Shown piece by piece: positions 1 to 64,000 of a DNA stretch of 64,000 nt. Source of the stretch: Lysobacter avium (GTDB lineage Bacteria; Pseudomonadota; Gammaproteobacteria; Xanthomonadales; Xanthomonadaceae). Made by a program: the position numbers and the translations under genes. Position 1 is the stretch's first letter. The number at the start of each line of letters is the position of its first letter. The notes under the pieces are model-generated. The model was not told where the DNA came from and did no database searches. It saw nothing but the letters and a program-made list of their open reading frames with translations. The DNA lies in contig NZ_CP063657.1 in assembly GCF_015209745.1 (NCBI RefSeq), positions 558,001 to 622,000 on the forward strand. The letters run 5' to 3'.

Positions 1-13
1 AGCGGAAGGTCGA

Positions 14-379
14 TTGAACACCAAGGCTGAACAAAGCACGGGCGACATCCTGAAATACGTGGCCGCGGTGCTGCTGGTGGCCGCTGGCGTATTCGGCTTC
101 TACTGGTTCGACCAGTGGCCGGGCGGCATCCGTGCCCTGCTGGTGGTGGGCGGCCTGGTGCTCGGCGCGGCGGTCTTCATGGTCAGCCACAAAGGTGTGC
201 AGACCCGCGAGTTCCTCTCCGAATCCCACTTCGAGTTGCGCAAGGTGGTCTGGCCCACGCGCCAGGAAGCAATGCGCACCACCTGGGTGGTGGTTTTGGC
301 AGTCGTGATCCTGAGCCTGATCCTGGCCGGATTCGATGTCGTCATCCAGGCGGCGGTGAAGTGGCTGCTTGGACGTTGA
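14..379 (+). CDS. secE: Preprotein translocase subunit SecE
   Basis: Small essential subunit of the SecYEG channel in the inner membrane. It clamps SecY (encoded at 26638) during protein export. The 121-residue product has hydrophobic segments at about residues 14-34, 38-58 and 90-116. The amphipathic TREFLSES...[13 protein letters not shown] block before the last segment is the family signature. The start is a TTG just inside the window edge, with a purine-rich stretch upstream; a start further left cannot be excluded. nusG follows after a few bases, the usual bacterial pair. Confidence 0.95.
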
Positions 380-383
380 GGAG

Positions 384-995
384 ATGACACAAGTGCAGAG
401 TTCAGACAACAGTCCCACCGCGGAAAGCGGGGGAACCAACAAGCGCTGGTATGTCGTCCACGCCTATTCGGGTTACGAGAAGACGGTCGCGCAGGCGTTG
501 CGTGACCGCATCGCCCGCGAAGAGATGGAAGACCGCTTCGGCGAGGTGCTGGTTCCCACGGAAGAGATCGTGGAAATGCGCGCCGGCCAGAAGCGCCGCT
601 CCGAGCGCAAGTTCTTCCCCGGCTACGTGCTGGTGCAGATCGCCACGACCGATGAGGGCGGGATTCCGCGCATCGACAGCGAATGCTGGCACCTGATCAA
701 GGAAACCCCGAAGGTGATGGGTTTCATCGGCGGTACCGCTGCGCGCCCGTTGCCGATCGCCGACCACGAGGCTGCGGCGATCCTGGACCGCGTCCAGGAA
801 GGCGTCGAGAAGCCGCGTCCGAAGGTGCTGTTCGAGGCTGGACAGATGGTCCGCGTCGTCGATGGCCCGTTCAACGACTTCAATGGCGTGGTCGAGGAAA
901 TCAACTACGAGAAGAGCCGCCTGCGCGTGGCGGTGCTGATCTTCGGTCGGTCGACCCCGGTCGAGCTCGAATTCGGTCAGGTGGAAAAGGCCTGA
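384..995 (+). CDS. nusG: Transcription termination/antitermination protein NusG
   Basis: Elongation factor that binds RNA polymerase and links it to Rho or, through its C-terminal domain, to ribosomal protein S10. The NGN domain ([13 protein letters not shown]...[15 protein letters not shown]) covers about residues 20-130, and the KOW domain ([22 protein letters not shown]) ends the protein. The start is uncertain: a TTG at 369 overlaps secE, the ATG at 384 directly abuts the GAGGAG at 378-383, and the GTG at 393 sits 9 nt after it and has the best spacing. The low-complexity N-terminal tail before KRWYVV is about 18 residues longer than in many relatives. Confidence 0.95.
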
Positions 996-1095
996 CCGAT
1001 AACCCATCCGCCGGACGAGTGGTTCGCCCGGCATCAATCGCGAGGAGCCTGCCGTTGCAAGACGCGCAGGCGCTTGCACTCGCAGGAGTTGTGAC

Positions 1096-1524
1096 ATGGC
1101 AAAGAAAGTAGTTGGCTACATCAAACTGCAGGTCAAGGCCGGCCAGGCGAATCCGTCGCCGCCGGTGGGTCCTGCCCTCGGCCAGCGCGGCCTGAACATC
1201 ATGGAGTTCTGCAAGGCATTCAATGCCGCGACCTCCAAGCTGGAGCCGGGCCTGCCCACGCCAGTGATCATCACCGCGTACTCGGACCGTACCTTCACCT
1301 TCGTCACCAAGAGCACGCCTGCCGCGGTGCTGCTGAAGAAGGCCGCCGGCGTCAGCCTGGGTTCCAACCGTCCCAACACCGACAAGGTCGGCAAGGTGAC
1401 TCGCGCCCAGCTGGAAGAGATCGTCAAGGCCAAGGAAGCCGACCTCACGGCGGCGGACCTGGAAGCGGCGGTGCGTACGATTGCGGGTTCGGCCCGCAGC
1501 ATGGGTTTGGCGGTGGAGGGTTAA
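1096..1524 (+). CDS. rplK: 50S ribosomal protein L11
   Basis: L11 binds the GTPase-associated region of 23S rRNA and is part of the factor-binding stalk base. The length (142 aa) and the N-terminal [21 protein letters not shown] block are typical. The 100-nt gap after nusG can fold into a small hairpin (CCGG...CCGG around 1011-1031). In related bacteria the region before rplK carries the L1 autoregulatory site; I could not assign it exactly. rplA follows after 3 nt. Confidence 0.97.
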
Positions 1525-1527
1525 GAC

Positions 1528-2226
1528 ATGGCGATGACCAAGCGCAAGAAAGCAATCAAGGCCGCCGTCGAGCCGGGCAAGTCCTACGCCTTCGACGACG
1601 CCATCAAGATCGTCAAGACCGCCACCAAGGCGAAGTTTGTCGAGTCCGTTGACGTGGCCGTGCGTCTCGGCGTGGACGCGCGCAAGTCCGACCAGCAGGT
1701 GCGTGGTTCGACCGTGCTGCCCGCCGGCACCGGCAAGAGCGTTCGGGTTGCGGTGTTCGCACCGGCAGGCGCCAAGGCCGATGAGGCCCTGGCTGCCGGC
1801 GCGGAAGCGGTCGGCATGGACGATCTGGCCGAGAAGATGCAGGCCGGCGACCTGAACTACGACGTCGTGATCGCCACCCCTGACGCGATGCGCGTGGTGG
1901 GCAAGCTGGGCCAGTTGCTCGGGCCGCGCGGCCTGATGCCGAACCCGAAGGTCGGCACCGTGTCCCCGAACCCGGGCGAGGCGGTCAAGAACGCCAAGGG
2001 CGGCCAGGTGCGTTACCGCACCGACAAGGCCGGCATCATCCACTGCACGATCGGCAAGGCCGACTTCGACGATGCCTCGCTGAAGGGCAACCTGGAAGCG
2101 CTGCTGGTGGACCTGATCAAAGCCAAGCCGGCCAGCGCCAAGGGCCACTACCTGCAGAAGATTTCGGTCAGCTCGACCATGGGTCCCGGCGTCGCCGTGG
2201 ACCAGGGAACGCTGGCCCTGAAGTAA
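1528..2226 (+). CDS. rplA: 50S ribosomal protein L1
   Basis: L1 binds helix 76 of 23S rRNA to form the L1 stalk and, in enterics, represses translation of the rplKA message. The 232-residue length and the motif [14 protein letters not shown] are diagnostic. It is immediately downstream of rplK (3-nt gap), so it is probably translationally coupled. It is followed by a long gapped hairpin and the rplJ leader. Confidence 0.97.
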
Positions 2227-2610
2227 TGAATCACGCACCGACCGGAGCGCAAGCGCCCCGGCCGGTGTGGAACGTTTGAGGGCATCGCCCAGGCTCACGC
2301 CGACGCGATAGCTGTCAAAGACCGCAGGCGCGTCCAGCGCATGGTTGCGGCGGGCAGGGAGGCTCGCACTGGCACGGATATCGTCGCCGCCATGGACACC
2401 GGATGCTTAATCCAGGTACCAGCATCGCTCCTTCGGGAGTTGTTGCCGGCACCAGGCCTGCGTAGATGGTTGCCGACCCTCCAGAATCCTGGAAACGGCC
2501 ACCACCCGGAGCATCGCTTGCGATGTTCCCGGCATCGGGCCAAACGATGCCGACCGAGTACCGCTCCCGTGCATGTTGCGCGGGGCGGAGTTGAAGTACG
2601 GAGGAGTGCA
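2227..2610 (+). promoter_or_regulatory. rplJ (L10) leader region
   Basis: A 384-nt stretch without a gene. It begins with a long interrupted hairpin at 2236-2267 (CACCG/CGGTG, CCGG/CCGG and GCGC/GCGC arms). It contains a CTCC-TTCG-GGAG tetraloop hairpin (2428-2439), CCAG-AATC-CTGG (2481-2492), a CATC...GATG hairpin (2511-2526) and a 7-bp GGCATCG/CGATGCC hairpin (2531-2551). It ends in a strong GAGGAG at 2601-2606. In this position gammaproteobacteria carry the L10 leader, to which L10(L12)4 binds to repress rplJL. Position and folding support that; the exact binding motif was not verified. Confidence 0.65.
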
Positions 2611-3135
2611 ATGGCTCTTAATCTGACCCAGAAACAGGAAGTCGTTGCCGAACTGGCCGAGGTCGCCAGCAAGGCGCACTCGCTGGTCGCCGCGGATTAC
2701 GTCGGTCTTACCGTCGGGCAACTGACGGAAATGCGCAAGAAGGCCCGCGAAGCCGGTGTGTACTTGAAGGTAGCCAAGAACACGCTGGTCTCGCGCGCAG
2801 TGGAGAACACCGATTACGCCATCGTCGCCGATGAGCTGACCGGTCCTTTGCTGTACGCCTTCTCGCAGGAAGATCCCGGCGCTGCGGGACGTCTGATGAA
2901 GGAGTTCGCCAAGGCGAACGACAAGCTGAAGCCACGCCTTGTGTCATTGGGCGGACAGTTGTACCCGGGCACCCATGTGGATGTCCTGGCGTCGCTGCCG
3001 ACCCGTGATGAGGCGTTGTCGATGCTGCTCAGCGTCATGTCCCAGCCGGCCACCATGCTGGTGCGCCTGCTCAGCGAGCCCGCGTCGCAGGTCACCCGCG
3101 TTGTCAACGCGGCTGGCCAGACCAAGGCTGCCTGA
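2611..3135 (+). CDS. rplJ: 50S ribosomal protein L10
   Basis: L10 anchors the L7/L12 dimers to the ribosome stalk. The 174-residue protein starts [19 protein letters not shown] and contains [21 protein letters not shown], as expected. The start at 2611 is preceded by GAGGAG with 4-nt spacing. The same frame stays open upstream to 2341, but that part has no r-protein character and overlaps the leader RNA. rplL follows after 85 nt. Likely autoregulated with L12 through the leader. Confidence 0.97.
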
Positions 3136-3220
3136 GGCAGACAGTTCGGTTTACGGTTTTCCGCATAACGCTTTACGACAATCAAGTCGTTTCCAATCCA
3201 GATAAAACGAGGTTTTTACA

Positions 3221-3595
3221 ATGTCCCTGTCCAACGAGCAGATCATCGAAGCGATCGCCGAAAAGTCCCTCATGGAAGTGATGGAGCTGGTGAAGTCGAT
3301 GGAAGAGAAGTTCGGCGTCTCCGCCGCCGCTCCCGTCGCCGCTGCCGGCCCGGCCGCAGCCGCTGCTGCCCCGGCTGAAGAGCAGACCGAGTTCACCGTG
3401 ACCCTGAAGGCCGCCGGTGAGAAGAAGGTCGAGGTCATCAAGGTCGTGCGTGCGATCACCGGTCTGGGCCTGAAGGAAGCCAAGGACCTGGTCGAAGGCG
3501 CGCCGAAGGATGTCAAGGAAGGCGTGACCAAGGACGAAGCCGAGAAGCTGAAGAAGGATCTCGAGACCGCCGGTGCGTCCGTCGAAGTCAAGTAA
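3221..3595 (+). CDS. rplL: 50S ribosomal protein L7/L12
   Basis: Multi-copy stalk protein that recruits the translational GTPases. The 124-residue protein has an N-terminal dimerisation helix ([21 protein letters not shown]), an Ala/Pro-rich hinge at about residues 36-52, and the globular C-terminal domain with [19 protein letters not shown]. It is paired with rplJ and followed by a hairpin region before rpoB. Confidence 0.97.
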
Positions 3596-3892
3596 TCCTT
3601 GATTGAGTCGCCGGTTTATACTGGAGGCGACCAGCCGGGGCTGGGGGCGAAAGCTCCCGGCCTTTGGCCGTTGTAGCGATATCTGATCAACGTACAAGCA
3701 CGTTGCACCACGCAGTACCGAGTTGACAGCAGGAAGTAGCGGGAGAAGGCGTGCTGGTGCCGGCAATACCAGCGACTTCCCACTGGCAATTTTGCACCAC
3801 CTTGATGCATCCCCCGATCTGCATCTCCCCCATCACGTTTTCCCCCGGGCCGCGGACGCGCGACCCGATGAACACCGAGGCGGTAGCTCACC
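3596..3892 (+). promoter_or_regulatory. rplL-rpoB intergenic region with attenuator-like hairpin
   Basis: 297 nt without a gene. The main feature is a 10-bp stem with a GAAA tetraloop at 3639-3662 (GGCTGGGGGC / GCTCCCGGCC), followed by TTTGG. In E. coli a partial terminator sits in this gap and sets the ratio of r-protein to polymerase expression; this hairpin is in the matching place, though its T tract is short. A TATACT at 3617-3622 resembles a -10 box but has no -35 box at a workable distance. The rest shows nothing recognisable. Confidence 0.5.
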
Positions 3893-8062
<4,170 letters not shown>

Positions 8063-8066
8063 GGCT

Positions 8067-8109
8067 CCTGGGTGGGCAACGCCGCGGATCGCGCGTTGCC
8101 CGGCCCAGG
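8067..8109 (+). other. Strong hairpin between rpoB and rpoC
   Basis: Outer arms CCTGGG/CCCAGG (8067-8072, 8104-8109) enclose GGGCAACGC/GCGTTGCCC (8074-8082, 8093-8101), with a further GCG/CGC pair at the tip. No T tract follows, so it is not a terminator. It may be a processing or stabilising element in the rpoBC message. Confidence 0.55.
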
Positions 8110-8161
8110 CCACCGGTAGTGCCAGCCCTTTGACGATTTACTCCTCCACGGAGAAAGAAAA

Positions 8162-12376
<4,215 letters not shown>

Positions 12377-12394
12377 TACTGCAATAGCAAGTGG

Positions 12395-12445
12395 CGACCG
12401 GAAACGGTCGTCCCAGATCACCAAATGAGGCGCTCGGAGCGCCTC
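12395..12445 (+). other. Two short hairpins downstream of rpoC
   Basis: CGACCG-GAAA-CGGTCG (12395-12410) and GAGGCGCT-CGG-AGCGCCTC (12427-12445) follow the rpoC stop. Neither has a clear T tract. They may mark the 3' end of the rpoBC message, possibly with Rho. Confidence 0.4.
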
Positions 12446-12533
12446 GTGTTGGGCCCAGGGAAGGGCGGGATCAGGAAGTTTCGCGGGACTGGCGCACTGC
12501 GCCGGTCCCCGCGAATTCGTGTCTAATCCGCAT

Positions 12534-12563
12534 TTGACGGCATCGTCAAGGGCGGGTTATACT
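12534..12563 (+). promoter_or_regulatory. str operon promoter
   Basis: TTGACG (12534-12539), an 18-nt spacer and TATACT (12558-12563) form a near-consensus sigma-70 promoter. Transcription would start near 12570 and give a leader of about 90 nt before rpsL. The S10 promoter has the same two hexamers and spacing. Confidence 0.75.
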
Positions 12564-12657
12564 TTTCGGTCTCGGTCGGTCGGGAGTTTCCGGCTTTCCG
12601 TTCGTTATTCACAAGAGGCGCGGCATTCCTGGCCGGCCTCCCACCAAAGAGTTCCTG

Positions 12658-13032
<375 letters not shown>

Positions 13033-13043
13033 GGAATTGACCC

Positions 13044-13511
13044 ATGTCGCGTAAAGGTTCAGCACCGCAGCGTTCGATCCTGCCCGATCCAAAGCATGGC
13101 AGCGAGACGATCGCGCGTTTCATCAACATGGTCATGTACAGCGGCAAGAAGTCGGTCGCCGAGAAGATTGTGTACGGCGCCATGGACGTGATCGGCGAGA
13201 AGAATGCCGATCCGTTGGAAGTCGTCGAGAAGGCCCTGGCCAACATCTCGCCGGCGGTTGAGGTCAAATCCCGCCGCGTTGGTGGTTCCACCTACCAGGT
13301 TCCGGTCGAGGTGCGCTCGTCGCGCCGGGTCGCTCTGGCAATGCGCTGGCTGATCGACGCCGCGCGCAAGCGTGGCGAGAACACCATGCCGCGCAAGCTC
13401 GCCGCAGAGCTGCTTGATGCCTCCGAGAGTCGTGGTGGCGCGGTCAAGAAGCGTGAAGAGACCCACCGCATGGCGGAAGCGAACAAGGCGTTCGCGCACT
13501 ACCGCTGGTGA
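13044..13511 (+). CDS. rpsG: 30S ribosomal protein S7
   Basis: Primary binding protein of the 16S rRNA 3' major domain; in E. coli also the translational repressor of this operon. The 155-residue protein contains [19 protein letters not shown] and ends in the C-terminal helix [14 protein letters not shown], as usual. Preceded by a GAGG-type site 11 nt after rpsL. Confidence 0.97.
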
Positions 13512-13591
13512 GCCGGGTGCCCTGCCGCTGGCGGGGCGTTCGCAGGCAACAAGACACTCCGACGGCGGCCGTGGCTGCCCGAGCGTACCGT

Positions 13592-13611
13592 GTGCCGCCC
13601 CCAGGCGGCAC
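13592..13611 (+). other. Hairpin between rpsG and fusA
   Basis: GTGCCGCC-CCCA-GGCGGCAC, an 8-bp perfect stem in the 137-nt rpsG-fusA gap. There is no T tract, so it is more likely a message-structure or processing element than a terminator. Confidence 0.4.
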
Positions 13612-13648
13612 CCGGCCTTTCTGAAACATCCAAATACGAGAGGGTACC

Positions 13649-15739
<2,091 letters not shown>

Positions 15740-15807
15740 TGCAACGGCCGGCATCCGCCGGCCGCCGCTTCCACACGACAACCAGATGAAATCCAGAGGT
15801 AACAATC

Positions 15808-16998
15808 ATGGCCAAGGGTAAATTCGAGCGCACCAAGCCGCACGTGAACGTCGGCACGATCGGTCACGTTGACCACGGCAAGACCACGTTGACTGCAGCG
15901 CTGACCAAGGTTGGCGCGGAGCGTTTTGGTGGCGAGTTCAGCGCGTATGACGCGATTGACCGTGCCCCCGAAGAGAAGGCGCGCGGCATCACGATCTCGA
16001 CCTCGCACGTCGAGTACGAGTCCCCGAACCGCCACTACGCGCACGTCGACTGCCCCGGGCACGCCGACTACGTGAAGAACATGATCACCGGTGCGGCGCA
16101 GATGGACGGCGCGATCCTGGTGTGCTCGGCCGCGGACGGCCCGATGCCGCAGACCCGCGAGCACATCCTGCTGGCCCGCCAGGTGGGCGTGCCCTACATC
16201 GTGTCCTACCTGAACAAGGCGGATATGGTGGACGACGCCGAGCTGCTGGAGCTGGTGGAGATGGAAGTGCGCGAGCTGCTCTCCAAGTACGACTTCCCCG
16301 GCGACGACACCCCGATCATCACCGGTTCGGCGCTGAAGGCGCTGGAAGGCGACCAGAGCGATATCGGCGTGCCCTCGATCATCAAGCTGGTCGATGCGCT
16401 GGACAGCTGGATCCCGGAGCCCGAGCGCGACGTGGACAAGGCGTTCCTGATGCCGGTCGAGGACGTGTTCTCGATCTCCGGTCGCGGCACCGTGGTCACC
16501 GGTCGTATCGAGCGCGGCATCATCAAGGTGGGCGAGGAGATCGAGATCGTCGGCATCCGTCCGACCGTCAAGACCACCGTCACCGGTGTTGAGATGTTCC
16601 GCAAGCTGCTTGACCAGGGTCAGGCGGGTGATAACGCCGGTCTGCTGCTGCGCGGCACCAAGCGTGACGACGTCGAGCGCGGCCAGGTGCTGTGCAAGCC
16701 CGGCTCGATCAAGCCGCACACCGAGTTCGAAGGTGAGGTCTACATCCTGAGCAAGGACGAGGGCGGCCGTCACACGCCGTTCTTCAAGGGCTACCGTCCG
16801 CAGTTCTACTTCCGCACCACCGACGTCACCGGCGCATGCGAGCTGCCCGAGGGCGTGGAGATGGTGATGCCGGGCGACAACGTGAAGATGGTGGTCACCC
16901 TGATCAACCCGATCGCGATGGACGAAGGCCTGCGTTTTGCGATCCGCGAAGGTGGCCGCACCGTCGGCGCCGGCGTGGTGTCCAAGATCATCAAGTAA
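15808..16998 (+). CDS. tuf: Elongation factor Tu
   Basis: GTPase that delivers aminoacyl-tRNA to the ribosome; 396 residues. GHVDHGKT (residues 19-26), DCPGHADY and the NKADM motif are present. Last gene of the str operon. Many relatives carry a second tuf just upstream of secE; that position lies outside this window. The fusA-tuf gap holds a GGCCGGC/GCCGGCC hairpin (15746-15763). Confidence 0.98.
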
Positions 16999-17128
16999 TA
17001 GCGTCACCCGGCGCTCCCCAGGGAGCGCCAAACCAGCGAAATGAGGAGCAGGATGCCCCTCGTATTCGCCCGACAGGGAAATGTCGCGTGGCAAGACCAC
17101 AGGCTGTAGCGGAGTTGTCCGCAACAGC

Positions 17129-17158
17129 TTGACGGGCTGATGACACGCGCTTTATACT
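17129..17158 (+). promoter_or_regulatory. S10 operon promoter
   Basis: TTGACG (17129-17134), an 18-nt spacer and TATACT (17153-17158). The hexamers and spacing match the str promoter exactly. Transcription would start near 17165, about 145 nt before rpsJ. Confidence 0.75.
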
Positions 17159-17168
17159 TTTCTGTCTG

Positions 17169-17199
17169 GGCAGGCCGGGTAACCGGCCTGCCTTGTTTT
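17169..17199 (+). terminator. Terminator-like hairpin at the 5' end of the S10 leader
   Basis: GGCAGGCCGG-GTAA-CCGGCCTGCC is a perfect 10-bp stem (17169-17192), followed by TTGTTTT. It lies only a few bases past the predicted start of the S10 transcript. It could act as an attenuator, a stabilising 5' hairpin, or a stop for read-through from tuf. In enterics, L4 controls this operon through leader attenuation. Confidence 0.55.
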
Positions 17200-17309
17200 G
17201 CTACAGATTTCCGTATCGGCGGGTCATCCCCGGTGCGGAGGATATGTCCATTGGGGTTCGGTGCACCCAGCCACCGGCCCGTCGCTCTTTACTTCCAAGG
17301 AACACCGTC

Positions 17310-17621
17310 ATGGCGGACCAAAAGATCCGAATCCGGCTGAAGGCGTACGATCATCGATTGATCGACCGCTCGGCCAGCGAGATCGTCGAGACAGCCAAGC
17401 GGACCGGCGCACAAGTGCGTGGCCCGATTCCGCTGCCAACCAAGATCGAGCGCTTCACCGTTCTTACTTCTCCGCACGTCGACAAGGACGCGCGCGACCA
17501 GTACGAGACCCGCACGCACAAGCGCGTGCTCGATATCGTCGACCCCAACGACAAGACCGTGGACGCGCTGATGAAGCTCGAACTGGCTGCCGGCGTCGAC
17601 GTCCAGATCAAGCTGACCTGA
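17310..17621 (+). CDS. rpsJ: 30S ribosomal protein S10
   Basis: Small-subunit head protein, also NusE in antitermination. From the ATG at 17310 ([19 protein letters not shown]) the product is 103 residues, the family length. The frame is open further upstream but that part is leader. Contains [20 protein letters not shown]. First gene of the S10 operon; rplC follows after 10 nt. Confidence 0.97.
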
Positions 17622-17631
17622 GGCAGACATC

Positions 17632-18288
17632 ATGACCGCGAAGAAATATTCGTTGGGCATCGTCGGTCGCAAGGCCGGCATGAGCCGGTTCTTCACCGAA
17701 GATGGTCGTTCCATTCCGGTGACCCTCATCGAGGCGACCCCGAACCGGATCACCCAGATCAAGTCCGTCGACAGCGACGGTTACAGCGCGGTGCAGGTCA
17801 CCGTGGGCGTGCGCCGCGCGGCGCTTGTGAACAAGCCCTCCGCGGGTCACCTGGCGAAAGCCAAGGTCGGCGCCGGTCGTGGTTTGTGGGAATTCCGCGT
17901 CGCCGACGACAAGCTGGGCGACTTCAATGTGGGCGGCGAAATCAAGGCCGACATCTTTGAAGTGGGCCAGATCGTCGACGTCCAGGGCGTGACCAAGGGC
18001 AAGGGCTTCCAGGGCACGATCAAGCGCTGGAACTTCGCCATGGGCGATGCGACCCACGGTAACTCGCTCTCGCACCGTTCCCCGGGCTCCATCGGCCAGC
18101 GCCAGACGCCGGGCCGCGTGTTTCCGGGCAAGAAGATGTCCGGCCATATGGGCCAGGTGCAGCAGAGCACGCAGGGCCTGGAAGTGGTCAAGGTTGACGC
18201 CGAGCGCGGCCTGATCGCGATCAAGGGCGCGGTGCCGGGCGCGCCGGGCGGCGATGTGATCGTCCGTCCGACGACCAAGGGAGTATGA
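17632..18288 (+). CDS. rplC: 50S ribosomal protein L3
   Basis: Early-assembly 23S rRNA-binding protein that reaches to the peptidyl transferase centre; 218 residues. The region [20 protein letters not shown] is the conserved loop and carries the glutamine that is methylated in enterics. It ends at the start of rplD, in an ATGA overlap context. Confidence 0.97.
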
Positions 18289-18290
18289 CG

Positions 18291-18896
18291 ATGGAACTTG
18301 CCATCAATAACACCAGCAAGACGCTGGCGGTCTCCGAGGAGATCTTCGGCCGCGAGTTCAGCGAGGACCTCGTCCACCAGGTCGTGGTCGCCTACCGCAA
18401 CGCCGGTCGTGCCGGAACCAAGGCGCAGAAGACGCGCTCGGAAGTCGCCGGTACCACCAAGAAGTCCAAGAAGCAGAAGGGTGGTGGCGCCCGCCACGGC
18501 GCCCTGACCGCTCCGATCTTCCGTGGTGGTGGCGTGACCTTCGCGGCCAAGCCGCGCAGCTTCGCGCAGAAGGTCAACCGCAAGATGTACCGCGCGGCGA
18601 TGGCGTCGATCCTGTCCGAGCTCAACCGCCAGGGTCGCATCACCGTGGTGGAGAGCCTGGAGCTGGATTCGCCCAAGACCACGGGCATGGTTGCCCTGCT
18701 CAAGGATCTTGAAGCCGGCCGCCGTCCGCTGCTGGTCACCGAGGATGCCACCGAGAATCTGTACCTCTCGGCGCGCAACTTGCCGTATGTCGAAGTCCGT
18801 GACGTGCAGGGGCTGGATCCGGTCGCGCTGGTTGGCGCCGACACGGTCGTGGTCACCGCCGAAGCGATCAAGAAGATCGAGGAGTGGCTGGCATGA
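18291..18896 (+). CDS. rplD: 50S ribosomal protein L4
   Basis: Exit-tunnel protein; in E. coli it represses the S10 operon. The 201-residue product contains [20 protein letters not shown] and the tunnel loop [20 protein letters not shown]. The ATG at 18285 overlaps the rplC stop, but AAGGGAG at 18277-18283 is better spaced (7 nt) for the ATG at 18291 (MELAINN), chosen here. Confidence 0.96.
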
Positions 18897-19189
18897 ACGA
18901 CGCCAAGCTCTACAACGTGATCCGTGCGCCGCGTGTGTCCGAGAAGACCGCACGGCTGCAGGAAGTTTCCAATCAATACGTCTTCGAAGTGGCGACGACG
19001 GCAACCAAGGCGGACATCAAGGTCGCCGTGGAAAAGCTGTTCGACGTCAAGGTCGAGGCGGTCAACGTGCTCAACGTGAAGGGCAAAGCCAAAGCCTTCA
19101 AGTTCCGCATGGGCCGTCGCCCCGACTGGCGCAAGGCATACGTGACGCTGGCCGATGGCCAGTCGATCGACGTGATGGCCAAGGCTTGA
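18893..19189 (+). CDS. rplW: 50S ribosomal protein L23
   Basis: Tunnel-exit protein and docking site for trigger factor and SRP; 98 residues. It has RAPRVSEKT near the N-terminus and [13 protein letters not shown], as in the family. The ATG at 18893 overlaps the rplD stop (ATGA) and has GGAG 8 nt upstream; a GTG at 18884 is in frame but less likely. Confidence 0.96.
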
Positions 19190-19199
19190 GGATCGACCC

Positions 19200-20027
19200 A
19201 TGGCACTAATGACATTCAAACCCACTTCGCCAGGCCGCCGTTCGGCAGTCCGCGTCGTGTCGCCCGAACTCCACAAGGGCGCGCCGTATGCGCCGTTGCT
19301 GGAGCCGCAGAGCCGCTCGGGTGGTCGTAACCACCACGGCCGCATCACCACCCGTCACATCGGTGGTGGCCACAAGCAGCACTACCGCATCATCGATTTC
19401 AAGCGCAACAAGGAAGGCATTCCGGCGCGCGTGGAGCGGATCGAATACGATCCCAACCGCACCGCCCATATCGCCCTGCTGTGCTACGTCGACGGTGAGC
19501 GCCGTTACATCATCGCGCCCAAGGGCCTGAAGGCGGGCGACCAGGTGATCGCCGGCCGTGATGCCCCGATCCGTACCGGCAACAGCCTGCCGCTGGCAAA
19601 CGTGCCGGTCGGCTCCACCGTGCATTGCATCGAGATGAAGCCTGGCAAGGGTGCGCAGATCGCCCGTGCCGCCGGCGCCTCGGTGCAGCTGGTGGCGCGC
19701 GAGCAGGGTTACGCAACCCTGCGCCTGCGCTCCGGCGAGATGCGCAAGGTGCCGGTCGAGTGCCGCGCCACCATCGGTGAAGTCGGCAACAACGAGCACA
19801 GCCTGCAGAAACTGGGCAAGGCCGGTGCCAAGCGCTGGTTGGGCATCCGCCCGACCGTGCGTGGTGCCGCCATGAACCCGGTCGACCATCCGCACGGCGG
19901 TGGTGAGGGCAAGGCTGGCCAGGGCAACCCGCATCCGGTCACCCCGTGGGGTGTCCCGACCAAGGGTTACAAGACGCGGCACAACAAGCGCACGCAGCAG
20001 TTCATCGTTCGCGATCGCAGGAGCTAA
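19200..20027 (+). CDS. rplB: 50S ribosomal protein L2
   Basis: One of the largest and most conserved r-proteins, needed for peptidyl transfer and subunit association; 275 residues. [19 protein letters not shown] lies near the N-terminus. The C-terminal block [18 protein letters not shown] contains the conserved histidine. ATG at 19209 is an alternative start three codons in. Confidence 0.98.
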
Positions 20028-20033
20028 TCGACA

Positions 20034-20300
20034 ATGGCACGTTCACTTAAAAAGGGTCCGTTCGTCGACCACCATCTGATCAAGAAGGTGGAGGCTGCGG
20101 CCAACAACAAGCGCCCGATCAAGACCTGGTCGCGCCGCTCGATGGTGCTGCCGGAGATGGTGGGTTTCACCATCGCCGTGCATAACGGTCGCAACCACAT
20201 CCCGGTGCTGGTCAACGAGAACATGGTCGGCCACAAACTCGGCGAGTTCGCCCTGACGCGTACCTTCAAGGGACACGTCGGCGACAAGAAGAGCCGATAA
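20034..20300 (+). CDS. rpsS: 30S ribosomal protein S19
   Basis: Small-subunit head protein; 88 residues starting [19 protein letters not shown], with the conserved [16 protein letters not shown] near the end. Six nt after rplB. Confidence 0.97.
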
Positions 20301-20310
20301 GGAGATGACC

Positions 20311-20658
20311 ATGGAAGCCAAAGCCATCCTGCGCAGCGCGCGCATCTCCGCCCAGAAAGTACGCCTGGTCGCCGACCAGGTCCGCGGTCAGACCGCCGAG
20401 AAAGCAGTCAACCTGCTGAAGTTCTCCGACAAGAAGGCCGCCGATCTCGTCCGCAAGGTTCTGGAGTCGGCCATCGCCAACGCCGAGAACAACCAGGGCG
20501 CCGACATCGACGAGCTGAAGGTCACGACGATCATGGTTGACGAAGGTCCAACGCTGAAGCGCTTCATGGCGCGTGCGAAGGGTCGCGGCACCCGCATTCT
20601 CAAGCGCACCAGCCACATCACCGTGGTTGTGGGCGACGGCAAGCAGGGCGGAGTCTGA
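20311..20658 (+). CDS. rplV: 50S ribosomal protein L22
   Basis: Lines the exit tunnel. The product is 115 residues from the ATG at 20311 ([20 protein letters not shown]). GGAG at 20301-20304 abuts an in-frame ATG at 20305, leaving no spacer, so 20311 with 6-nt spacing is preferred. The C-terminal hairpin sequence [18 protein letters not shown] is typical. Confidence 0.96.
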
Positions 20659-20660
20659 TT

Positions 20661-21377
20661 ATGGGTAACAAAGTTCATCCGACCGGCATCCGCCTTGGCA
20701 TTTCCAAGGACTGGAACTCCAAGTGGTTTGCCGGCAAGAAGCAGTACTCCGAGTACCTGATCGCCGACCTCAAGGTCCGCGAGATGCTGCGCAAGAAGCT
20801 CTCGCAGGCGGGCATTTCGAAGATCTTCATCGAGCGCCCGGCCAACAACGCCCGCGTGACCATCCATACCGCCCGCCCGGGCGTGGTGATCGGCAAGCGG
20901 GGCGAGGACATCGACAAGCTGCGCAAGGAAGTCAGCGAGATGATGGGCGTGCCTGCCCACATCAACGTGACCGAAGTGCGCAAGCCCGAGCTGGACGCGC
21001 AGCTGGTGGCCGAGTCGATTGCCCAGCAGCTGGAGCGTCGCATCATGTTCCGTCGCGCGATGAAGCGCGCGGTCGGCAACGCGATGCGTCTTGGTGCCCT
21101 GGGCATCAAGGTCCAGGTCGGTGGCCGCTTGAATGGTGCGGAAATCGCCCGTTCCGAGTGGTACCGCGAAGGTCGTGTGCCGCTGCACACCCTGCGCGCA
21201 GATATCGACTACGGCTTTGCCGAGGCGAATACCACCTACGGCATCATCGGGGTGAAGGCATGGGTCTACCGGGGCGAGATCTTCGATTTCTCCCAGGTTG
21301 GTCAGGAAAAGCCGGACGACAGCCCGCGCAGCGATCGACGTGACCGCTCGCCCCGTCCGCCCCGCGACTCGAGGTAA
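20661..21377 (+). CDS. rpsC: 30S ribosomal protein S3
   Basis: mRNA-entry-tunnel protein; 238 residues. Contains the KH-domain motif [15 protein letters not shown] and the C-terminal [13 protein letters not shown] charged, disordered-looking tail rich in Arg, Asp and Pro follows (about the last 25 residues). Only 2 nt after rplV, so likely coupled. Confidence 0.97.
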
Positions 21378-21383
21378 CGGATC

Positions 21384-21797
21384 ATGTTGCAACCAAAACG
21401 AACCAAGTACCGCAAGGTGCACAAGGGCCGCAATGACGGTCTGGCCTGGAGCGGCAACGCTGTCAGCTTCGGCGAGTACGGCCTGAAGGCAACCGCGCAC
21501 GGCCAGCTCACTGCCCGCCAGATCGAGGCGGCGCGTCGCTCCATCAGCCGTCACGTCAAGCGCGGCGGCAAGATGTGGCTGCGCGTGTTCCCCGACAAGC
21601 CGGTCACCAAGAAACCGATCGAAGTCCGCATGGGCAAGGGCAAGGGCAACGTGGAGTACTGGGTTGCCCAGGTCCAGCCCGGCCGGATGATCTACGAGAT
21701 CGAGGGCGTGGCTGAAGACGTGGCGCGCGAGGCGTTCCGCCTGGCCGCCGCGAAGCTCTCGGTGACCACCACTTTCGTGACCCGGACGGTGCGGTAA
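21384..21797 (+). CDS. rplP: 50S ribosomal protein L16
   Basis: Binds near the A-site finger; 137 residues, the family length. Starts [17 protein letters not shown] and contains [20 protein letters not shown]. Its TAA stop shares one base with the rpmC start. Confidence 0.97.
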
Positions 21798-21982
21798 TGG
21801 AACTCAACAAACTGCGAGAGAAGTCCGCTGACGAGCTCAAGGCCCATCTGACCGAGCTGCACAAGGAAGGGTTCGCCCTTCGCATGCAGCAGGCCACCGG
21901 CCAGCTCGCCAAGACCCATGAGGCCCGCCGGGTGCGCCGCGAGATTGCTCGCGTCAACACCCTGCTCGGCGAGAAGAAGTAA
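21797..21982 (+). CDS. rpmC: 50S ribosomal protein L29
   Basis: Small helical-hairpin protein at the tunnel exit; 61 residues with [17 protein letters not shown] and [15 protein letters not shown]. The start ATG overlaps the rplP stop by one base (TAATG), indicating coupled translation. Confidence 0.96.
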
Positions 21983-21991
21983 GGACCCGCC

Positions 21992-22261
21992 ATGACCGAC
22001 AACAATACAGAGAAGGCGCTGCGCACGGTCGAAGGACGCGTGGTCAGCAACAAGATGGACAAGACCGTCACCGTGCTCGTGGAGCGCCAGGTCAAGCACG
22101 CGCTGTACGGCAAGTACATCCGTCGCTCGACCAAGCTGCACGCGCACGATGCGGAGAACACCTGCAACGAGGGCGACGTGGTCCGGATTTCCGAGATCGC
22201 GCCGATGTCGAAGACCAAGAACTGGCGTGTGGTGGAAGTTGTCACCCGCGCTGTCGAATAA
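21992..22261 (+). CDS. rpsQ: 30S ribosomal protein S17
   Basis: Early-assembly 16S rRNA-binding protein; 89 residues. Contains [21 protein letters not shown] and the conserved [11 protein letters not shown]. Conventionally the last gene of the S10 operon; the gap to rplN is only 15 nt, so the spc genes may be read from the same transcript. Confidence 0.97.
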
Positions 22262-22276
22262 CGAGGAGGCTGAACC

Positions 22277-22645
22277 ATGATCCAGATGCAAAGCTACCTC
22301 ACGGTGGCAGACAATTCCGGCGCGAAGGAAGTGATGTGCATCAAGGTGCTCGGTGGCTCCAAGCGCCGTTACGCCGCGATCGGCGACGTCATCAAAGTGA
22401 CCGTGAAGGACGCGATTCCGCGGGGCAAGGTCAAGAAGGGCGACGTCTATGACGCCGTCGTGGTGCGTACCCGCAAGGGCGTTCGCCGCTCGGATGGCTC
22501 GTTGATCCGCTTCGACGGCAACGCCGCCGTCCTGCTGAACAACAAGCAGGAGCCGATTGGCACCCGCATATTTGGGCCCGTGACCCGTGAACTGCGTTCC
22601 GAGAAGTTCATGAAGATCGTCTCGCTCGCCCCAGAAGTGCTCTGA
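22277..22645 (+). CDS. rplN: 50S ribosomal protein L14
   Basis: Interface protein; 122 residues starting [19 protein letters not shown], with [13 protein letters not shown]. First spc-type gene. An AGGAGG lies just upstream (22263-22268). No separate promoter is evident in the short gap from rpsQ. Confidence 0.97.
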
Positions 22646-22659
22646 GCGGAGGAATTGAC

Positions 22660-22974
22660 ATGAACCGTATCAAGAAAGGCGACCACGTGATCGTGACCGC
22701 CGGCAAGGACAAGGGCAAGAAGGGTGATGTGGTGCGCGTGGCAGGCGACAAGGTCGTCGTGTCCAACGTCAACATCATCAAGCGCCACACCAAGCCGAAC
22801 CCGCAGGTCGGCCAGGCCGGCGGCGTGATCGAGCGTGAGGCGCCGATCCATATCTCCAACGTGATGGTGTTCAACCCGGCATCGGGCAAGGGCGAGCGCG
22901 TTGGCATCAAAGTGCTGGAGGATGGACGCAAAATGCGTGTGTTCCGCTCCAGCGGCGAGGCGCTTGACGCCTGA
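22660..22974 (+). CDS. rplX: 50S ribosomal protein L24
   Basis: Assembly-initiator protein of the large subunit; 104 residues. The KOW motif ([20 protein letters not shown]) is at the N-terminus, followed by [24 protein letters not shown] lies 14 nt after rplN. Confidence 0.97.
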
Positions 22975-22985
22975 GGAATGCTGAA

Positions 22986-23525
22986 ATGACCCGTCTTGAA
23001 AAATTCTACAAAGAAGAAGTGGTTCCGTCGCTGACCGAGAAGTTCGGTTACACGAACCCGATGCAGGTGCCGCGCATCTCCAAGATCACCCTGAACATGG
23101 GTGTGGGCGAAGCGGCCACCAACAAGAAGGTGCTCGAGAACGCGGTCGCCGACATGACCAAGATCGCCGGCCAGAAGCCGATCGTGACCAACAGCCGCGT
23201 CTCGGTGGCCTCGTTCAAGATCCGCGACGGTTGGCCGATCGGCTGCAAGGTCACCCTGCGCCGTTCGAAGATGTTCGAGTTCCTCGACCGTCTGATCAAC
23301 GTCTCGCTGCCGCGCGTGCGTGACTTCCGTGGTGTGTCTGGCAAGTCCTTTGACGGGCGTGGCAACTACAACATGGGCGTCAAGGAACAGATCATCTTCC
23401 CTGAGATCGATTACGACCAGGTGGATGCTGTCCGGGGCATGGACATCGCGATCATCACGACCGCGAACACCGATGCAGAAGCCCGCGCCCTGCTGGAAGC
23501 GTTCCGCTTCCCGTTCCGCACCTAA
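22986..23525 (+). CDS. rplE: 50S ribosomal protein L5
   Basis: Binds 5S rRNA and the P-site tRNA; 179 residues. Contains [16 protein letters not shown] and [20 protein letters not shown], both characteristic. 11 nt after rplX. Confidence 0.97.
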
Positions 23526-23539
23526 TTCAAGGATCCACC

Positions 23540-23845
23540 ATGGCAAAGACATCAATGATCAACCGCGATCTGAAGCGGGCGAAGCTGGCGGAGAAGTACG
23601 CCGCCAAGCGCGCCGAGCTGAAGAAGACGATTTCCAGCCCGTCCAGCTCCTATGAGGAGAAGGAAGAGGCGGTGGTCAAGCTGCAGAAGCTGCCGCGTGA
23701 CTCCTCCCCGTCGCGTCAGCGCAACCGTTGCGCCCTGACCGGCCGCTCGCGCGGCGTGTACGCCAAGTTCGGCCTCGGCCGGAACAAGCTGCGCGAAGCC
23801 ACCATGCGTGGTGACGTGCCGGGCCTGCGCAAGGCCAGCTGGTAA
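23540..23845 (+). CDS. rpsN: 30S ribosomal protein S14
   Basis: Small-subunit head protein. At 101 residues with only one cysteine ([12 protein letters not shown]), this is the long zinc-free type. Ends [12 protein letters not shown], as usual. Followed by an unusually wide gap (136 nt) before rpsH. Confidence 0.97.
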
Positions 23846-23872
23846 AAAAGTGGTAATGGGGGTCGGTTAGTC

Positions 23873-23881
23873 TGCTAGACT
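23873..23881 (+). promoter_or_regulatory. Candidate extended -10 promoter before rpsH
   Basis: TGC followed by TAGACT (TGn plus a -10-like hexamer) lies about 100 nt before rpsH, inside the spc operon. No good -35 box is seen, which extended -10 promoters tolerate. Confidence 0.3.
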
Positions 23882-23981
23882 TGCCGGCTCGCAACGCTCC
23901 ACGCGTGTCTGTCGTTCGAAGGCGCGCCACAACTGAATTCGCAATCGCGCGGATATCGGTGCACTCATCAGGTAACTACAC

Positions 23982-24380
23982 ATGAGCATGACTGATCCCA
24001 TCGCCGACATGTTCGTCCGCATCCGCAATGCGGCCGCGGTCGGCAAGCCGTCGGTGAAAATGCCGTCGTCCAAGACCAAGGTCGCTATCGCCAAGGTGCT
24101 GGAAGACGAAGGCTACATCCTCGGCACGACCGTGACCGATATCGGCAACGGCAAGCACGAGCTCCAGGTCGATCTGAAGTACTACGAAGGCAAGCCGGTC
24201 ATCGAGCAGCTGAAGCGCTATTCGCGCTCGGGCCTGCGCCAGTACCGCGGCAAGGACGCGCTGCCCAAGGTGCTCAATGGCCTCGGCGTTTCCATCATTT
24301 CCACCTCCAAGGGCATCATGACCGATTCGAAGGCGCGCGAGCTCGGCGTCGGCGGTGAAGTCCTGTGCTTCGTGGCATAA
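23982..24380 (+). CDS. rpsH: 30S ribosomal protein S8
   Basis: 16S rRNA central-domain binder and, in E. coli, the spc operon repressor acting at rplE. 132 residues starting [16 protein letters not shown]; the ATG at 23988 is an alternative. Ends with [15 protein letters not shown]. Preceded by a 136-nt gap with a possible internal promoter. Confidence 0.97.
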
Positions 24381-24393
24381 GGGAGTAACGACC

Positions 24394-24921
24394 ATGTCCC
24401 GTATTGCCAACAAGCCGATCGTCCTGGCCAAGGGCGTCCAGCTGGATGTCCAGTCCGGCAGCGTAACCGTCAAGGGCCCGAAGGGCTCGCTCTCGATGGC
24501 GGTGCCCGAAGGCGTGCAGATCAAGATCGAAGACGGCCAGGCGCTGATGAGCTCGGACACGCCGGCCCATGTCGCCGTGACCGGCACGATGCGTTCGATC
24601 ATCGCCAACATGGTGCATGGCGTTTCCGAAGGCTTCGAGCGCAAGCTCGAGCTGGTCGGCGTCGGCTACCGTGCCGCCATGCAAGGCAAGGATCTGAGCC
24701 TGACGCTTGGATTCTCGCATCCGATCGTGTTCACCGCTCCGGAAGGCATCACCATCACCACCCCGACCCAGACCGAAGTGCTGGTGCAGGGTGCCGACAA
24801 CCAGCGTGTCGGTGAGGTGGCTGCCAAGATTCGTGGCTTCCGTCCGCCCGAGCCCTACAAGGGCAAGGGTGTGAAGTACGCCGGCGAGACCATCATTCGC
24901 AAGGAAGCCAAGAAGGCCTGA
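24394..24921 (+). CDS. rplF: 50S ribosomal protein L6
   Basis: Binds near the sarcin-ricin loop; 175 residues from ATG at 24394 ([16 protein letters not shown]), with GGGAG 8 nt upstream. The C-terminal [20 protein letters not shown] is diagnostic. The open frame begins earlier, inside rpsH, but only this start gives the family N-terminus. Confidence 0.97.
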
Positions 24922-24958
24922 TCACCATCAGGGGCCTTCAGCTTTCGAGGACCAGACA

Positions 24959-25312
24959 ATGAACAAGAACATCGCCCGCCTGCGTCGCGCCAAGTCCACC
25001 CGTTCGCATATCCGCACGCTCGGTGTCCCGCGCCTGTCGGTGCTGCGTACCGGCCAGCACCTGTACGCGCAGGTATTCACTGCCGACGGTTCGCAGTGCC
25101 TCGCCGCCGCATCGACCACCCAGTCGAGCGTGATGGAAGGCCTGAAGAACGGTCGCAACGCCGACGCCGCCGCCAAGGTTGGCCAGGCAATTGCCGCGGC
25201 GGCCAAGGCCGCCGGGATCGAGAAGGTCGCTTTTGACCGCTCGGGTTATCGCTATCACGGTCGCGTCAAGGCGCTGGCCGATGCCGCCCGCGAGGGTGGC
25301 CTGCAGTTCTAA
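24959..25312 (+). CDS. rplR: 50S ribosomal protein L18
   Basis: 5S rRNA-binding protein; 117 residues. Contains [16 protein letters not shown] and ends [26 protein letters not shown], typical of the family. It is followed by an unusual 152-nt gap with three consecutive hairpins before rpsE. Confidence 0.97.
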
Positions 25313-25317
25313 GCCGG

Positions 25318-25393
25318 GACGGGGCTTGCGCCCCGTCTTTCACCTGCCGACGCGGGTCGCGTCGGGTGTGATCCCAGGTTCCTGTGGTCACAC
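25318..25393 (+). promoter_or_regulatory. Three-hairpin element between rplR and rpsE
   Basis: Three successive hairpins. GACGGGGC-TTGC-GCCCCGTC is followed by TTT (25318-25340). GACGCG-GGT-CGCGTC is at 25349-25363. An interrupted long stem at 25366-25393 has GTGTGA/TCACAC as its base. The first looks like a weak intrinsic terminator or attenuator inside the spc operon. The equivalent gap in E. coli is only a few bases. Confidence 0.55.
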
Positions 25394-25464
25394 GGCACCC
25401 GGACGTGTCAACAATCATAAGCGGCACCGCCGCAAATTCCCTATTCAAACCAGGTAACTGCAAA

Positions 25465-25995
25465 ATGGCTAACGAACGCGATTCGCGGGGGCGTGGTCCC
25501 CGCGACGAGATCGACGACGGAATGATCGAGAAGCTGATCACCGTCAACCGTGTCAGCAAGACCGTCAAGGGCGGCCGCCAGTTCACCTTCACCGCGTTGA
25601 CGGTGGTCGGCGACGGTGGCGGCAAGGTCGGCATGGGTTACGCGAAGGCGCGCGAAGTGCCGGCCGCGATCCAGAAGTCGATGGAGCAGGCACGCAAAAA
25701 CATGAAGGGCGTCGATCTCAACAACGGCACGCTCTGGCATTCGGTCAAGTCCGGCCACGGGGCGGCGCATGTGTACATGCAGCCCGCCTCCGAAGGTACC
25801 GGCGTGATCGCGGGCGGCGCCATGCGCGCGGTGCTCGAGGCGGTCGGCGTGCGTGACGTGCTGGCCAAGGCCACCGGTTCGCGCAACCCGATCAACCTGG
25901 TCCGGGCAACGCTGCGTGGCCTGTCCGAGATGCATTCGCCGGAGAAGATCGCGGCCAAGCGCGGCAAGAAGGTCGAGGAATTGCACCATGGTTGA
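25465..25995 (+). CDS. rpsE: 30S ribosomal protein S5
   Basis: Decoding-fidelity protein; 176 residues from ATG at 25465 ([20 protein letters not shown]). Contains [21 protein letters not shown] and GMRAVLE-type loops ([21 protein letters not shown]). The frame is open upstream to 25384 but that part overlaps the hairpin region. It overlaps rpmD by 8 nt. Confidence 0.97.
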
Positions 25996-26188
25996 TGCAA
26001 CTGAAAACAAGAACGGCACCGTCAAGGTGCGTCTGGTCAAGGGTCTGCGTGGTACCCAGGGGCGTCACCGCCTGTCGGTGAAGGCATTGGGCCTGCGCAA
26101 GATCAATGACGTCCGCGAGCTGAAGGACAGCCCGCAGGTTCGTGGCCTGATCAATACGGTCCACTACCTGGTCCGGGTCGAGGAGTAA
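25988..26188 (+). CDS. rpmD: 50S ribosomal protein L30
   Basis: Small large-subunit protein; 66 residues from ATG at 25988, which lies inside the last codons of rpsE. Core [20 protein letters not shown] and [20 protein letters not shown] match the family. The acidic N-terminal extension is slightly longer than in E. coli (59 aa). The overlap suggests coupling with rpsE. Confidence 0.95.
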
Positions 26189-26192
26189 TACG

Positions 26193-26630
26193 ATGCGTCT
26201 CAATACACTTTCGCCCGCAGAGGGCGCCCGCGAAGACCGCAAGCGCGTCGGTCGCGGTATCGGTTCCGGCCTGGGCAAGACCGCCGGTCGTGGACACAAG
26301 GGCTCGTTCGCGCGGTCCGGCAAGGGCAAGATCAAGGCCGGCTTCGAAGGCGGCCAGATGCCGATGCAGATGCGCCTGCCCAAGATCGGCTTCCGCAGCA
26401 AGACCAAGAACGACACCGCCGAAGTCATGCTCTACCAGTTGGACAAGCTTGAGGCGGGCGAGATCGATTTCGCCGCCCTGCGTGCCGCCGGCCTCGTGCC
26501 GAGCCGCGCCAAGCGCGCCAAGCTGGTGGTGAAGGGCGAGGTCGGCAAGAAGTTCGTGTTCAAGGGCGTGCTGGCCACGGCCGGTGCCAAGGCCGCCATT
26601 GAAGCGGCCGGCGGCAAGGTCGAGGAGTAA
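26193..26630 (+). CDS. rplO: 50S ribosomal protein L15
   Basis: Late-assembly protein; 145 residues. Starts [20 protein letters not shown], with the Gly/Lys-rich [18 protein letters not shown] and [18 protein letters not shown]. Followed by secY after 7 nt. Confidence 0.97.
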
Positions 26631-26637
26631 GTCACCG

Positions 26638-27996
26638 ATGGCGCGTAGCAACAACGCCATGGCCGGCATGGGCGGCGGGCTCGGCAAGTTTACCGAGCTC
26701 CGTCAGCGCCTCATGTTCGTGCTGGGAGCACTGGTCGTCTACCGGGTGGGCTGTTACATCCCGGTTCCGGGCGTCAATCCCGAGGCGATGTTGCGCTTGA
26801 TGGAAAGCCAGCAGGGCACCATCGTGGACATGTTCAACATGTTCTCCGGTGGTGCGCTGGAGCGCTTCAGCCTGTTCGCGCTGAACGTGATGCCCTACAT
26901 CTCCGCGTCCATCATCATGCAGCTGATGGTGCAGATCCTGCCCAGCATGAAGGCGATCCAGAAAGAGGGCGAGTCGGGCCGGCGCAAGATCACCCAGTGG
27001 TCCCGTCTCGGTGCGATCCCGCTGGCGGTGTTCCAGGCCTGGGGCATTGCAACGGCGCTGCAGGCCGGCGGCGCCAGCCAGGGCATTCCGGTGGTCTACA
27101 GCCCCGGCGCGGGCTTTGTCATCACCGCGGTCATCTCGCTTACCGCCGGCACGATGTTCTTGATGTGGTTGGGCGAGCAGGTGACTGAGCGCGGCATCGG
27201 CAACGGTGTCTCGCTGATCATCTTCGCCGGCATCGTCGCAGGGTTGCCGTCGGCGGCGCTGAACATGTTCGAGCAGGTCCGCAACGGCGAGATGGGCACG
27301 CTCACCGCCATGGCGGTCGTTGCCATCGTATTGGCCGTTACCTTCTTCGTGGTGTTCGTCGAGCGTGGCCAGCGACGGATCACCGTAAATTACGCGCGAC
27401 GCCAGGGCGGCCGCAGCGCGTACATGAACCAGTCCTCGTTCCTGCCGCTGAAGCTCAACATGTCGGGCGTGATCCCGCCGATCTTCGCGTCCAGCATCGT
27501 GATGTTCCCGGCAACCGCGGCAACGTGGTTCAGCCAGGGGGATTCGTCGTCGTTCATGCTCAAGGTCAGCCAATGGCTGAATCCGGGCGAGCCGCTGCAC
27601 ATGCTGCTTTACGGTGGCCTGATCGCCGGTTTCACGTTCTTCTATACGGCGCTGGTCTTCAACTCGCAGGAGACCGCCGACAACCTGAAGAAGTCGGGGG
27701 CCTTGATTCCGGGTATCCGTCCGGGCAAGGCGACCGCCGATTATGTCGACGGGGTGCTGACCCGGCTGACCGCAGCGGGCGCGACCTACCTGGTCATCGT
27801 CTGCCTGCTGCCGGAAGTGATGCGCTCGCAGATGGGGACCTCGTTCTACTTCGGGGGTACCTCTTTGCTGATCGTCGTGGTGGTGGTGATGGACTTCATC
27901 GCGCAGATCCAGGCGCACCTGATGTCCCACCAGTACGAAAGCCTGCTGAAAAAAGCGAACCTGAAGGGTTCCCGTGGCGGCGCCGGCGCGCGTTGA
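26638..27996 (+). CDS. secY: Preprotein translocase subunit SecY
   Basis: Channel-forming subunit of the Sec translocon with ten expected transmembrane helices. From ATG at 26638 ([25 protein letters not shown]) the product is 452 residues. Conserved blocks include [14 protein letters not shown], the cytoplasmic loop [15 protein letters not shown] and [28 protein letters not shown]. The frame continues upstream into rplO but the chosen start gives the family N-terminus. No rpmJ follows it. Confidence 0.97.
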
Positions 27997-28399
27997 GTAA
28001 AAGGTGTTGATTCAAGCCAGTCGCTTCGGCTAAACTGGCGCGTCATCTTCGGCGTACGTTGCCGTGGATGCTGCTGATGTATCGAGAGCCCGGCTTCCAC
28101 ACCGGCTTTCATCAGGGCGACCTGCGCGACGTCTCGCGCGCAGGTGGATCCGGACCCGTCTGCGCGCCAGAGTAGCGCGCGGTGTCCGGGAAGGCGGCTT
28201 GACAGCGCTTTCCCGGTCAGTCCTGGTTCGTCGCCGGAGCATGGGCACACTCCCCATGCCGTTGCGGCGCTGCGTCAGTCAACCGACGGCGCGCTGCTTC
28301 CTACGACCCGAGGCCTAGATGATTTTTCGATTCACTGACCAGTGAACCTTTCCACCGAGTTGTCAGGGCTCGGTTGCCAAACCAGTTGGAGATCGCGTT
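27997..28399 (+). promoter_or_regulatory. Alpha operon promoter and long structured leader
   Basis: 403 nt between secY and rpsM without a credible gene; rpmJ is absent. After the promoter (28007-28036) about 360 nt of leader fold into many hairpins: 28121-28144, 28150-28189, 28186-28216 (which competes with the previous one), 28239-28259 (GCATGGG/CCCATGC), 28331-28346 (TTCACTG/CAGTGAA) and 28354-28374 (ACCGAG/CTCGGT). A CCAA/TTGG hairpin (28377-28389) overlaps the rpsM Shine-Dalgarno. In E. coli S4 represses this operon through a leader pseudoknot. Confidence 0.6.
28007..28036 (+). promoter_or_regulatory. Alpha operon promoter
   Basis: TTGATT (28007-28012), an 18-nt spacer and TAAACT (28031-28036). 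Same spacing as the str and S10 promoters with slightly weaker hexamers. Start expected near 28043. Confidence 0.65.
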
Positions 28400-28756
28400 A
28401 TGGCGCGTATTGCGGGCGTCAATCTGCCTGCCCAGAAGCACGTCTGGGTCGGGCTGCAGAACATCTACGGCATTGGCCGTACCCGTTCCAAACAGGTATG
28501 CGAGTCGGCCGACGTCAAACTGTCGACCAAGATCCGCGACCTGTCCGAGCCGGAAGTCGAGCGTCTGCGCGGCGAAATCGGCAAGTTCATCGTCGAGGGC
28601 GACCTGCGTCGCGAAATCGGCATGTCGATCAAGCGCCTCATGGACCTGGGTTGCTACCGCGGCCTGCGTCACCGTCGCGGCCTGCCGCTTCGGGGCCAGC
28701 GCACCAAGACCAACGCACGTACCCGCAAGGGTCCGCGTCGGGCCATCAGGAAGTAA
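28400..28756 (+). CDS. rpsM: 30S ribosomal protein S13
   Basis: Head protein bridging to the large subunit; 118 residues. [19 protein letters not shown] and the C-terminal [20 protein letters not shown] block are diagnostic. First gene of the alpha operon. GGAG at 28388-28391 lies in a small predicted hairpin, with about 8 nt to the start. Confidence 0.97.
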
Positions 28757-28766
28757 GGGGTAGATC

Positions 28767-29159
28767 ATGGCCAATCCAAGCGGCTCGAAGACGAAGAAGA
28801 AGGTCAAGCGCGTCGTCACCGACGGCGTTGCGCACGTCCACGCTTCGTTCAACAACACCATCATCACGATCACCGACCGCCAGGGCAATGCGCTCTCGTG
28901 GGCGACGTCGGGCGGCGCGGGTTTCCGCGGTTCGCGCAAGTCGACCCCGTTTGCCGCCCAGGTGGCGGCTGAAAAGGCCGGCCGTGCTGCGCTCGACTAC
29001 GGCGTCAAGTCGTTGGAAGTGCGCATCAAGGGCCCGGGTCCGGGTCGGGAATCCGCCGTTCGTTCGCTGAACAACGTCGGGTACAAGATCATCAACATCA
29101 TCGACGTGACGCCGATTCCGCACAACGGTTGCCGCCCGCCGAAAAAGCGTCGCGTCTGA
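28767..29159 (+). CDS. rpsK: 30S ribosomal protein S11
   Basis: Platform protein near the mRNA exit; 130 residues. Contains [20 protein letters not shown] and ends [18 protein letters not shown]; the Asn-Gly near the end is the site of isoaspartate formation in E. coli S11. 10 nt after rpsM. Confidence 0.97.
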
Positions 29160-29173
29160 GGAGCTGAAGAAGA

Positions 29174-29803
29174 ATGGCTCGTTATATTGGTCCCACCTGC
29201 AAACTTGCCCGTCGCGAAGGCGTCGATCTCGGTCTCAAGTCCGCCTCGCGCGCCCTTGACTCCAAGTGCAAGCTTGAGCAGAAGCCCGGTCAGCATGGCG
29301 CGACGCTCCGTCGCGGCAAGATGTCCGATTACGCTAACCAGCTCCGTGAGAAGCAGAAGGTCAAGCGCACTTACGGCTTGCTTGAGCGCCAGTTCCGGAA
29401 CTACTACAAGAAGGCGGCGGCGAAGCGCGGCAACACGGGTGAAATCCTGTTGCAGTTGCTCGAAACCCGTCTCGACAACGTCGTTTACCGCATGGGCTTT
29501 GCGGTGACCCGGCCGGCCGCGCGCCAGCTGGTGTCGCACCGCGGTGTCACGGTCAACGGCAAGTCGGTCAACCTGCCTTCCTACCAGGTCAAGGCCGGTG
29601 ACGCGATTGCGTTGTCCGAGCGTGCGCAGAAGCAGTTGCGCGTGCAGGAGTCGCTGACCGTGTCGCAGCAGATGGACCTGTCGCCGTCCTGGATCGATGT
29701 GGACAGCAAGAAGTTCGCAGGTGTCTTCAAGGCGATTCCGGAGCGTACGGATCTGTCGGCCGACATCAACGAAGCGCTGATCATCGAGCTGTACTCGAAG
29801 TAA
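29174..29803 (+). CDS. rpsD: 30S ribosomal protein S4
   Basis: Primary 16S rRNA 5'-domain binder and, in E. coli, repressor of the alpha operon and an antitermination factor; 209 residues. The N-terminal domain has only two cysteines ([17 protein letters not shown]), so it is the zinc-free form. The S4 RNA-binding domain ([20 protein letters not shown]) follows at about residue 98. Confidence 0.97.
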
Positions 29804-29862
29804 TCCATCTGTTCTTGAGCCTCCGACCCGCCGGGTCGTGGGCTCACAGGAGACTCCACAAA

Positions 29863-30861
29863 ATGACGGTTACCGCCAATCAGGTGCTGCGCCCACGCGG
29901 TCCCCAGATCGAACGCCTCACCGACAACCGCGCAAGGGTGGTCATCGAGCCGCTCGAGCGTGGCTACGGTCACACGCTGGGCAACGCGTTGCGCCGGGTC
30001 CTGCTGTCCTCGATCCCGGGCTTCGCGATTACGGAAGTCGAGATCGATGGCGTGCTGCACGAATACACGACGGTCGAAGGCTTGCAGGAGGACGTGCTCG
30101 AGGTCCTGCTCAACCTGAAGGACGTCGCCATCACCATGCACACCGGCGAGGCGGCGACCCTGTCGCTGACCAAGCAGGGTCCGGGCGTGGTGACTGCGTC
30201 CGATATCAAGACCGATCACAACGTCGAGGTCGTCAACGGCGACCACGTGATCGCCCACTTGACCAAGGACACCGCACTCAACATGCGCATCAAGGTCGAG
30301 CGCGGTTACGGCTACCAGCCGGCGACCACCCGCCGCAATCCAGAAGAGGAGACCCGCACCATCGGTCGTCTGATGCTGGATGCGAGCTTCAGCCCGATCC
30401 GCCGCGTGGCGTATTCGGTGGAAGCCGCGCGCGTCGAGCAGCGCACCGACCTGGACAAGTTGATCATCGACATCGAGACCAACGGCACCATCGACGCGGA
30501 AGAGGCGGTTCGTACCGCCGCTGAAGTGCTCAGTGACCAGCTGTCGGTGTTTGGGGACTTCACCCAGCGCGAGCGCGGTGCAGCCAAGCCGGCCAGCACG
30601 GGGATCGATCCGGTGTTGCTGCGTCCGATCGACGACCTGGAGCTGACCGTGCGTTCGGCCAACTGCCTCAAGGCGGAAAGCATCTACTACGTCGGCGATC
30701 TGATCCAGAAGACCGAAGTCGAACTGCTGAAGACGCCGAACCTTGGCAAGAAGTCGCTCACCGAGATCAAGGAAGTGCTTGCCCAGCGCGGCCTCTCGCT
30801 CGGCATGAAGCTCGAAAACTGGCCGCCTGCAGGCATCGCCTCGCACGGCATGATGGGCTAA
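29863..30861 (+). CDS. rpoA: DNA-directed RNA polymerase alpha subunit
   Basis: Scaffold for polymerase assembly and activator contact; 332 residues from ATG at 29863 ([19 protein letters not shown]), preceded by CAGGAG. The N-terminal domain carries [22 protein letters not shown]. The C-terminal domain with [20 protein letters not shown] binds UP elements and activators. The frame is open back to 29815, but that lacks the family N-terminus. Co-transcribed with rpsD and rplQ. Confidence 0.98.
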
Positions 30862-30877
30862 ACAGGAAACAACACTC

Positions 30878-31252
30878 ATGCGCCACCAGAAATCAGGACG
30901 CAAATTCAACCGTACCAGTGCCCATCGCGATGCGATGTTCACCAATATGGCCGCGTCGCTCATCAAGCACGGAGCAATCCGTACGACCCTGCCCAAGGCC
31001 AAGGAGCTGCGCCGCGTTGCGGAGCCGCTGATCACCCTTGGCAAGACGGATGGCGTTGCCAACCGTCGTCTCGCCTTCTCGCGCCTGCGCGACAAGGAAG
31101 CGGTGGGTACGTTGTTTGTCGAACTCGGCCCGCGTTACAGCGCGCGTCCGGGTGGTTACCTGCGCATCCTCAAGTGCGGCTTCCGCGCTGGTGACAATGC
31201 GCCGATGGCCTACGTGGAACTGGTTGACCGCCCGCAGTCCGCGGCCGAGTAA
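30878..31252 (+). CDS. rplQ: 50S ribosomal protein L17
   Basis: Tunnel-exit-side protein; 124 residues starting [20 protein letters not shown]. The C-terminal [22 protein letters not shown] is typical. Last gene of the alpha operon, followed by an intrinsic terminator. Confidence 0.97.
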
Positions 31253-31298
31253 TCGCTCCTCGACGTTGACCGGGTGGCAACGCCCTGTCATCCGCATC

Positions 31299-31324
31299 AA
31301 CCCTGGCCGTGCGCCGGGGTTTTT
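31299..31324 (+). terminator. Intrinsic terminator of the alpha operon
   Basis: AACCCTGGC-CGTGC-GCCGGGGTT forms a 9-bp stem (one T-G pair) followed by TTTTT, 47 nt after rplQ. It closes the long ribosomal block. Confidence 0.8.
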
Positions 31325-31379
31325 GCGTTAGACGACCTCGGCTTTGCGTAGCCAACCCAAGCCCGTATGGTGTAGCCCC

Positions 31380-31889
31380 ATGACGAGTCCCGCCACGCGT
31401 ACCTCCCGTTTCCGCCTCCGTTTCCTGCTGGGCTTTCTGGCCTGCGCCGGCCTGATCGGCTACGCGCTCTACACGCAATTCTACGGCGGTCTGCTGCCGT
31501 GTCCGTTGTGCATCTTCCAGCGGGTCGCGTTTGCCGCGCTTGGGCTGGTGTTCCTGATCGGCGGACTGCACGCACCGCTCACGCGGGCGGCGCGACGAAC
31601 ATACGGCGGGCTGGCCTTCCTGGCTGCCCTGGTTGGGATGGGAGTGGCCGGCAACCACGTACGTCTGCAGCATCTGCCGCCCGACCAGGTGCCTGCCTGC
31701 GGCCCGGGACTGGACTACATGCTCGAAGCGATGCCTTTGACCGGCGTGATCCGCAAGGTCATGACCGGATCGGGCGAGTGCGCGGAGGTGGACTGGAGCT
31801 TCCTCGGCCTGGCGATGCCGGCCTGGAGCCTGATCTGGTTTGTTCTGCTCGGCGCCTGGGCCCTGTACGCGGCCGCGCGTAGCGACTGA
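31380..31889 (+). CDS. dsbB: Disulfide bond formation protein DsbB
   Basis: Inner-membrane quinone reductase that reoxidises periplasmic DsbA. From ATG at 31380 the protein is 169 residues with four hydrophobic segments (about 14-34, 43-63, 76-92, 143-165). The two periplasmic cysteine pairs are present: CPLC (Cys41/Cys44) and Cys107/Cys134. A TTG at 31344 in the same frame would add 12 polar residues and is less likely. Stands alone after the alpha terminator. Confidence 0.93.
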   Translation: MTSPATRTSRFRLRFLLGFLACAGLIGYALYTQFYGGLLPCPLCIFQRVAFAALGLVFLIGGLHAPLTRAARRTYGGLAFLAALVGMGVAGNHVRLQHLPPDQVPACGPGLDYMLEAMPLTGVIRKVMTGSGECAEVDWSFLGLAMPAWSLIWFVLLGAWALYAAARSD

Positions 31890-31950
31890 AGCGACTGCAA
31901 TACCCGATGGGCGACGCCCGCGGGGCGCCGTTGCAACTGGGTCGGTCCGC

Positions 31951-33390
31951 ATGGATGATGTAATGCTGCTTCGCAACAAAAGTCCTGACGCCATGCCCAC
32001 CGCCGAACGTAGCCTGCACCCCGTGAATCTCCCCGAGAACTGGAACCCGACCTCCTGGCGCGAGCGCACCGCGCTCCAGTTGCCGACCTACGGCGACGCC
32101 GAGGAGCTTGCCGGGGTGCTCTCGGAGCTGCGGGCGCTGCCGCCGCTGGTGACTTCCTGGGAAATCCTCGCGCTCAAGCAGCAGATCGCCGACGCCCAGG
32201 AAGGCAAGTGCTTCGTGTTGCAGGGCGGTGATTGCGCCGAGACCTTCGATGCGTGCTCGTCGGACGTCATATCGAACCGCCTGAAGGTGCTGTTGCAGAT
32301 GAGCCTGGTGCTCGTGCACGGTATGCGCAAGCCGGTCGTGCGGGTAGGGCGGTTTGCCGGCCAGTACGCCAAGCCTCGTTCGGCCGACAGCGAGACGATT
32401 GATGGCGTGACCCTGCCGAGCTACCGCGGCGACATGGTCAATGCGCCGTTGTTCGAGGCTGCCGCGCGACGCCCGGATCCACGGCGCATGGTCAAAGCGC
32501 ATGCGCGTTCGGCGATGACGATGAATTTCGTGCGTGCGCTGATCGACGGCGGGTTTGCCGATCTGCGTCATCCCGAGTACTGGAACCTCGACTGGGTCGG
32601 GCACTCGCCGCTGGCCGCCGAGTACCGCCACATGGTCGAGTCGATCGGCGACGCGGTCCGTTTCATGGAAACGCTGTCGGGCGGATCGGTCCGCAACTTG
32701 GACCGGGTCGACTTCTACACCTCGCACGAGGCGCTGCTGCTGCCGTACGAGGAGTCGTTCACCCGCCAGGTGCCGCGTCACTGGGGCTGGTTCAACCTGA
32801 GCACGCATTACCCGTGGATCGGCATGCGTACGGCGGCGATCGACGGTGCCCACGTCGAGTACTTCCGGGGCATCCGCAACCCGATTGCCCTCAAGGTGGG
32901 GCCCTCGGTCACCCCGGATCAGTTGATGCGGGTGGTGGACGTGCTCAATCCGCAGGACGAGCCGGGTCGGTTGACGCTCATCCATCGGATGGGCGCGGCG
33001 CATATCGCCGAGAAACTGCCGCCGCTGCTGGATGCCGTGCGGCGCGACGGTCGCCGCGTGCTGTGGGTGTGCGATCCCATGCACGGCAACACCGAAGCCA
33101 CCGCGAATGGCTACAAGACCCGCAAGTTCGCCAACATCGGCGACGAGCTCGAGCTCGCCTTTGACATGCACGCCGCGGCTGGGACGCGATTGGGTGGCGC
33201 GCATCTGGAGCTGACCGGCGAGGACGTCACCGAGTGCACCGGCGGCGCGCGCGGCCTGACCGAAGTCGACCTGGAGCGTGCGTACCATTCCACGGTCGAC
33301 CCGCGGCTGAACTACGAGCAGGCGCTGGAGGTCGCGATGCTGATCGTTCGCAAGCAGTCCCAGCTGTCGGCGGCCGACAAGAGCGCATAG
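31951..33390 (+). CDS. Class II 3-deoxy-7-phosphoheptulonate synthase
   Basis: First step of the shikimate pathway: phosphoenolpyruvate plus erythrose 4-phosphate gives DAHP. It belongs to the plant/actinobacterial-like class II family (about 460-480 aa), not the AroFGH type. Signature blocks are VLQGGDCAETF, VRVGRFAGQYAKPRSAD, SYRGDMVNAP, and the metal-site region WVCDPMHGNT...TRKF. The start is uncertain: ATG at 31951, 31963 or 31993 all lack a good Shine-Dalgarno; 31951 gives 479 residues. Converges on typA across a shared terminator. Confidence 0.93.
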   Translation: MDDVMLLRNKSPDAMPTAERSLHPVNLPENWNPTSWRERTALQLPTYGDAEELAGVLSELRALPPLVTSWEILALKQQIADAQEGKCFVLQGGDCAETFDACSSDVISNRLKVLLQMSLVLVHGMRKPVVRVGRFAGQYAKPRSADSETIDGVTLPSYRGDMVNAPLFEAAARRPDPRRMVKAHARSAMTMNFVRALIDGGFADLRHPEYWNLDWVGHSPLAAEYRHMVESIGDAVRFMETLSGGSVRNLDRVDFYTSHEALLLPYEESFTRQVPRHWGWFNLSTHYPWIGMRTAAIDGAHVEYFRGIRNPIALKVGPSVTPDQLMRVVDVLNPQDEPGRLTLIHRMGAAHIAEKLPPLLDAVRRDGRRVLWVCDPMHGNTEATANGYKTRKFANIGDELELAFDMHAAAGTRLGGAHLELTGEDVTECTGGARGLTEVDLERAYHSTVDPRLNYEQALEVAMLIVRKQSQLSAADKSA

Positions 33391-33419
33391 GCCGGACAGC
33401 CGGCACAGGACGCAGCAAC

Positions 33420-33450
33420 AAAAAAGCCGCCCACCATGGGCGGCTTTTTT
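33420..33450. terminator. Bidirectional terminator between DAHP synthase and typA
   Basis: A-tract, GCCGCCCA-CCA-TGGGCGGC, T-tract. The stem is perfect, with six As before and six Ts after, so it works for both the + strand aro gene and the - strand typA gene. Confidence 0.9.
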
Positions 33451-33493
33451 GCGCCCGCCCCGCGCATGGCGCACGGGGCCGGGTTGCAGGCGG

Positions 33494-35320
33494 TCAGCTG
33501 CGGCTGGCGCGCTTGCGGTCGGTTTCGGTCAGGTGCTTCTTGCGCAGGCGGATCTCCTTCGGCGTCACCTCGACCAGCTCGTCGTCCTCGATGAAGTCCA
33601 GCGCCTGCTCCAGGCTGAACTTGATCGCCGGGGTCAGCTTGATCGCGTCATCCTTGCCCGAGGCGCGCATGTTGGTCAGCGGCTTGGTCTTGATCGGGTT
33701 GACGGTGAGGTCATTGTCCTTGGAATGGATGCCGATCAGCTGGCCTTCGTAGACGTTGTCACCCTCGGCGGCGAACAGCTTGCCACGCTCTTCCAGCGGC
33801 CCCAGCGAATACGCGGGGGTGGCGCCGGCCGAGTTGGAGATCATCACGCCATTGGGGCGCTTGGCGATCGCGCCGACCTCGCGCGGACCGTAATGGTCGA
33901 ACACGTGGAACAGCAGGCCGGTGCCCTGGGTCAGGGTCTTGAACTCGTTCTGGAAGCCGATCAGGCCGCGTGCGGGGATCATGTAATCCAGACGCACGCG
34001 TCCCTTGCCGTCGGACTCCATGTTCTTCAGCTGGCCCTTGCGGATGCCCAGCTTCTCCATCACGCCGCCCTGGTGCTGCTCCTCGATGTCGACAACCAAC
34101 TGCTCCACGGGCTCCATCATCTGGCCGTCGATTTCCTTGACGATCACTTCCGGACGCGACACGGCCAGCTCGAATCCTTCGCGGCGCATGGTCTCAATGA
34201 GTACCGACAAATGCAATTCGCCGCGGCCGGACACCAGGAACTTGTCCGGGTCCGAACCTTCCTCGACCTTGAGGGCGACGTTGTGCAACGTCTCGCGCTC
34301 CAGGCGCTCGCGGATCTGGCGGCTGGTGATGAACTTGCCGCCGCTGAAGTCCTTGCGCCCGGCGAAAGGCGAGTTGTTGACCTGGAAGGTCATCGAGATG
34401 GTGGGCTCGTCCACGGTCAACGGAGGCAGGGCCTCGGGCGCGTCCACCGAGCAAAGGGTGTCGGAGATGCCCAGGTCCTGCACGCCGGAGATGGCGATGA
34501 TGTCGCCGGCTTCCGCCTCTTCCACCTCGACCCGCTCCAGGCCCATGAAGCCCAGCACCTGCAACACCTTGGCCTGGCGCTTCTTGCCTTCGCGGTCGAT
34601 CACGGTGACCGGCATGTTCGTGCGCACCTTGCCGCGCTGGATGCGGCCGACGCCGATCAGGCCGACGAAGCTGTTGTAGTCCAGCTGGCTGATGCGCATC
34701 TGGAACGGACCGTCGGGGTCCACCGCCGGCGGCGGCACGTGCTTCATGATCGCCTCGTACAGCGCGGTCATGTCGCCGTCGCGCACGGTGTCTTCCAGGC
34801 CGGCATAGCCGTGCAGCGCGGAGGTGTAGACGATCGGGAAGTCGAGCTGCTCGTTGGTCGCGCCGAGCTTGTCGAACAGGTCGAACACCTGGTCGATCAC
34901 CCAGTCCGGACGCGCGCCGGGACGGTCGATCTTGTTGATCACCACGATCGGCTTGAAGCCCATCGCGAACGCCTTCTGGGTGACGAAGCGCGTCTGCGGC
35001 ATCGGCCCGTCCATCGCGTCCACCAGGATCAGCACCGAGTCGACCATAGAGAGCACGCGCTCGACCTCGCCACCGAAGTCGGCGTGTCCCGGGGTGTCGA
35101 CGATGTTGATCCGGTTGCCCTGCCAGGTGATGGCGGTATTCTTGGCAAGGATCGTGATGCCGCGTTCCTTTTCCTGGTCATTGCTGTCCATCACCCGCTC
35201 GGCCAGCACAGTGCGGTCGGAGAACGTGCCGGACTGCTTCAGCAGGCAATCAACGAGGGTGGTCTTGCCGTGGTCGACGTGGGCGACGATGGCGATATTG
35301 CGTAGGCGTTCGATGGACAT
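33494..35320 (-). CDS. typA: Translational GTPase TypA/BipA
   Basis: Ribosome-associated GTPase of the EF-G family involved in large-subunit assembly at low temperature and in stress adaptation; 608 residues. N-terminus [22 protein letters not shown] has the P-loop at residues 13-21; G3 is [16 protein letters not shown] and G4 [13 protein letters not shown]. The C-terminal domain ends with [21 protein letters not shown], specific for BipA. The promoter region contains TATACT on the - strand at 35364-35369. Confidence 0.97.
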
Positions 35321-35363
35321 GGGGTAGAGCGGCGCGTAGGCAGCTTTCAGAAGGAAGTCCGCC

Positions 35364-35369
35364 AGTATA
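35364..35369 (-). promoter_or_regulatory. Candidate -10 box of typA
   Basis: TATACT read on the - strand, 43 nt upstream of the typA start. A TTACCG further upstream is spaced 19 nt, so the -35 is weak. Confidence 0.35.
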
Positions 35370-35468
35370 TATGCCTGCGTGTTCTGCGCGGTAACCGAGG
35401 TGCGGTGGGTTAAACTTGGGGGTCTGGCGTACGCACAAGCGCCCCCTTGAGAAAACCGGAGTCACGAC

Positions 35469-35975
35469 ATGAGCCTGATCGCCAATTTCGATACCGAGCG
35501 CGGACCGATCCGCATTGAGCTGGCCGCCGACAAGGCGCCGCTGACGGTCGCCAACTTCGTCAACCTGGCCCAGCGCGGTTTCTACGACGGACTGAATTTC
35601 CATCGCGTCCTGGCCGATTTCATGGTCCAGGGCGGATGCCCGCAGGGCACCGGCACCGGCGGTCCCGGCTACCGCTTCGAGGATGAGACCGGCAACGGCC
35701 TGGCCCACGAGCGTGGCGTCCTGTCGATGGCCAATGCGGGCCCGGGCACGAACGGCAGCCAGTTCTTCATCACCCACGTGCCGTGCTCGTGGCTGGATGG
35801 CAAGCACACGGTGTTCGGCAAGGTGATCGAGGGCCAGGAGATCGTCGACAGCGTCAAGCAGGGCGACAAGATCAAGTCGGTCAAGATCGAAGGCGACGCC
35901 GACGCGGCACTGGCGGCCAAGGCCGACCGCGTTGCCGAGTGGAACAAGACCCTCGACGCCGCGCATGGCAGCTGA
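35469..35975 (+). CDS. Peptidyl-prolyl cis-trans isomerase, cyclophilin type
   Basis: Catalyses proline isomerisation. It is 168 residues without a signal peptide, so cytoplasmic like PpiB. The cyclophilin core is clear: FVNLAQRGFYDGLNFHRVLADFMVQGG (catalytic Arg in HRV), NAGPGTNGSQFFIT, and WLDGKHTVFGKVIEG. GAG-type RBS upstream. A TAAACT at 35411-35416 may be a -10 box, but no -35 is evident. Confidence 0.93.
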   Translation: MSLIANFDTERGPIRIELAADKAPLTVANFVNLAQRGFYDGLNFHRVLADFMVQGGCPQGTGTGGPGYRFEDETGNGLAHERGVLSMANAGPGTNGSQFFITHVPCSWLDGKHTVFGKVIEGQEIVDSVKQGDKIKSVKIEGDADAALAAKADRVAEWNKTLDAAHGS

Positions 35976-36140
35976 TCGGGTGCGATCATTTCCGGCGCGC
36001 CGCCGCGCGCCGTGAGACCCGCTTGCGATACAAGACCTTGAAACGCCTGGTCGCTTCGAAGCAACCCGCGCCGGCGCCTCATGCCCGGCCTGGTTGCGGG
36101 CGCCCACCTCACGACTCCTTAATTCTTTGAGAGTGTTGCG

Positions 36141-37346
36141 ATGCCCCAATTTGCCCAGCGCATCGGTCGGGCCCGGCCCAGCGCGATCATGCAGGTCGCT
36201 GAAAAAGCCAAACGGCTGAAGGCCGAAGGCCGCGACATCATCAACTTCTCGATCGGCGTGCCCAACTTCCTGCCCGGCGACCACATCTATGCCGCGGCGC
36301 GCGAGGCGCTCGCCCACGACAGCGGCCAGTACGGCAGTAACCGCGGGTCCGATGCGCTGCTGAAGGCCTTCCTCGCGCACCTGGAAAAAATCGGCCTGAG
36401 CGGTTACACCGCCGCCAATCTGGCCAGCGGGATTGGCGCCAAGCAGGTGATCTACAACCTGGCCGAGGCGCTGCTTGATGAGGGCGACACGATCGCCTTC
36501 GCCGTGCCGTACTGGACCAGCTACCGCGACATCGCGGCCATCGTCAACGCGAAGGTCGATCTGCTGCCGTGTCCCGCCGCCCAGGACTACAAGCTGACCC
36601 CGCAGCAGCTTGAGGCCGCGCTGGAGAAGAAGCCGCGGGTGTTCCTGTTCAACAACCCGTCCAATCCCACCGGCATGGTCTACGGCAGGGACGAGATCGC
36701 CGCGCTGGCCGACGTGCTGGTGCGCTATCCCGATACCTGGATCATCACCGACGACATCTACCACGCGATGGTGTTCGACGAGCTGGGCTACCACAACTTC
36801 GCCCACGCCCGGCCGGAACTGCGTGACCGGCTGATCTTTGTCGACTCGTTGTCCAAGACCTACGGCATGCCCGGCTGGCGCGTGGGCTTGATGGCTGGGC
36901 CGGAATCAGTGGCCAAGGCGATTGCCACGCTCAATTCCAACCACATCACCAGCATTCCCGAGGTCGTCCAGGCTGCAGCGGTGGCCGCGCTGGAAGGCCC
37001 GCAGGATGTACCGGCCGCCAAGCGGCGCGAATTCCAGGCCAAGCGCGACCAGGTCATGGTCGTGATGGACGCGATCCCCGGCGTGGTCTGCCCACGGCCG
37101 CAGGGTGCGTTCTATGCGTTCCCCGATGTGAGCGCCGCATTCGGTCGGCTGCACGGGCCTAGCGGTCTGGCAATCGATGACGACCTGACGTTTTGTGGCG
37201 CCTTGCTGGAGACCAAGGGCGTGGCCTGCGTACCCGGTTCGGCCTTCGGTGAGCCGCGTGCCGTGCGCATCAGCTACACCTGCCCGACACCGCAGCTGGC
37301 TCCCGGGCTGCAACGCTTTGCCGAGTTTTTCGCCGAACTGAACTGA
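36141..37346 (+). CDS. Class I PLP-dependent aminotransferase (aspartate type)
   Basis: Moves amino groups between aspartate or related amino acids and 2-oxoacids; 401 residues. [12 protein letters not shown] contains the conserved Asn, and [14 protein letters not shown] carries the PLP Lys at residue 239 and the following Arg. C-terminal RISYTCP carries the Arg that binds the substrate carboxylate. The sequence resembles the AspB subgroup, some of which also use prephenate, so exact substrates are not settled. A GAGAGTG site lies upstream; mdh follows after 44 nt. Confidence 0.88.
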
Positions 37347-37390
37347 GCCGTCGCTTCCGATCTCCCACCCCCACTGTTTCAGGAGCCCCC

Positions 37391-38377
37391 ATGAAGAATC
37401 CCGTTCGCGTTGCCGTTACCGGCGCTGCCGGCCAGATCGGTTACTCCCTGCTGTTCCGCATCGCCTCCGGCGAGATGCTCGGCAAGGACCAGCCGGTGAT
37501 CCTGCAGATGCTCGAGCTGCCGATGGAGAAAGCCCAGGCCGCGCTCAAGGGCGTGATGATGGAGCTGGAAGATTGCGCGTTTCCGCTGCTGGCCGGCATG
37601 GTCGGTACCGATGACGCCGAAGTCGCCTTCAAGGATGCCGACTTCGCCCTGCTGGTTGGCGCGCGCCCGCGTGGCCCGGGCATGGAGCGCAAGGACCTGC
37701 TGCTGGAGAACGCGAAGATCTTCACCGCCCAGGGCGCGGCGCTGAACAAGGTCGCCAGCCGCGATGTCAAGGTGCTGGTGGTGGGCAACCCGGCCAACAC
37801 GAATGCCTACATCGCCATGAAGTCCGCGCCAGACCTCAACCCGGCCAACTTCACCGCGATGCTGCGCCTGGACCACAACCGCGCGCTGTCGCAGCTCGCC
37901 AACAAGGCCGGCGTGCCGGTCGGCGACATCGAGAAGCTGGTCGTGTGGGGCAACCACAGCCCGACCATGTACCCCGACTACCGCTTCGCCACCGTCAACG
38001 GCGAGTCGCTGAAAGACAGGATCAACGACGCCGACTGGAACGCCAACACCTTCATTCCGCAGGTCGGCAAGCGGGGCGCAGCGATCATCGAGGCGCGCGG
38101 CCTGTCCTCGGCGGCCTCGGCGGCCAATGCCGCGATCGACCACATGCGTGACTGGGTGCTGGGCAGCAACGGCAAGTGGGTGACCATGGGCGTCCCCTCC
38201 GACGGCAGCTACGGCATCCCCGAGGGCATCATCTACGGCGTGCCGGTGACCACCGAAAACGGCAAGTACACGCGCGTGGAAGGCCTGGAAGTCGACGACT
38301 TCAGTCGCGCCGCGATGGACAAGACCCTGGCCGAACTGGAAGAAGAGCGCGCCGGGGTTGCGCACCTGCTGGGCTGA
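37391..38377 (+). CDS. mdh: Malate dehydrogenase
   Basis: Oxidises malate to oxaloacetate in the TCA cycle with NAD; 328 residues. It belongs to the group shared by Xanthomonas, Burkholderia and cytosolic eukaryotic enzymes, not the E. coli type. The NAD site [19 protein letters not shown] is at the N-terminus, RLDHNRA holds substrate arginine and [11 protein letters not shown] carries the catalytic histidine (His189). Oxaloacetate from this enzyme is the acceptor for the neighbouring methylcitrate synthase. Confidence 0.96.
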
Positions 38378-38400
38378 GCACGCCGGATAGAGGTTCCGAC

Positions 38401-38418
38401 GGGCAGCTTCGGCTGCCC
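38401..38418 (+). terminator. Terminator-like hairpin after mdh
   Basis: GGGCAGC-TTCG-GCTGCCC, a 7-bp stem with a UUCG loop, 23 nt after mdh. The tail TGTTGCGTT is only partly T-rich. A TAGAAT at 38455-38460, just downstream, may be a -10 box for the next gene. Confidence 0.5.
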
Positions 38419-38573
38419 TGTTGCGTTCAGGGCCGGCCAGCGCCGTGGCTCGGCTAGAATGGTGATCTGTGCCGCGCCGTCTCCGGCGCCGCTTGACAAC
38501 GCCATTCACGCACGCCGTCCGACGTCCACCGCGCCGCCAGGACACGGTCTGGACCATCACCACTGGAGCCAAG

Positions 38574-39725
38574 ATGAGCGACACACCCGTAACCACGCCC
38601 AAGCCAAAAAAATCCGTTGCGCTCAGCGGCACTCCCGCGGGCAACACCGCGCTCTGCACCGTGGGCCTCAGCGGCAATGACCTGCACTACCGTGGTTACG
38701 ACATCCACGATCTCGCGACGAAATCGAGTTTCGAAGAGGTCGCACACCTGCTCGTGCACGGCGTGCTGCCCACGCGCGAGCAGTTGGCGGCGTACAAAAC
38801 CAAGTTGCGTCGCCTGCGCGGTCTGCCGGCGCTGGTGACCGAAGTGCTTGAGCTGGTGCCGGCCAACGCCCATCCGATGGACGTGCTGCGCACCGGTTGC
38901 TCGATGCTGGGCACGGTGTTGCCCGAACGGGACACGCATCCGGCATCGGAGGCGCGCGACATCGCTGATCGCCTGATCGCCAGCTTCGGCTCGATGCTGT
39001 TGTACTGGTGGCACTTCACCCGCAACGGCCGCCGGATCGATGTCGAAACCGAAGACGACAGCGTCGCCGCGCATTTTCTCCACCTGCTGCACGGTGAGCC
39101 GGCCAGCGCGCTGCATGCCGACGCGCTGGACAAATCGCTGGTGCTGTACGCCGAGCACGAGTTCAACGCCTCCACTTTCGCCGGACGCGTGATCGCCGGC
39201 ACGGGGTCGGATCTGTACTCGTGCCTGACGGGCGCCATCGGCGCGCTGCGCGGGCCCAAACACGGTGGCGCCAACGAAGTCGCCATGGACATCATCAGCC
39301 GCTACAGCAGCGCCGACGAGGCTGAGGCCGACATCCGTGGGCGCATGGAGCGCAAGGAAATCGTCATCGGATTCGGCCACCCGGTGTACACCGTCGGGGA
39401 CCCGCGCAATCCGATCATCAAGGAGATCAGCCGCTCCCTGTGCGAGGACGGTGGCAACCAGGTGCTGTTCGACGTCTCCGAGCGCATCGAGAACCTGATG
39501 ATGGACACCAAGAAGATGTTCCCCAACCTCGACTGGTACAGCGCGTCGGCGTACCACATGATGGGTATCCCGACCGCGATGTTCACCCCGCTGTTCGTGA
39601 TCGCGCGGACGACGGGCTGGAGCGCCCACGTGATCGAGCAGCGCGAGGACGGCAAGATCATCCGTCCCAGTGCGACCTACGTCGGCCCCGATGACCGTGA
39701 CTACGTGGAGCTGGACAAGCGCTGA
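38574..39725 (+). CDS. prpC: 2-methylcitrate synthase
   Basis: Condenses propionyl-CoA with oxaloacetate, the entry to the methylcitrate cycle. From ATG at 38574 (GGAG upstream) it is 383 residues, the length of PrpC rather than the longer TCA citrate synthase. [18 protein letters not shown] and [12 protein letters not shown] are PrpC-like; catalytic motifs GPKHGGANE and [13 protein letters not shown] hold the active-site histidines. A second-type citrate synthase is the alternative. prpD lies about 3 kb further on; prpB and acnD are not in the window. Confidence 0.9.
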
Positions 39726-39761
39726 GCGTTAACAAAGGCCGCGGCGCGGCTCCCAGCAAGC

Positions 39762-39792
39762 AAAAAGGCCACGCATCTGCGTGGCCTTTTTT
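39762..39792 (+). terminator. Intrinsic terminator after prpC
   Basis: AAAAAGGCCACGCA / TGCGTGGCCTTTTT with a very small loop, then a further T. The stem is perfect and the A and T tracts also let it work for transcripts coming from the - strand hydrolase gene. Confidence 0.9.
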
Positions 39793-39879
39793 GTGCAACG
39801 ACGTCTGGTCACCCCCCGAGGTCGGTCATCGTCGTGCCGATGACTGGCCCAATTGCCTGCGCGGCCGCTGACGGTGCGC

Positions 39880-40350
39880 TCAGGTGCCGACCGGAAGACT
39901 CGAAGGAGCGAGGTTCTGCACCTTCAGGAAGGTGTGGTCGCCGATGGTCGCAACCCTATACGCGTTGCGCCAGTTGGGGCTTGCGATCGACAGCGCGGCG
40001 AAATGGCTGGCGCCGGGCACGATCTCGAGGCGCTCACCGGCAGGCAGCTCCCAGTTGCGCTGCGCTTCCAGCGCGATTGTTACCGATTCGGCCCACGCCT
40101 CGGTGTTGCTCAGGCGCGTATTGGGCGAGACGATCGTTGGTGCGAACTGCTTGCGCGCGGTGACCACGTCGCAGACGCTGTCGCCCCACAAGCCGCTGTC
40201 GCGGCGACGCAGCGCGACCTCGGCCACTGCTTGCTGTCCCTGCACCGACTGGTTGCGTGCTTCCAGGTACAAGGTGGTGCTCAGGCAAAGCGAGTCTGCA
40301 CTTTGCGGGGATAGAACCGAGGCCAACCACAGGATCCAGGCCAGTTTCAT
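39880..40350 (-). CDS. Secreted SleB-like cell wall hydrolase
   Basis: Likely peptidoglycan hydrolase of the SleB/CwlJ (hydrolase_2) fold. From the Met at 40350, preceded by AAGGAG on this strand, the product is 156 residues with an N-terminal signal peptide (MKLAWILWLASVLSPQSADS). Typical features are LYLEARNQSVQGQQAVAEVALRR (candidate catalytic Glu30), CDVVTARKQFAP and the closing NAYRVATIGDHTFLK. The organism is not a spore former, so a role in wall turnover is inferred. An upstream in-frame Met (40404) would mask the signal peptide. Confidence 0.75.
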   Translation of the reverse strand: MKLAWILWLASVLSPQSADSLCLSTTLYLEARNQSVQGQQAVAEVALRRRDSGLWGDSVCDVVTARKQFAPTIVSPNTRLSNTEAWAESVTIALEAQRNWELPAGERLEIVPGASHFAALSIASPNWRNAYRVATIGDHTFLKVQNLAPSSLPVGT

Positions 40351-40709
40351 GACGAACTCCTTGCTCCGTTGCGCCGGCAACGTTGATCGCACTCCGAAGA
40401 GCACGGTCGATTGCCGACATGGCGTACTGGGGAGGCGGCGGCTCTATGGCGCGCTTGGCCCCTTCACCTTGTCCCGCAGACGGCGGGAAGGTGGATGTCA
40501 CCAAAGGGGGTGACTGGGAAAGTTGCGGCACGGTAGCGACCGGAATATAAATGTAACGTGAACAGGGCGCCGCATTCAGGTTCGTGTGGACACGGCTTGT
40601 ACCGCTCCGATTCTGCGAGCCCTTGCTCCGTCACGGTTTCACGACAAGCTGAACAAAAGTCTGAATTTGAGGTCGGGAAACCCCTGTTCAGGTTTTGCCG
40701 GGCGATGCA
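40351..40709. other. Gene-free stretch between the SleB-like gene and fadH
   Basis: 359 nt without a credible frame. An interrupted hairpin lies at 40465-40493 (CACCTT/AAGGTG around CCCGC/GCGGG). A weak AAACC...GGTTT fold near 40678-40695 is placed to end the - strand fadH message. Nothing else recognised. Confidence 0.4.
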
Positions 40710-42812
<2,103 letters not shown>

Positions 42813-42885
42813 TTACCCGGGAGTGTCCACGCCCTGCTTATGAACCAGGAGGCACAGTGGAGTCCCGCACTCTGGAGTCCTGCCA

Positions 42886-44349
42886 ATGAGCCAGCCCGAC
42901 AGCCGCTCTGCGATCCGTCCCGCGCCCGACCAGCCGCTGCTGGACGTGGCCGACTACGTGGTCGATTACACGGTCGATTCGACGGAGGCCTACGACACCG
43001 CGCGCTACATGCTGCTGGATTCGCTGGCATGCGCGGCGTTGGCGATGGAGCACGCCGAATGCGTCGCCCATCTCGGGCCGCTGGTGCCGGGCGCGGAGCT
43101 CAAGGACGGCGCCCGCGTGCCGTTCACCGGATTCCAGCTCGACCCGGTGCAGGCCGCCTACAACATCGGCGTGCAGATCCGCTGGCTGGACTTCAACGAC
43201 ACCTGGCTGGCGGCGGAGTGGGGGCACCCGTCCGACAACCTCGGCGCGATCCTCGGCGTGGCGGATTATCTGGGCCGGATTGCGCAGCAGGAAGGCAAGG
43301 CGCCGATGACCGTGCGCGACGTGCTCGGCTGGGCGATCAAGGCCCATGAAATCCAAGGCTGCTACGCGCTGGAGAACGCGTTCAACCGCCTGGGGTTGGA
43401 CCACGTGATCCTGGTGCGCCTGGCATCGACTGCCGTGGCAACGCGGATGCTCGGCGGTGACCGCGACGCGATCTGGTCGGCGCTGTCGCACAGCTGGATG
43501 GACAACGGCGTCCTGCGCACCTATCGCCACGCGCCCAATACCAGCCCGCGCAAAAGCTGGGCCGCCGGCGATGCCTGCCGCCGTGCAGTAACCCACGCGA
43601 TCAACGCCGTGCGCGGGGAGGTTGGTTGCCCGAGCGCGCTGACCGCGCCGACCTGGGGACTTTATGACGTCGCCTGCGACGGTCGGCCGTTTACCTTCGA
43701 GCGCCCTTTCGGCAGCTACGTGATGGAAAACATCCTGTTCAAGCTCAGCTTCCCCGCCGAGTTCCACGCCCAGACAGCCGTCGAGTGCGCCATGCAACTG
43801 CACGCGCATGTGAAGCAGCAGCTGGACGCCGGCGGCGTGGACGCCATCGAGCGCATCGAACTGGAAACCCAGCAGGCGGCCATCCGCATCATCGACAAGA
43901 CCGGTCCGCTGTCCAATTACGCCGACCGCGACCACTGCCTGCAATACATGGTCGCCGTGCCGTTGCTGTTCGGGCGCCTCACCGCCGATGATTACGGCGA
44001 CGCGGTTGCCGCCGACCCGCGCATCGATGCACTCCGGGACAAGATGACGGTGAGCGAGGACCCGCGATTTACCCGGGACTATTCCGATCCCGCCAAGCGC
44101 TATATCGGGAACTCGGTCCAGGTGTTTTTCAAGGATGGAAGCCACACGCGAAAGATTACGGTGGATGTTCCGATTGGGCATCGGGAGCGCCGGGCGGAGG
44201 GAATTCCGGTGCTGATGGACAAGTTCGAGCGCGCCATGCGCCGCCGGCTTTCGGCGGAGCGGGCGGATCGCTTGATGACTCTTGCAAATGCGCCAACGCA
44301 ACTGGAATCACTTGCTGTCACCGACTTCATGGATCTGTTTTCGAACTGA
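42886..44349 (+). CDS. prpD: 2-methylcitrate dehydratase
   Basis: MmgE/PrpD-family enzyme that dehydrates 2-methylcitrate in propionate breakdown; 487 residues, close to E. coli PrpD (483). Conserved stretches include YMLLDSLACAALA, WLDFNDTWLAAEWGHPSDNLG, AHEIQGCYALENAFNRLGLDH and TSPRKSWAAGDACRRAV. It shares its upstream region with the oppositely read fadH. It is separated from prpC by fadH and the hydrolase, instead of forming the usual prpBC-acnD-prpF-prpD cluster. Confidence 0.92.
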   Translation: MSQPDSRSAIRPAPDQPLLDVADYVVDYTVDSTEAYDTARYMLLDSLACAALAMEHAECVAHLGPLVPGAELKDGARVPFTGFQLDPVQAAYNIGVQIRWLDFNDTWLAAEWGHPSDNLGAILGVADYLGRIAQQEGKAPMTVRDVLGWAIKAHEIQGCYALENAFNRLGLDHVILVRLASTAVATRMLGGDRDAIWSALSHSWMDNGVLRTYRHAPNTSPRKSWAAGDACRRAVTHAINAVRGEVGCPSALTAPTWGLYDVACDGRPFTFERPFGSYVMENILFKLSFPAEFHAQTAVECAMQLHAHVKQQLDAGGVDAIERIELETQQAAIRIIDKTGPLSNYADRDHCLQYMVAVPLLFGRLTADDYGDAVAADPRIDALRDKMTVSEDPRFTRDYSDPAKRYIGNSVQVFFKDGSHTRKITVDVPIGHRERRAEGIPVLMDKFERAMRRRLSAERADRLMTLANAPTQLESLAVTDFMDLFSN

Positions 44350-44549
44350 ACGAACCCCGATGCATCCGGCGGGGCTGCGGGAACTTAGTCAATTGTTAGT
44401 CGCCTGTTAACACGGCCTTCACGGTCACGACCCTAGGCTTCACCCCGATGGCGTCAAAACGGCAGCCGTCCTCAAGCGCTACCGAAACACGCACCCCGAT
44501 TTCTACAGTCTCGTTCCATACCAGTTTTGATCCACACGGAGATACACGA

Positions 44550-45602
44550 ATGAACAAGAAACTCCTTTGCGCAGCCATGCTTGGTGGCCTGGCGTTCGCC
44601 GGCGCCGCAAGCGCTCAAGAGTTCGATGACCGCTGGTACCTGACCGGTTCCGCGGGCATGAACATCCAGGACAACAATCGCGATTCGCGCGATGCGCCGT
44701 TCCTGGCTCTGGGCGTGGGCAAGTTCCTCAACCCGAACTGGTCGCTCGACGCCGAGCTGAACTACCAGAAGCCGAAGGCGGATCGCAACCAGGATCTGAA
44801 CTGGAGCCAGTACGGTATCTCGCTCGACGCGCGTTACCACTTCATCGCGGAAGGCCGGAACTGGAACCCGTACGTGTTGATGGGCCTGGGCTACCAGCGC
44901 GCCGAGGAAGAGTTTGATCCGTCCAACCCGCTGCTGCCCGCGCGCTTCACCCGCAACGGTGCCCCCAGCGTGCAGAAAGACGGCCACGTCGCCGGCAAGC
45001 TCGGTTTCGGTGCCCAGGGCGATGTGGGTCGCGTCAAGATCCGCACCGAGTTGGCTTACCGCATTGATGCGCACGACGACAGCGTTGGCGCGTTCCTGAG
45101 CGACGACGTGCCGCGCGATGACGGTGCCGACTGGTTTGGTGACGTGCTGGCCTCGGTCGGTGTCGTGGTTCCGCTGGGTCCCGAGCCGATGGTTCCGGTT
45201 GCTCCCGCGCCGCCGCCGCCGGCCGCGCCTGTCCAGGAAGCCCCGGTTCCGGTCACCATCGACCTGCGTGGCGTGAACTTCGACTTCGACAAGTCGACCC
45301 TGCGCGCCGATTCGCTGGCGATCCTCAACGAGGCGCTGGAAATCCTGCGTCGTTACCCGGAAGTCCGCGTTGAAGTGGCCGGTCACACCGACCTCTGCGG
45401 TCCGGATGCTTACAACCAGGCGCTGTCCGAGCGTCGTGCGCGGGCCGTGTATGACTACATGACCTCCAACGGCATCGATTCCAGCCGCCTGGCCGGCCCG
45501 ATCGGCTACGGCGAGAGCCGTCCGCTGGAGCAGACCGAGCAGACGCAGCCTGGCTGCCGCAACGAGCGTAACCGCCGCACCGAGTTGAACGTTCAGAACT
45601 GA
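44550..45602 (+). CDS. OmpA family outer-membrane protein (copy 1)
   Basis: Outer-membrane barrel with a periplasmic peptidoglycan-binding domain; 350 residues. Signal peptide MNKKLLCAAMLGGLAFAGAASA, barrel at about residues 23-205, a Pro/Ala hinge (PVAPAPPPPAAPVQ), then the OmpA domain with DLRGVNFDFDKSTLR, VEVAGHTD and YNQALSERRARAVYDYM. Two cysteines (HTDLCG and QPGCRNE) could form a disulfide, as in E. coli OmpA. A close paralogue follows. The 200-nt upstream gap holds TTGTTA (44393-44398) but no clear -10 box. Confidence 0.93.
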   Translation: MNKKLLCAAMLGGLAFAGAASAQEFDDRWYLTGSAGMNIQDNNRDSRDAPFLALGVGKFLNPNWSLDAELNYQKPKADRNQDLNWSQYGISLDARYHFIAEGRNWNPYVLMGLGYQRAEEEFDPSNPLLPARFTRNGAPSVQKDGHVAGKLGFGAQGDVGRVKIRTELAYRIDAHDDSVGAFLSDDVPRDDGADWFGDVLASVGVVVPLGPEPMVPVAPAPPPPAAPVQEAPVPVTIDLRGVNFDFDKSTLRADSLAILNEALEILRRYPEVRVEVAGHTDLCGPDAYNQALSERRARAVYDYMTSNGIDSSRLAGPIGYGESRPLEQTEQTQPGCRNERNRRTELNVQN

Positions 45603-45650
45603 GTGAGGCATTCACCGCTGCAGGTCCTCCTGCAGCCGTGACGTAATCCC

Positions 45651-45676
45651 GAAGCCCGGCAGAGATGCCGGGCTTC
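45651..45676 (+). terminator. Terminator after OmpA copy 1
   Basis: GAAGCCCGGCA-GAGA-TGCCGGGCTTC, a perfect 11-bp stem, followed by GCCTATTTT. It separates the two ompA-like genes, so they are probably independent transcripts. Confidence 0.8.
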
Positions 45677-45851
45677 GCCTATTTTGGGCGCTTGTTAATA
45701 AAGTGTTCGAATATGTGTATCATCACGTTCGTGACTGCGGATCGTCGGGGCTTCGTGCCGCCTTCCGAAGTGACCTGCCTGTTCCAGCGATGTGTTGCAA
45801 AACCGATGTGTCGCCCAACCATTTCCCCCGGATCCACTGAAGGAGCTTTCC

Positions 45852-46865
45852 ATGAAAATCCGCTTGATGAGCGCCGCGCTGCTCGCCGGCCTGGCATTTG
45901 CCTCGGCCGCCAATGCGCAGGAATTCGATGACCGCTGGTACCTGACCGGTTCCACCGGTTTCAACCTGCAGGACAGCGACCGTGGCACCAATGACGCCCC
46001 GTTCCTGGCCCTTGGCCTTGGCAAGTTCGTCAGCCCGAACTGGTCGATCGACGGTGAGCTGAACTACCAGAACCCGAACTTCGACGCCAACCAGGACCTG
46101 AACTGGAGCCAGTACGGCATCTCGCTGGACGCGCGCTACCACTTCCTGGCCGAAGGCCGCAACTGGAACCCGTACCTGCTGATGGGCCTGGGCTACCAGC
46201 GCGCCGAGGAAGAGTTCGACGCGTTCCCGAACCCGAACTCGCCCGGTCAGCGCGTTGACGGCAACCTGGCCGCCAAGGTCGGTGCCGGTCTGCAGGCCAA
46301 CATGGGTCGCGTCGGTGTGCGTACCGAGCTGGCCTACCGCGGTGACTTCGACGATCAGAGCGTTCACAACCCGAACGAGAGCTGGTTCGGTGACCTGCTG
46401 GCCACCGTCGGCGTGATCGTTCCGCTGGGCCCCGAGCCCGTTGCTCCGGTGGCGCCGGCTCCGGTCGCCCCACCGCCGGCCGCTCCGGTTGAGGCCCCGA
46501 TCCCGGTGACCATCGACCTGCGTGGCGTGAACTTCGAGTTCGACAAGTCGAACCTGCGCCCGGATGCGGTCTCGGTCCTGAACGAAGCCGCCCAGATCCT
46601 GCAGCGCTACCCCGAGCTGCGCGTCGAAGTGGCCGGCCATACCGACTCCAAGGGTTCGGATGCGTACAACCAGGCCCTGTCGGAGCGTCGCGCCAGTGCC
46701 GTGTATGACTACCTGACCAACAACGGCGTGGACGCCGGCCGTCTGGTGGGTCCGAACGGTTACGGCGAGAGCCGCCCGATCGCGCCGAACACCAATCCGG
46801 ACGGTTCGGACAACCCGGCCGGTCGCGCCGAGAACCGTCGCACCGAGTTGAACGTGCAGAACTAA
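45852..46865 (+). CDS. OmpA family outer-membrane protein (copy 2)
   Basis: Tandem paralogue of the preceding gene; 337 residues with signal peptide MKIRLMSAALLAGLAFASAANA. The barrel (AQEFDDRWYLTGSTGFNLQD...), hinge and OmpA domain (DLRGVNFEFDKSNLR, VEVAGHTDS, LSERRASAVYDYL) align along their length with copy 1. It lacks both C-terminal cysteines: HTDSKGSD replaces HTDLCGPD and the second is also absent. AGGAG lies 9 nt upstream. A TTGTTA (45692-45697) lies in the gap without a clear -10. Confidence 0.93.
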   Translation: MKIRLMSAALLAGLAFASAANAQEFDDRWYLTGSTGFNLQDSDRGTNDAPFLALGLGKFVSPNWSIDGELNYQNPNFDANQDLNWSQYGISLDARYHFLAEGRNWNPYLLMGLGYQRAEEEFDAFPNPNSPGQRVDGNLAAKVGAGLQANMGRVGVRTELAYRGDFDDQSVHNPNESWFGDLLATVGVIVPLGPEPVAPVAPAPVAPPPAAPVEAPIPVTIDLRGVNFEFDKSNLRPDAVSVLNEAAQILQRYPELRVEVAGHTDSKGSDAYNQALSERRASAVYDYLTNNGVDAGRLVGPNGYGESRPIAPNTNPDGSDNPAGRAENRRTELNVQN

Positions 46866-46914
46866 GCACGTCTGCAACAACAGGGGCGCCTGTCGGCGTT
46901 CCCTGCGCGCTACC

Positions 46915-46946
46915 GAAACCCGGCCATGTGCCGGGTTTCGTGTTTT
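46915..46946 (+). terminator. Terminator after OmpA copy 2
   Basis: GAAACCCGGC-CATGT-GCCGGGTTTC, a 10-bp stem, then GTGTTTTT. Confidence 0.85.
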
Positions 46947-47057
46947 TCGCGTCCCGGCCGGCCATGCGGCGCGCTTGCGGTTGTTCAACGCGTGGGGGGC
47001 GCCTACACTCCCGGTGACTGGACGCGGTGTCCAGATGCCGTTTCCAGGAGTCCGAAC

Positions 47058-47642
47058 ATGTTGCGTGCCGCTGCTTTTCTTGTCCTGTTGTCAGCCGCCG
47101 GAGTAGCAAACGCGCAAAGTGCTGCCGCCTGCAGCAGCCTGGCCGCCCCCGCCGTGCCAGTCCAACGCACGGTCATTGTCCCGGTTGCCTCGGAATTCCG
47201 TACTCCGGGTCGGCAGTTGGGGGCGCCCGCAGGCGTTCTGTCGCAGGCTTTGAGCGAGTCTCTTTCCGCCGAGCAGGTGATGTTTCGCAAGCACGTTGAG
47301 AGCTGCGCCGCGTTTGCCAGCATCGCACCACTGGCATCACCCGCCAGCCTGCCTGCCGCCACGGTGGCACCCGCAGTGCCGGGTACTGCGGCTTCGACGA
47401 CCGGCGCCGTGCCCACGGCGACCGATCCGGCCGCCTACAAGCCGCGTACCGAATTCGACAACACGCCGTGGCGGTTCAACATGAGCGAGAACGGCCAGCG
47501 AATGACCGCCGATGCCTTCGACGAGTGGATGAAGGCCAAGGGGCTCCAGGTGGTGGGCGGCAAGTTCATGCGGATTCCAGCCGCGGCCGCGGCGCCGGCC
47601 GGGGAAGCGGATGCAGCCGAAACGCCGGTCCAGGAACAGTAG
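47058..47642 (+). CDS. Secreted protein of unknown function
   Basis: Not recognised. 194 residues from ATG at 47058, with GGAG 7 nt upstream. A signal peptide (MLRAAAFLVLLSAAGVANA) is followed by two isolated cysteines (QSAAACSS and VESCAAF). A long Ala/Pro/Val/Thr-rich linker (about residues 85-125) leads to a compact C-terminal segment: FNMSENGQRMTADAFDEWMKAKGLQVVGGK. The tail is Ala-rich. The architecture suggests an envelope protein with a short terminal domain; no enzymatic motif is visible. Confidence 0.75.
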   Translation: MLRAAAFLVLLSAAGVANAQSAAACSSLAAPAVPVQRTVIVPVASEFRTPGRQLGAPAGVLSQALSESLSAEQVMFRKHVESCAAFASIAPLASPASLPAATVAPAVPGTAASTTGAVPTATDPAAYKPRTEFDNTPWRFNMSENGQRMTADAFDEWMKAKGLQVVGGKFMRIPAAAAAPAGEADAAETPVQEQ

Positions 47643-47695
47643 GCGGTTCAACTGGAGCGACTCCGGATCTTGGACCACGGTCGAGTCCAGGAAAT

Positions 47696-47723
47696 GAAAA
47701 CGGCCGCAGATGCGGCCGTTTTC
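47696..47723. terminator. Bidirectional terminator between the secreted protein and kbl
   Basis: GAAAACGGCCGCA-GA-TGCGGCCGTTTTC: perfect arms with A and T tracts on both sides, serving the + strand gene and the - strand kbl-tdh unit. Confidence 0.85.
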
Positions 47724-47827
47724 ATTGGTCATTGCGTGGGATATTTCCTGGTTCACCGGTCCGCGGCGTCACAGCCGCGCACCGGGCCGGGATCAGGCCG
47801 ATTCCAGAGCGCGGGCCTGTCGAGCGC

Positions 47828-49021
47828 TCAGTCCTTCAGCACACCCAACTCGCGCCCGATGCGGACGAACGCCTCAATGGCCTGGTCGAGCTGCTCGCGT
47901 GTGTGCGCTGCGCTGATCTGGGTGCGGATGCGCGCCTCGCCCTGGGGTACCACGGGGAAGAAGAACCCGATCGCGTAGATGCCTTCATCCAGCAAGCGGT
48001 CGGCGAACTTCTGGGCCATCGGCGCGTCGTACAACATCACGGGGACGATGGGATGGTTGCCGGGCTTGAGGTCGAAGCCGGCGGCGGTCATTTTTTCGCG
48101 GAAGTAACGCGTGTTCTCCTCCAGCGTGGTGCGCATGGCGTCGGCGCCGGCCAGCATCTGGAACGCCCTGGTCCCGGCCGCGACGACATGCGGCGGCAGC
48201 GAGTTGGAGAACAGGTACGGGCGTGAACGCTGGCGCAGCAGTTCGATCACTTCCTTCTTGCCGGTCGTGAAGCCGCCCACCGCGCCGCCCATGGCCTTGC
48301 CCAGGGTGCCGGTGAAGATATCGATGCGGTCCATGACACCCTTGAGTTCGGCCGAGCCCCGGCCGGTGGCGCCGATGAAGCCGGTCGCGTGGCAGTCGTC
48401 GATATGCACCATGGCGCCGTACTTTTCGGCGAGCGCGCAGATCTGGTCCAGCGGGGCGACGAAACCGTCCATCGAGAACACGCCGTCGGTCGTGATCAGC
48501 TTGGTCTTGCAGCCGGCGGCTTCCGCGGCCTGCAACTGCTTTTCCAGGTCGGCCATGTCGCAGTTGGCGTAGCGGAAGCGCTGGGCCTTGCACAGGCGCA
48601 CACCGTCGATGATCGATGCGTGGTTGAGGCTGTCGGAAATGACTGCGTCGTCGGGCCCCAACAGCGGATCGTACAGGCCGCCGTTCGCGTCGAAGCAGGA
48701 GGCATAGAGGATGGTGTCCTCAGTGCCGAAGAAGTCGGCGATCGTCTCCTCCAGCTCCTTGTGCAGGTCCTGGGTGCCGCAGATGAAGCGGACGGACGCC
48801 ATGCCGAAACCGTGGGAATCCAGCGCGTCCTTGGCGGCCTGGATGAGGTCGGGATGATCGGCCAGGCCGAGGTAGTTGTTGGCGCAGAAGTTCAGCACCG
48901 TGCTGCCGTCTTCCAGGGTGATCTGCGCCGACTGCGGGCTGCTGATCACACGCTCGGACTTGAACAGGCCGGCCTCGCGGATTTCCTCGAGGCTGGTGGC
49001 GTAACGCTTGGTCAGGGACAT
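47828..49021 (-). CDS. kbl: Glycine C-acetyltransferase (2-amino-3-ketobutyrate CoA ligase)
   Basis: PLP enzyme that cleaves 2-amino-3-ketobutyrate with CoA into glycine and acetyl-CoA, the second step of threonine breakdown; 397 residues. Signature parts are [34 protein letters not shown], the aspartate-His region [18 protein letters not shown] and the PLP lysine in GTLGKAMGG. Downstream of tdh on the same strand with a 100-nt gap, so likely one operon. Confidence 0.96.
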
Positions 49022-49121
49022 GGCGGCTCCAGAAAGCAGTGGTCGATGTCGGTCGCTGCGCGCAGGTCGCGGTGGCGCGGCGTCGGTAAAACGCGGAGTG
49101 CGGCGGGCGAGCGGCGCGGAC

Positions 49122-50144
49122 TCAATTCCAGCTGAGTACGATCTTGCCCGACTGGCCGGCTTCCATGAGGTCGAAGCCCTTCTGGAACTCGTCCACCGGC
49201 AGCTGGTGGGTCAGCACCTTGCCCAGCGGGAATCCGCCCAGCACCAGTTGGGTCATCTTGTACCAGGTCTCGTACATCTTCCGCCCGTAGATGCCGTGCA
49301 GGGTCAGGCCCTTGAAGATGATCTTGTCCCAGTCGGCGCCGGCGCCCTGGGGCATGATCCCGAGCAGCGCGATCTTGCCGCCGTGGTACATGCAATCGAG
49401 CATGTCGTTGAAGGCACGCGCGTTGCCGCTCATCTCCAGGCCGACGTCAAAGCCCTCCATGTGCAGGTCCTTCATCACGTCCTTCAACGAGGTGTTGGCG
49501 ACGTTGACCACGCGGGTGGCGCCCATGTCGGCGGCGAGTTTGAGCCGGTAGTCGTTGACGTCGGTGACCACCACGTTGCGCGCGCCGATGTGCTTGCAGA
49601 TGCCCGCCGCGATGATGCCGATCGGGCCGGCGCCGGTGATCAGCACGTCCTCGCCGACCACGTTGAACTCCAGCGCACAGTGCGCGGCGTTGCCGTAGGG
49701 GTCGAAGAACGCGGCCAGCTCGCTGGGGATCTGGTCGGGGATGGGCCACAGGTTGGTCGCCGGCATCACGATGTACTCGGCGAACGCGCCGTTGCGGTTG
49801 ACGCCGATGCCGACGGTGTTGGGGCACAGGTGCTGGCGGCCGCCGCGGCAATTGCGGCAGTGGCCGCAGACGATGTGGCCTTCGGCGGAGACGCGCTGGC
49901 CGACGCGGTAGCCGGTGACGCCGGGGCCGAGGTCCACGATGCGCCCCACGAACTCGTGACCGATCACCAGGCCCGGCTGGATGGTGCGCTGGCTCCACTC
50001 ATCCCACAGGTAGATGTGCAGGTCGGTGCCGCAGATCGCGGTCTTCTCCAGCTTTATGAGGACCTCGTTGGCACCGGCGGTTGGCACCGGGACGTCCTCC
50101 ATCCAGATGCCTTTGCCGGCTTCGCGCTTGACCAGCGCCTTCAT
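49122..50144 (-). CDS. tdh: L-threonine 3-dehydrogenase
   Basis: Zinc alcohol-dehydrogenase family enzyme that oxidises threonine to 2-amino-3-ketobutyrate with NAD. From [21 protein letters not shown] the length is 340 residues, matching E. coli Tdh (341). The catalytic zinc Cys lies in CGTDLH and the structural zinc site is [15 protein letters not shown]; the NAD site is [11 protein letters not shown]. An in-frame Met at 50201 would add 19 residues. Neither start has a convincing Shine-Dalgarno. Read divergently from the first S46 peptidase. Confidence 0.94.
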
Positions 50145-50381
50145 CGTGGAGGGGATCGAGTGCGCTGCGGAGGGCTGCGCGATGGCAATGGTGTCGGACA
50201 TGGATGGCCTGGCGGAAACGGCGGATTGAGGGCCAATTGTACCGGCCGCGCCTTCGGCCCCGATGACGGACCTTGCACGCGCCGGTCCGGCGCCCCGACC
50301 GAAGGCATGACCGTTGGCGGTTGCGGACCGTCGCTGGCATTGCTTATCGTCGACGGTTGCACAACACAGACCGGGGCACCC

Positions 50382-52559
50382 GTGACCTTTCGACTCCTCT
50401 CGGCGGCCCTGACCGTCGCGCTCGCATCCACCGCCGCCCACGCCGATGAAGGCATGTGGCAACCCCGCCAGATGCCCGAGCTGGCAGCGCAGCTCAAGGC
50501 GCGCGGCCTGGAGATGGACCCGGCGGCGTTGTCCAACCTGGCCGGCAAGCCGCTGGATGCCGTCATCAGCTTGGGCGGCTGCACGGCAAGCTTCGTGTCA
50601 CCTACCGGCCTGGTGGTGAGCAACCACCACTGCGTCTACGGCGCGGTGCAGTACAACTCCACGCCCGAGCGCGACCTGCTCAGCGACGGCTTCGTGGCCA
50701 GGACACTCGCCGACGAGCTGCCCGCCGAGCCCAATGCGCGCATCTACGTCACCCAGGAGATCGAGGACGTCACTGCCCGCATCACCGACGGGCTGGACGG
50801 GCTGGATGGCAAGGCGCGCTACGACACCGTGGAATCGCGCAGCAAGGCACTGGTGGCCGAGTGCGAGGCGCCCGGCGGCCTGCGCTGCAACGTCTACAAC
50901 TTCCACGGCGGACTGCAGTTCTCGCTGATCCGGCAGCTGGAGATCCGCGACGTGCGCCTGGTGTATGCGCCGTCGGATGCGATCGGCAAGTTCGGCGGCG
51001 ATGAGGACAACTTCGAGTGGCCGCGGCACACCGGCGACTTCGGTTTCCTGCGCGCCTACGTCGGCAAGGACGGCAAGCCGGCGGCGTACTCCGCGGACAA
51101 CGTGCCCTACCGGCCGGCGAGCTGGCTGACGGTGTCCCAGCAGCCGCTGGAGGAGGGCGACTACGTCATGGTGACGGGCTACCCGGGTTCCACCGACCGC
51201 TACCGCCTGCCGGGCGAGGTCAAGCAGGCGATCGACTGGCGTTATCCGACCATGGTGGGCTACTTCGGCGACTACCTGGCCACGATTGACCGCACGACTG
51301 CTGGCGACAAGGCGGCGGCGCTCAAGTACGCCTCCACCGTGGCCGGCATCAACAACGTGCTCAAGCTGTATCAGGGCAACCTGGACGGGTTCGCCCAGAT
51401 GGACGATCCGGTGGGCATGAAGCAGGCGCGCGAGGACGCGCTGGAGGCGTGGCTGGGCAAGCGCGGCAGCGAAGGCCGCGCACAGCTGGCCGCCATCCGC
51501 GCACTGGAGAAAGAGCTGGCCGAGGACCGCGCGACCCGTGAGCGCGACCTGTGGTTCAACACGGTTCTGGGCGGTGGCCTGCCCGGCGTGGCGGTCAACC
51601 TGTACCGCAACGCGATCGAGCAGGCCAAGCCGGACGCGGAGCGCAAGCCGGGCTATCAGGATCGCGATGCGCCGCGCATTGCCGGTTCGATGACCGCGTT
51701 CGACAAGCGCTACGACGCCAGGGTGGACCAGGCGCTGTTGTCGCTGCGCCTGCAGCGCTACGCCAGCCAGGTGCCCGCTCCGCAGCGCGTGGCGGCGCTC
51801 GACCGCTGGCTCGGCATCAGCGCCAGCGACAAGACCATACCCGGACTGGATGCCAAGCTGGACGCGCTCTATGCCGGCTCCAAGCTGGGCGACGCCGACA
51901 CGCGGCTGGCCCTGCTGAAGGCGGACAAGGCGGCGATCGAGGCCTCCGATGACGCCGCCCTGCAGCTGGCCGTGGCGATGATGCCGACCGTGCTGCAGAT
52001 CGAAGCCGAGGCCGAAGCCCGCTCCGGCCGGATCTCGGCGCTGCGGCCGAAGTACATGCAGGCGATGATCGATTTCAACCAGTCGCAGGGCAAGCCGGTG
52101 TATCCGGATGCCAACAGCTCGCTGCGCATCACCTTCGGCACCGTGAAGGGCTACTCGCCGCGCGACGGCGTGCAGATGACCCCGTTCACCACGCTGGCCG
52201 GCATCGTCGCCAAGACCACCGGCAAGGAGCCTTTCATCACCCCGCAGGCCGAGCTCGACGCGATTGCCGCCGGCAAGGGCGCGCAGTACCGGATGGATTC
52301 GCTGGGCGACGTGCCGGTGAACTTCCTCAGCGACGTGGACACCACCGGCGGCAACTCCGGCTCGCCGACGTTGAACTCCAAGGGCGAACTGGTCGGCCTC
52401 CTCTTTGACGGCAACTACGAAAGCCTCAGCGCCGGCTGGATCTTCAACCCCGAACTGACCCGCTCGATCCACGTCGATACCCGCTACATGCGCTGGGTAA
52501 TGGACGAGGTCGACCACGCTGAACACCTCCTGGAGGAGATGGGACTGCCGCATGACTGA
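50382..52559 (+). CDS. S46 dipeptidyl-peptidase, copy 1 (DPP7-like)
   Basis: Secreted serine exopeptidase that removes N-terminal dipeptides from peptides; 725 residues from a GTG start. Signal peptide [21 protein letters not shown], then the family opening DEGMWQP. Catalytic His lies in VVSNHHC (about residue 83), Asp in [16 protein letters not shown], and Ser659 in GGNSGSP. Residue +18 from the Ser is Gly (FDGN), the DPP7-type choice for hydrophobic P1. It overlaps copy 2 by 8 nt. Confidence 0.93.
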
Positions 52560-54732
52560 CACCAACGAAAACCTGAAGACCGCCGTGCGCGGCGTCCTGC
52601 TGGCCACTGCGGCCGGCCTCGCATTCGGCGCCCACGCCGACGAAGGAATGTGGATGCCGTCGCAGTTGCCGCAGATCGCCGACCAGCTGGCCGCCGCCGG
52701 CTACAAGGGCGATCCGGCCGCACTGGCCGACCTGACCCGCCCGCCGATGAGCGCGGTGGTGTCGCTGGGCGGCTGCACCGCCAGCTTCGTGTCGCCGCAG
52801 GGTCTGGTGGTCACCAACCACCACTGTGCCTACGGCGCGATCCAGCTCAATTCCACGCCGCAGAACAACCTGATGGCGGACGGCTTCAATGCCGCCACGC
52901 TCAAAGATGAAGTCTCCGCCGGCCCCGCCGCCCGTGTGTTCGTGACCACGGACTTTGACCGGGTCACCGACCGCGTGCTGGCGGATGCCCGCGGGAAATC
53001 CGGTCGCGACTACTACGACGCGGTCGATGCGGCGAGCAAGGCGCTGGTGGCCGAGTGCGAGCAGGATGCCGGGTACCGCTGCAGCGTCGCCAACATGTAC
53101 TACGGCACCGATTTCTACCTGGTCAAGCAACTCGAGCTCAAGGACATCCGGTTGGTCTACGCACCGCCCGAGTCGATCGGCAAGTACGGCGGCGAAATCG
53201 ACAACTTCATGTGGCCACGCCACAGCGGCGACTTCGCGTTCTACCGCGCCTATGTCGGCCGCGACGGCAAGCCGGCCGCGTTCTCGCCCGACAACGTGCC
53301 CTACCGGCCCAAGGCGTTCCTCGAGGTGTCGACGGACCCGGTTGCCGAGGGCGACTTTGCCATGCTGGCCGGGTACCCGGGCCGCACGTTCCGCCACCGC
53401 ACCGCAGCGGAGTTCGCCGACCAGGTAGGCACCCAGCTGCCCGAGCGCGTGGATCTGTATGCCGCGATGATCGACACCATCGAGCGCGCCGCCGCCAATG
53501 ACGCCGATGCCGGCGTGCTCTACGCCTCGCAGGTCGCGAGCATGAAGAACAACCTCAAACGCGCGCAGGGTGAGCTCGACGGCCTGCGCCGCAGCGATGC
53601 GGTCGGCGTGCGCAAGCGCGACGAGGCCGCGATGCTGGCCTGGCTCGACAAACAGCCCGATGCCGCCAACGCCCGTCGCGACATCGATGCGGCGGCCGCG
53701 GTCATCGCCCAGTCGCAGGCCACGCGCGAGCGCGACCAGTTATTCGGGATGATGCGCAGCCAGACCCAGTTGCTCAAAAGCGCCATGCAGCTGCAGCGAC
53801 TCGCGGTCGAGCGGGCCAAGCCCGACGCGGAGCGCGAAACCGGCTACCAGCTGCGTGACGAGGCGCAGATCGAGGCCTCGCTCAAGCAGGTCCAGCGCCG
53901 TTACGCCCCGCAGGTGGAAAAGGCCCTGCTGGCCGAGCTGCTGACCCGCTACCGCGCACTGCCCGCCAATCAGCGCATTGCCGAGCTGGACGCCGTGTTT
54001 GGCGCCGACAAGGCCCAGGCCGCCGCCGCGCTGGACACGCTCTACAGCGGCACCCGACTTGACGAAGAGGCGGAACGCCTGCGCCTGCTCGCCGCCGATC
54101 CCGCGGAGATCGCCGCGTCCACCGATCCGTTGATGCAGGCTGCTGCGACGTTGCTGCCGGCCCAGTTGCGAATCGCTGATGCGGACAAGTCCAGTGACGG
54201 CGAACTGCTGCGCCTGCGGCCGGCCTACATGCGCGCGCTGATCGGCTTCCGTGAGTCGCAGGGGCAGGCGGTCTACCCCGACGCCAACTCGACCCTGCGG
54301 GTGAGCTACGGCAAGGTCAGTTCGCTGGATCCGCGCGACGGCGTCCACTACACCCCGCTGACCACCGTGCAGGGCATCGTCGAGAAACACACCGGCGAGG
54401 ATCCTTTCGACGCCCCGCAGACCCTGCGCGACGCGATCGCCAAGGGCGACTTCGGCAGCACCGTCGATCCCGTGCTGGGCACCCAGACGGTCAACCTGAT
54501 GACCAACCTGGACACCACCGGCGGCAACTCCGGATCGCCCGTAATGGATGCCAACGGGAAGCTGATCGGCCTCAACTTCGACAGCAACTGGGAGGCGGTC
54601 AGCGCCAGCTGGATGTACGACCCGCGCTACAAGCGGGCCATCCACGTCGACGTTCGCTACCTGCGCTGGTTGATGGGCAAGGTGTATCCGGCACCGAACC
54701 TGTTGCGGGAAATGGAATTGCCGTTGGAGTAG
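52552..54732 (+). CDS. S46 dipeptidyl-peptidase, copy 2 (DPP11-like by key residue)
   Basis: 726 residues. The N-terminal export signal runs to about residue 29 (GVLLATAAGLAFGAHA), followed by DEGMWMP. The triad regions are VVTNHHC, GGEIDNFMWPRHSGDF and GGNSGSP (Ser660). Residue +18 is Ser (FDSN). In the family, Gly versus Arg/Ser at this place separates DPP7 (hydrophobic P1) from DPP11 (Asp/Glu P1), so an acidic-P1 enzyme is inferred. The ATG overlaps the end of copy 1, suggesting coupled translation. Confidence 0.92.
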   Translation: MTDTNENLKTAVRGVLLATAAGLAFGAHADEGMWMPSQLPQIADQLAAAGYKGDPAALADLTRPPMSAVVSLGGCTASFVSPQGLVVTNHHCAYGAIQLNSTPQNNLMADGFNAATLKDEVSAGPAARVFVTTDFDRVTDRVLADARGKSGRDYYDAVDAASKALVAECEQDAGYRCSVANMYYGTDFYLVKQLELKDIRLVYAPPESIGKYGGEIDNFMWPRHSGDFAFYRAYVGRDGKPAAFSPDNVPYRPKAFLEVSTDPVAEGDFAMLAGYPGRTFRHRTAAEFADQVGTQLPERVDLYAAMIDTIERAAANDADAGVLYASQVASMKNNLKRAQGELDGLRRSDAVGVRKRDEAAMLAWLDKQPDAANARRDIDAAAAVIAQSQATRERDQLFGMMRSQTQLLKSAMQLQRLAVERAKPDAERETGYQLRDEAQIEASLKQVQRRYAPQVEKALLAELLTRYRALPANQRIAELDAVFGADKAQAAAALDTLYSGTRLDEEAERLRLLAADPAEIAASTDPLMQAAATLLPAQLRIADADKSSDGELLRLRPAYMRALIGFRESQGQAVYPDANSTLRVSYGKVSSLDPRDGVHYTPLTTVQGIVEKHTGEDPFDAPQTLRDAIAKGDFGSTVDPVLGTQTVNLMTNLDTTGGNSGSPVMDANGKLIGLNFDSNWEAVSASWMYDPRYKRAIHVDVRYLRWLMGKVYPAPNLLREMELPLE

Positions 54733-54760
54733 GCGGGCGGACAGGGCGCCTCGTCGCGGG

Positions 54761-54852
54761 CAGGGGGTGAACGCCCTTGCTGCGAATGTCCCCCGGCACC
54801 GGTGAAGCCGGTGCCTCCTCCTTTACTTCGCCGCAAGGGCATCCACCCACTG
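54761..54852 (+). repeat. Structured repeat, copy A
   Basis: Folds as an outer stem (54761-54786 with 54827-54852; the inner 14 bp, 54773-54786/54827-54840, match at 13 positions), an internal loop, and an inner stem GGCACCGG/CCGGTGCC (54795-54802/54808-54815) with a TGAAG loop. The internal-loop strands are TGTCCCCC (54787-54794) and TCCTCCTTTAC (54816-54826). Confidence 0.7.
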
Positions 54853-54915
54853 AGGTCTGGCACGACGGTGGGTCACAACCGCAAGCCGCCCCGCACGGCG
54901 CGACGTGCCAGCATG

Positions 54916-55011
54916 GGGCGAGCTGTATGTCTTCGGGGCGAAATAAAGGAGGAGGCCGCCGCCGCAGGCGGTGGCCGGGGGACATTCGCCCCGGAGACAT
55001 GCAGCTCGCCC
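54916..55011 (-). repeat. Structured repeat, copy B (inverted)
   Basis: Same layout as copy A on the opposite strand. Outer arms 54916-54942 and 54985-55011 are 27 nt with only two non-Watson-Crick positions, both G-T. Inner stem GGCCGCCGCC/GGCGGTGGCC is at 54954-54963/54967-54976 with a GCA loop. Internal-loop strands are ATAAAGGAGGA (54943-54953) and GGGGGACA (54977-54984), complements of those in copy A except one base, while the stems differ. Confidence 0.75.
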
Positions 55012-55042
55012 GACCCCGTAGTCCTCGCCCGACCCCGTAGTC
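55005..55042. repeat. 19-bp perfect tandem repeat (two units)
   Basis: CTCGCCCGACCCCGTAGTC occurs twice head to tail at 55005-55023 and 55024-55042. The first unit overlaps the right arm of repeat copy B by 7 nt. Confidence 0.9.
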
Positions 55043-55125
55043 CCCGTCACCTGCGGGCCAACGCGCCGGACGCACACTCTCCGGCAGGCTAAAATCACCG
55101 ATTCGACATCGGCAGGAGCACTTGC

Positions 55126-57288
55126 ATGCGTTATTCGATATTGACCGCTGCCATCGCGTTGACAGGCGTCATGGGGTCGGCGGTGGCCGGCGAGGGCATG
55201 TGGGTGCCGCAGCAATTGCCGGAGATTTCCGCCGCTTTGCAGAAGGCCGGACTGGAATTGCCCGCCGAACAACTCGCCGACCTGACCGGCGACCCGATGG
55301 GCGCGGTGGTATCGCTGGGCGGCTGTACCGCCAGCTTTGTGTCGCCGCAGGGTCTGGTGGTCACCAACCACCATTGTGCTTACGGCGCCATCCAGCTCAA
55401 CTCGACGCCGGAAAACAACCTGATCGAGGACGGCTTCAATGCCGCGGCAAAGGAGCGCGAAGTATCGGCCGGGCCGAACGCGCGCATCTATGCGCTGGAC
55501 TCGATCCGCGACGTGACCCGCGATGTCCGCGCCGCCATCGACGCAGCTCCGGATGCGCTGGGCCGCACGCGCGCGCTGGAGACCATCCAGAAACAACTGG
55601 TGGCCGACTGCGAGGCCGATCCCGGATACCGCTGCCAGTTCTACAGCTTCGCCGGCGGCAACACCTACCGCCTGTTCAAGAACCTGGAAATCAAGGACGT
55701 GCGCCTGGTCTATGCGCCGCCCAACAGCATCGGCAGCTTCGGTGGCGATATCGACAACTGGATGTGGCCGCGCCACACCGGTGATTTCGCCTTCTACCGC
55801 GCCTACGTCGGCAAGGACGGCAAGCCGGCGCCGTACTCGACCGACAACGTGCCCTACGAGCCGAAGCATTTCCTCAAGTTCGCCAGCCAGCCGCTGAACA
55901 TCGGAGATTTCGTGATGGTGGCCGGCTATCCGGGCCGGACCGCACGTTACGCCCTGGCCGAGGAATTCGACGCGACCGAGCAATGGACCTACCCGACCAT
56001 CAAGCGCCATTACGAGGCGATGGTGGATCTGGTCGAGGCGGCCGGCGCGAAGGACGAGGACATCAAGGTCAAGTACGCCAGCACGATCCGCGGCTGGCAG
56101 AACACGATGAAGAACTACGACGGCCAGCTGGAGGGCTTCCAGCGCATCAACGCCAGCAAGACCAAGCACGCCGAGGAGGCCGCGGTACTGGCCTGGCTGC
56201 GCGGGCAGGGCGCCAAGGGCGAGCCGGCGCTGCAGGCGCACGCACGCCTGCTGGAACTGGACGCCGCCGAGCGCGCGACCCGCGAGCGCGACCTGGTCTT
56301 CGGCCAGCTGATCCGCACCGGCGCGATCGGCGCGGCCACCGGCCTGTACCGGTTTGCGATCGAGGGCGAGAAGCCCGACGCACAACGCGATGCCGGCTAC
56401 CAGGCGCGCGACCTGCCGGGTTTCGAAGGCTCGCTGAAGCAGATGGAGCGCCGCTACGACGCCGGCATGGACCGCCAGCTGCAGCAGTACTGGCTGCGCG
56501 AGTACGTGAAGCTGCCGCAGGCACAGCACATCCCCGCGCTCGATGAATGGCTGGGCGGGAACGACGAGGCCGCGGTGCAGGCCGCGCTCGATCGCCTGGC
56601 CGGCACCAGCCTGGGCGATCTCGATACGCGCCTGAAGTTGATGCACGCCGACCGCGCGACACTGGAGGCCAGCAAGGATCCGGCCCTGCAACTGGCCGTC
56701 GCCCTGATGCCGACGATCCTGCAGAACAAGGAGCTCGACGAGATCCGCACCGGCGACGTGCTGCAGGCCCGCCCGGTGTACCTGCAGGCCGTCGCCGATT
56801 ACCGAGCCAGCCGCGGCGAATCGGTCTATCCGGACGCCAACTCCTCGCTGCGCATCACCTTTGGCAACGTGCAGGGCTACACCAAGCTGGACGGCAGCCG
56901 GCAGGCGGCGTTCACCACGCTGGAGCAGATCGCCGACAAGTCCACCGGCGTGGAGCCGTTCAACGCGCCCAGGGCGCAGCTCGACGCCATCGCCGCCAAG
57001 CGCTACGGCGGGCTCGCGAGCGAGGAGCTGGGCACGGTGCCGGTCAACTTCATGGCCGACCTGGACATCACCGGCGGCAACTCGGGCTCGCCGGCGATGG
57101 ATGCGCGCGGCGAGCTGGTCGGGCTGGTGTTCGACATGAACTGGGAAAGCGTCAGCTCCAACTGGGTGTTTGACCCCGACATGACCCGGGTGATCGCGGT
57201 CGATGGGCGCTACCTGCGCTGGGTCATGCAGGAGGCGTTCCCGGCGCCGCAGGTGCTGGAGGAGCTCGGCCTGCCTACCGGCCAGTGA
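55126..57288 (+). CDS. S46 dipeptidyl-peptidase, copy 3 (atypical specificity residue)
   Basis: 720 residues; signal peptide MRYSILTAAIALTGVMGSAVA followed by GEGMWVP. The triad regions [23 protein letters not shown] and GGNSGSP (Ser653) are intact, so it should be active. Residue +18 from the Ser is Met (FDMN), neither the DPP7 Gly nor the DPP11 Arg/Ser. It probably has its own promoter, since 393 nt of repeats separate it from copy 2; TAAAAT at 55090 is a candidate -10. Confidence 0.92.
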   Translation: MRYSILTAAIALTGVMGSAVAGEGMWVPQQLPEISAALQKAGLELPAEQLADLTGDPMGAVVSLGGCTASFVSPQGLVVTNHHCAYGAIQLNSTPENNLIEDGFNAAAKEREVSAGPNARIYALDSIRDVTRDVRAAIDAAPDALGRTRALETIQKQLVADCEADPGYRCQFYSFAGGNTYRLFKNLEIKDVRLVYAPPNSIGSFGGDIDNWMWPRHTGDFAFYRAYVGKDGKPAPYSTDNVPYEPKHFLKFASQPLNIGDFVMVAGYPGRTARYALAEEFDATEQWTYPTIKRHYEAMVDLVEAAGAKDEDIKVKYASTIRGWQNTMKNYDGQLEGFQRINASKTKHAEEAAVLAWLRGQGAKGEPALQAHARLLELDAAERATRERDLVFGQLIRTGAIGAATGLYRFAIEGEKPDAQRDAGYQARDLPGFEGSLKQMERRYDAGMDRQLQQYWLREYVKLPQAQHIPALDEWLGGNDEAAVQAALDRLAGTSLGDLDTRLKLMHADRATLEASKDPALQLAVALMPTILQNKELDEIRTGDVLQARPVYLQAVADYRASRGESVYPDANSSLRITFGNVQGYTKLDGSRQAAFTTLEQIADKSTGVEPFNAPRAQLDAIAAKRYGGLASEELGTVPVNFMADLDITGGNSGSPAMDARGELVGLVFDMNWESVSSNWVFDPDMTRVIAVDGRYLRWVMQEAFPAPQVLEELGLPTGQ

Positions 57289-57337
57289 TCCCCGCACCGC
57301 CCGTCGCGCTTCCTGTTCCCTCGCATCGAGTACCCGC

Positions 57338-57985
57338 ATGAAAATCATCCTCGCCCGTCATGGCGAAACCTCCTGGAACGCCGAAGGGCGTTACCAGGGC
57401 CAGGTCGACATCCCGTTGTCGGAAACCGGCGAGGCGCAGGCACGCGCGCTGGGTGCGCGCCTCCACGACGTGGAGATCACCCGCGCGGTCGCCTCGCCAC
57501 TGTCGCGCGCACGCCGCACCGCCGAGCTGGCGCTGGGCGAACACCGCGCCCGCCTGCTCAGCACCGACGCGGACCTCAGCGAGATCGCGCATGGCAGCTG
57601 GGAAGGCCTGCTGGCCAGCGAGATCCACGCGACCGATCCGGAACTGCTGAAGCTCTGGCGCGACGCACCGCATGAAGTGCTGATGCCCGGTGGCGGCGAG
57701 TCGCTGCAGCATGTGTTCGACCGCGCGTGGCCGGCATTCGGGCGGGCAATGGCCGGCCTGGGCGACCACGACACCCTGCTGGTGGTCGCCCATGACGCGG
57801 TCAACCGCATGTTGCTGTGCAACGTGCTGGGAATTCCCTTCTCGCGGCCGTGGACGTTCCGCCAGGCACCGACCACGCTCAACCTGCTGGAAGGCTCGCG
57901 GCTGGACGATCTCGAGGTGGTACGCCTGAACGATTGTTCGCACCACACCGCGTTGTTCGGCGAAGCGGTGCATCGCGCGCTCTAG
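57338..57985 (+). CDS. Histidine phosphatase family protein
   Basis: Phosphoglycerate-mutase-like fold, probably a phosphatase; 215 residues from ATG at 57338. LARHGETSWNAEGRYQGQ carries the catalytic His8, ASPLSRARRTAELA the conserved Arg, and VVAHDAVNRMLL the second His. Relatives include GpmB, CobC and alpha-ribazole phosphatase; the substrate cannot be told from the sequence. Lies between the S46 cluster and folC. Confidence 0.88.
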   Translation: MKIILARHGETSWNAEGRYQGQVDIPLSETGEAQARALGARLHDVEITRAVASPLSRARRTAELALGEHRARLLSTDADLSEIAHGSWEGLLASEIHATDPELLKLWRDAPHEVLMPGGGESLQHVFDRAWPAFGRAMAGLGDHDTLLVVAHDAVNRMLLCNVLGIPFSRPWTFRQAPTTLNLLEGSRLDDLEVVRLNDCSHHTALFGEAVHRAL

Positions 57986-58049
57986 CCGCGGCCGCACGGC
58001 CAGTGTCCCGCATCTCCTCGCCCTGTCTTCCGTCCTGCGAGTGTCCGCC

Positions 58050-59366
58050 ATGAACCTGTCCCAATGGCTCGACCGGATCGAGCAACTGCACCCCAAGTCG
58101 ATCGACATGGGGCTGGAGCGGGTCGGCGAGGTCGCGGGTCGCCTGGGCATCGCGCGGCCGGCGCGGCGGGTGATCACCGTGGGCGGCACCAATGGCAAGG
58201 GCTCCACCGTCGCCTTCATCGAGGCGATCGGCCGGGCCGCCGGCTGGCGTGTCGGCGCGTACACCTCGCCGCATCTGCTGGCCTACAACGAGCGCATCCG
58301 CATCGACGGTGTGGACGCGGACGACGCGATGATCGTGGCCGCGTTCGAGGCGATCGAAGCCGCGCGCGGTGAGACCCCGTTGACCTATTTCGAGTACGGC
58401 ACGTTGGCTGCCTTGTGGCTGTTCCAGCGCGCCCATCTTGATCTGGCAGTGCTGGAGGTTGGGCTCGGCGGCCGCCTGGATGCGACCAACGTGGTTGACC
58501 CGGATGTCGCGGCGATCACCACCGTGGACGTGGACCACCAGGACTATCTGGGCGAAGGGCGCGAAGCCATCGGGCATGAAAAAGCCGGCATCGCCCGGGC
58601 CTGGAAGCCGCTGGTGCTGGGCGATGACGATCCTCCCTCCAGCGTGCTGCGCCATGCCTACTCGATCGCGGCCAAGACGCTGAGGATTGGCTGCGACTTT
58701 TTCATCGACCTGCCCGGCGGTGCAAGCGGCGATCCGGAGGATTCCAGTGCCGTCGGCGCAGGGCGCTGGCGTTGGCGGGAGGTTGGCCACCGCATCGACC
58801 TGCCGTTGCCGCGGCTGGCGGGCCGAATGCAGCTGCGCAATGCCGCCGTGGCCGTCGCTGCGTTGCGGGCGCTGGACAAATCACCGCCCGACCGGGCGGT
58901 CGTGCAGGGAATTGCCGATGCCCGTATCCGCGGCCGGCTGCAGCGTTTCGACCGTGACGGGGTGGAGGCGGTGGTGGATGTCGGCCACAACCGGCAGGCC
59001 GCGCATGCCCTGGCCGATTGGCTGGCGGCCAGTCCCGTTGCCGGCCGGACGCACGCCGTGTACGCGGCGCTGGTGGACAAGGACGTGGCGGGCGTGGTCT
59101 CGGCACTGGCCACCAGCGTCGACCACTGGCACCTGGCCGGTCTGGCGAGACATGCACCCCGGGGCGTCTCCGTGGAGGATTTTGCGCCCCGGCTGGCCGG
59201 GACCGCGGCCCAAGCGGGCCGGCGCCATGACACGGTCGCCGATGCCCTGGACGCGGCGCTGGCTGCGGCCAGCCCGGGCGACCGGGTGCTGGTGTTCGGC
59301 TCCTTCCACACCGCCGCCGAGGCGCTCACCCTGCTGGAGGGCGCGTCCACGGTGGCGCCGAACTGA
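58050..59366 (+). CDS. folC: Dihydrofolate synthase / folylpolyglutamate synthase
   Basis: Mur-ligase-fold enzyme that joins glutamate to dihydropteroate and then extends the polyglutamate tail of folates; 438 residues. N-terminus SQWLDRIEQLHPKSIDMGLERV, ATP loop GGTNGKGST (residues 45-53), LEVGLGGRLDATN and TTVDVDHQDYLG are all diagnostic. GTG at 58041 is an alternative start. Precedes dedD, cvpA and purF, an order shared with other gammaproteobacteria. Confidence 0.95.
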   Translation: MNLSQWLDRIEQLHPKSIDMGLERVGEVAGRLGIARPARRVITVGGTNGKGSTVAFIEAIGRAAGWRVGAYTSPHLLAYNERIRIDGVDADDAMIVAAFEAIEAARGETPLTYFEYGTLAALWLFQRAHLDLAVLEVGLGGRLDATNVVDPDVAAITTVDVDHQDYLGEGREAIGHEKAGIARAWKPLVLGDDDPPSSVLRHAYSIAAKTLRIGCDFFIDLPGGASGDPEDSSAVGAGRWRWREVGHRIDLPLPRLAGRMQLRNAAVAVAALRALDKSPPDRAVVQGIADARIRGRLQRFDRDGVEAVVDVGHNRQAAHALADWLAASPVAGRTHAVYAALVDKDVAGVVSALATSVDHWHLAGLARHAPRGVSVEDFAPRLAGTAAQAGRRHDTVADALDAALAAASPGDRVLVFGSFHTAAEALTLLEGASTVAPN

Positions 59367-59417
59367 ACCGCCGGGTCGGGACTGCCGCCGCGGTCCGGCC
59401 TTCATTTGGCACAAGGG

Positions 59418-59423
59418 TATAAT
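59418..59423 (+). promoter_or_regulatory. Candidate -10 box upstream of dedD
   Basis: A perfect TATAAT, 33 nt before the start of the SPOR protein gene. No convincing -35 at 16-18 nt, so an activator or weak promoter is possible. Confidence 0.4.
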
Positions 59424-59455
59424 TCGCCGGCATTCCCCGTTGCCTGCGAGATCCG

Positions 59456-60454
59456 ATGGAACCTGCCCTCAAACAGCGTCTGATCGGCGCGGCCGTGCTG
59501 GTCGCCATTGCGGTGATCTTCCTGCCCATGCTGATCAAGGGCCCCGCCCCCGACAGCGGCGTGTCGGATATTTCACTCGACGTGCCTTCCATGCCCCGGC
59601 AGGGTTTTGAAACCCGCGAGCTGCCGCTGGTCACGCCGCCAGCGCGCAATGGCGCCAGTGTCACGGCCCCCGGGGCGGAGCCCTCCGGTGAGGGCGCGCT
59701 GCCCACCGTGGATACCCGCGCCGCGCGAGACAGCGGCGATCAGGCGTCGGGGATGACGCCGGCAACGGTGGCGGCCGGCAACTACGCCGTCAGCTTCGGC
59801 AGCTACGCCAGCCAGGAAGATGCACAGAAAGTGGTCGGCGCGCTGCAGGCGGCTGGGTTTCCCGCCTTCCAGGAATCGGTGAAGAGCGGCGAGCGAACCT
59901 TGCACCGGGTCCGCATCGGTCCTTTCCAGACGAGTGCCGAGGCCGAAACCGCGCGCATCGATTCGGCCCGCGTGCGCAAGGACGTCGGGGCCAAGGTTTT
60001 GGTGCTGGACGCGGATCGCGCCGGCTCCGCACCCGCGAGTGCGAGTGCAGGGAAAACCCCGGCGCAGCCCGCGCAGACGGTTGTCGCCAAACCCGAGCCA
60101 AAGCCGGAACCGCCGAAGCCGACACCCGCCGAGCCGGCCAAGCCGGTCGCGACGGCACCAGCGCCTGCAAAACCCGAGCCGGCACCCGCAACCAGCCAGC
60201 CGGCTCCCGCCGCGGCCGGAGTGGGCTTCGTCGTCCAACTGGGTGCCTTTGGCAACCCGGCCGAGGCCACGGCGCTGCGCGATCGCGCGCGCAGCCAGGG
60301 CTTGAGCGCGTTCGTCGAGCAGGTCCGCAGCGGCGACGCCACGCTCAACCGGGTCCAGGTCGGTCCGGTCGCGGACCGCGCCGCGGCTGACCAGCTCAAG
60401 GTGCAGGCCGCCGCCAAGCTCGGCATCTCCGGCTTCGTCCGCGCACATCCATGA
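59456..60454 (+). CDS. DedD-like SPOR domain protein with two SPOR domains
   Basis: Inner-membrane protein expected to bind denuded peptidoglycan at the division site. 332 residues: a single transmembrane segment (about residues 8-26, GAAVLVAIAVIFLPMLI), a linker, a first SPOR domain (about 104-180; YAVSFGSYASQEDAQ...LHRVRIGPF), a Lys/Pro/Ala-rich spacer (about 200-255) and a second SPOR domain (about 258-330; FVVQLGAFGNPAEA...LNRVQVGPV). E. coli DedD has only one. Position between folC and cvpA supports the DedD assignment. Confidence 0.85.
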   Translation: MEPALKQRLIGAAVLVAIAVIFLPMLIKGPAPDSGVSDISLDVPSMPRQGFETRELPLVTPPARNGASVTAPGAEPSGEGALPTVDTRAARDSGDQASGMTPATVAAGNYAVSFGSYASQEDAQKVVGALQAAGFPAFQESVKSGERTLHRVRIGPFQTSAEAETARIDSARVRKDVGAKVLVLDADRAGSAPASASAGKTPAQPAQTVVAKPEPKPEPPKPTPAEPAKPVATAPAPAKPEPAPATSQPAPAAAGVGFVVQLGAFGNPAEATALRDRARSQGLSAFVEQVRSGDATLNRVQVGPVADRAAADQLKVQAAAKLGISGFVRAHP

Positions 60455-60503
60455 CGCAAGGTTTGATGTTGCCCGGCCGCATGCGGCGCGACCGGTTGGC
60501 GCG

Positions 60504-61202
60504 ATGATCGCAATCGACTGGGTCCTGATCGGGCTGGTCGGCGTCTCGGCCCTGTTCGGGATGATGCGCGGCCTGATCGGCGTGCTGGCGTCGCTGGCGG
60601 CCTGGATCCTTGCGGGCCTGGCGGCGTTCCAGTTCGGGGCGCAGGTCGCGCTGCTGCTGGCCGGCAGCGGCGAGCCGGGCGCCGGTCACCTGTTCGCCGG
60701 CTACGCGCTGGCTTTCATCGTGGTGATGATCGTGGTCGGCATCGCGGGCTGGATGCTGCGCACCCTGGTGCACTCGGTGGGATTGTCGGGCGTGGACCGG
60801 ATGCTCGGGTTCGTTGTCGGCGTCGTGCGCGGCCTGGTGATTGCCTGCGCGCTGCTGTTGCTGATCGGATTGACCGAGCTGCCGCGCGAGCCGTCGTGGC
60901 GATCCTCCCGCGTGGTGCCGCTGCTGGTACCGGGCGCCGAGCAGATGCGCGCCTGGCTTCCCGAGTGGGTCGCCGCGCAGGTGGACCTTCGCGGTGATGG
61001 CGACGGCCCTCCGCTGCTGTCGCCCGAGACATTGCCGCGCCTGCCACGGCCGGTGTCGCCGCCTGCGACCCCTGACGCGGTTACGCCGGATGCGCCCGGG
61101 CCCGGGCCGGTCGAGCAGGAAGCGCCGTTGCCGACGCCGGCGCGGTCAGCGCCGTCGGGCGATGCGGACAAACAATCGGTACTGCCGGCCGAACGCGGCT
61201 GA
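60504..61202 (+). CDS. cvpA: CvpA family membrane protein
   Basis: Inner-membrane protein named from colicin V production; exact role unsettled. 232 residues with four hydrophobic segments in the first ~125 residues, starting AIDWVLIGLVGVSALFGMMRGLIG, and VDRMLGFVVGVVRGLVIACALL. A Pro-rich, apparently disordered tail of about 65 residues (from about residue 168) makes it longer than E. coli CvpA. Directly upstream of purF, the conserved arrangement. Confidence 0.88.
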   Translation: MIAIDWVLIGLVGVSALFGMMRGLIGVLASLAAWILAGLAAFQFGAQVALLLAGSGEPGAGHLFAGYALAFIVVMIVVGIAGWMLRTLVHSVGLSGVDRMLGFVVGVVRGLVIACALLLLIGLTELPREPSWRSSRVVPLLVPGAEQMRAWLPEWVAAQVDLRGDGDGPPLLSPETLPRLPRPVSPPATPDAVTPDAPGPGPVEQEAPLPTPARSAPSGDADKQSVLPAERG

Positions 61203-61215
61203 GCTCCTCTCCACA

Positions 61216-61231
61216 ACGGCGCCCCCGCCGT
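61216..61231 (+). other. Hairpin between cvpA and purF
   Basis: ACGGCG-CCCC-CGCCGT followed by CATCTTTT. It could be a weak attenuator ahead of purF or a message hairpin. Confidence 0.35.
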
Positions 61232-61271
61232 CATCTTTTCGCCCCGCTCCAACCAACCAGGATTACCAGTC

Positions 61272-62741
61272 ATGTGCGGCATCATCGGAATCGTCGGCCA
61301 CCAGGACGTCGCGGCGCAGCTCTACGACGGACTGCTCGTCCTCCAGCACCGTGGCCAGGACGCCGCAGGCATCGCCACCGCCGACCGCCACCGCTTGCTG
61401 CTGCACAAGGGCAACGGTCTGGTCAGCGACGTGTTTGACGACGCGGCGATGCGGCGGATGGTCGGCCACGTCGGCATCGGCCATTGCCGCTACCCGACTG
61501 CCGGCAGCGAGGGCGACGACGAGGCGCAGCCGTTCTACGTCAACTCGCCCTACGGCATCGCGCTGGCCCACAACGGCAACCTGATCAACGCCGACGCGTT
61601 GCGCGAGGAGCTGTTCCAGCAGGATCGGCGCAACGTCAACACCGAGTCGGATTCCGAAGTGCTGCTGAACGTATTCGCGCACGAAATGGCCGGACTGGAG
61701 CCGCTGTCAGCGGAAACCGCGTTCCGCGCCGTGGCCGGCGTGTACCGGCGCTGCGTCGGTGGCTACGCGGTGGTGGCCACGGTGCTGGGTCTGGGGCTGG
61801 TCGCATTCCGTGACCCCAACGGCATCCGCCCGCTGGTGCTGGGCAAGCGCAGCGGTGCGAGTGGCGACGAATACGCGGTGGCATCCGAATCGGTCGCCTT
61901 CGACCTGACCGGCTTCAAGCGCGTCCGCGACGTGCAGCCTGGCGAGGCGATCGTGATCACCAACGACGGCAAGCTGCACGCGCGCCAGTGCGTCGCCCCG
62001 GGCACGCACACGCCGTGCATCTTCGAGTACGTGTACTTCGCCCGGCCGGACTCGATGATTGATGACATCTCGGTGCACAAGGCGCGCATGCGGATGGGCC
62101 AGAAGCTCGGCGAGAAGATCCTGCGCCTGCGCCCGGACCACGACATCGACACGGTGATTCCGATCCCCGATTCCTCGCGTGATGCGGCGCTGGAAGTGGC
62201 GAACGTGCTCGGCATCAAGTACCGCGAGGGGTTCATCAAGAACCGCTACGTCGGCCGCACCTTCATCATGCCGGGGCAGGAAATGCGGGCCAAATCGGTG
62301 CGCCGCAAGCTCAATCCGATTCCGTTGGAGTTCCGTAACCGGGTCGTGCTGCTGGTGGACGATTCAATCGTGCGCGGGACGACGTCGCGGCAGATCGTGC
62401 AGATGGCCCGCGAGGCCGGCGCGCGCAAGGTGTACCTGGCCTCGGCAGCGCCGCCGGTGCGCCATCCCAACATCTATGGCATCGACATGCCCAGCCGGGA
62501 GGAGTTGATCGCCCACCAGCGCGATGAGTCGGAGATCGAGAAGCTGCTGGGCTGCGACTGGCTGGTCTACCAGGACCTCACCGATCTGGAAGAGGCGGTG
62601 TCGGGGCCGAAGCATCGGCTGGCGGATTTCGATTCCTCGTGTTTCAACGGGGAGTATGTGACGGGCGCGGCGGAGGAGTATTTCGAGCGCGTGCGGCGGT
62701 TGCGGTCGGATGAGGCGAAGGCGGATCGACGGGCGCTTTAG
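61272..62741 (+). CDS. purF: Amidophosphoribosyltransferase
   Basis: First committed step of purine synthesis: PRPP plus glutamine gives 5-phosphoribosylamine. 489 residues starting MCGIIGIVG, so Cys2 is the N-terminal nucleophile without a propeptide (the E. coli-like type). [13 protein letters not shown] and [10 protein letters not shown] belong to the glutaminase domain; [19 protein letters not shown] is the PRPP-binding loop. Last gene of the folC-dedD-cvpA-purF run. Confidence 0.97.
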
Positions 62742-62993
62742 TCGGTCGTTTGACTGGGCAGTTGGTTGTTGGGCGCGTGGGCGGGTTGGTTGGTTGTGTG
62801 ATCCGGGATGTGGGGCTTGGAAGGTTCGCGCTGGCGACACCGGGACCCTGTTCCAAGTCGCTCCACGATATTCGCTTGGTTGGAACATGATCCCGGTGTC
62901 GCCTTGGGGGATTCGGCGGCGTCGACCCGGAACGACGATGTTGCTCGGGGCGACGGATCTCTGTTGAGCAGACCGTGAGAGGTGGGGAGGTTC
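62742..62993. other. purF-DUF455 intergenic region with G-rich tract and long inverted repeat
   Basis: 252 nt with no credible gene. It contains TTGG-rich sequence with four GGG runs (62756-62785), then a long inverted repeat (62833-62903). The remainder to 62993 shows nothing recognised except the GGGGAGG ribosome site at 62984-62990. Confidence 0.5.
62833..62903. repeat. Long interrupted inverted repeat
   Basis: GGCGACACCGGGA/TCCCGGTGTCGCC (13 bp, perfect; 62833-62845/62891-62903), a 3x3 internal loop, then TGTTCCAA/TTGGAACA (8 bp, perfect; 62849-62856/62880-62887), enclosing a 23-nt loop. No T tract, so it is not a standard terminator. Confidence 0.8.
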
Positions 62994-63815
62994 ATGGATC
63001 TTTTTGAGGCGGCCTGGGAATGCCTGGAGGCGGAGTCGCCGGTCGCGAAGGTGGCGGCTACCGTGCGCGCGGCTGCCGCGTTTTCCCGGGGGGAACTGCC
63101 GATTCCGACCGATGCCCCGCCGCCGCGGCCGATCGGGATGCCGGGGCGGCCGTCGCGACCGCGCCTGGTGCATCCGCGCGATCTGCCGCGGCGCGGGTTT
63201 GGCAGCGACGAGGGGCGGGCGGCGTTCATCCATGCCATCGCGCACATCGAGTTCAACGCCATCGACCTGGCCTGGGACGCGGTGTACCGGTTCCGGGGGC
63301 TGCCGGATCGGTTCTACGCCGACTGGGTGCAGGTGGCGGCCGATGAGGCGCGGCATTTCACGATGCTGCGTGGGCGACTGCAGCAGTTGGGGCGCGATTA
63401 CGGGGACTTCGACGCGCACAACGGTCTGTGGGAGATGGCGCAGAAGACGGCCGGCGACGGGCTGGCGCGGATGGCGCTGGTGCCGCGGGTGCTGGAAGCG
63501 CGCGGGCTGGACGTGACGCCGGGAATGATCCAGCGCCTGAAGGGCTTGGGCGACACACAGACGGTCGCGATCCTGGAGGTCATCCTGGAGGAGGAGGTCG
63601 CCCACGTCGCCGCCGGATCGCGCTGGTTCCGCTGGTATTGCGAGCGCCGCGGCGTGGAACCGGCATCGACGTTCCGCGAGCTGCTGACCGGCTACGCGCG
63701 CGCGGTCCTGCACGGGCCGTTCAACGTCGAGGCGCGTACCCGGGCGGGTTTCGATGAGGAGGAGCTGGCGATGCTTGAGGCGGCGGTCACAGAACTGGCC
63801 GCGGGGCCGGCGTGA
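62994..63815 (+). CDS. DUF455 ferritin-like protein
   Basis: Conserved protein of the ferritin-like superfamily, probably a di-iron or other metal protein of unknown function; 273 residues. Candidate metal ligands are spread as in the family: AHIEFNAIDLAWD, AADEARHFTML and EVILEEEVAHV. The region HPRDLPRRGFGSDEGRAAF precedes the helical core. ATG at 62994 follows GGGGAGG with short spacing; GTG at 62982 is an alternative. Stands alone after the repeat region. Confidence 0.82.
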   Translation: MDLFEAAWECLEAESPVAKVAATVRAAAAFSRGELPIPTDAPPPRPIGMPGRPSRPRLVHPRDLPRRGFGSDEGRAAFIHAIAHIEFNAIDLAWDAVYRFRGLPDRFYADWVQVAADEARHFTMLRGRLQQLGRDYGDFDAHNGLWEMAQKTAGDGLARMALVPRVLEARGLDVTPGMIQRLKGLGDTQTVAILEVILEEEVAHVAAGSRWFRWYCERRGVEPASTFRELLTGYARAVLHGPFNVEARTRAGFDEEELAMLEAAVTELAAGPA

Positions 63816-63863
63816 CCAAGGCGGTCGGTTAAGCTCAGCGCATCCAATCGCGAGGGCGTTGCC

Positions 63864-64000
63864 ATGAATCATCTGCGTTCATTGACGGTGTTGCTGTGCG
63901 GTCTTGCCGCAGGCGCTGTCTTGCTGGGATGCGATCCCGACGCGCCCGCGCCCGCAAGCGCACCGCCGGTATCCTCCGCGCGGCCCGAGGGCAACGCGGC
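63864..64000 (+). CDS. Putative lipoprotein, 3' end outside the window
   Basis: Partial gene, 45 codons visible. MNHLRSLTVLLCGLAAGAVLLGC is a lipoprotein signal with the lipidated cysteine at residue 23, followed by an Ala/Pro/Ser-rich linker. The mature domain lies beyond the end, so function cannot be assigned. Confidence 0.65.
   Translation, partial: MNHLRSLTVLLCGLAAGAVLLGCDPDAPAPASAPPVSSARPEGNA

Follow-up and report, generated by a model that had tools for sequence, protein, structure and literature searches.

The window analyzed here is a 64,000-nucleotide stretch of the Lysobacter avium genome (assembly GCF_015209745.1, contig NZ_CP063657.1, positions 558,001 to 622,000 of the forward strand). 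Two co-directional peptidase S46 genes lie on its plus strand at 52552..54732 and 55126..57288, and 28 nt past the stop codon of the first begins a repeat unit of ~250 bp, composed of two head-to-head hairpins, A and B. The window contains three consecutive peptidase S46 genes (49008-57288), and more paralogous DNA matches were seen close by.

Hairpin A (54761..54852) has its AGGAGGA strand on the minus strand and consists of an outer stem, an asymmetric internal loop and an inner 21-nt hairpin. In the minus-strand fold, the 5′ arm of the outer stem is 54827..54852 and the 3′ arm 54761..54786 (26 nt, complementarity 85%). The 5′ loop strand, TAAAGGAGGA, occupies 54816..54825, the inner hairpin 54795..54815 (exact-pattern row G000:C1:612787-612825, G000 being the L. 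avium genome) and the 3′ loop strand, GGGGGACA, 54787..54794. Hairpin B (54916..55011) has its AGGAGGA strand on the plus strand. Its arms, 54916-54942 and 54985-55011, are 27 nt long with 93% complementarity, and they enclose TAAAGGAGGA (54944..54953), an inner 23-nt hairpin (54954..54976; exact-pattern row G000:C1:612944-612984) and GGGGGACA (54977..54984). Both hairpins were matched by a covariance model of the repeat, A at G000:C1:612761-612852:- with 80.1 bits and B at G000:C1:612917-613010:+ with 104 bits. The spacer between their 5′ feet (54853..54915) is part of the repeated unit, as judged from whole-unit and spacer alignments. Two perfect tandem 19-nt copies (55005..55042, plus strand) mark the outer edge of hairpin B.

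The loop strands (5′, [A/G]TAAAGGAGGA; 3′, GGGGGACA) are the same in A and B, and the outer and inner stems differ. A sequence-only reading of this DNA had described two inverted structured copies with common loops and different but pairing stems; the positions, complementarity and loop identity are all borne out, as is its remark that the only two outer-arm differences in B are G-T pairs (both T.G on the plus strand). The predicted RNA folds are strong. The plus strand of B folds at -79.9 kcal/mol (z -10.3) and the minus strand of A at -59.4 kcal/mol (z -5.3), energies reached by none of 200 shuffles in either case, and the opposite strands fold more weakly (B, -66.8 kcal/mol; A, -52.1 kcal/mol). 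The same reading had singled out AGGAGG in the loop as a Shine-Dalgarno match. AAGGAGG in the loop does complement the presumed 16S 3′ end of the L. avium genome (...ACCTCCTTA), and to that extent, as a match between sequences and nothing beyond, the observation holds.

Size and Distribution of the Family

The pattern TAAAGGAGGA N10-40 GGGGGACA has 29 exact matches in the 2,854,808-bp single-contig L. avium genome. The reversed pattern, used as a control, has none, so the repeat does not reflect chance. The covariance model finds 35 copies in the same genome. The sequence-only reading had allowed for the outcome that no further copies existed; these two counts, from the window's own genome, dispose of it. 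In five congeners the model finds 41, 39, 31, 26 and 2 copies and in four others none at E 0.001, with the best 150 first-look candidates scored per genome. One congener, G152, has 28 exact copies on a single contig.

Further afield, the exact pattern is present in 30 of 247 genomes and six of 54 genera sampled from the window's family, and a similar pattern was found in three of 369 genomes of a thin class-wide sample, every one from that family. A scan of named genomes returned at least 120 stretches with the pattern; among the 80 matches listed were Variovorax, Ramlibacter, Hydrogenophaga, Rhodoferax, Pseudorhodoferax, Stenotrophomonas, Luteimonas, Lysobacter antarcticus and others. The core of the repeat is thus shared by other Lysobacteraceae and by Burkholderiales. 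Viral contigs contained no copy of the exact pattern, and plasmids gave no blastn match to the window unit. Two contigs titled Bacillus subtilis SK7B5 (JAHREJ01; loci L120 and L147) contain this Proteobacterial element, perhaps reflecting a mislabelled or contaminated assembly.

None of 4227 Rfam families matched the window or 10 related loci at gathering scores. When 54700-55100 was scanned permissively, 10 families matched at 13-28 bits, well short of their gathering scores (43.7-268). No description of the element was found in the openly available abstracts and text searched; a search with four 12-mers of the core brought up papers whose titles look unrelated.

Dimer Architecture and Insertion History

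Adjacent copies in the L. avium genome are head-to-head in 15 of 16 pairs. The arrangement is the same in 107 of 115 distinct-spacer pairs from all loci used (seven are minus-minus and one plus-minus), orthologous pairs from related genomes being counted separately. The core-to-core head-to-head distance is 109-115 nt in 37 of 50 pairs from the collection loci, and in the window's genus mainly ~98-105 and 111-138 nt. The stems of dimer partners differ, and L. avium usually combines a short-inner type A with a long-inner type B hairpin. Including its spacer, the whole unit is ~71-80% similar across sites.

Presence and absence were followed at sites whose orthology was assigned by flank similarity. 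L. avium and the congeners G152, G185 and G169 have the unit at the window site; G133, G083, G109, G003, G055 and G201 do not. Hairpins occur in all four of the former at 12 of the 19 L. avium sites followed. G201 has hairpins at seven of the 19 and at seven loci of its own that group with no other genome; one of its copies (L332) lies ~2 kb from the window site, beside a paralogous S46 gene. This pattern indicates past movement of the unit, followed by inheritance at fixed sites.

Junctions were compared at the window site and at a G152 copy without a counterpart in four other genomes. The exact insertion ends are hidden because the empty sites have diverged or been rearranged nearby. The two 3′ feet, which form the unit ends, differ between A and B, and no target duplication was apparent by eye at these obscured junctions. 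Its size of ~250 bp, its dispersal and the lack of apparent coding capacity would suit a non-autonomous MITE derived from a DDE insertion sequence. Unit ends that differ, with no shared terminal inverted repeat and no target duplication by eye, argue against that origin, which we consider very improbable.

Several other features were observed at these sites. L. avium, G169 and G185 share ~9.3 kb (L458, G000:C1:2295600-2304900) between two genes; in G152 a copy of the unit takes its place. In G201, sites that elsewhere are filled with the unit or empty contain a different palindromic repeat, whose middle, GATCACCAAGCGAATNTCGTGGAGCGACTGA, is constant and whose arms vary; by eye, there are three copies at L270 (G201:C20:455100-456120) and one at L455 (G201:C1:552550-553350). 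This repeat may represent a second, similarly built hairpin family.

Short tandem duplications (19-59 nt) abut the outer edges of the unit on five of 36 sides, against none of 216 control stretches. Besides 55005-55042 in the window, they occur at sites s969 (L012), s1809 (L017), s1933 (L021) and s2841 (L029). At s1933 the duplicated piece ends in GGGGGACATT and so takes in part of the hairpin.

Genomic Setting

Of 18 L. avium sites, nine lie between convergent genes, two between tandem genes and two between divergent genes, and five are ambiguous. At least one called frame has its 3′ end toward the unit at 16 of the 18 sites, and within 40 nt at 10; these orientation counts rest on a crude frame caller. 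With the pair head-to-head, a transcript arriving from either side would contain the near hairpin as its complement, followed by the far one as the AGGAGGA strand. The two divergent sites count against a location in 3′ untranslated regions. Clusters of open frames at 80 collection loci, many of them apparently spurious and none assigned by profile, are little guide to a recurrent neighbor gene.

The facing 3′ ends would also be expected of an ordinary bidirectional transcription terminator that happens to be repeated. Two relatives in which the window site is empty, G003 (L273, G003:C24:32600-32800) and G055 (L274, G055:C7:36840-37050), have a plain GC hairpin right after the stop codon (by eye), which is in keeping with a terminator. 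However, TTTT was found within 20 nt outside the hairpin in none of 29 copies on either strand, and the absence of a T-run after the hairpins argues that they are not intrinsic terminators. Positions 54650-55150 contained no terminator-like or promoter-like site. A conserved loop and an insertion-like distribution are likewise unlike terminators, and we consider this explanation quite improbable.

Covariation and Conservation in Place

From 158 occurrences, which include orthologues and overlapping loci, we took 29 copies of equal inner length with no pair at 85% identity or above. Their alignment is gap-free and was not fitted to the structure, although the structure itself was read from these sequences. 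In this set 89.3% of cells are paired (64.5% when shuffled), 29 of 36 pairs show two-sided change (23.4 when shuffled), and the covariation score is 0.617, compared with 0.175 for shuffled and at most 0.150 for slid alignments. Reading the structure from the same sequences makes the slid control a generous one, but it does not explain an effect of this size.

Exact-pattern copies have constant loops by construction, so loop constancy was re-measured on G152 orthologues with the loops left free. In 31 hairpins orthologous between L. avium and G152, substitutions numbered 98/1364 in outer arms, 11/341 in the 5′ loop strand and 5/248 in the 3′ loop strand. At 14 orthologous site pairs from these genomes, the cores (loops plus inner hairpin) differed at 36/1235 positions (2.9%), outer arms at 98/1389 (7.1%) and spacers at 116/842 (13.8%). 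The flanks, which are part coding, differed at 230/2489 (9.2%), little above the outer arms.

Some compensatory change was caught in place. Among orthologous hairpins with at most six differences, two-sided changes from one Watson-Crick pair to another numbered five (L. avium/G152), three (L. avium/G185), one (G169/G185) and one (L. avium/G169), with 0-1 in slid controls and zero in each of the six slid controls for L. avium/G152. Other double changes numbered one, four, zero and two in the four comparisons, which share genomes. When up to 14 differences were admitted, L. avium/G152 gave eight two-sided Watson-Crick changes, three of them in one hairpin. Stems that differ without compensating changes, which the sequence-only reading would have taken as a sign of a chance or decaying duplication, were not the outcome.

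Template-switch repair of quasipalindromes could be the source of some of the two-sided changes. Taken as a full explanation, such correction would keep the arms complementary without selection, and covariation would be a mutational effect at cruciforms; the duplications at outer edges (5/36 versus 0/216) suggest replication slippage at the sites and are in keeping with it. It does not, however, predict that the unpaired loop evolves slowly. It also yields perfect Watson-Crick arms and is blind to the strand, so it fails to predict the one-strand mismatch bias (42:5, in both orientations) described below. We judge it unlikely.

Strand Asymmetry of Stem Mismatches

A transition at a paired base in a DNA duplex produces a G.T mismatch on one strand and an A.C mismatch on the other. 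Read on the AGGAGGA strand, the outer stems of the 29 L. avium copies have 42 G.T and five A.C mismatches (31 others). All 275 distinct copies together have 510 and 49 (600 others), and 91 non-redundant copies have 169 and 27. In L. avium the excess is found in both hairpin types (A, 14:2; B, 28:3) and on both genome strands (23:2 and 19:3), the latter of which argues against a mutation bias tied to the replication strand. In the inner stems the asymmetry is weak or absent (15:12 in L. avium, 75:48 overall).

The asymmetry recurs in changes between orthologues. With at most six differences per hairpin, one-sided changes between Watson-Crick and G.T pairs outnumber those between Watson-Crick and A.C pairs by 28:6 for L. 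avium/G152 (28 hairpins), 31:8 for L. avium/G185 (24), 20:2 for G169/G185 (15) and 21:1 for L. avium/G169 (14). A further 19 one-sided changes in L. avium/G152 created or removed a mismatch that was neither G.T nor A.C. Consistent with these ratios, the AGGAGGA strand has the lower RNA folding energy in 26 of 29 copies (mean -67.8 versus -59.8 kcal/mol).

Known Stenotrophomonas GTAG REPs, searched for in all loci collected in the analysis, served as a control. Their G.T:A.C ratio was 6:4 at up to two substitutions (80 matches), 11:11 at up to three (22 mismatches in all, from 97 matches against six for a control tag) and 31:37 at up to four (213 matches against 70). At five substitutions, where many matches are probably due to chance, it was 149:127. 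A version of the control based on tag plus palindrome was uninformative (80 tagged hairpins against 85 and 75 with control tags).

The asymmetry, together with the slower divergence of hairpins than of their own spacer, is why selection seems to act in place on the fold of one strand. Single-stranded DNA also tolerates G.T better than A.C, so the asymmetry alone is no proof of RNA. RNA, most simply at gene 3′ ends, would be the simplest carrier of the selected fold, with single-stranded DNA as the alternative.

Search for a Partner Transposase

The sequence-only reading had proposed looking for a REP-associated tyrosine transposase. Y1 transposase genes (PF01797) were sought in the L. avium genome, 21 of the 30 pattern-bearing genomes, 31 genomes in the genus of G071 and 16 genomes of collection loci; 21 hand-picked pattern-free genomes from the family were scored for gene presence only. 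In all, 88 Y1 loci (29, 29 and 30, at least three of them duplicated under two handles), a subset of the Y1 genes listed, were scanned to ~1.5 kb on each side, exactly in one set and more loosely in the others. The loop pair was found at none of the 88. Single motifs occur at a few: GGGGGACA in L390 and L409, and GGGGACA in L295, L303, L384, L386 and L394.

Y1 genes are present in 15 of the 21 pattern-bearing genomes tested and in 17 of the 21 pattern-free ones. The L. avium genome has one weak match, and the copy-rich congeners G152, G169 and G185 have none. The sole Y1 gene detected near a copy by tblastn (L122) is ~5 kb off. With no loop pair at any Y1 locus scanned and three copy-rich congeners lacking a Y1 match, the search turned up no such partner.

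Several Y1 loci have motifs of their own, GGGGTCAG, which form perfect palindromes in two of the loci examined. These resemble published descriptions of TIRYT loci, as far as excerpts of PMC3733652 and PMC6006769 show. In Stenotrophomonas, the Y1 genes at L382 and L381 are flanked by palindromes GGGGTCAGATCCCTTTCGC, perhaps the self-complementary TIR type described in part of PMC3733652.

Discussion

An old question about REP-like repeats is whether they are no more than DNA parasites or owe their retention to the RNA that they encode. The present family allows this to be tested directly: hairpins occur in all four related genomes at 12 of 19 sites, they evolve more slowly than the spacer between them, and a wobble bias names the selected strand.

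In a purely selfish DNA repeat of the REPIN or TIR kind, the fold would be what a tyrosine (HUH/Y1) transposase, supplied in trans, acts on as single-stranded DNA; if only fold and loop were recognized, the stems would be free to vary. Head-to-head dimers, heterodimers and intergenic dispersal do resemble published REP dimers, and GGGGACAT in the loop comes close to GGGGWSAS, the motif of TIRs at TIRYT genes, both as set out in excerpts of PMC3733652. Against this account, the loop pair is missing from all 88 Y1 loci, few of which have GGGGGACA or GGGGACA alone, and Y1 genes are as common in genomes without the pattern (17/21) as in those with it (15/21, plus L. avium). G152, G169 and G185, where copies abound, gave no Y1 match. 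Fixed orthologous copies that are conserved relative to the spacer and biased toward wobble pairs would also be unexpected of dead insertions. We therefore regard a purely selfish origin as rather doubtful. As far as tested, the transposase that usually accompanies such repeats is absent.

Alongside the observed copy number, pairing, covariation, strand asymmetry, conservation relative to the spacer and insertion-like presence and absence, the reading toward which we lean, at slightly better than even confidence, is that of an undescribed REPIN/BIME-like repeat that spread in trans and was then retained in place as a folded 3′-UTR RNA element. One copy would be a non-coding unit of ~250 bp, two non-identical hairpins head-to-head over a conserved spacer, which at some earlier time an enzyme acting in trans would have spread from site to site. 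Copies, most of them inserted downstream of genes, would then have been kept in place and folded as RNA, as the strand-specific selection suggests. Whichever side a gene is on, its mRNA would have the far hairpin close to its 3′ end and in the AGGAGGA orientation, and the 20-30 bp stem would be predicted to stop 3′-to-5′ exonucleases. The near-invariant internal loop, AAAGGAGGA/GGGGGACA, may be where a protein or the 16S tail makes contact.

A fuller version of this retained-RNA reading is more tentative, and we would not expect all of it to hold. Here, the element, present in Lysobacteraceae as well as Burkholderiales, would be a mobile 3′-UTR RNA that the host, in contrast to the GTAG REPs tested, selects for the fold of one strand and for its near-invariant loop; this loop, AAAGGAGGA/GGGGGACA, might recruit a specific partner, perhaps the 30S subunit via AAGGAGG or a dedicated RNA-binding protein, and so control how stable mRNA 3′ ends are at many unlinked genes. 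Should the loop bind a ligand, at least a score of sites per genome would share one post-transcriptional handle.

The sequence-only reading had offered two identities for the repeat, an undescribed RNA element or a REPIN-like mobile repeat. For the first, covariation, the one-strand G.T bias, some compensation in place and the lack of an Rfam match support selection on a fold. For the second, the dispersed head-to-head dimers (15/16 and 107/115) and insertion-like distribution agree with it, but a search for the predicted RAYT partner came up empty and no constant GT[AG]G tag was seen.

Comparison with Known Repeats

REPs are described, in the partial texts of PMC3733652 and PMC2817692, as intergenic palindromes in inverted and often heterodimeric pairs with variable stems, many at gene 3′ ends. 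In excerpts of PMC6006769, REPs with a hairpin-bulge-hairpin form go with subclass 2.2 of the TnpA Y1 family. Compared on that footing with GTAG REPs and the REPINs or BIMEs mobilized by RAYTs (TnpAREP), the window family is alike in its inverted dimers, intergenic position, variable stems and preference for gene 3′ ends. It differs in having a hairpin of ~95 nt instead of 20-40 and a nearly invariant 11+8 nt internal loop without a constant GT[AG]G foot: by eye, GT[AG]G occurs in the 27-nt 5′ foot region of just seven of 29 copies and at no fixed place. It differs further in lacking the loop pair at any scanned Y1 locus and in its strong G.T-over-A.C asymmetry, of which GTAG REPs showed none in this analysis. 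It fails two tested hallmarks, tag and cognate transposase, and so we do not file it as a GTAG REP.

TIRYT genes are flanked by TIRs with a GGGGWSAS motif that occur as dimers or clusters in "moderately abundant" families, most of them in S. maltophilia, according to excerpts of Di Nocera et al. 2013 (PMC3733652). The near-GGGGWSAS motif and the dimers are common ground. GGGGACAT in the loop fits at seven of eight positions, with T as the last base instead of S, and it points outward from the unit, as opposed to the inward GGGGTCAG at the Y1 loci read. The Y1 loci have ends of the GGGGTCAG type, for example the palindrome GGGGTCAGATCCCTTTCGC, and not TAAAGGAGGA/GGGGGACA. The comparison with the published TIRs is one of motif descriptions, and the window family may be identical to one of the TIRs in Figure 9 of that paper.

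CGTC-tagged REPs, for which excerpts of the same source give dimers and no known dedicated transposase (PMC3733652), are similar in being dimeric and different in size and loop. The window family also has no constant CGTC tag; of 29 copies, six have CGTC in the 3′ foot region and 11 have GACG in the 5′ foot region. There is also a general likeness to bacterial MITEs such as the ERIC-like ones, which the portion of PMC3733652 covering them describes as transcribed intergenic units that fold near genes. In organization and behavior, the element is best likened to a REPIN or BIME: it is a dimeric repeat whose hairpins are large and whose loops are conserved, and there is evidence that it is under RNA-type selection.
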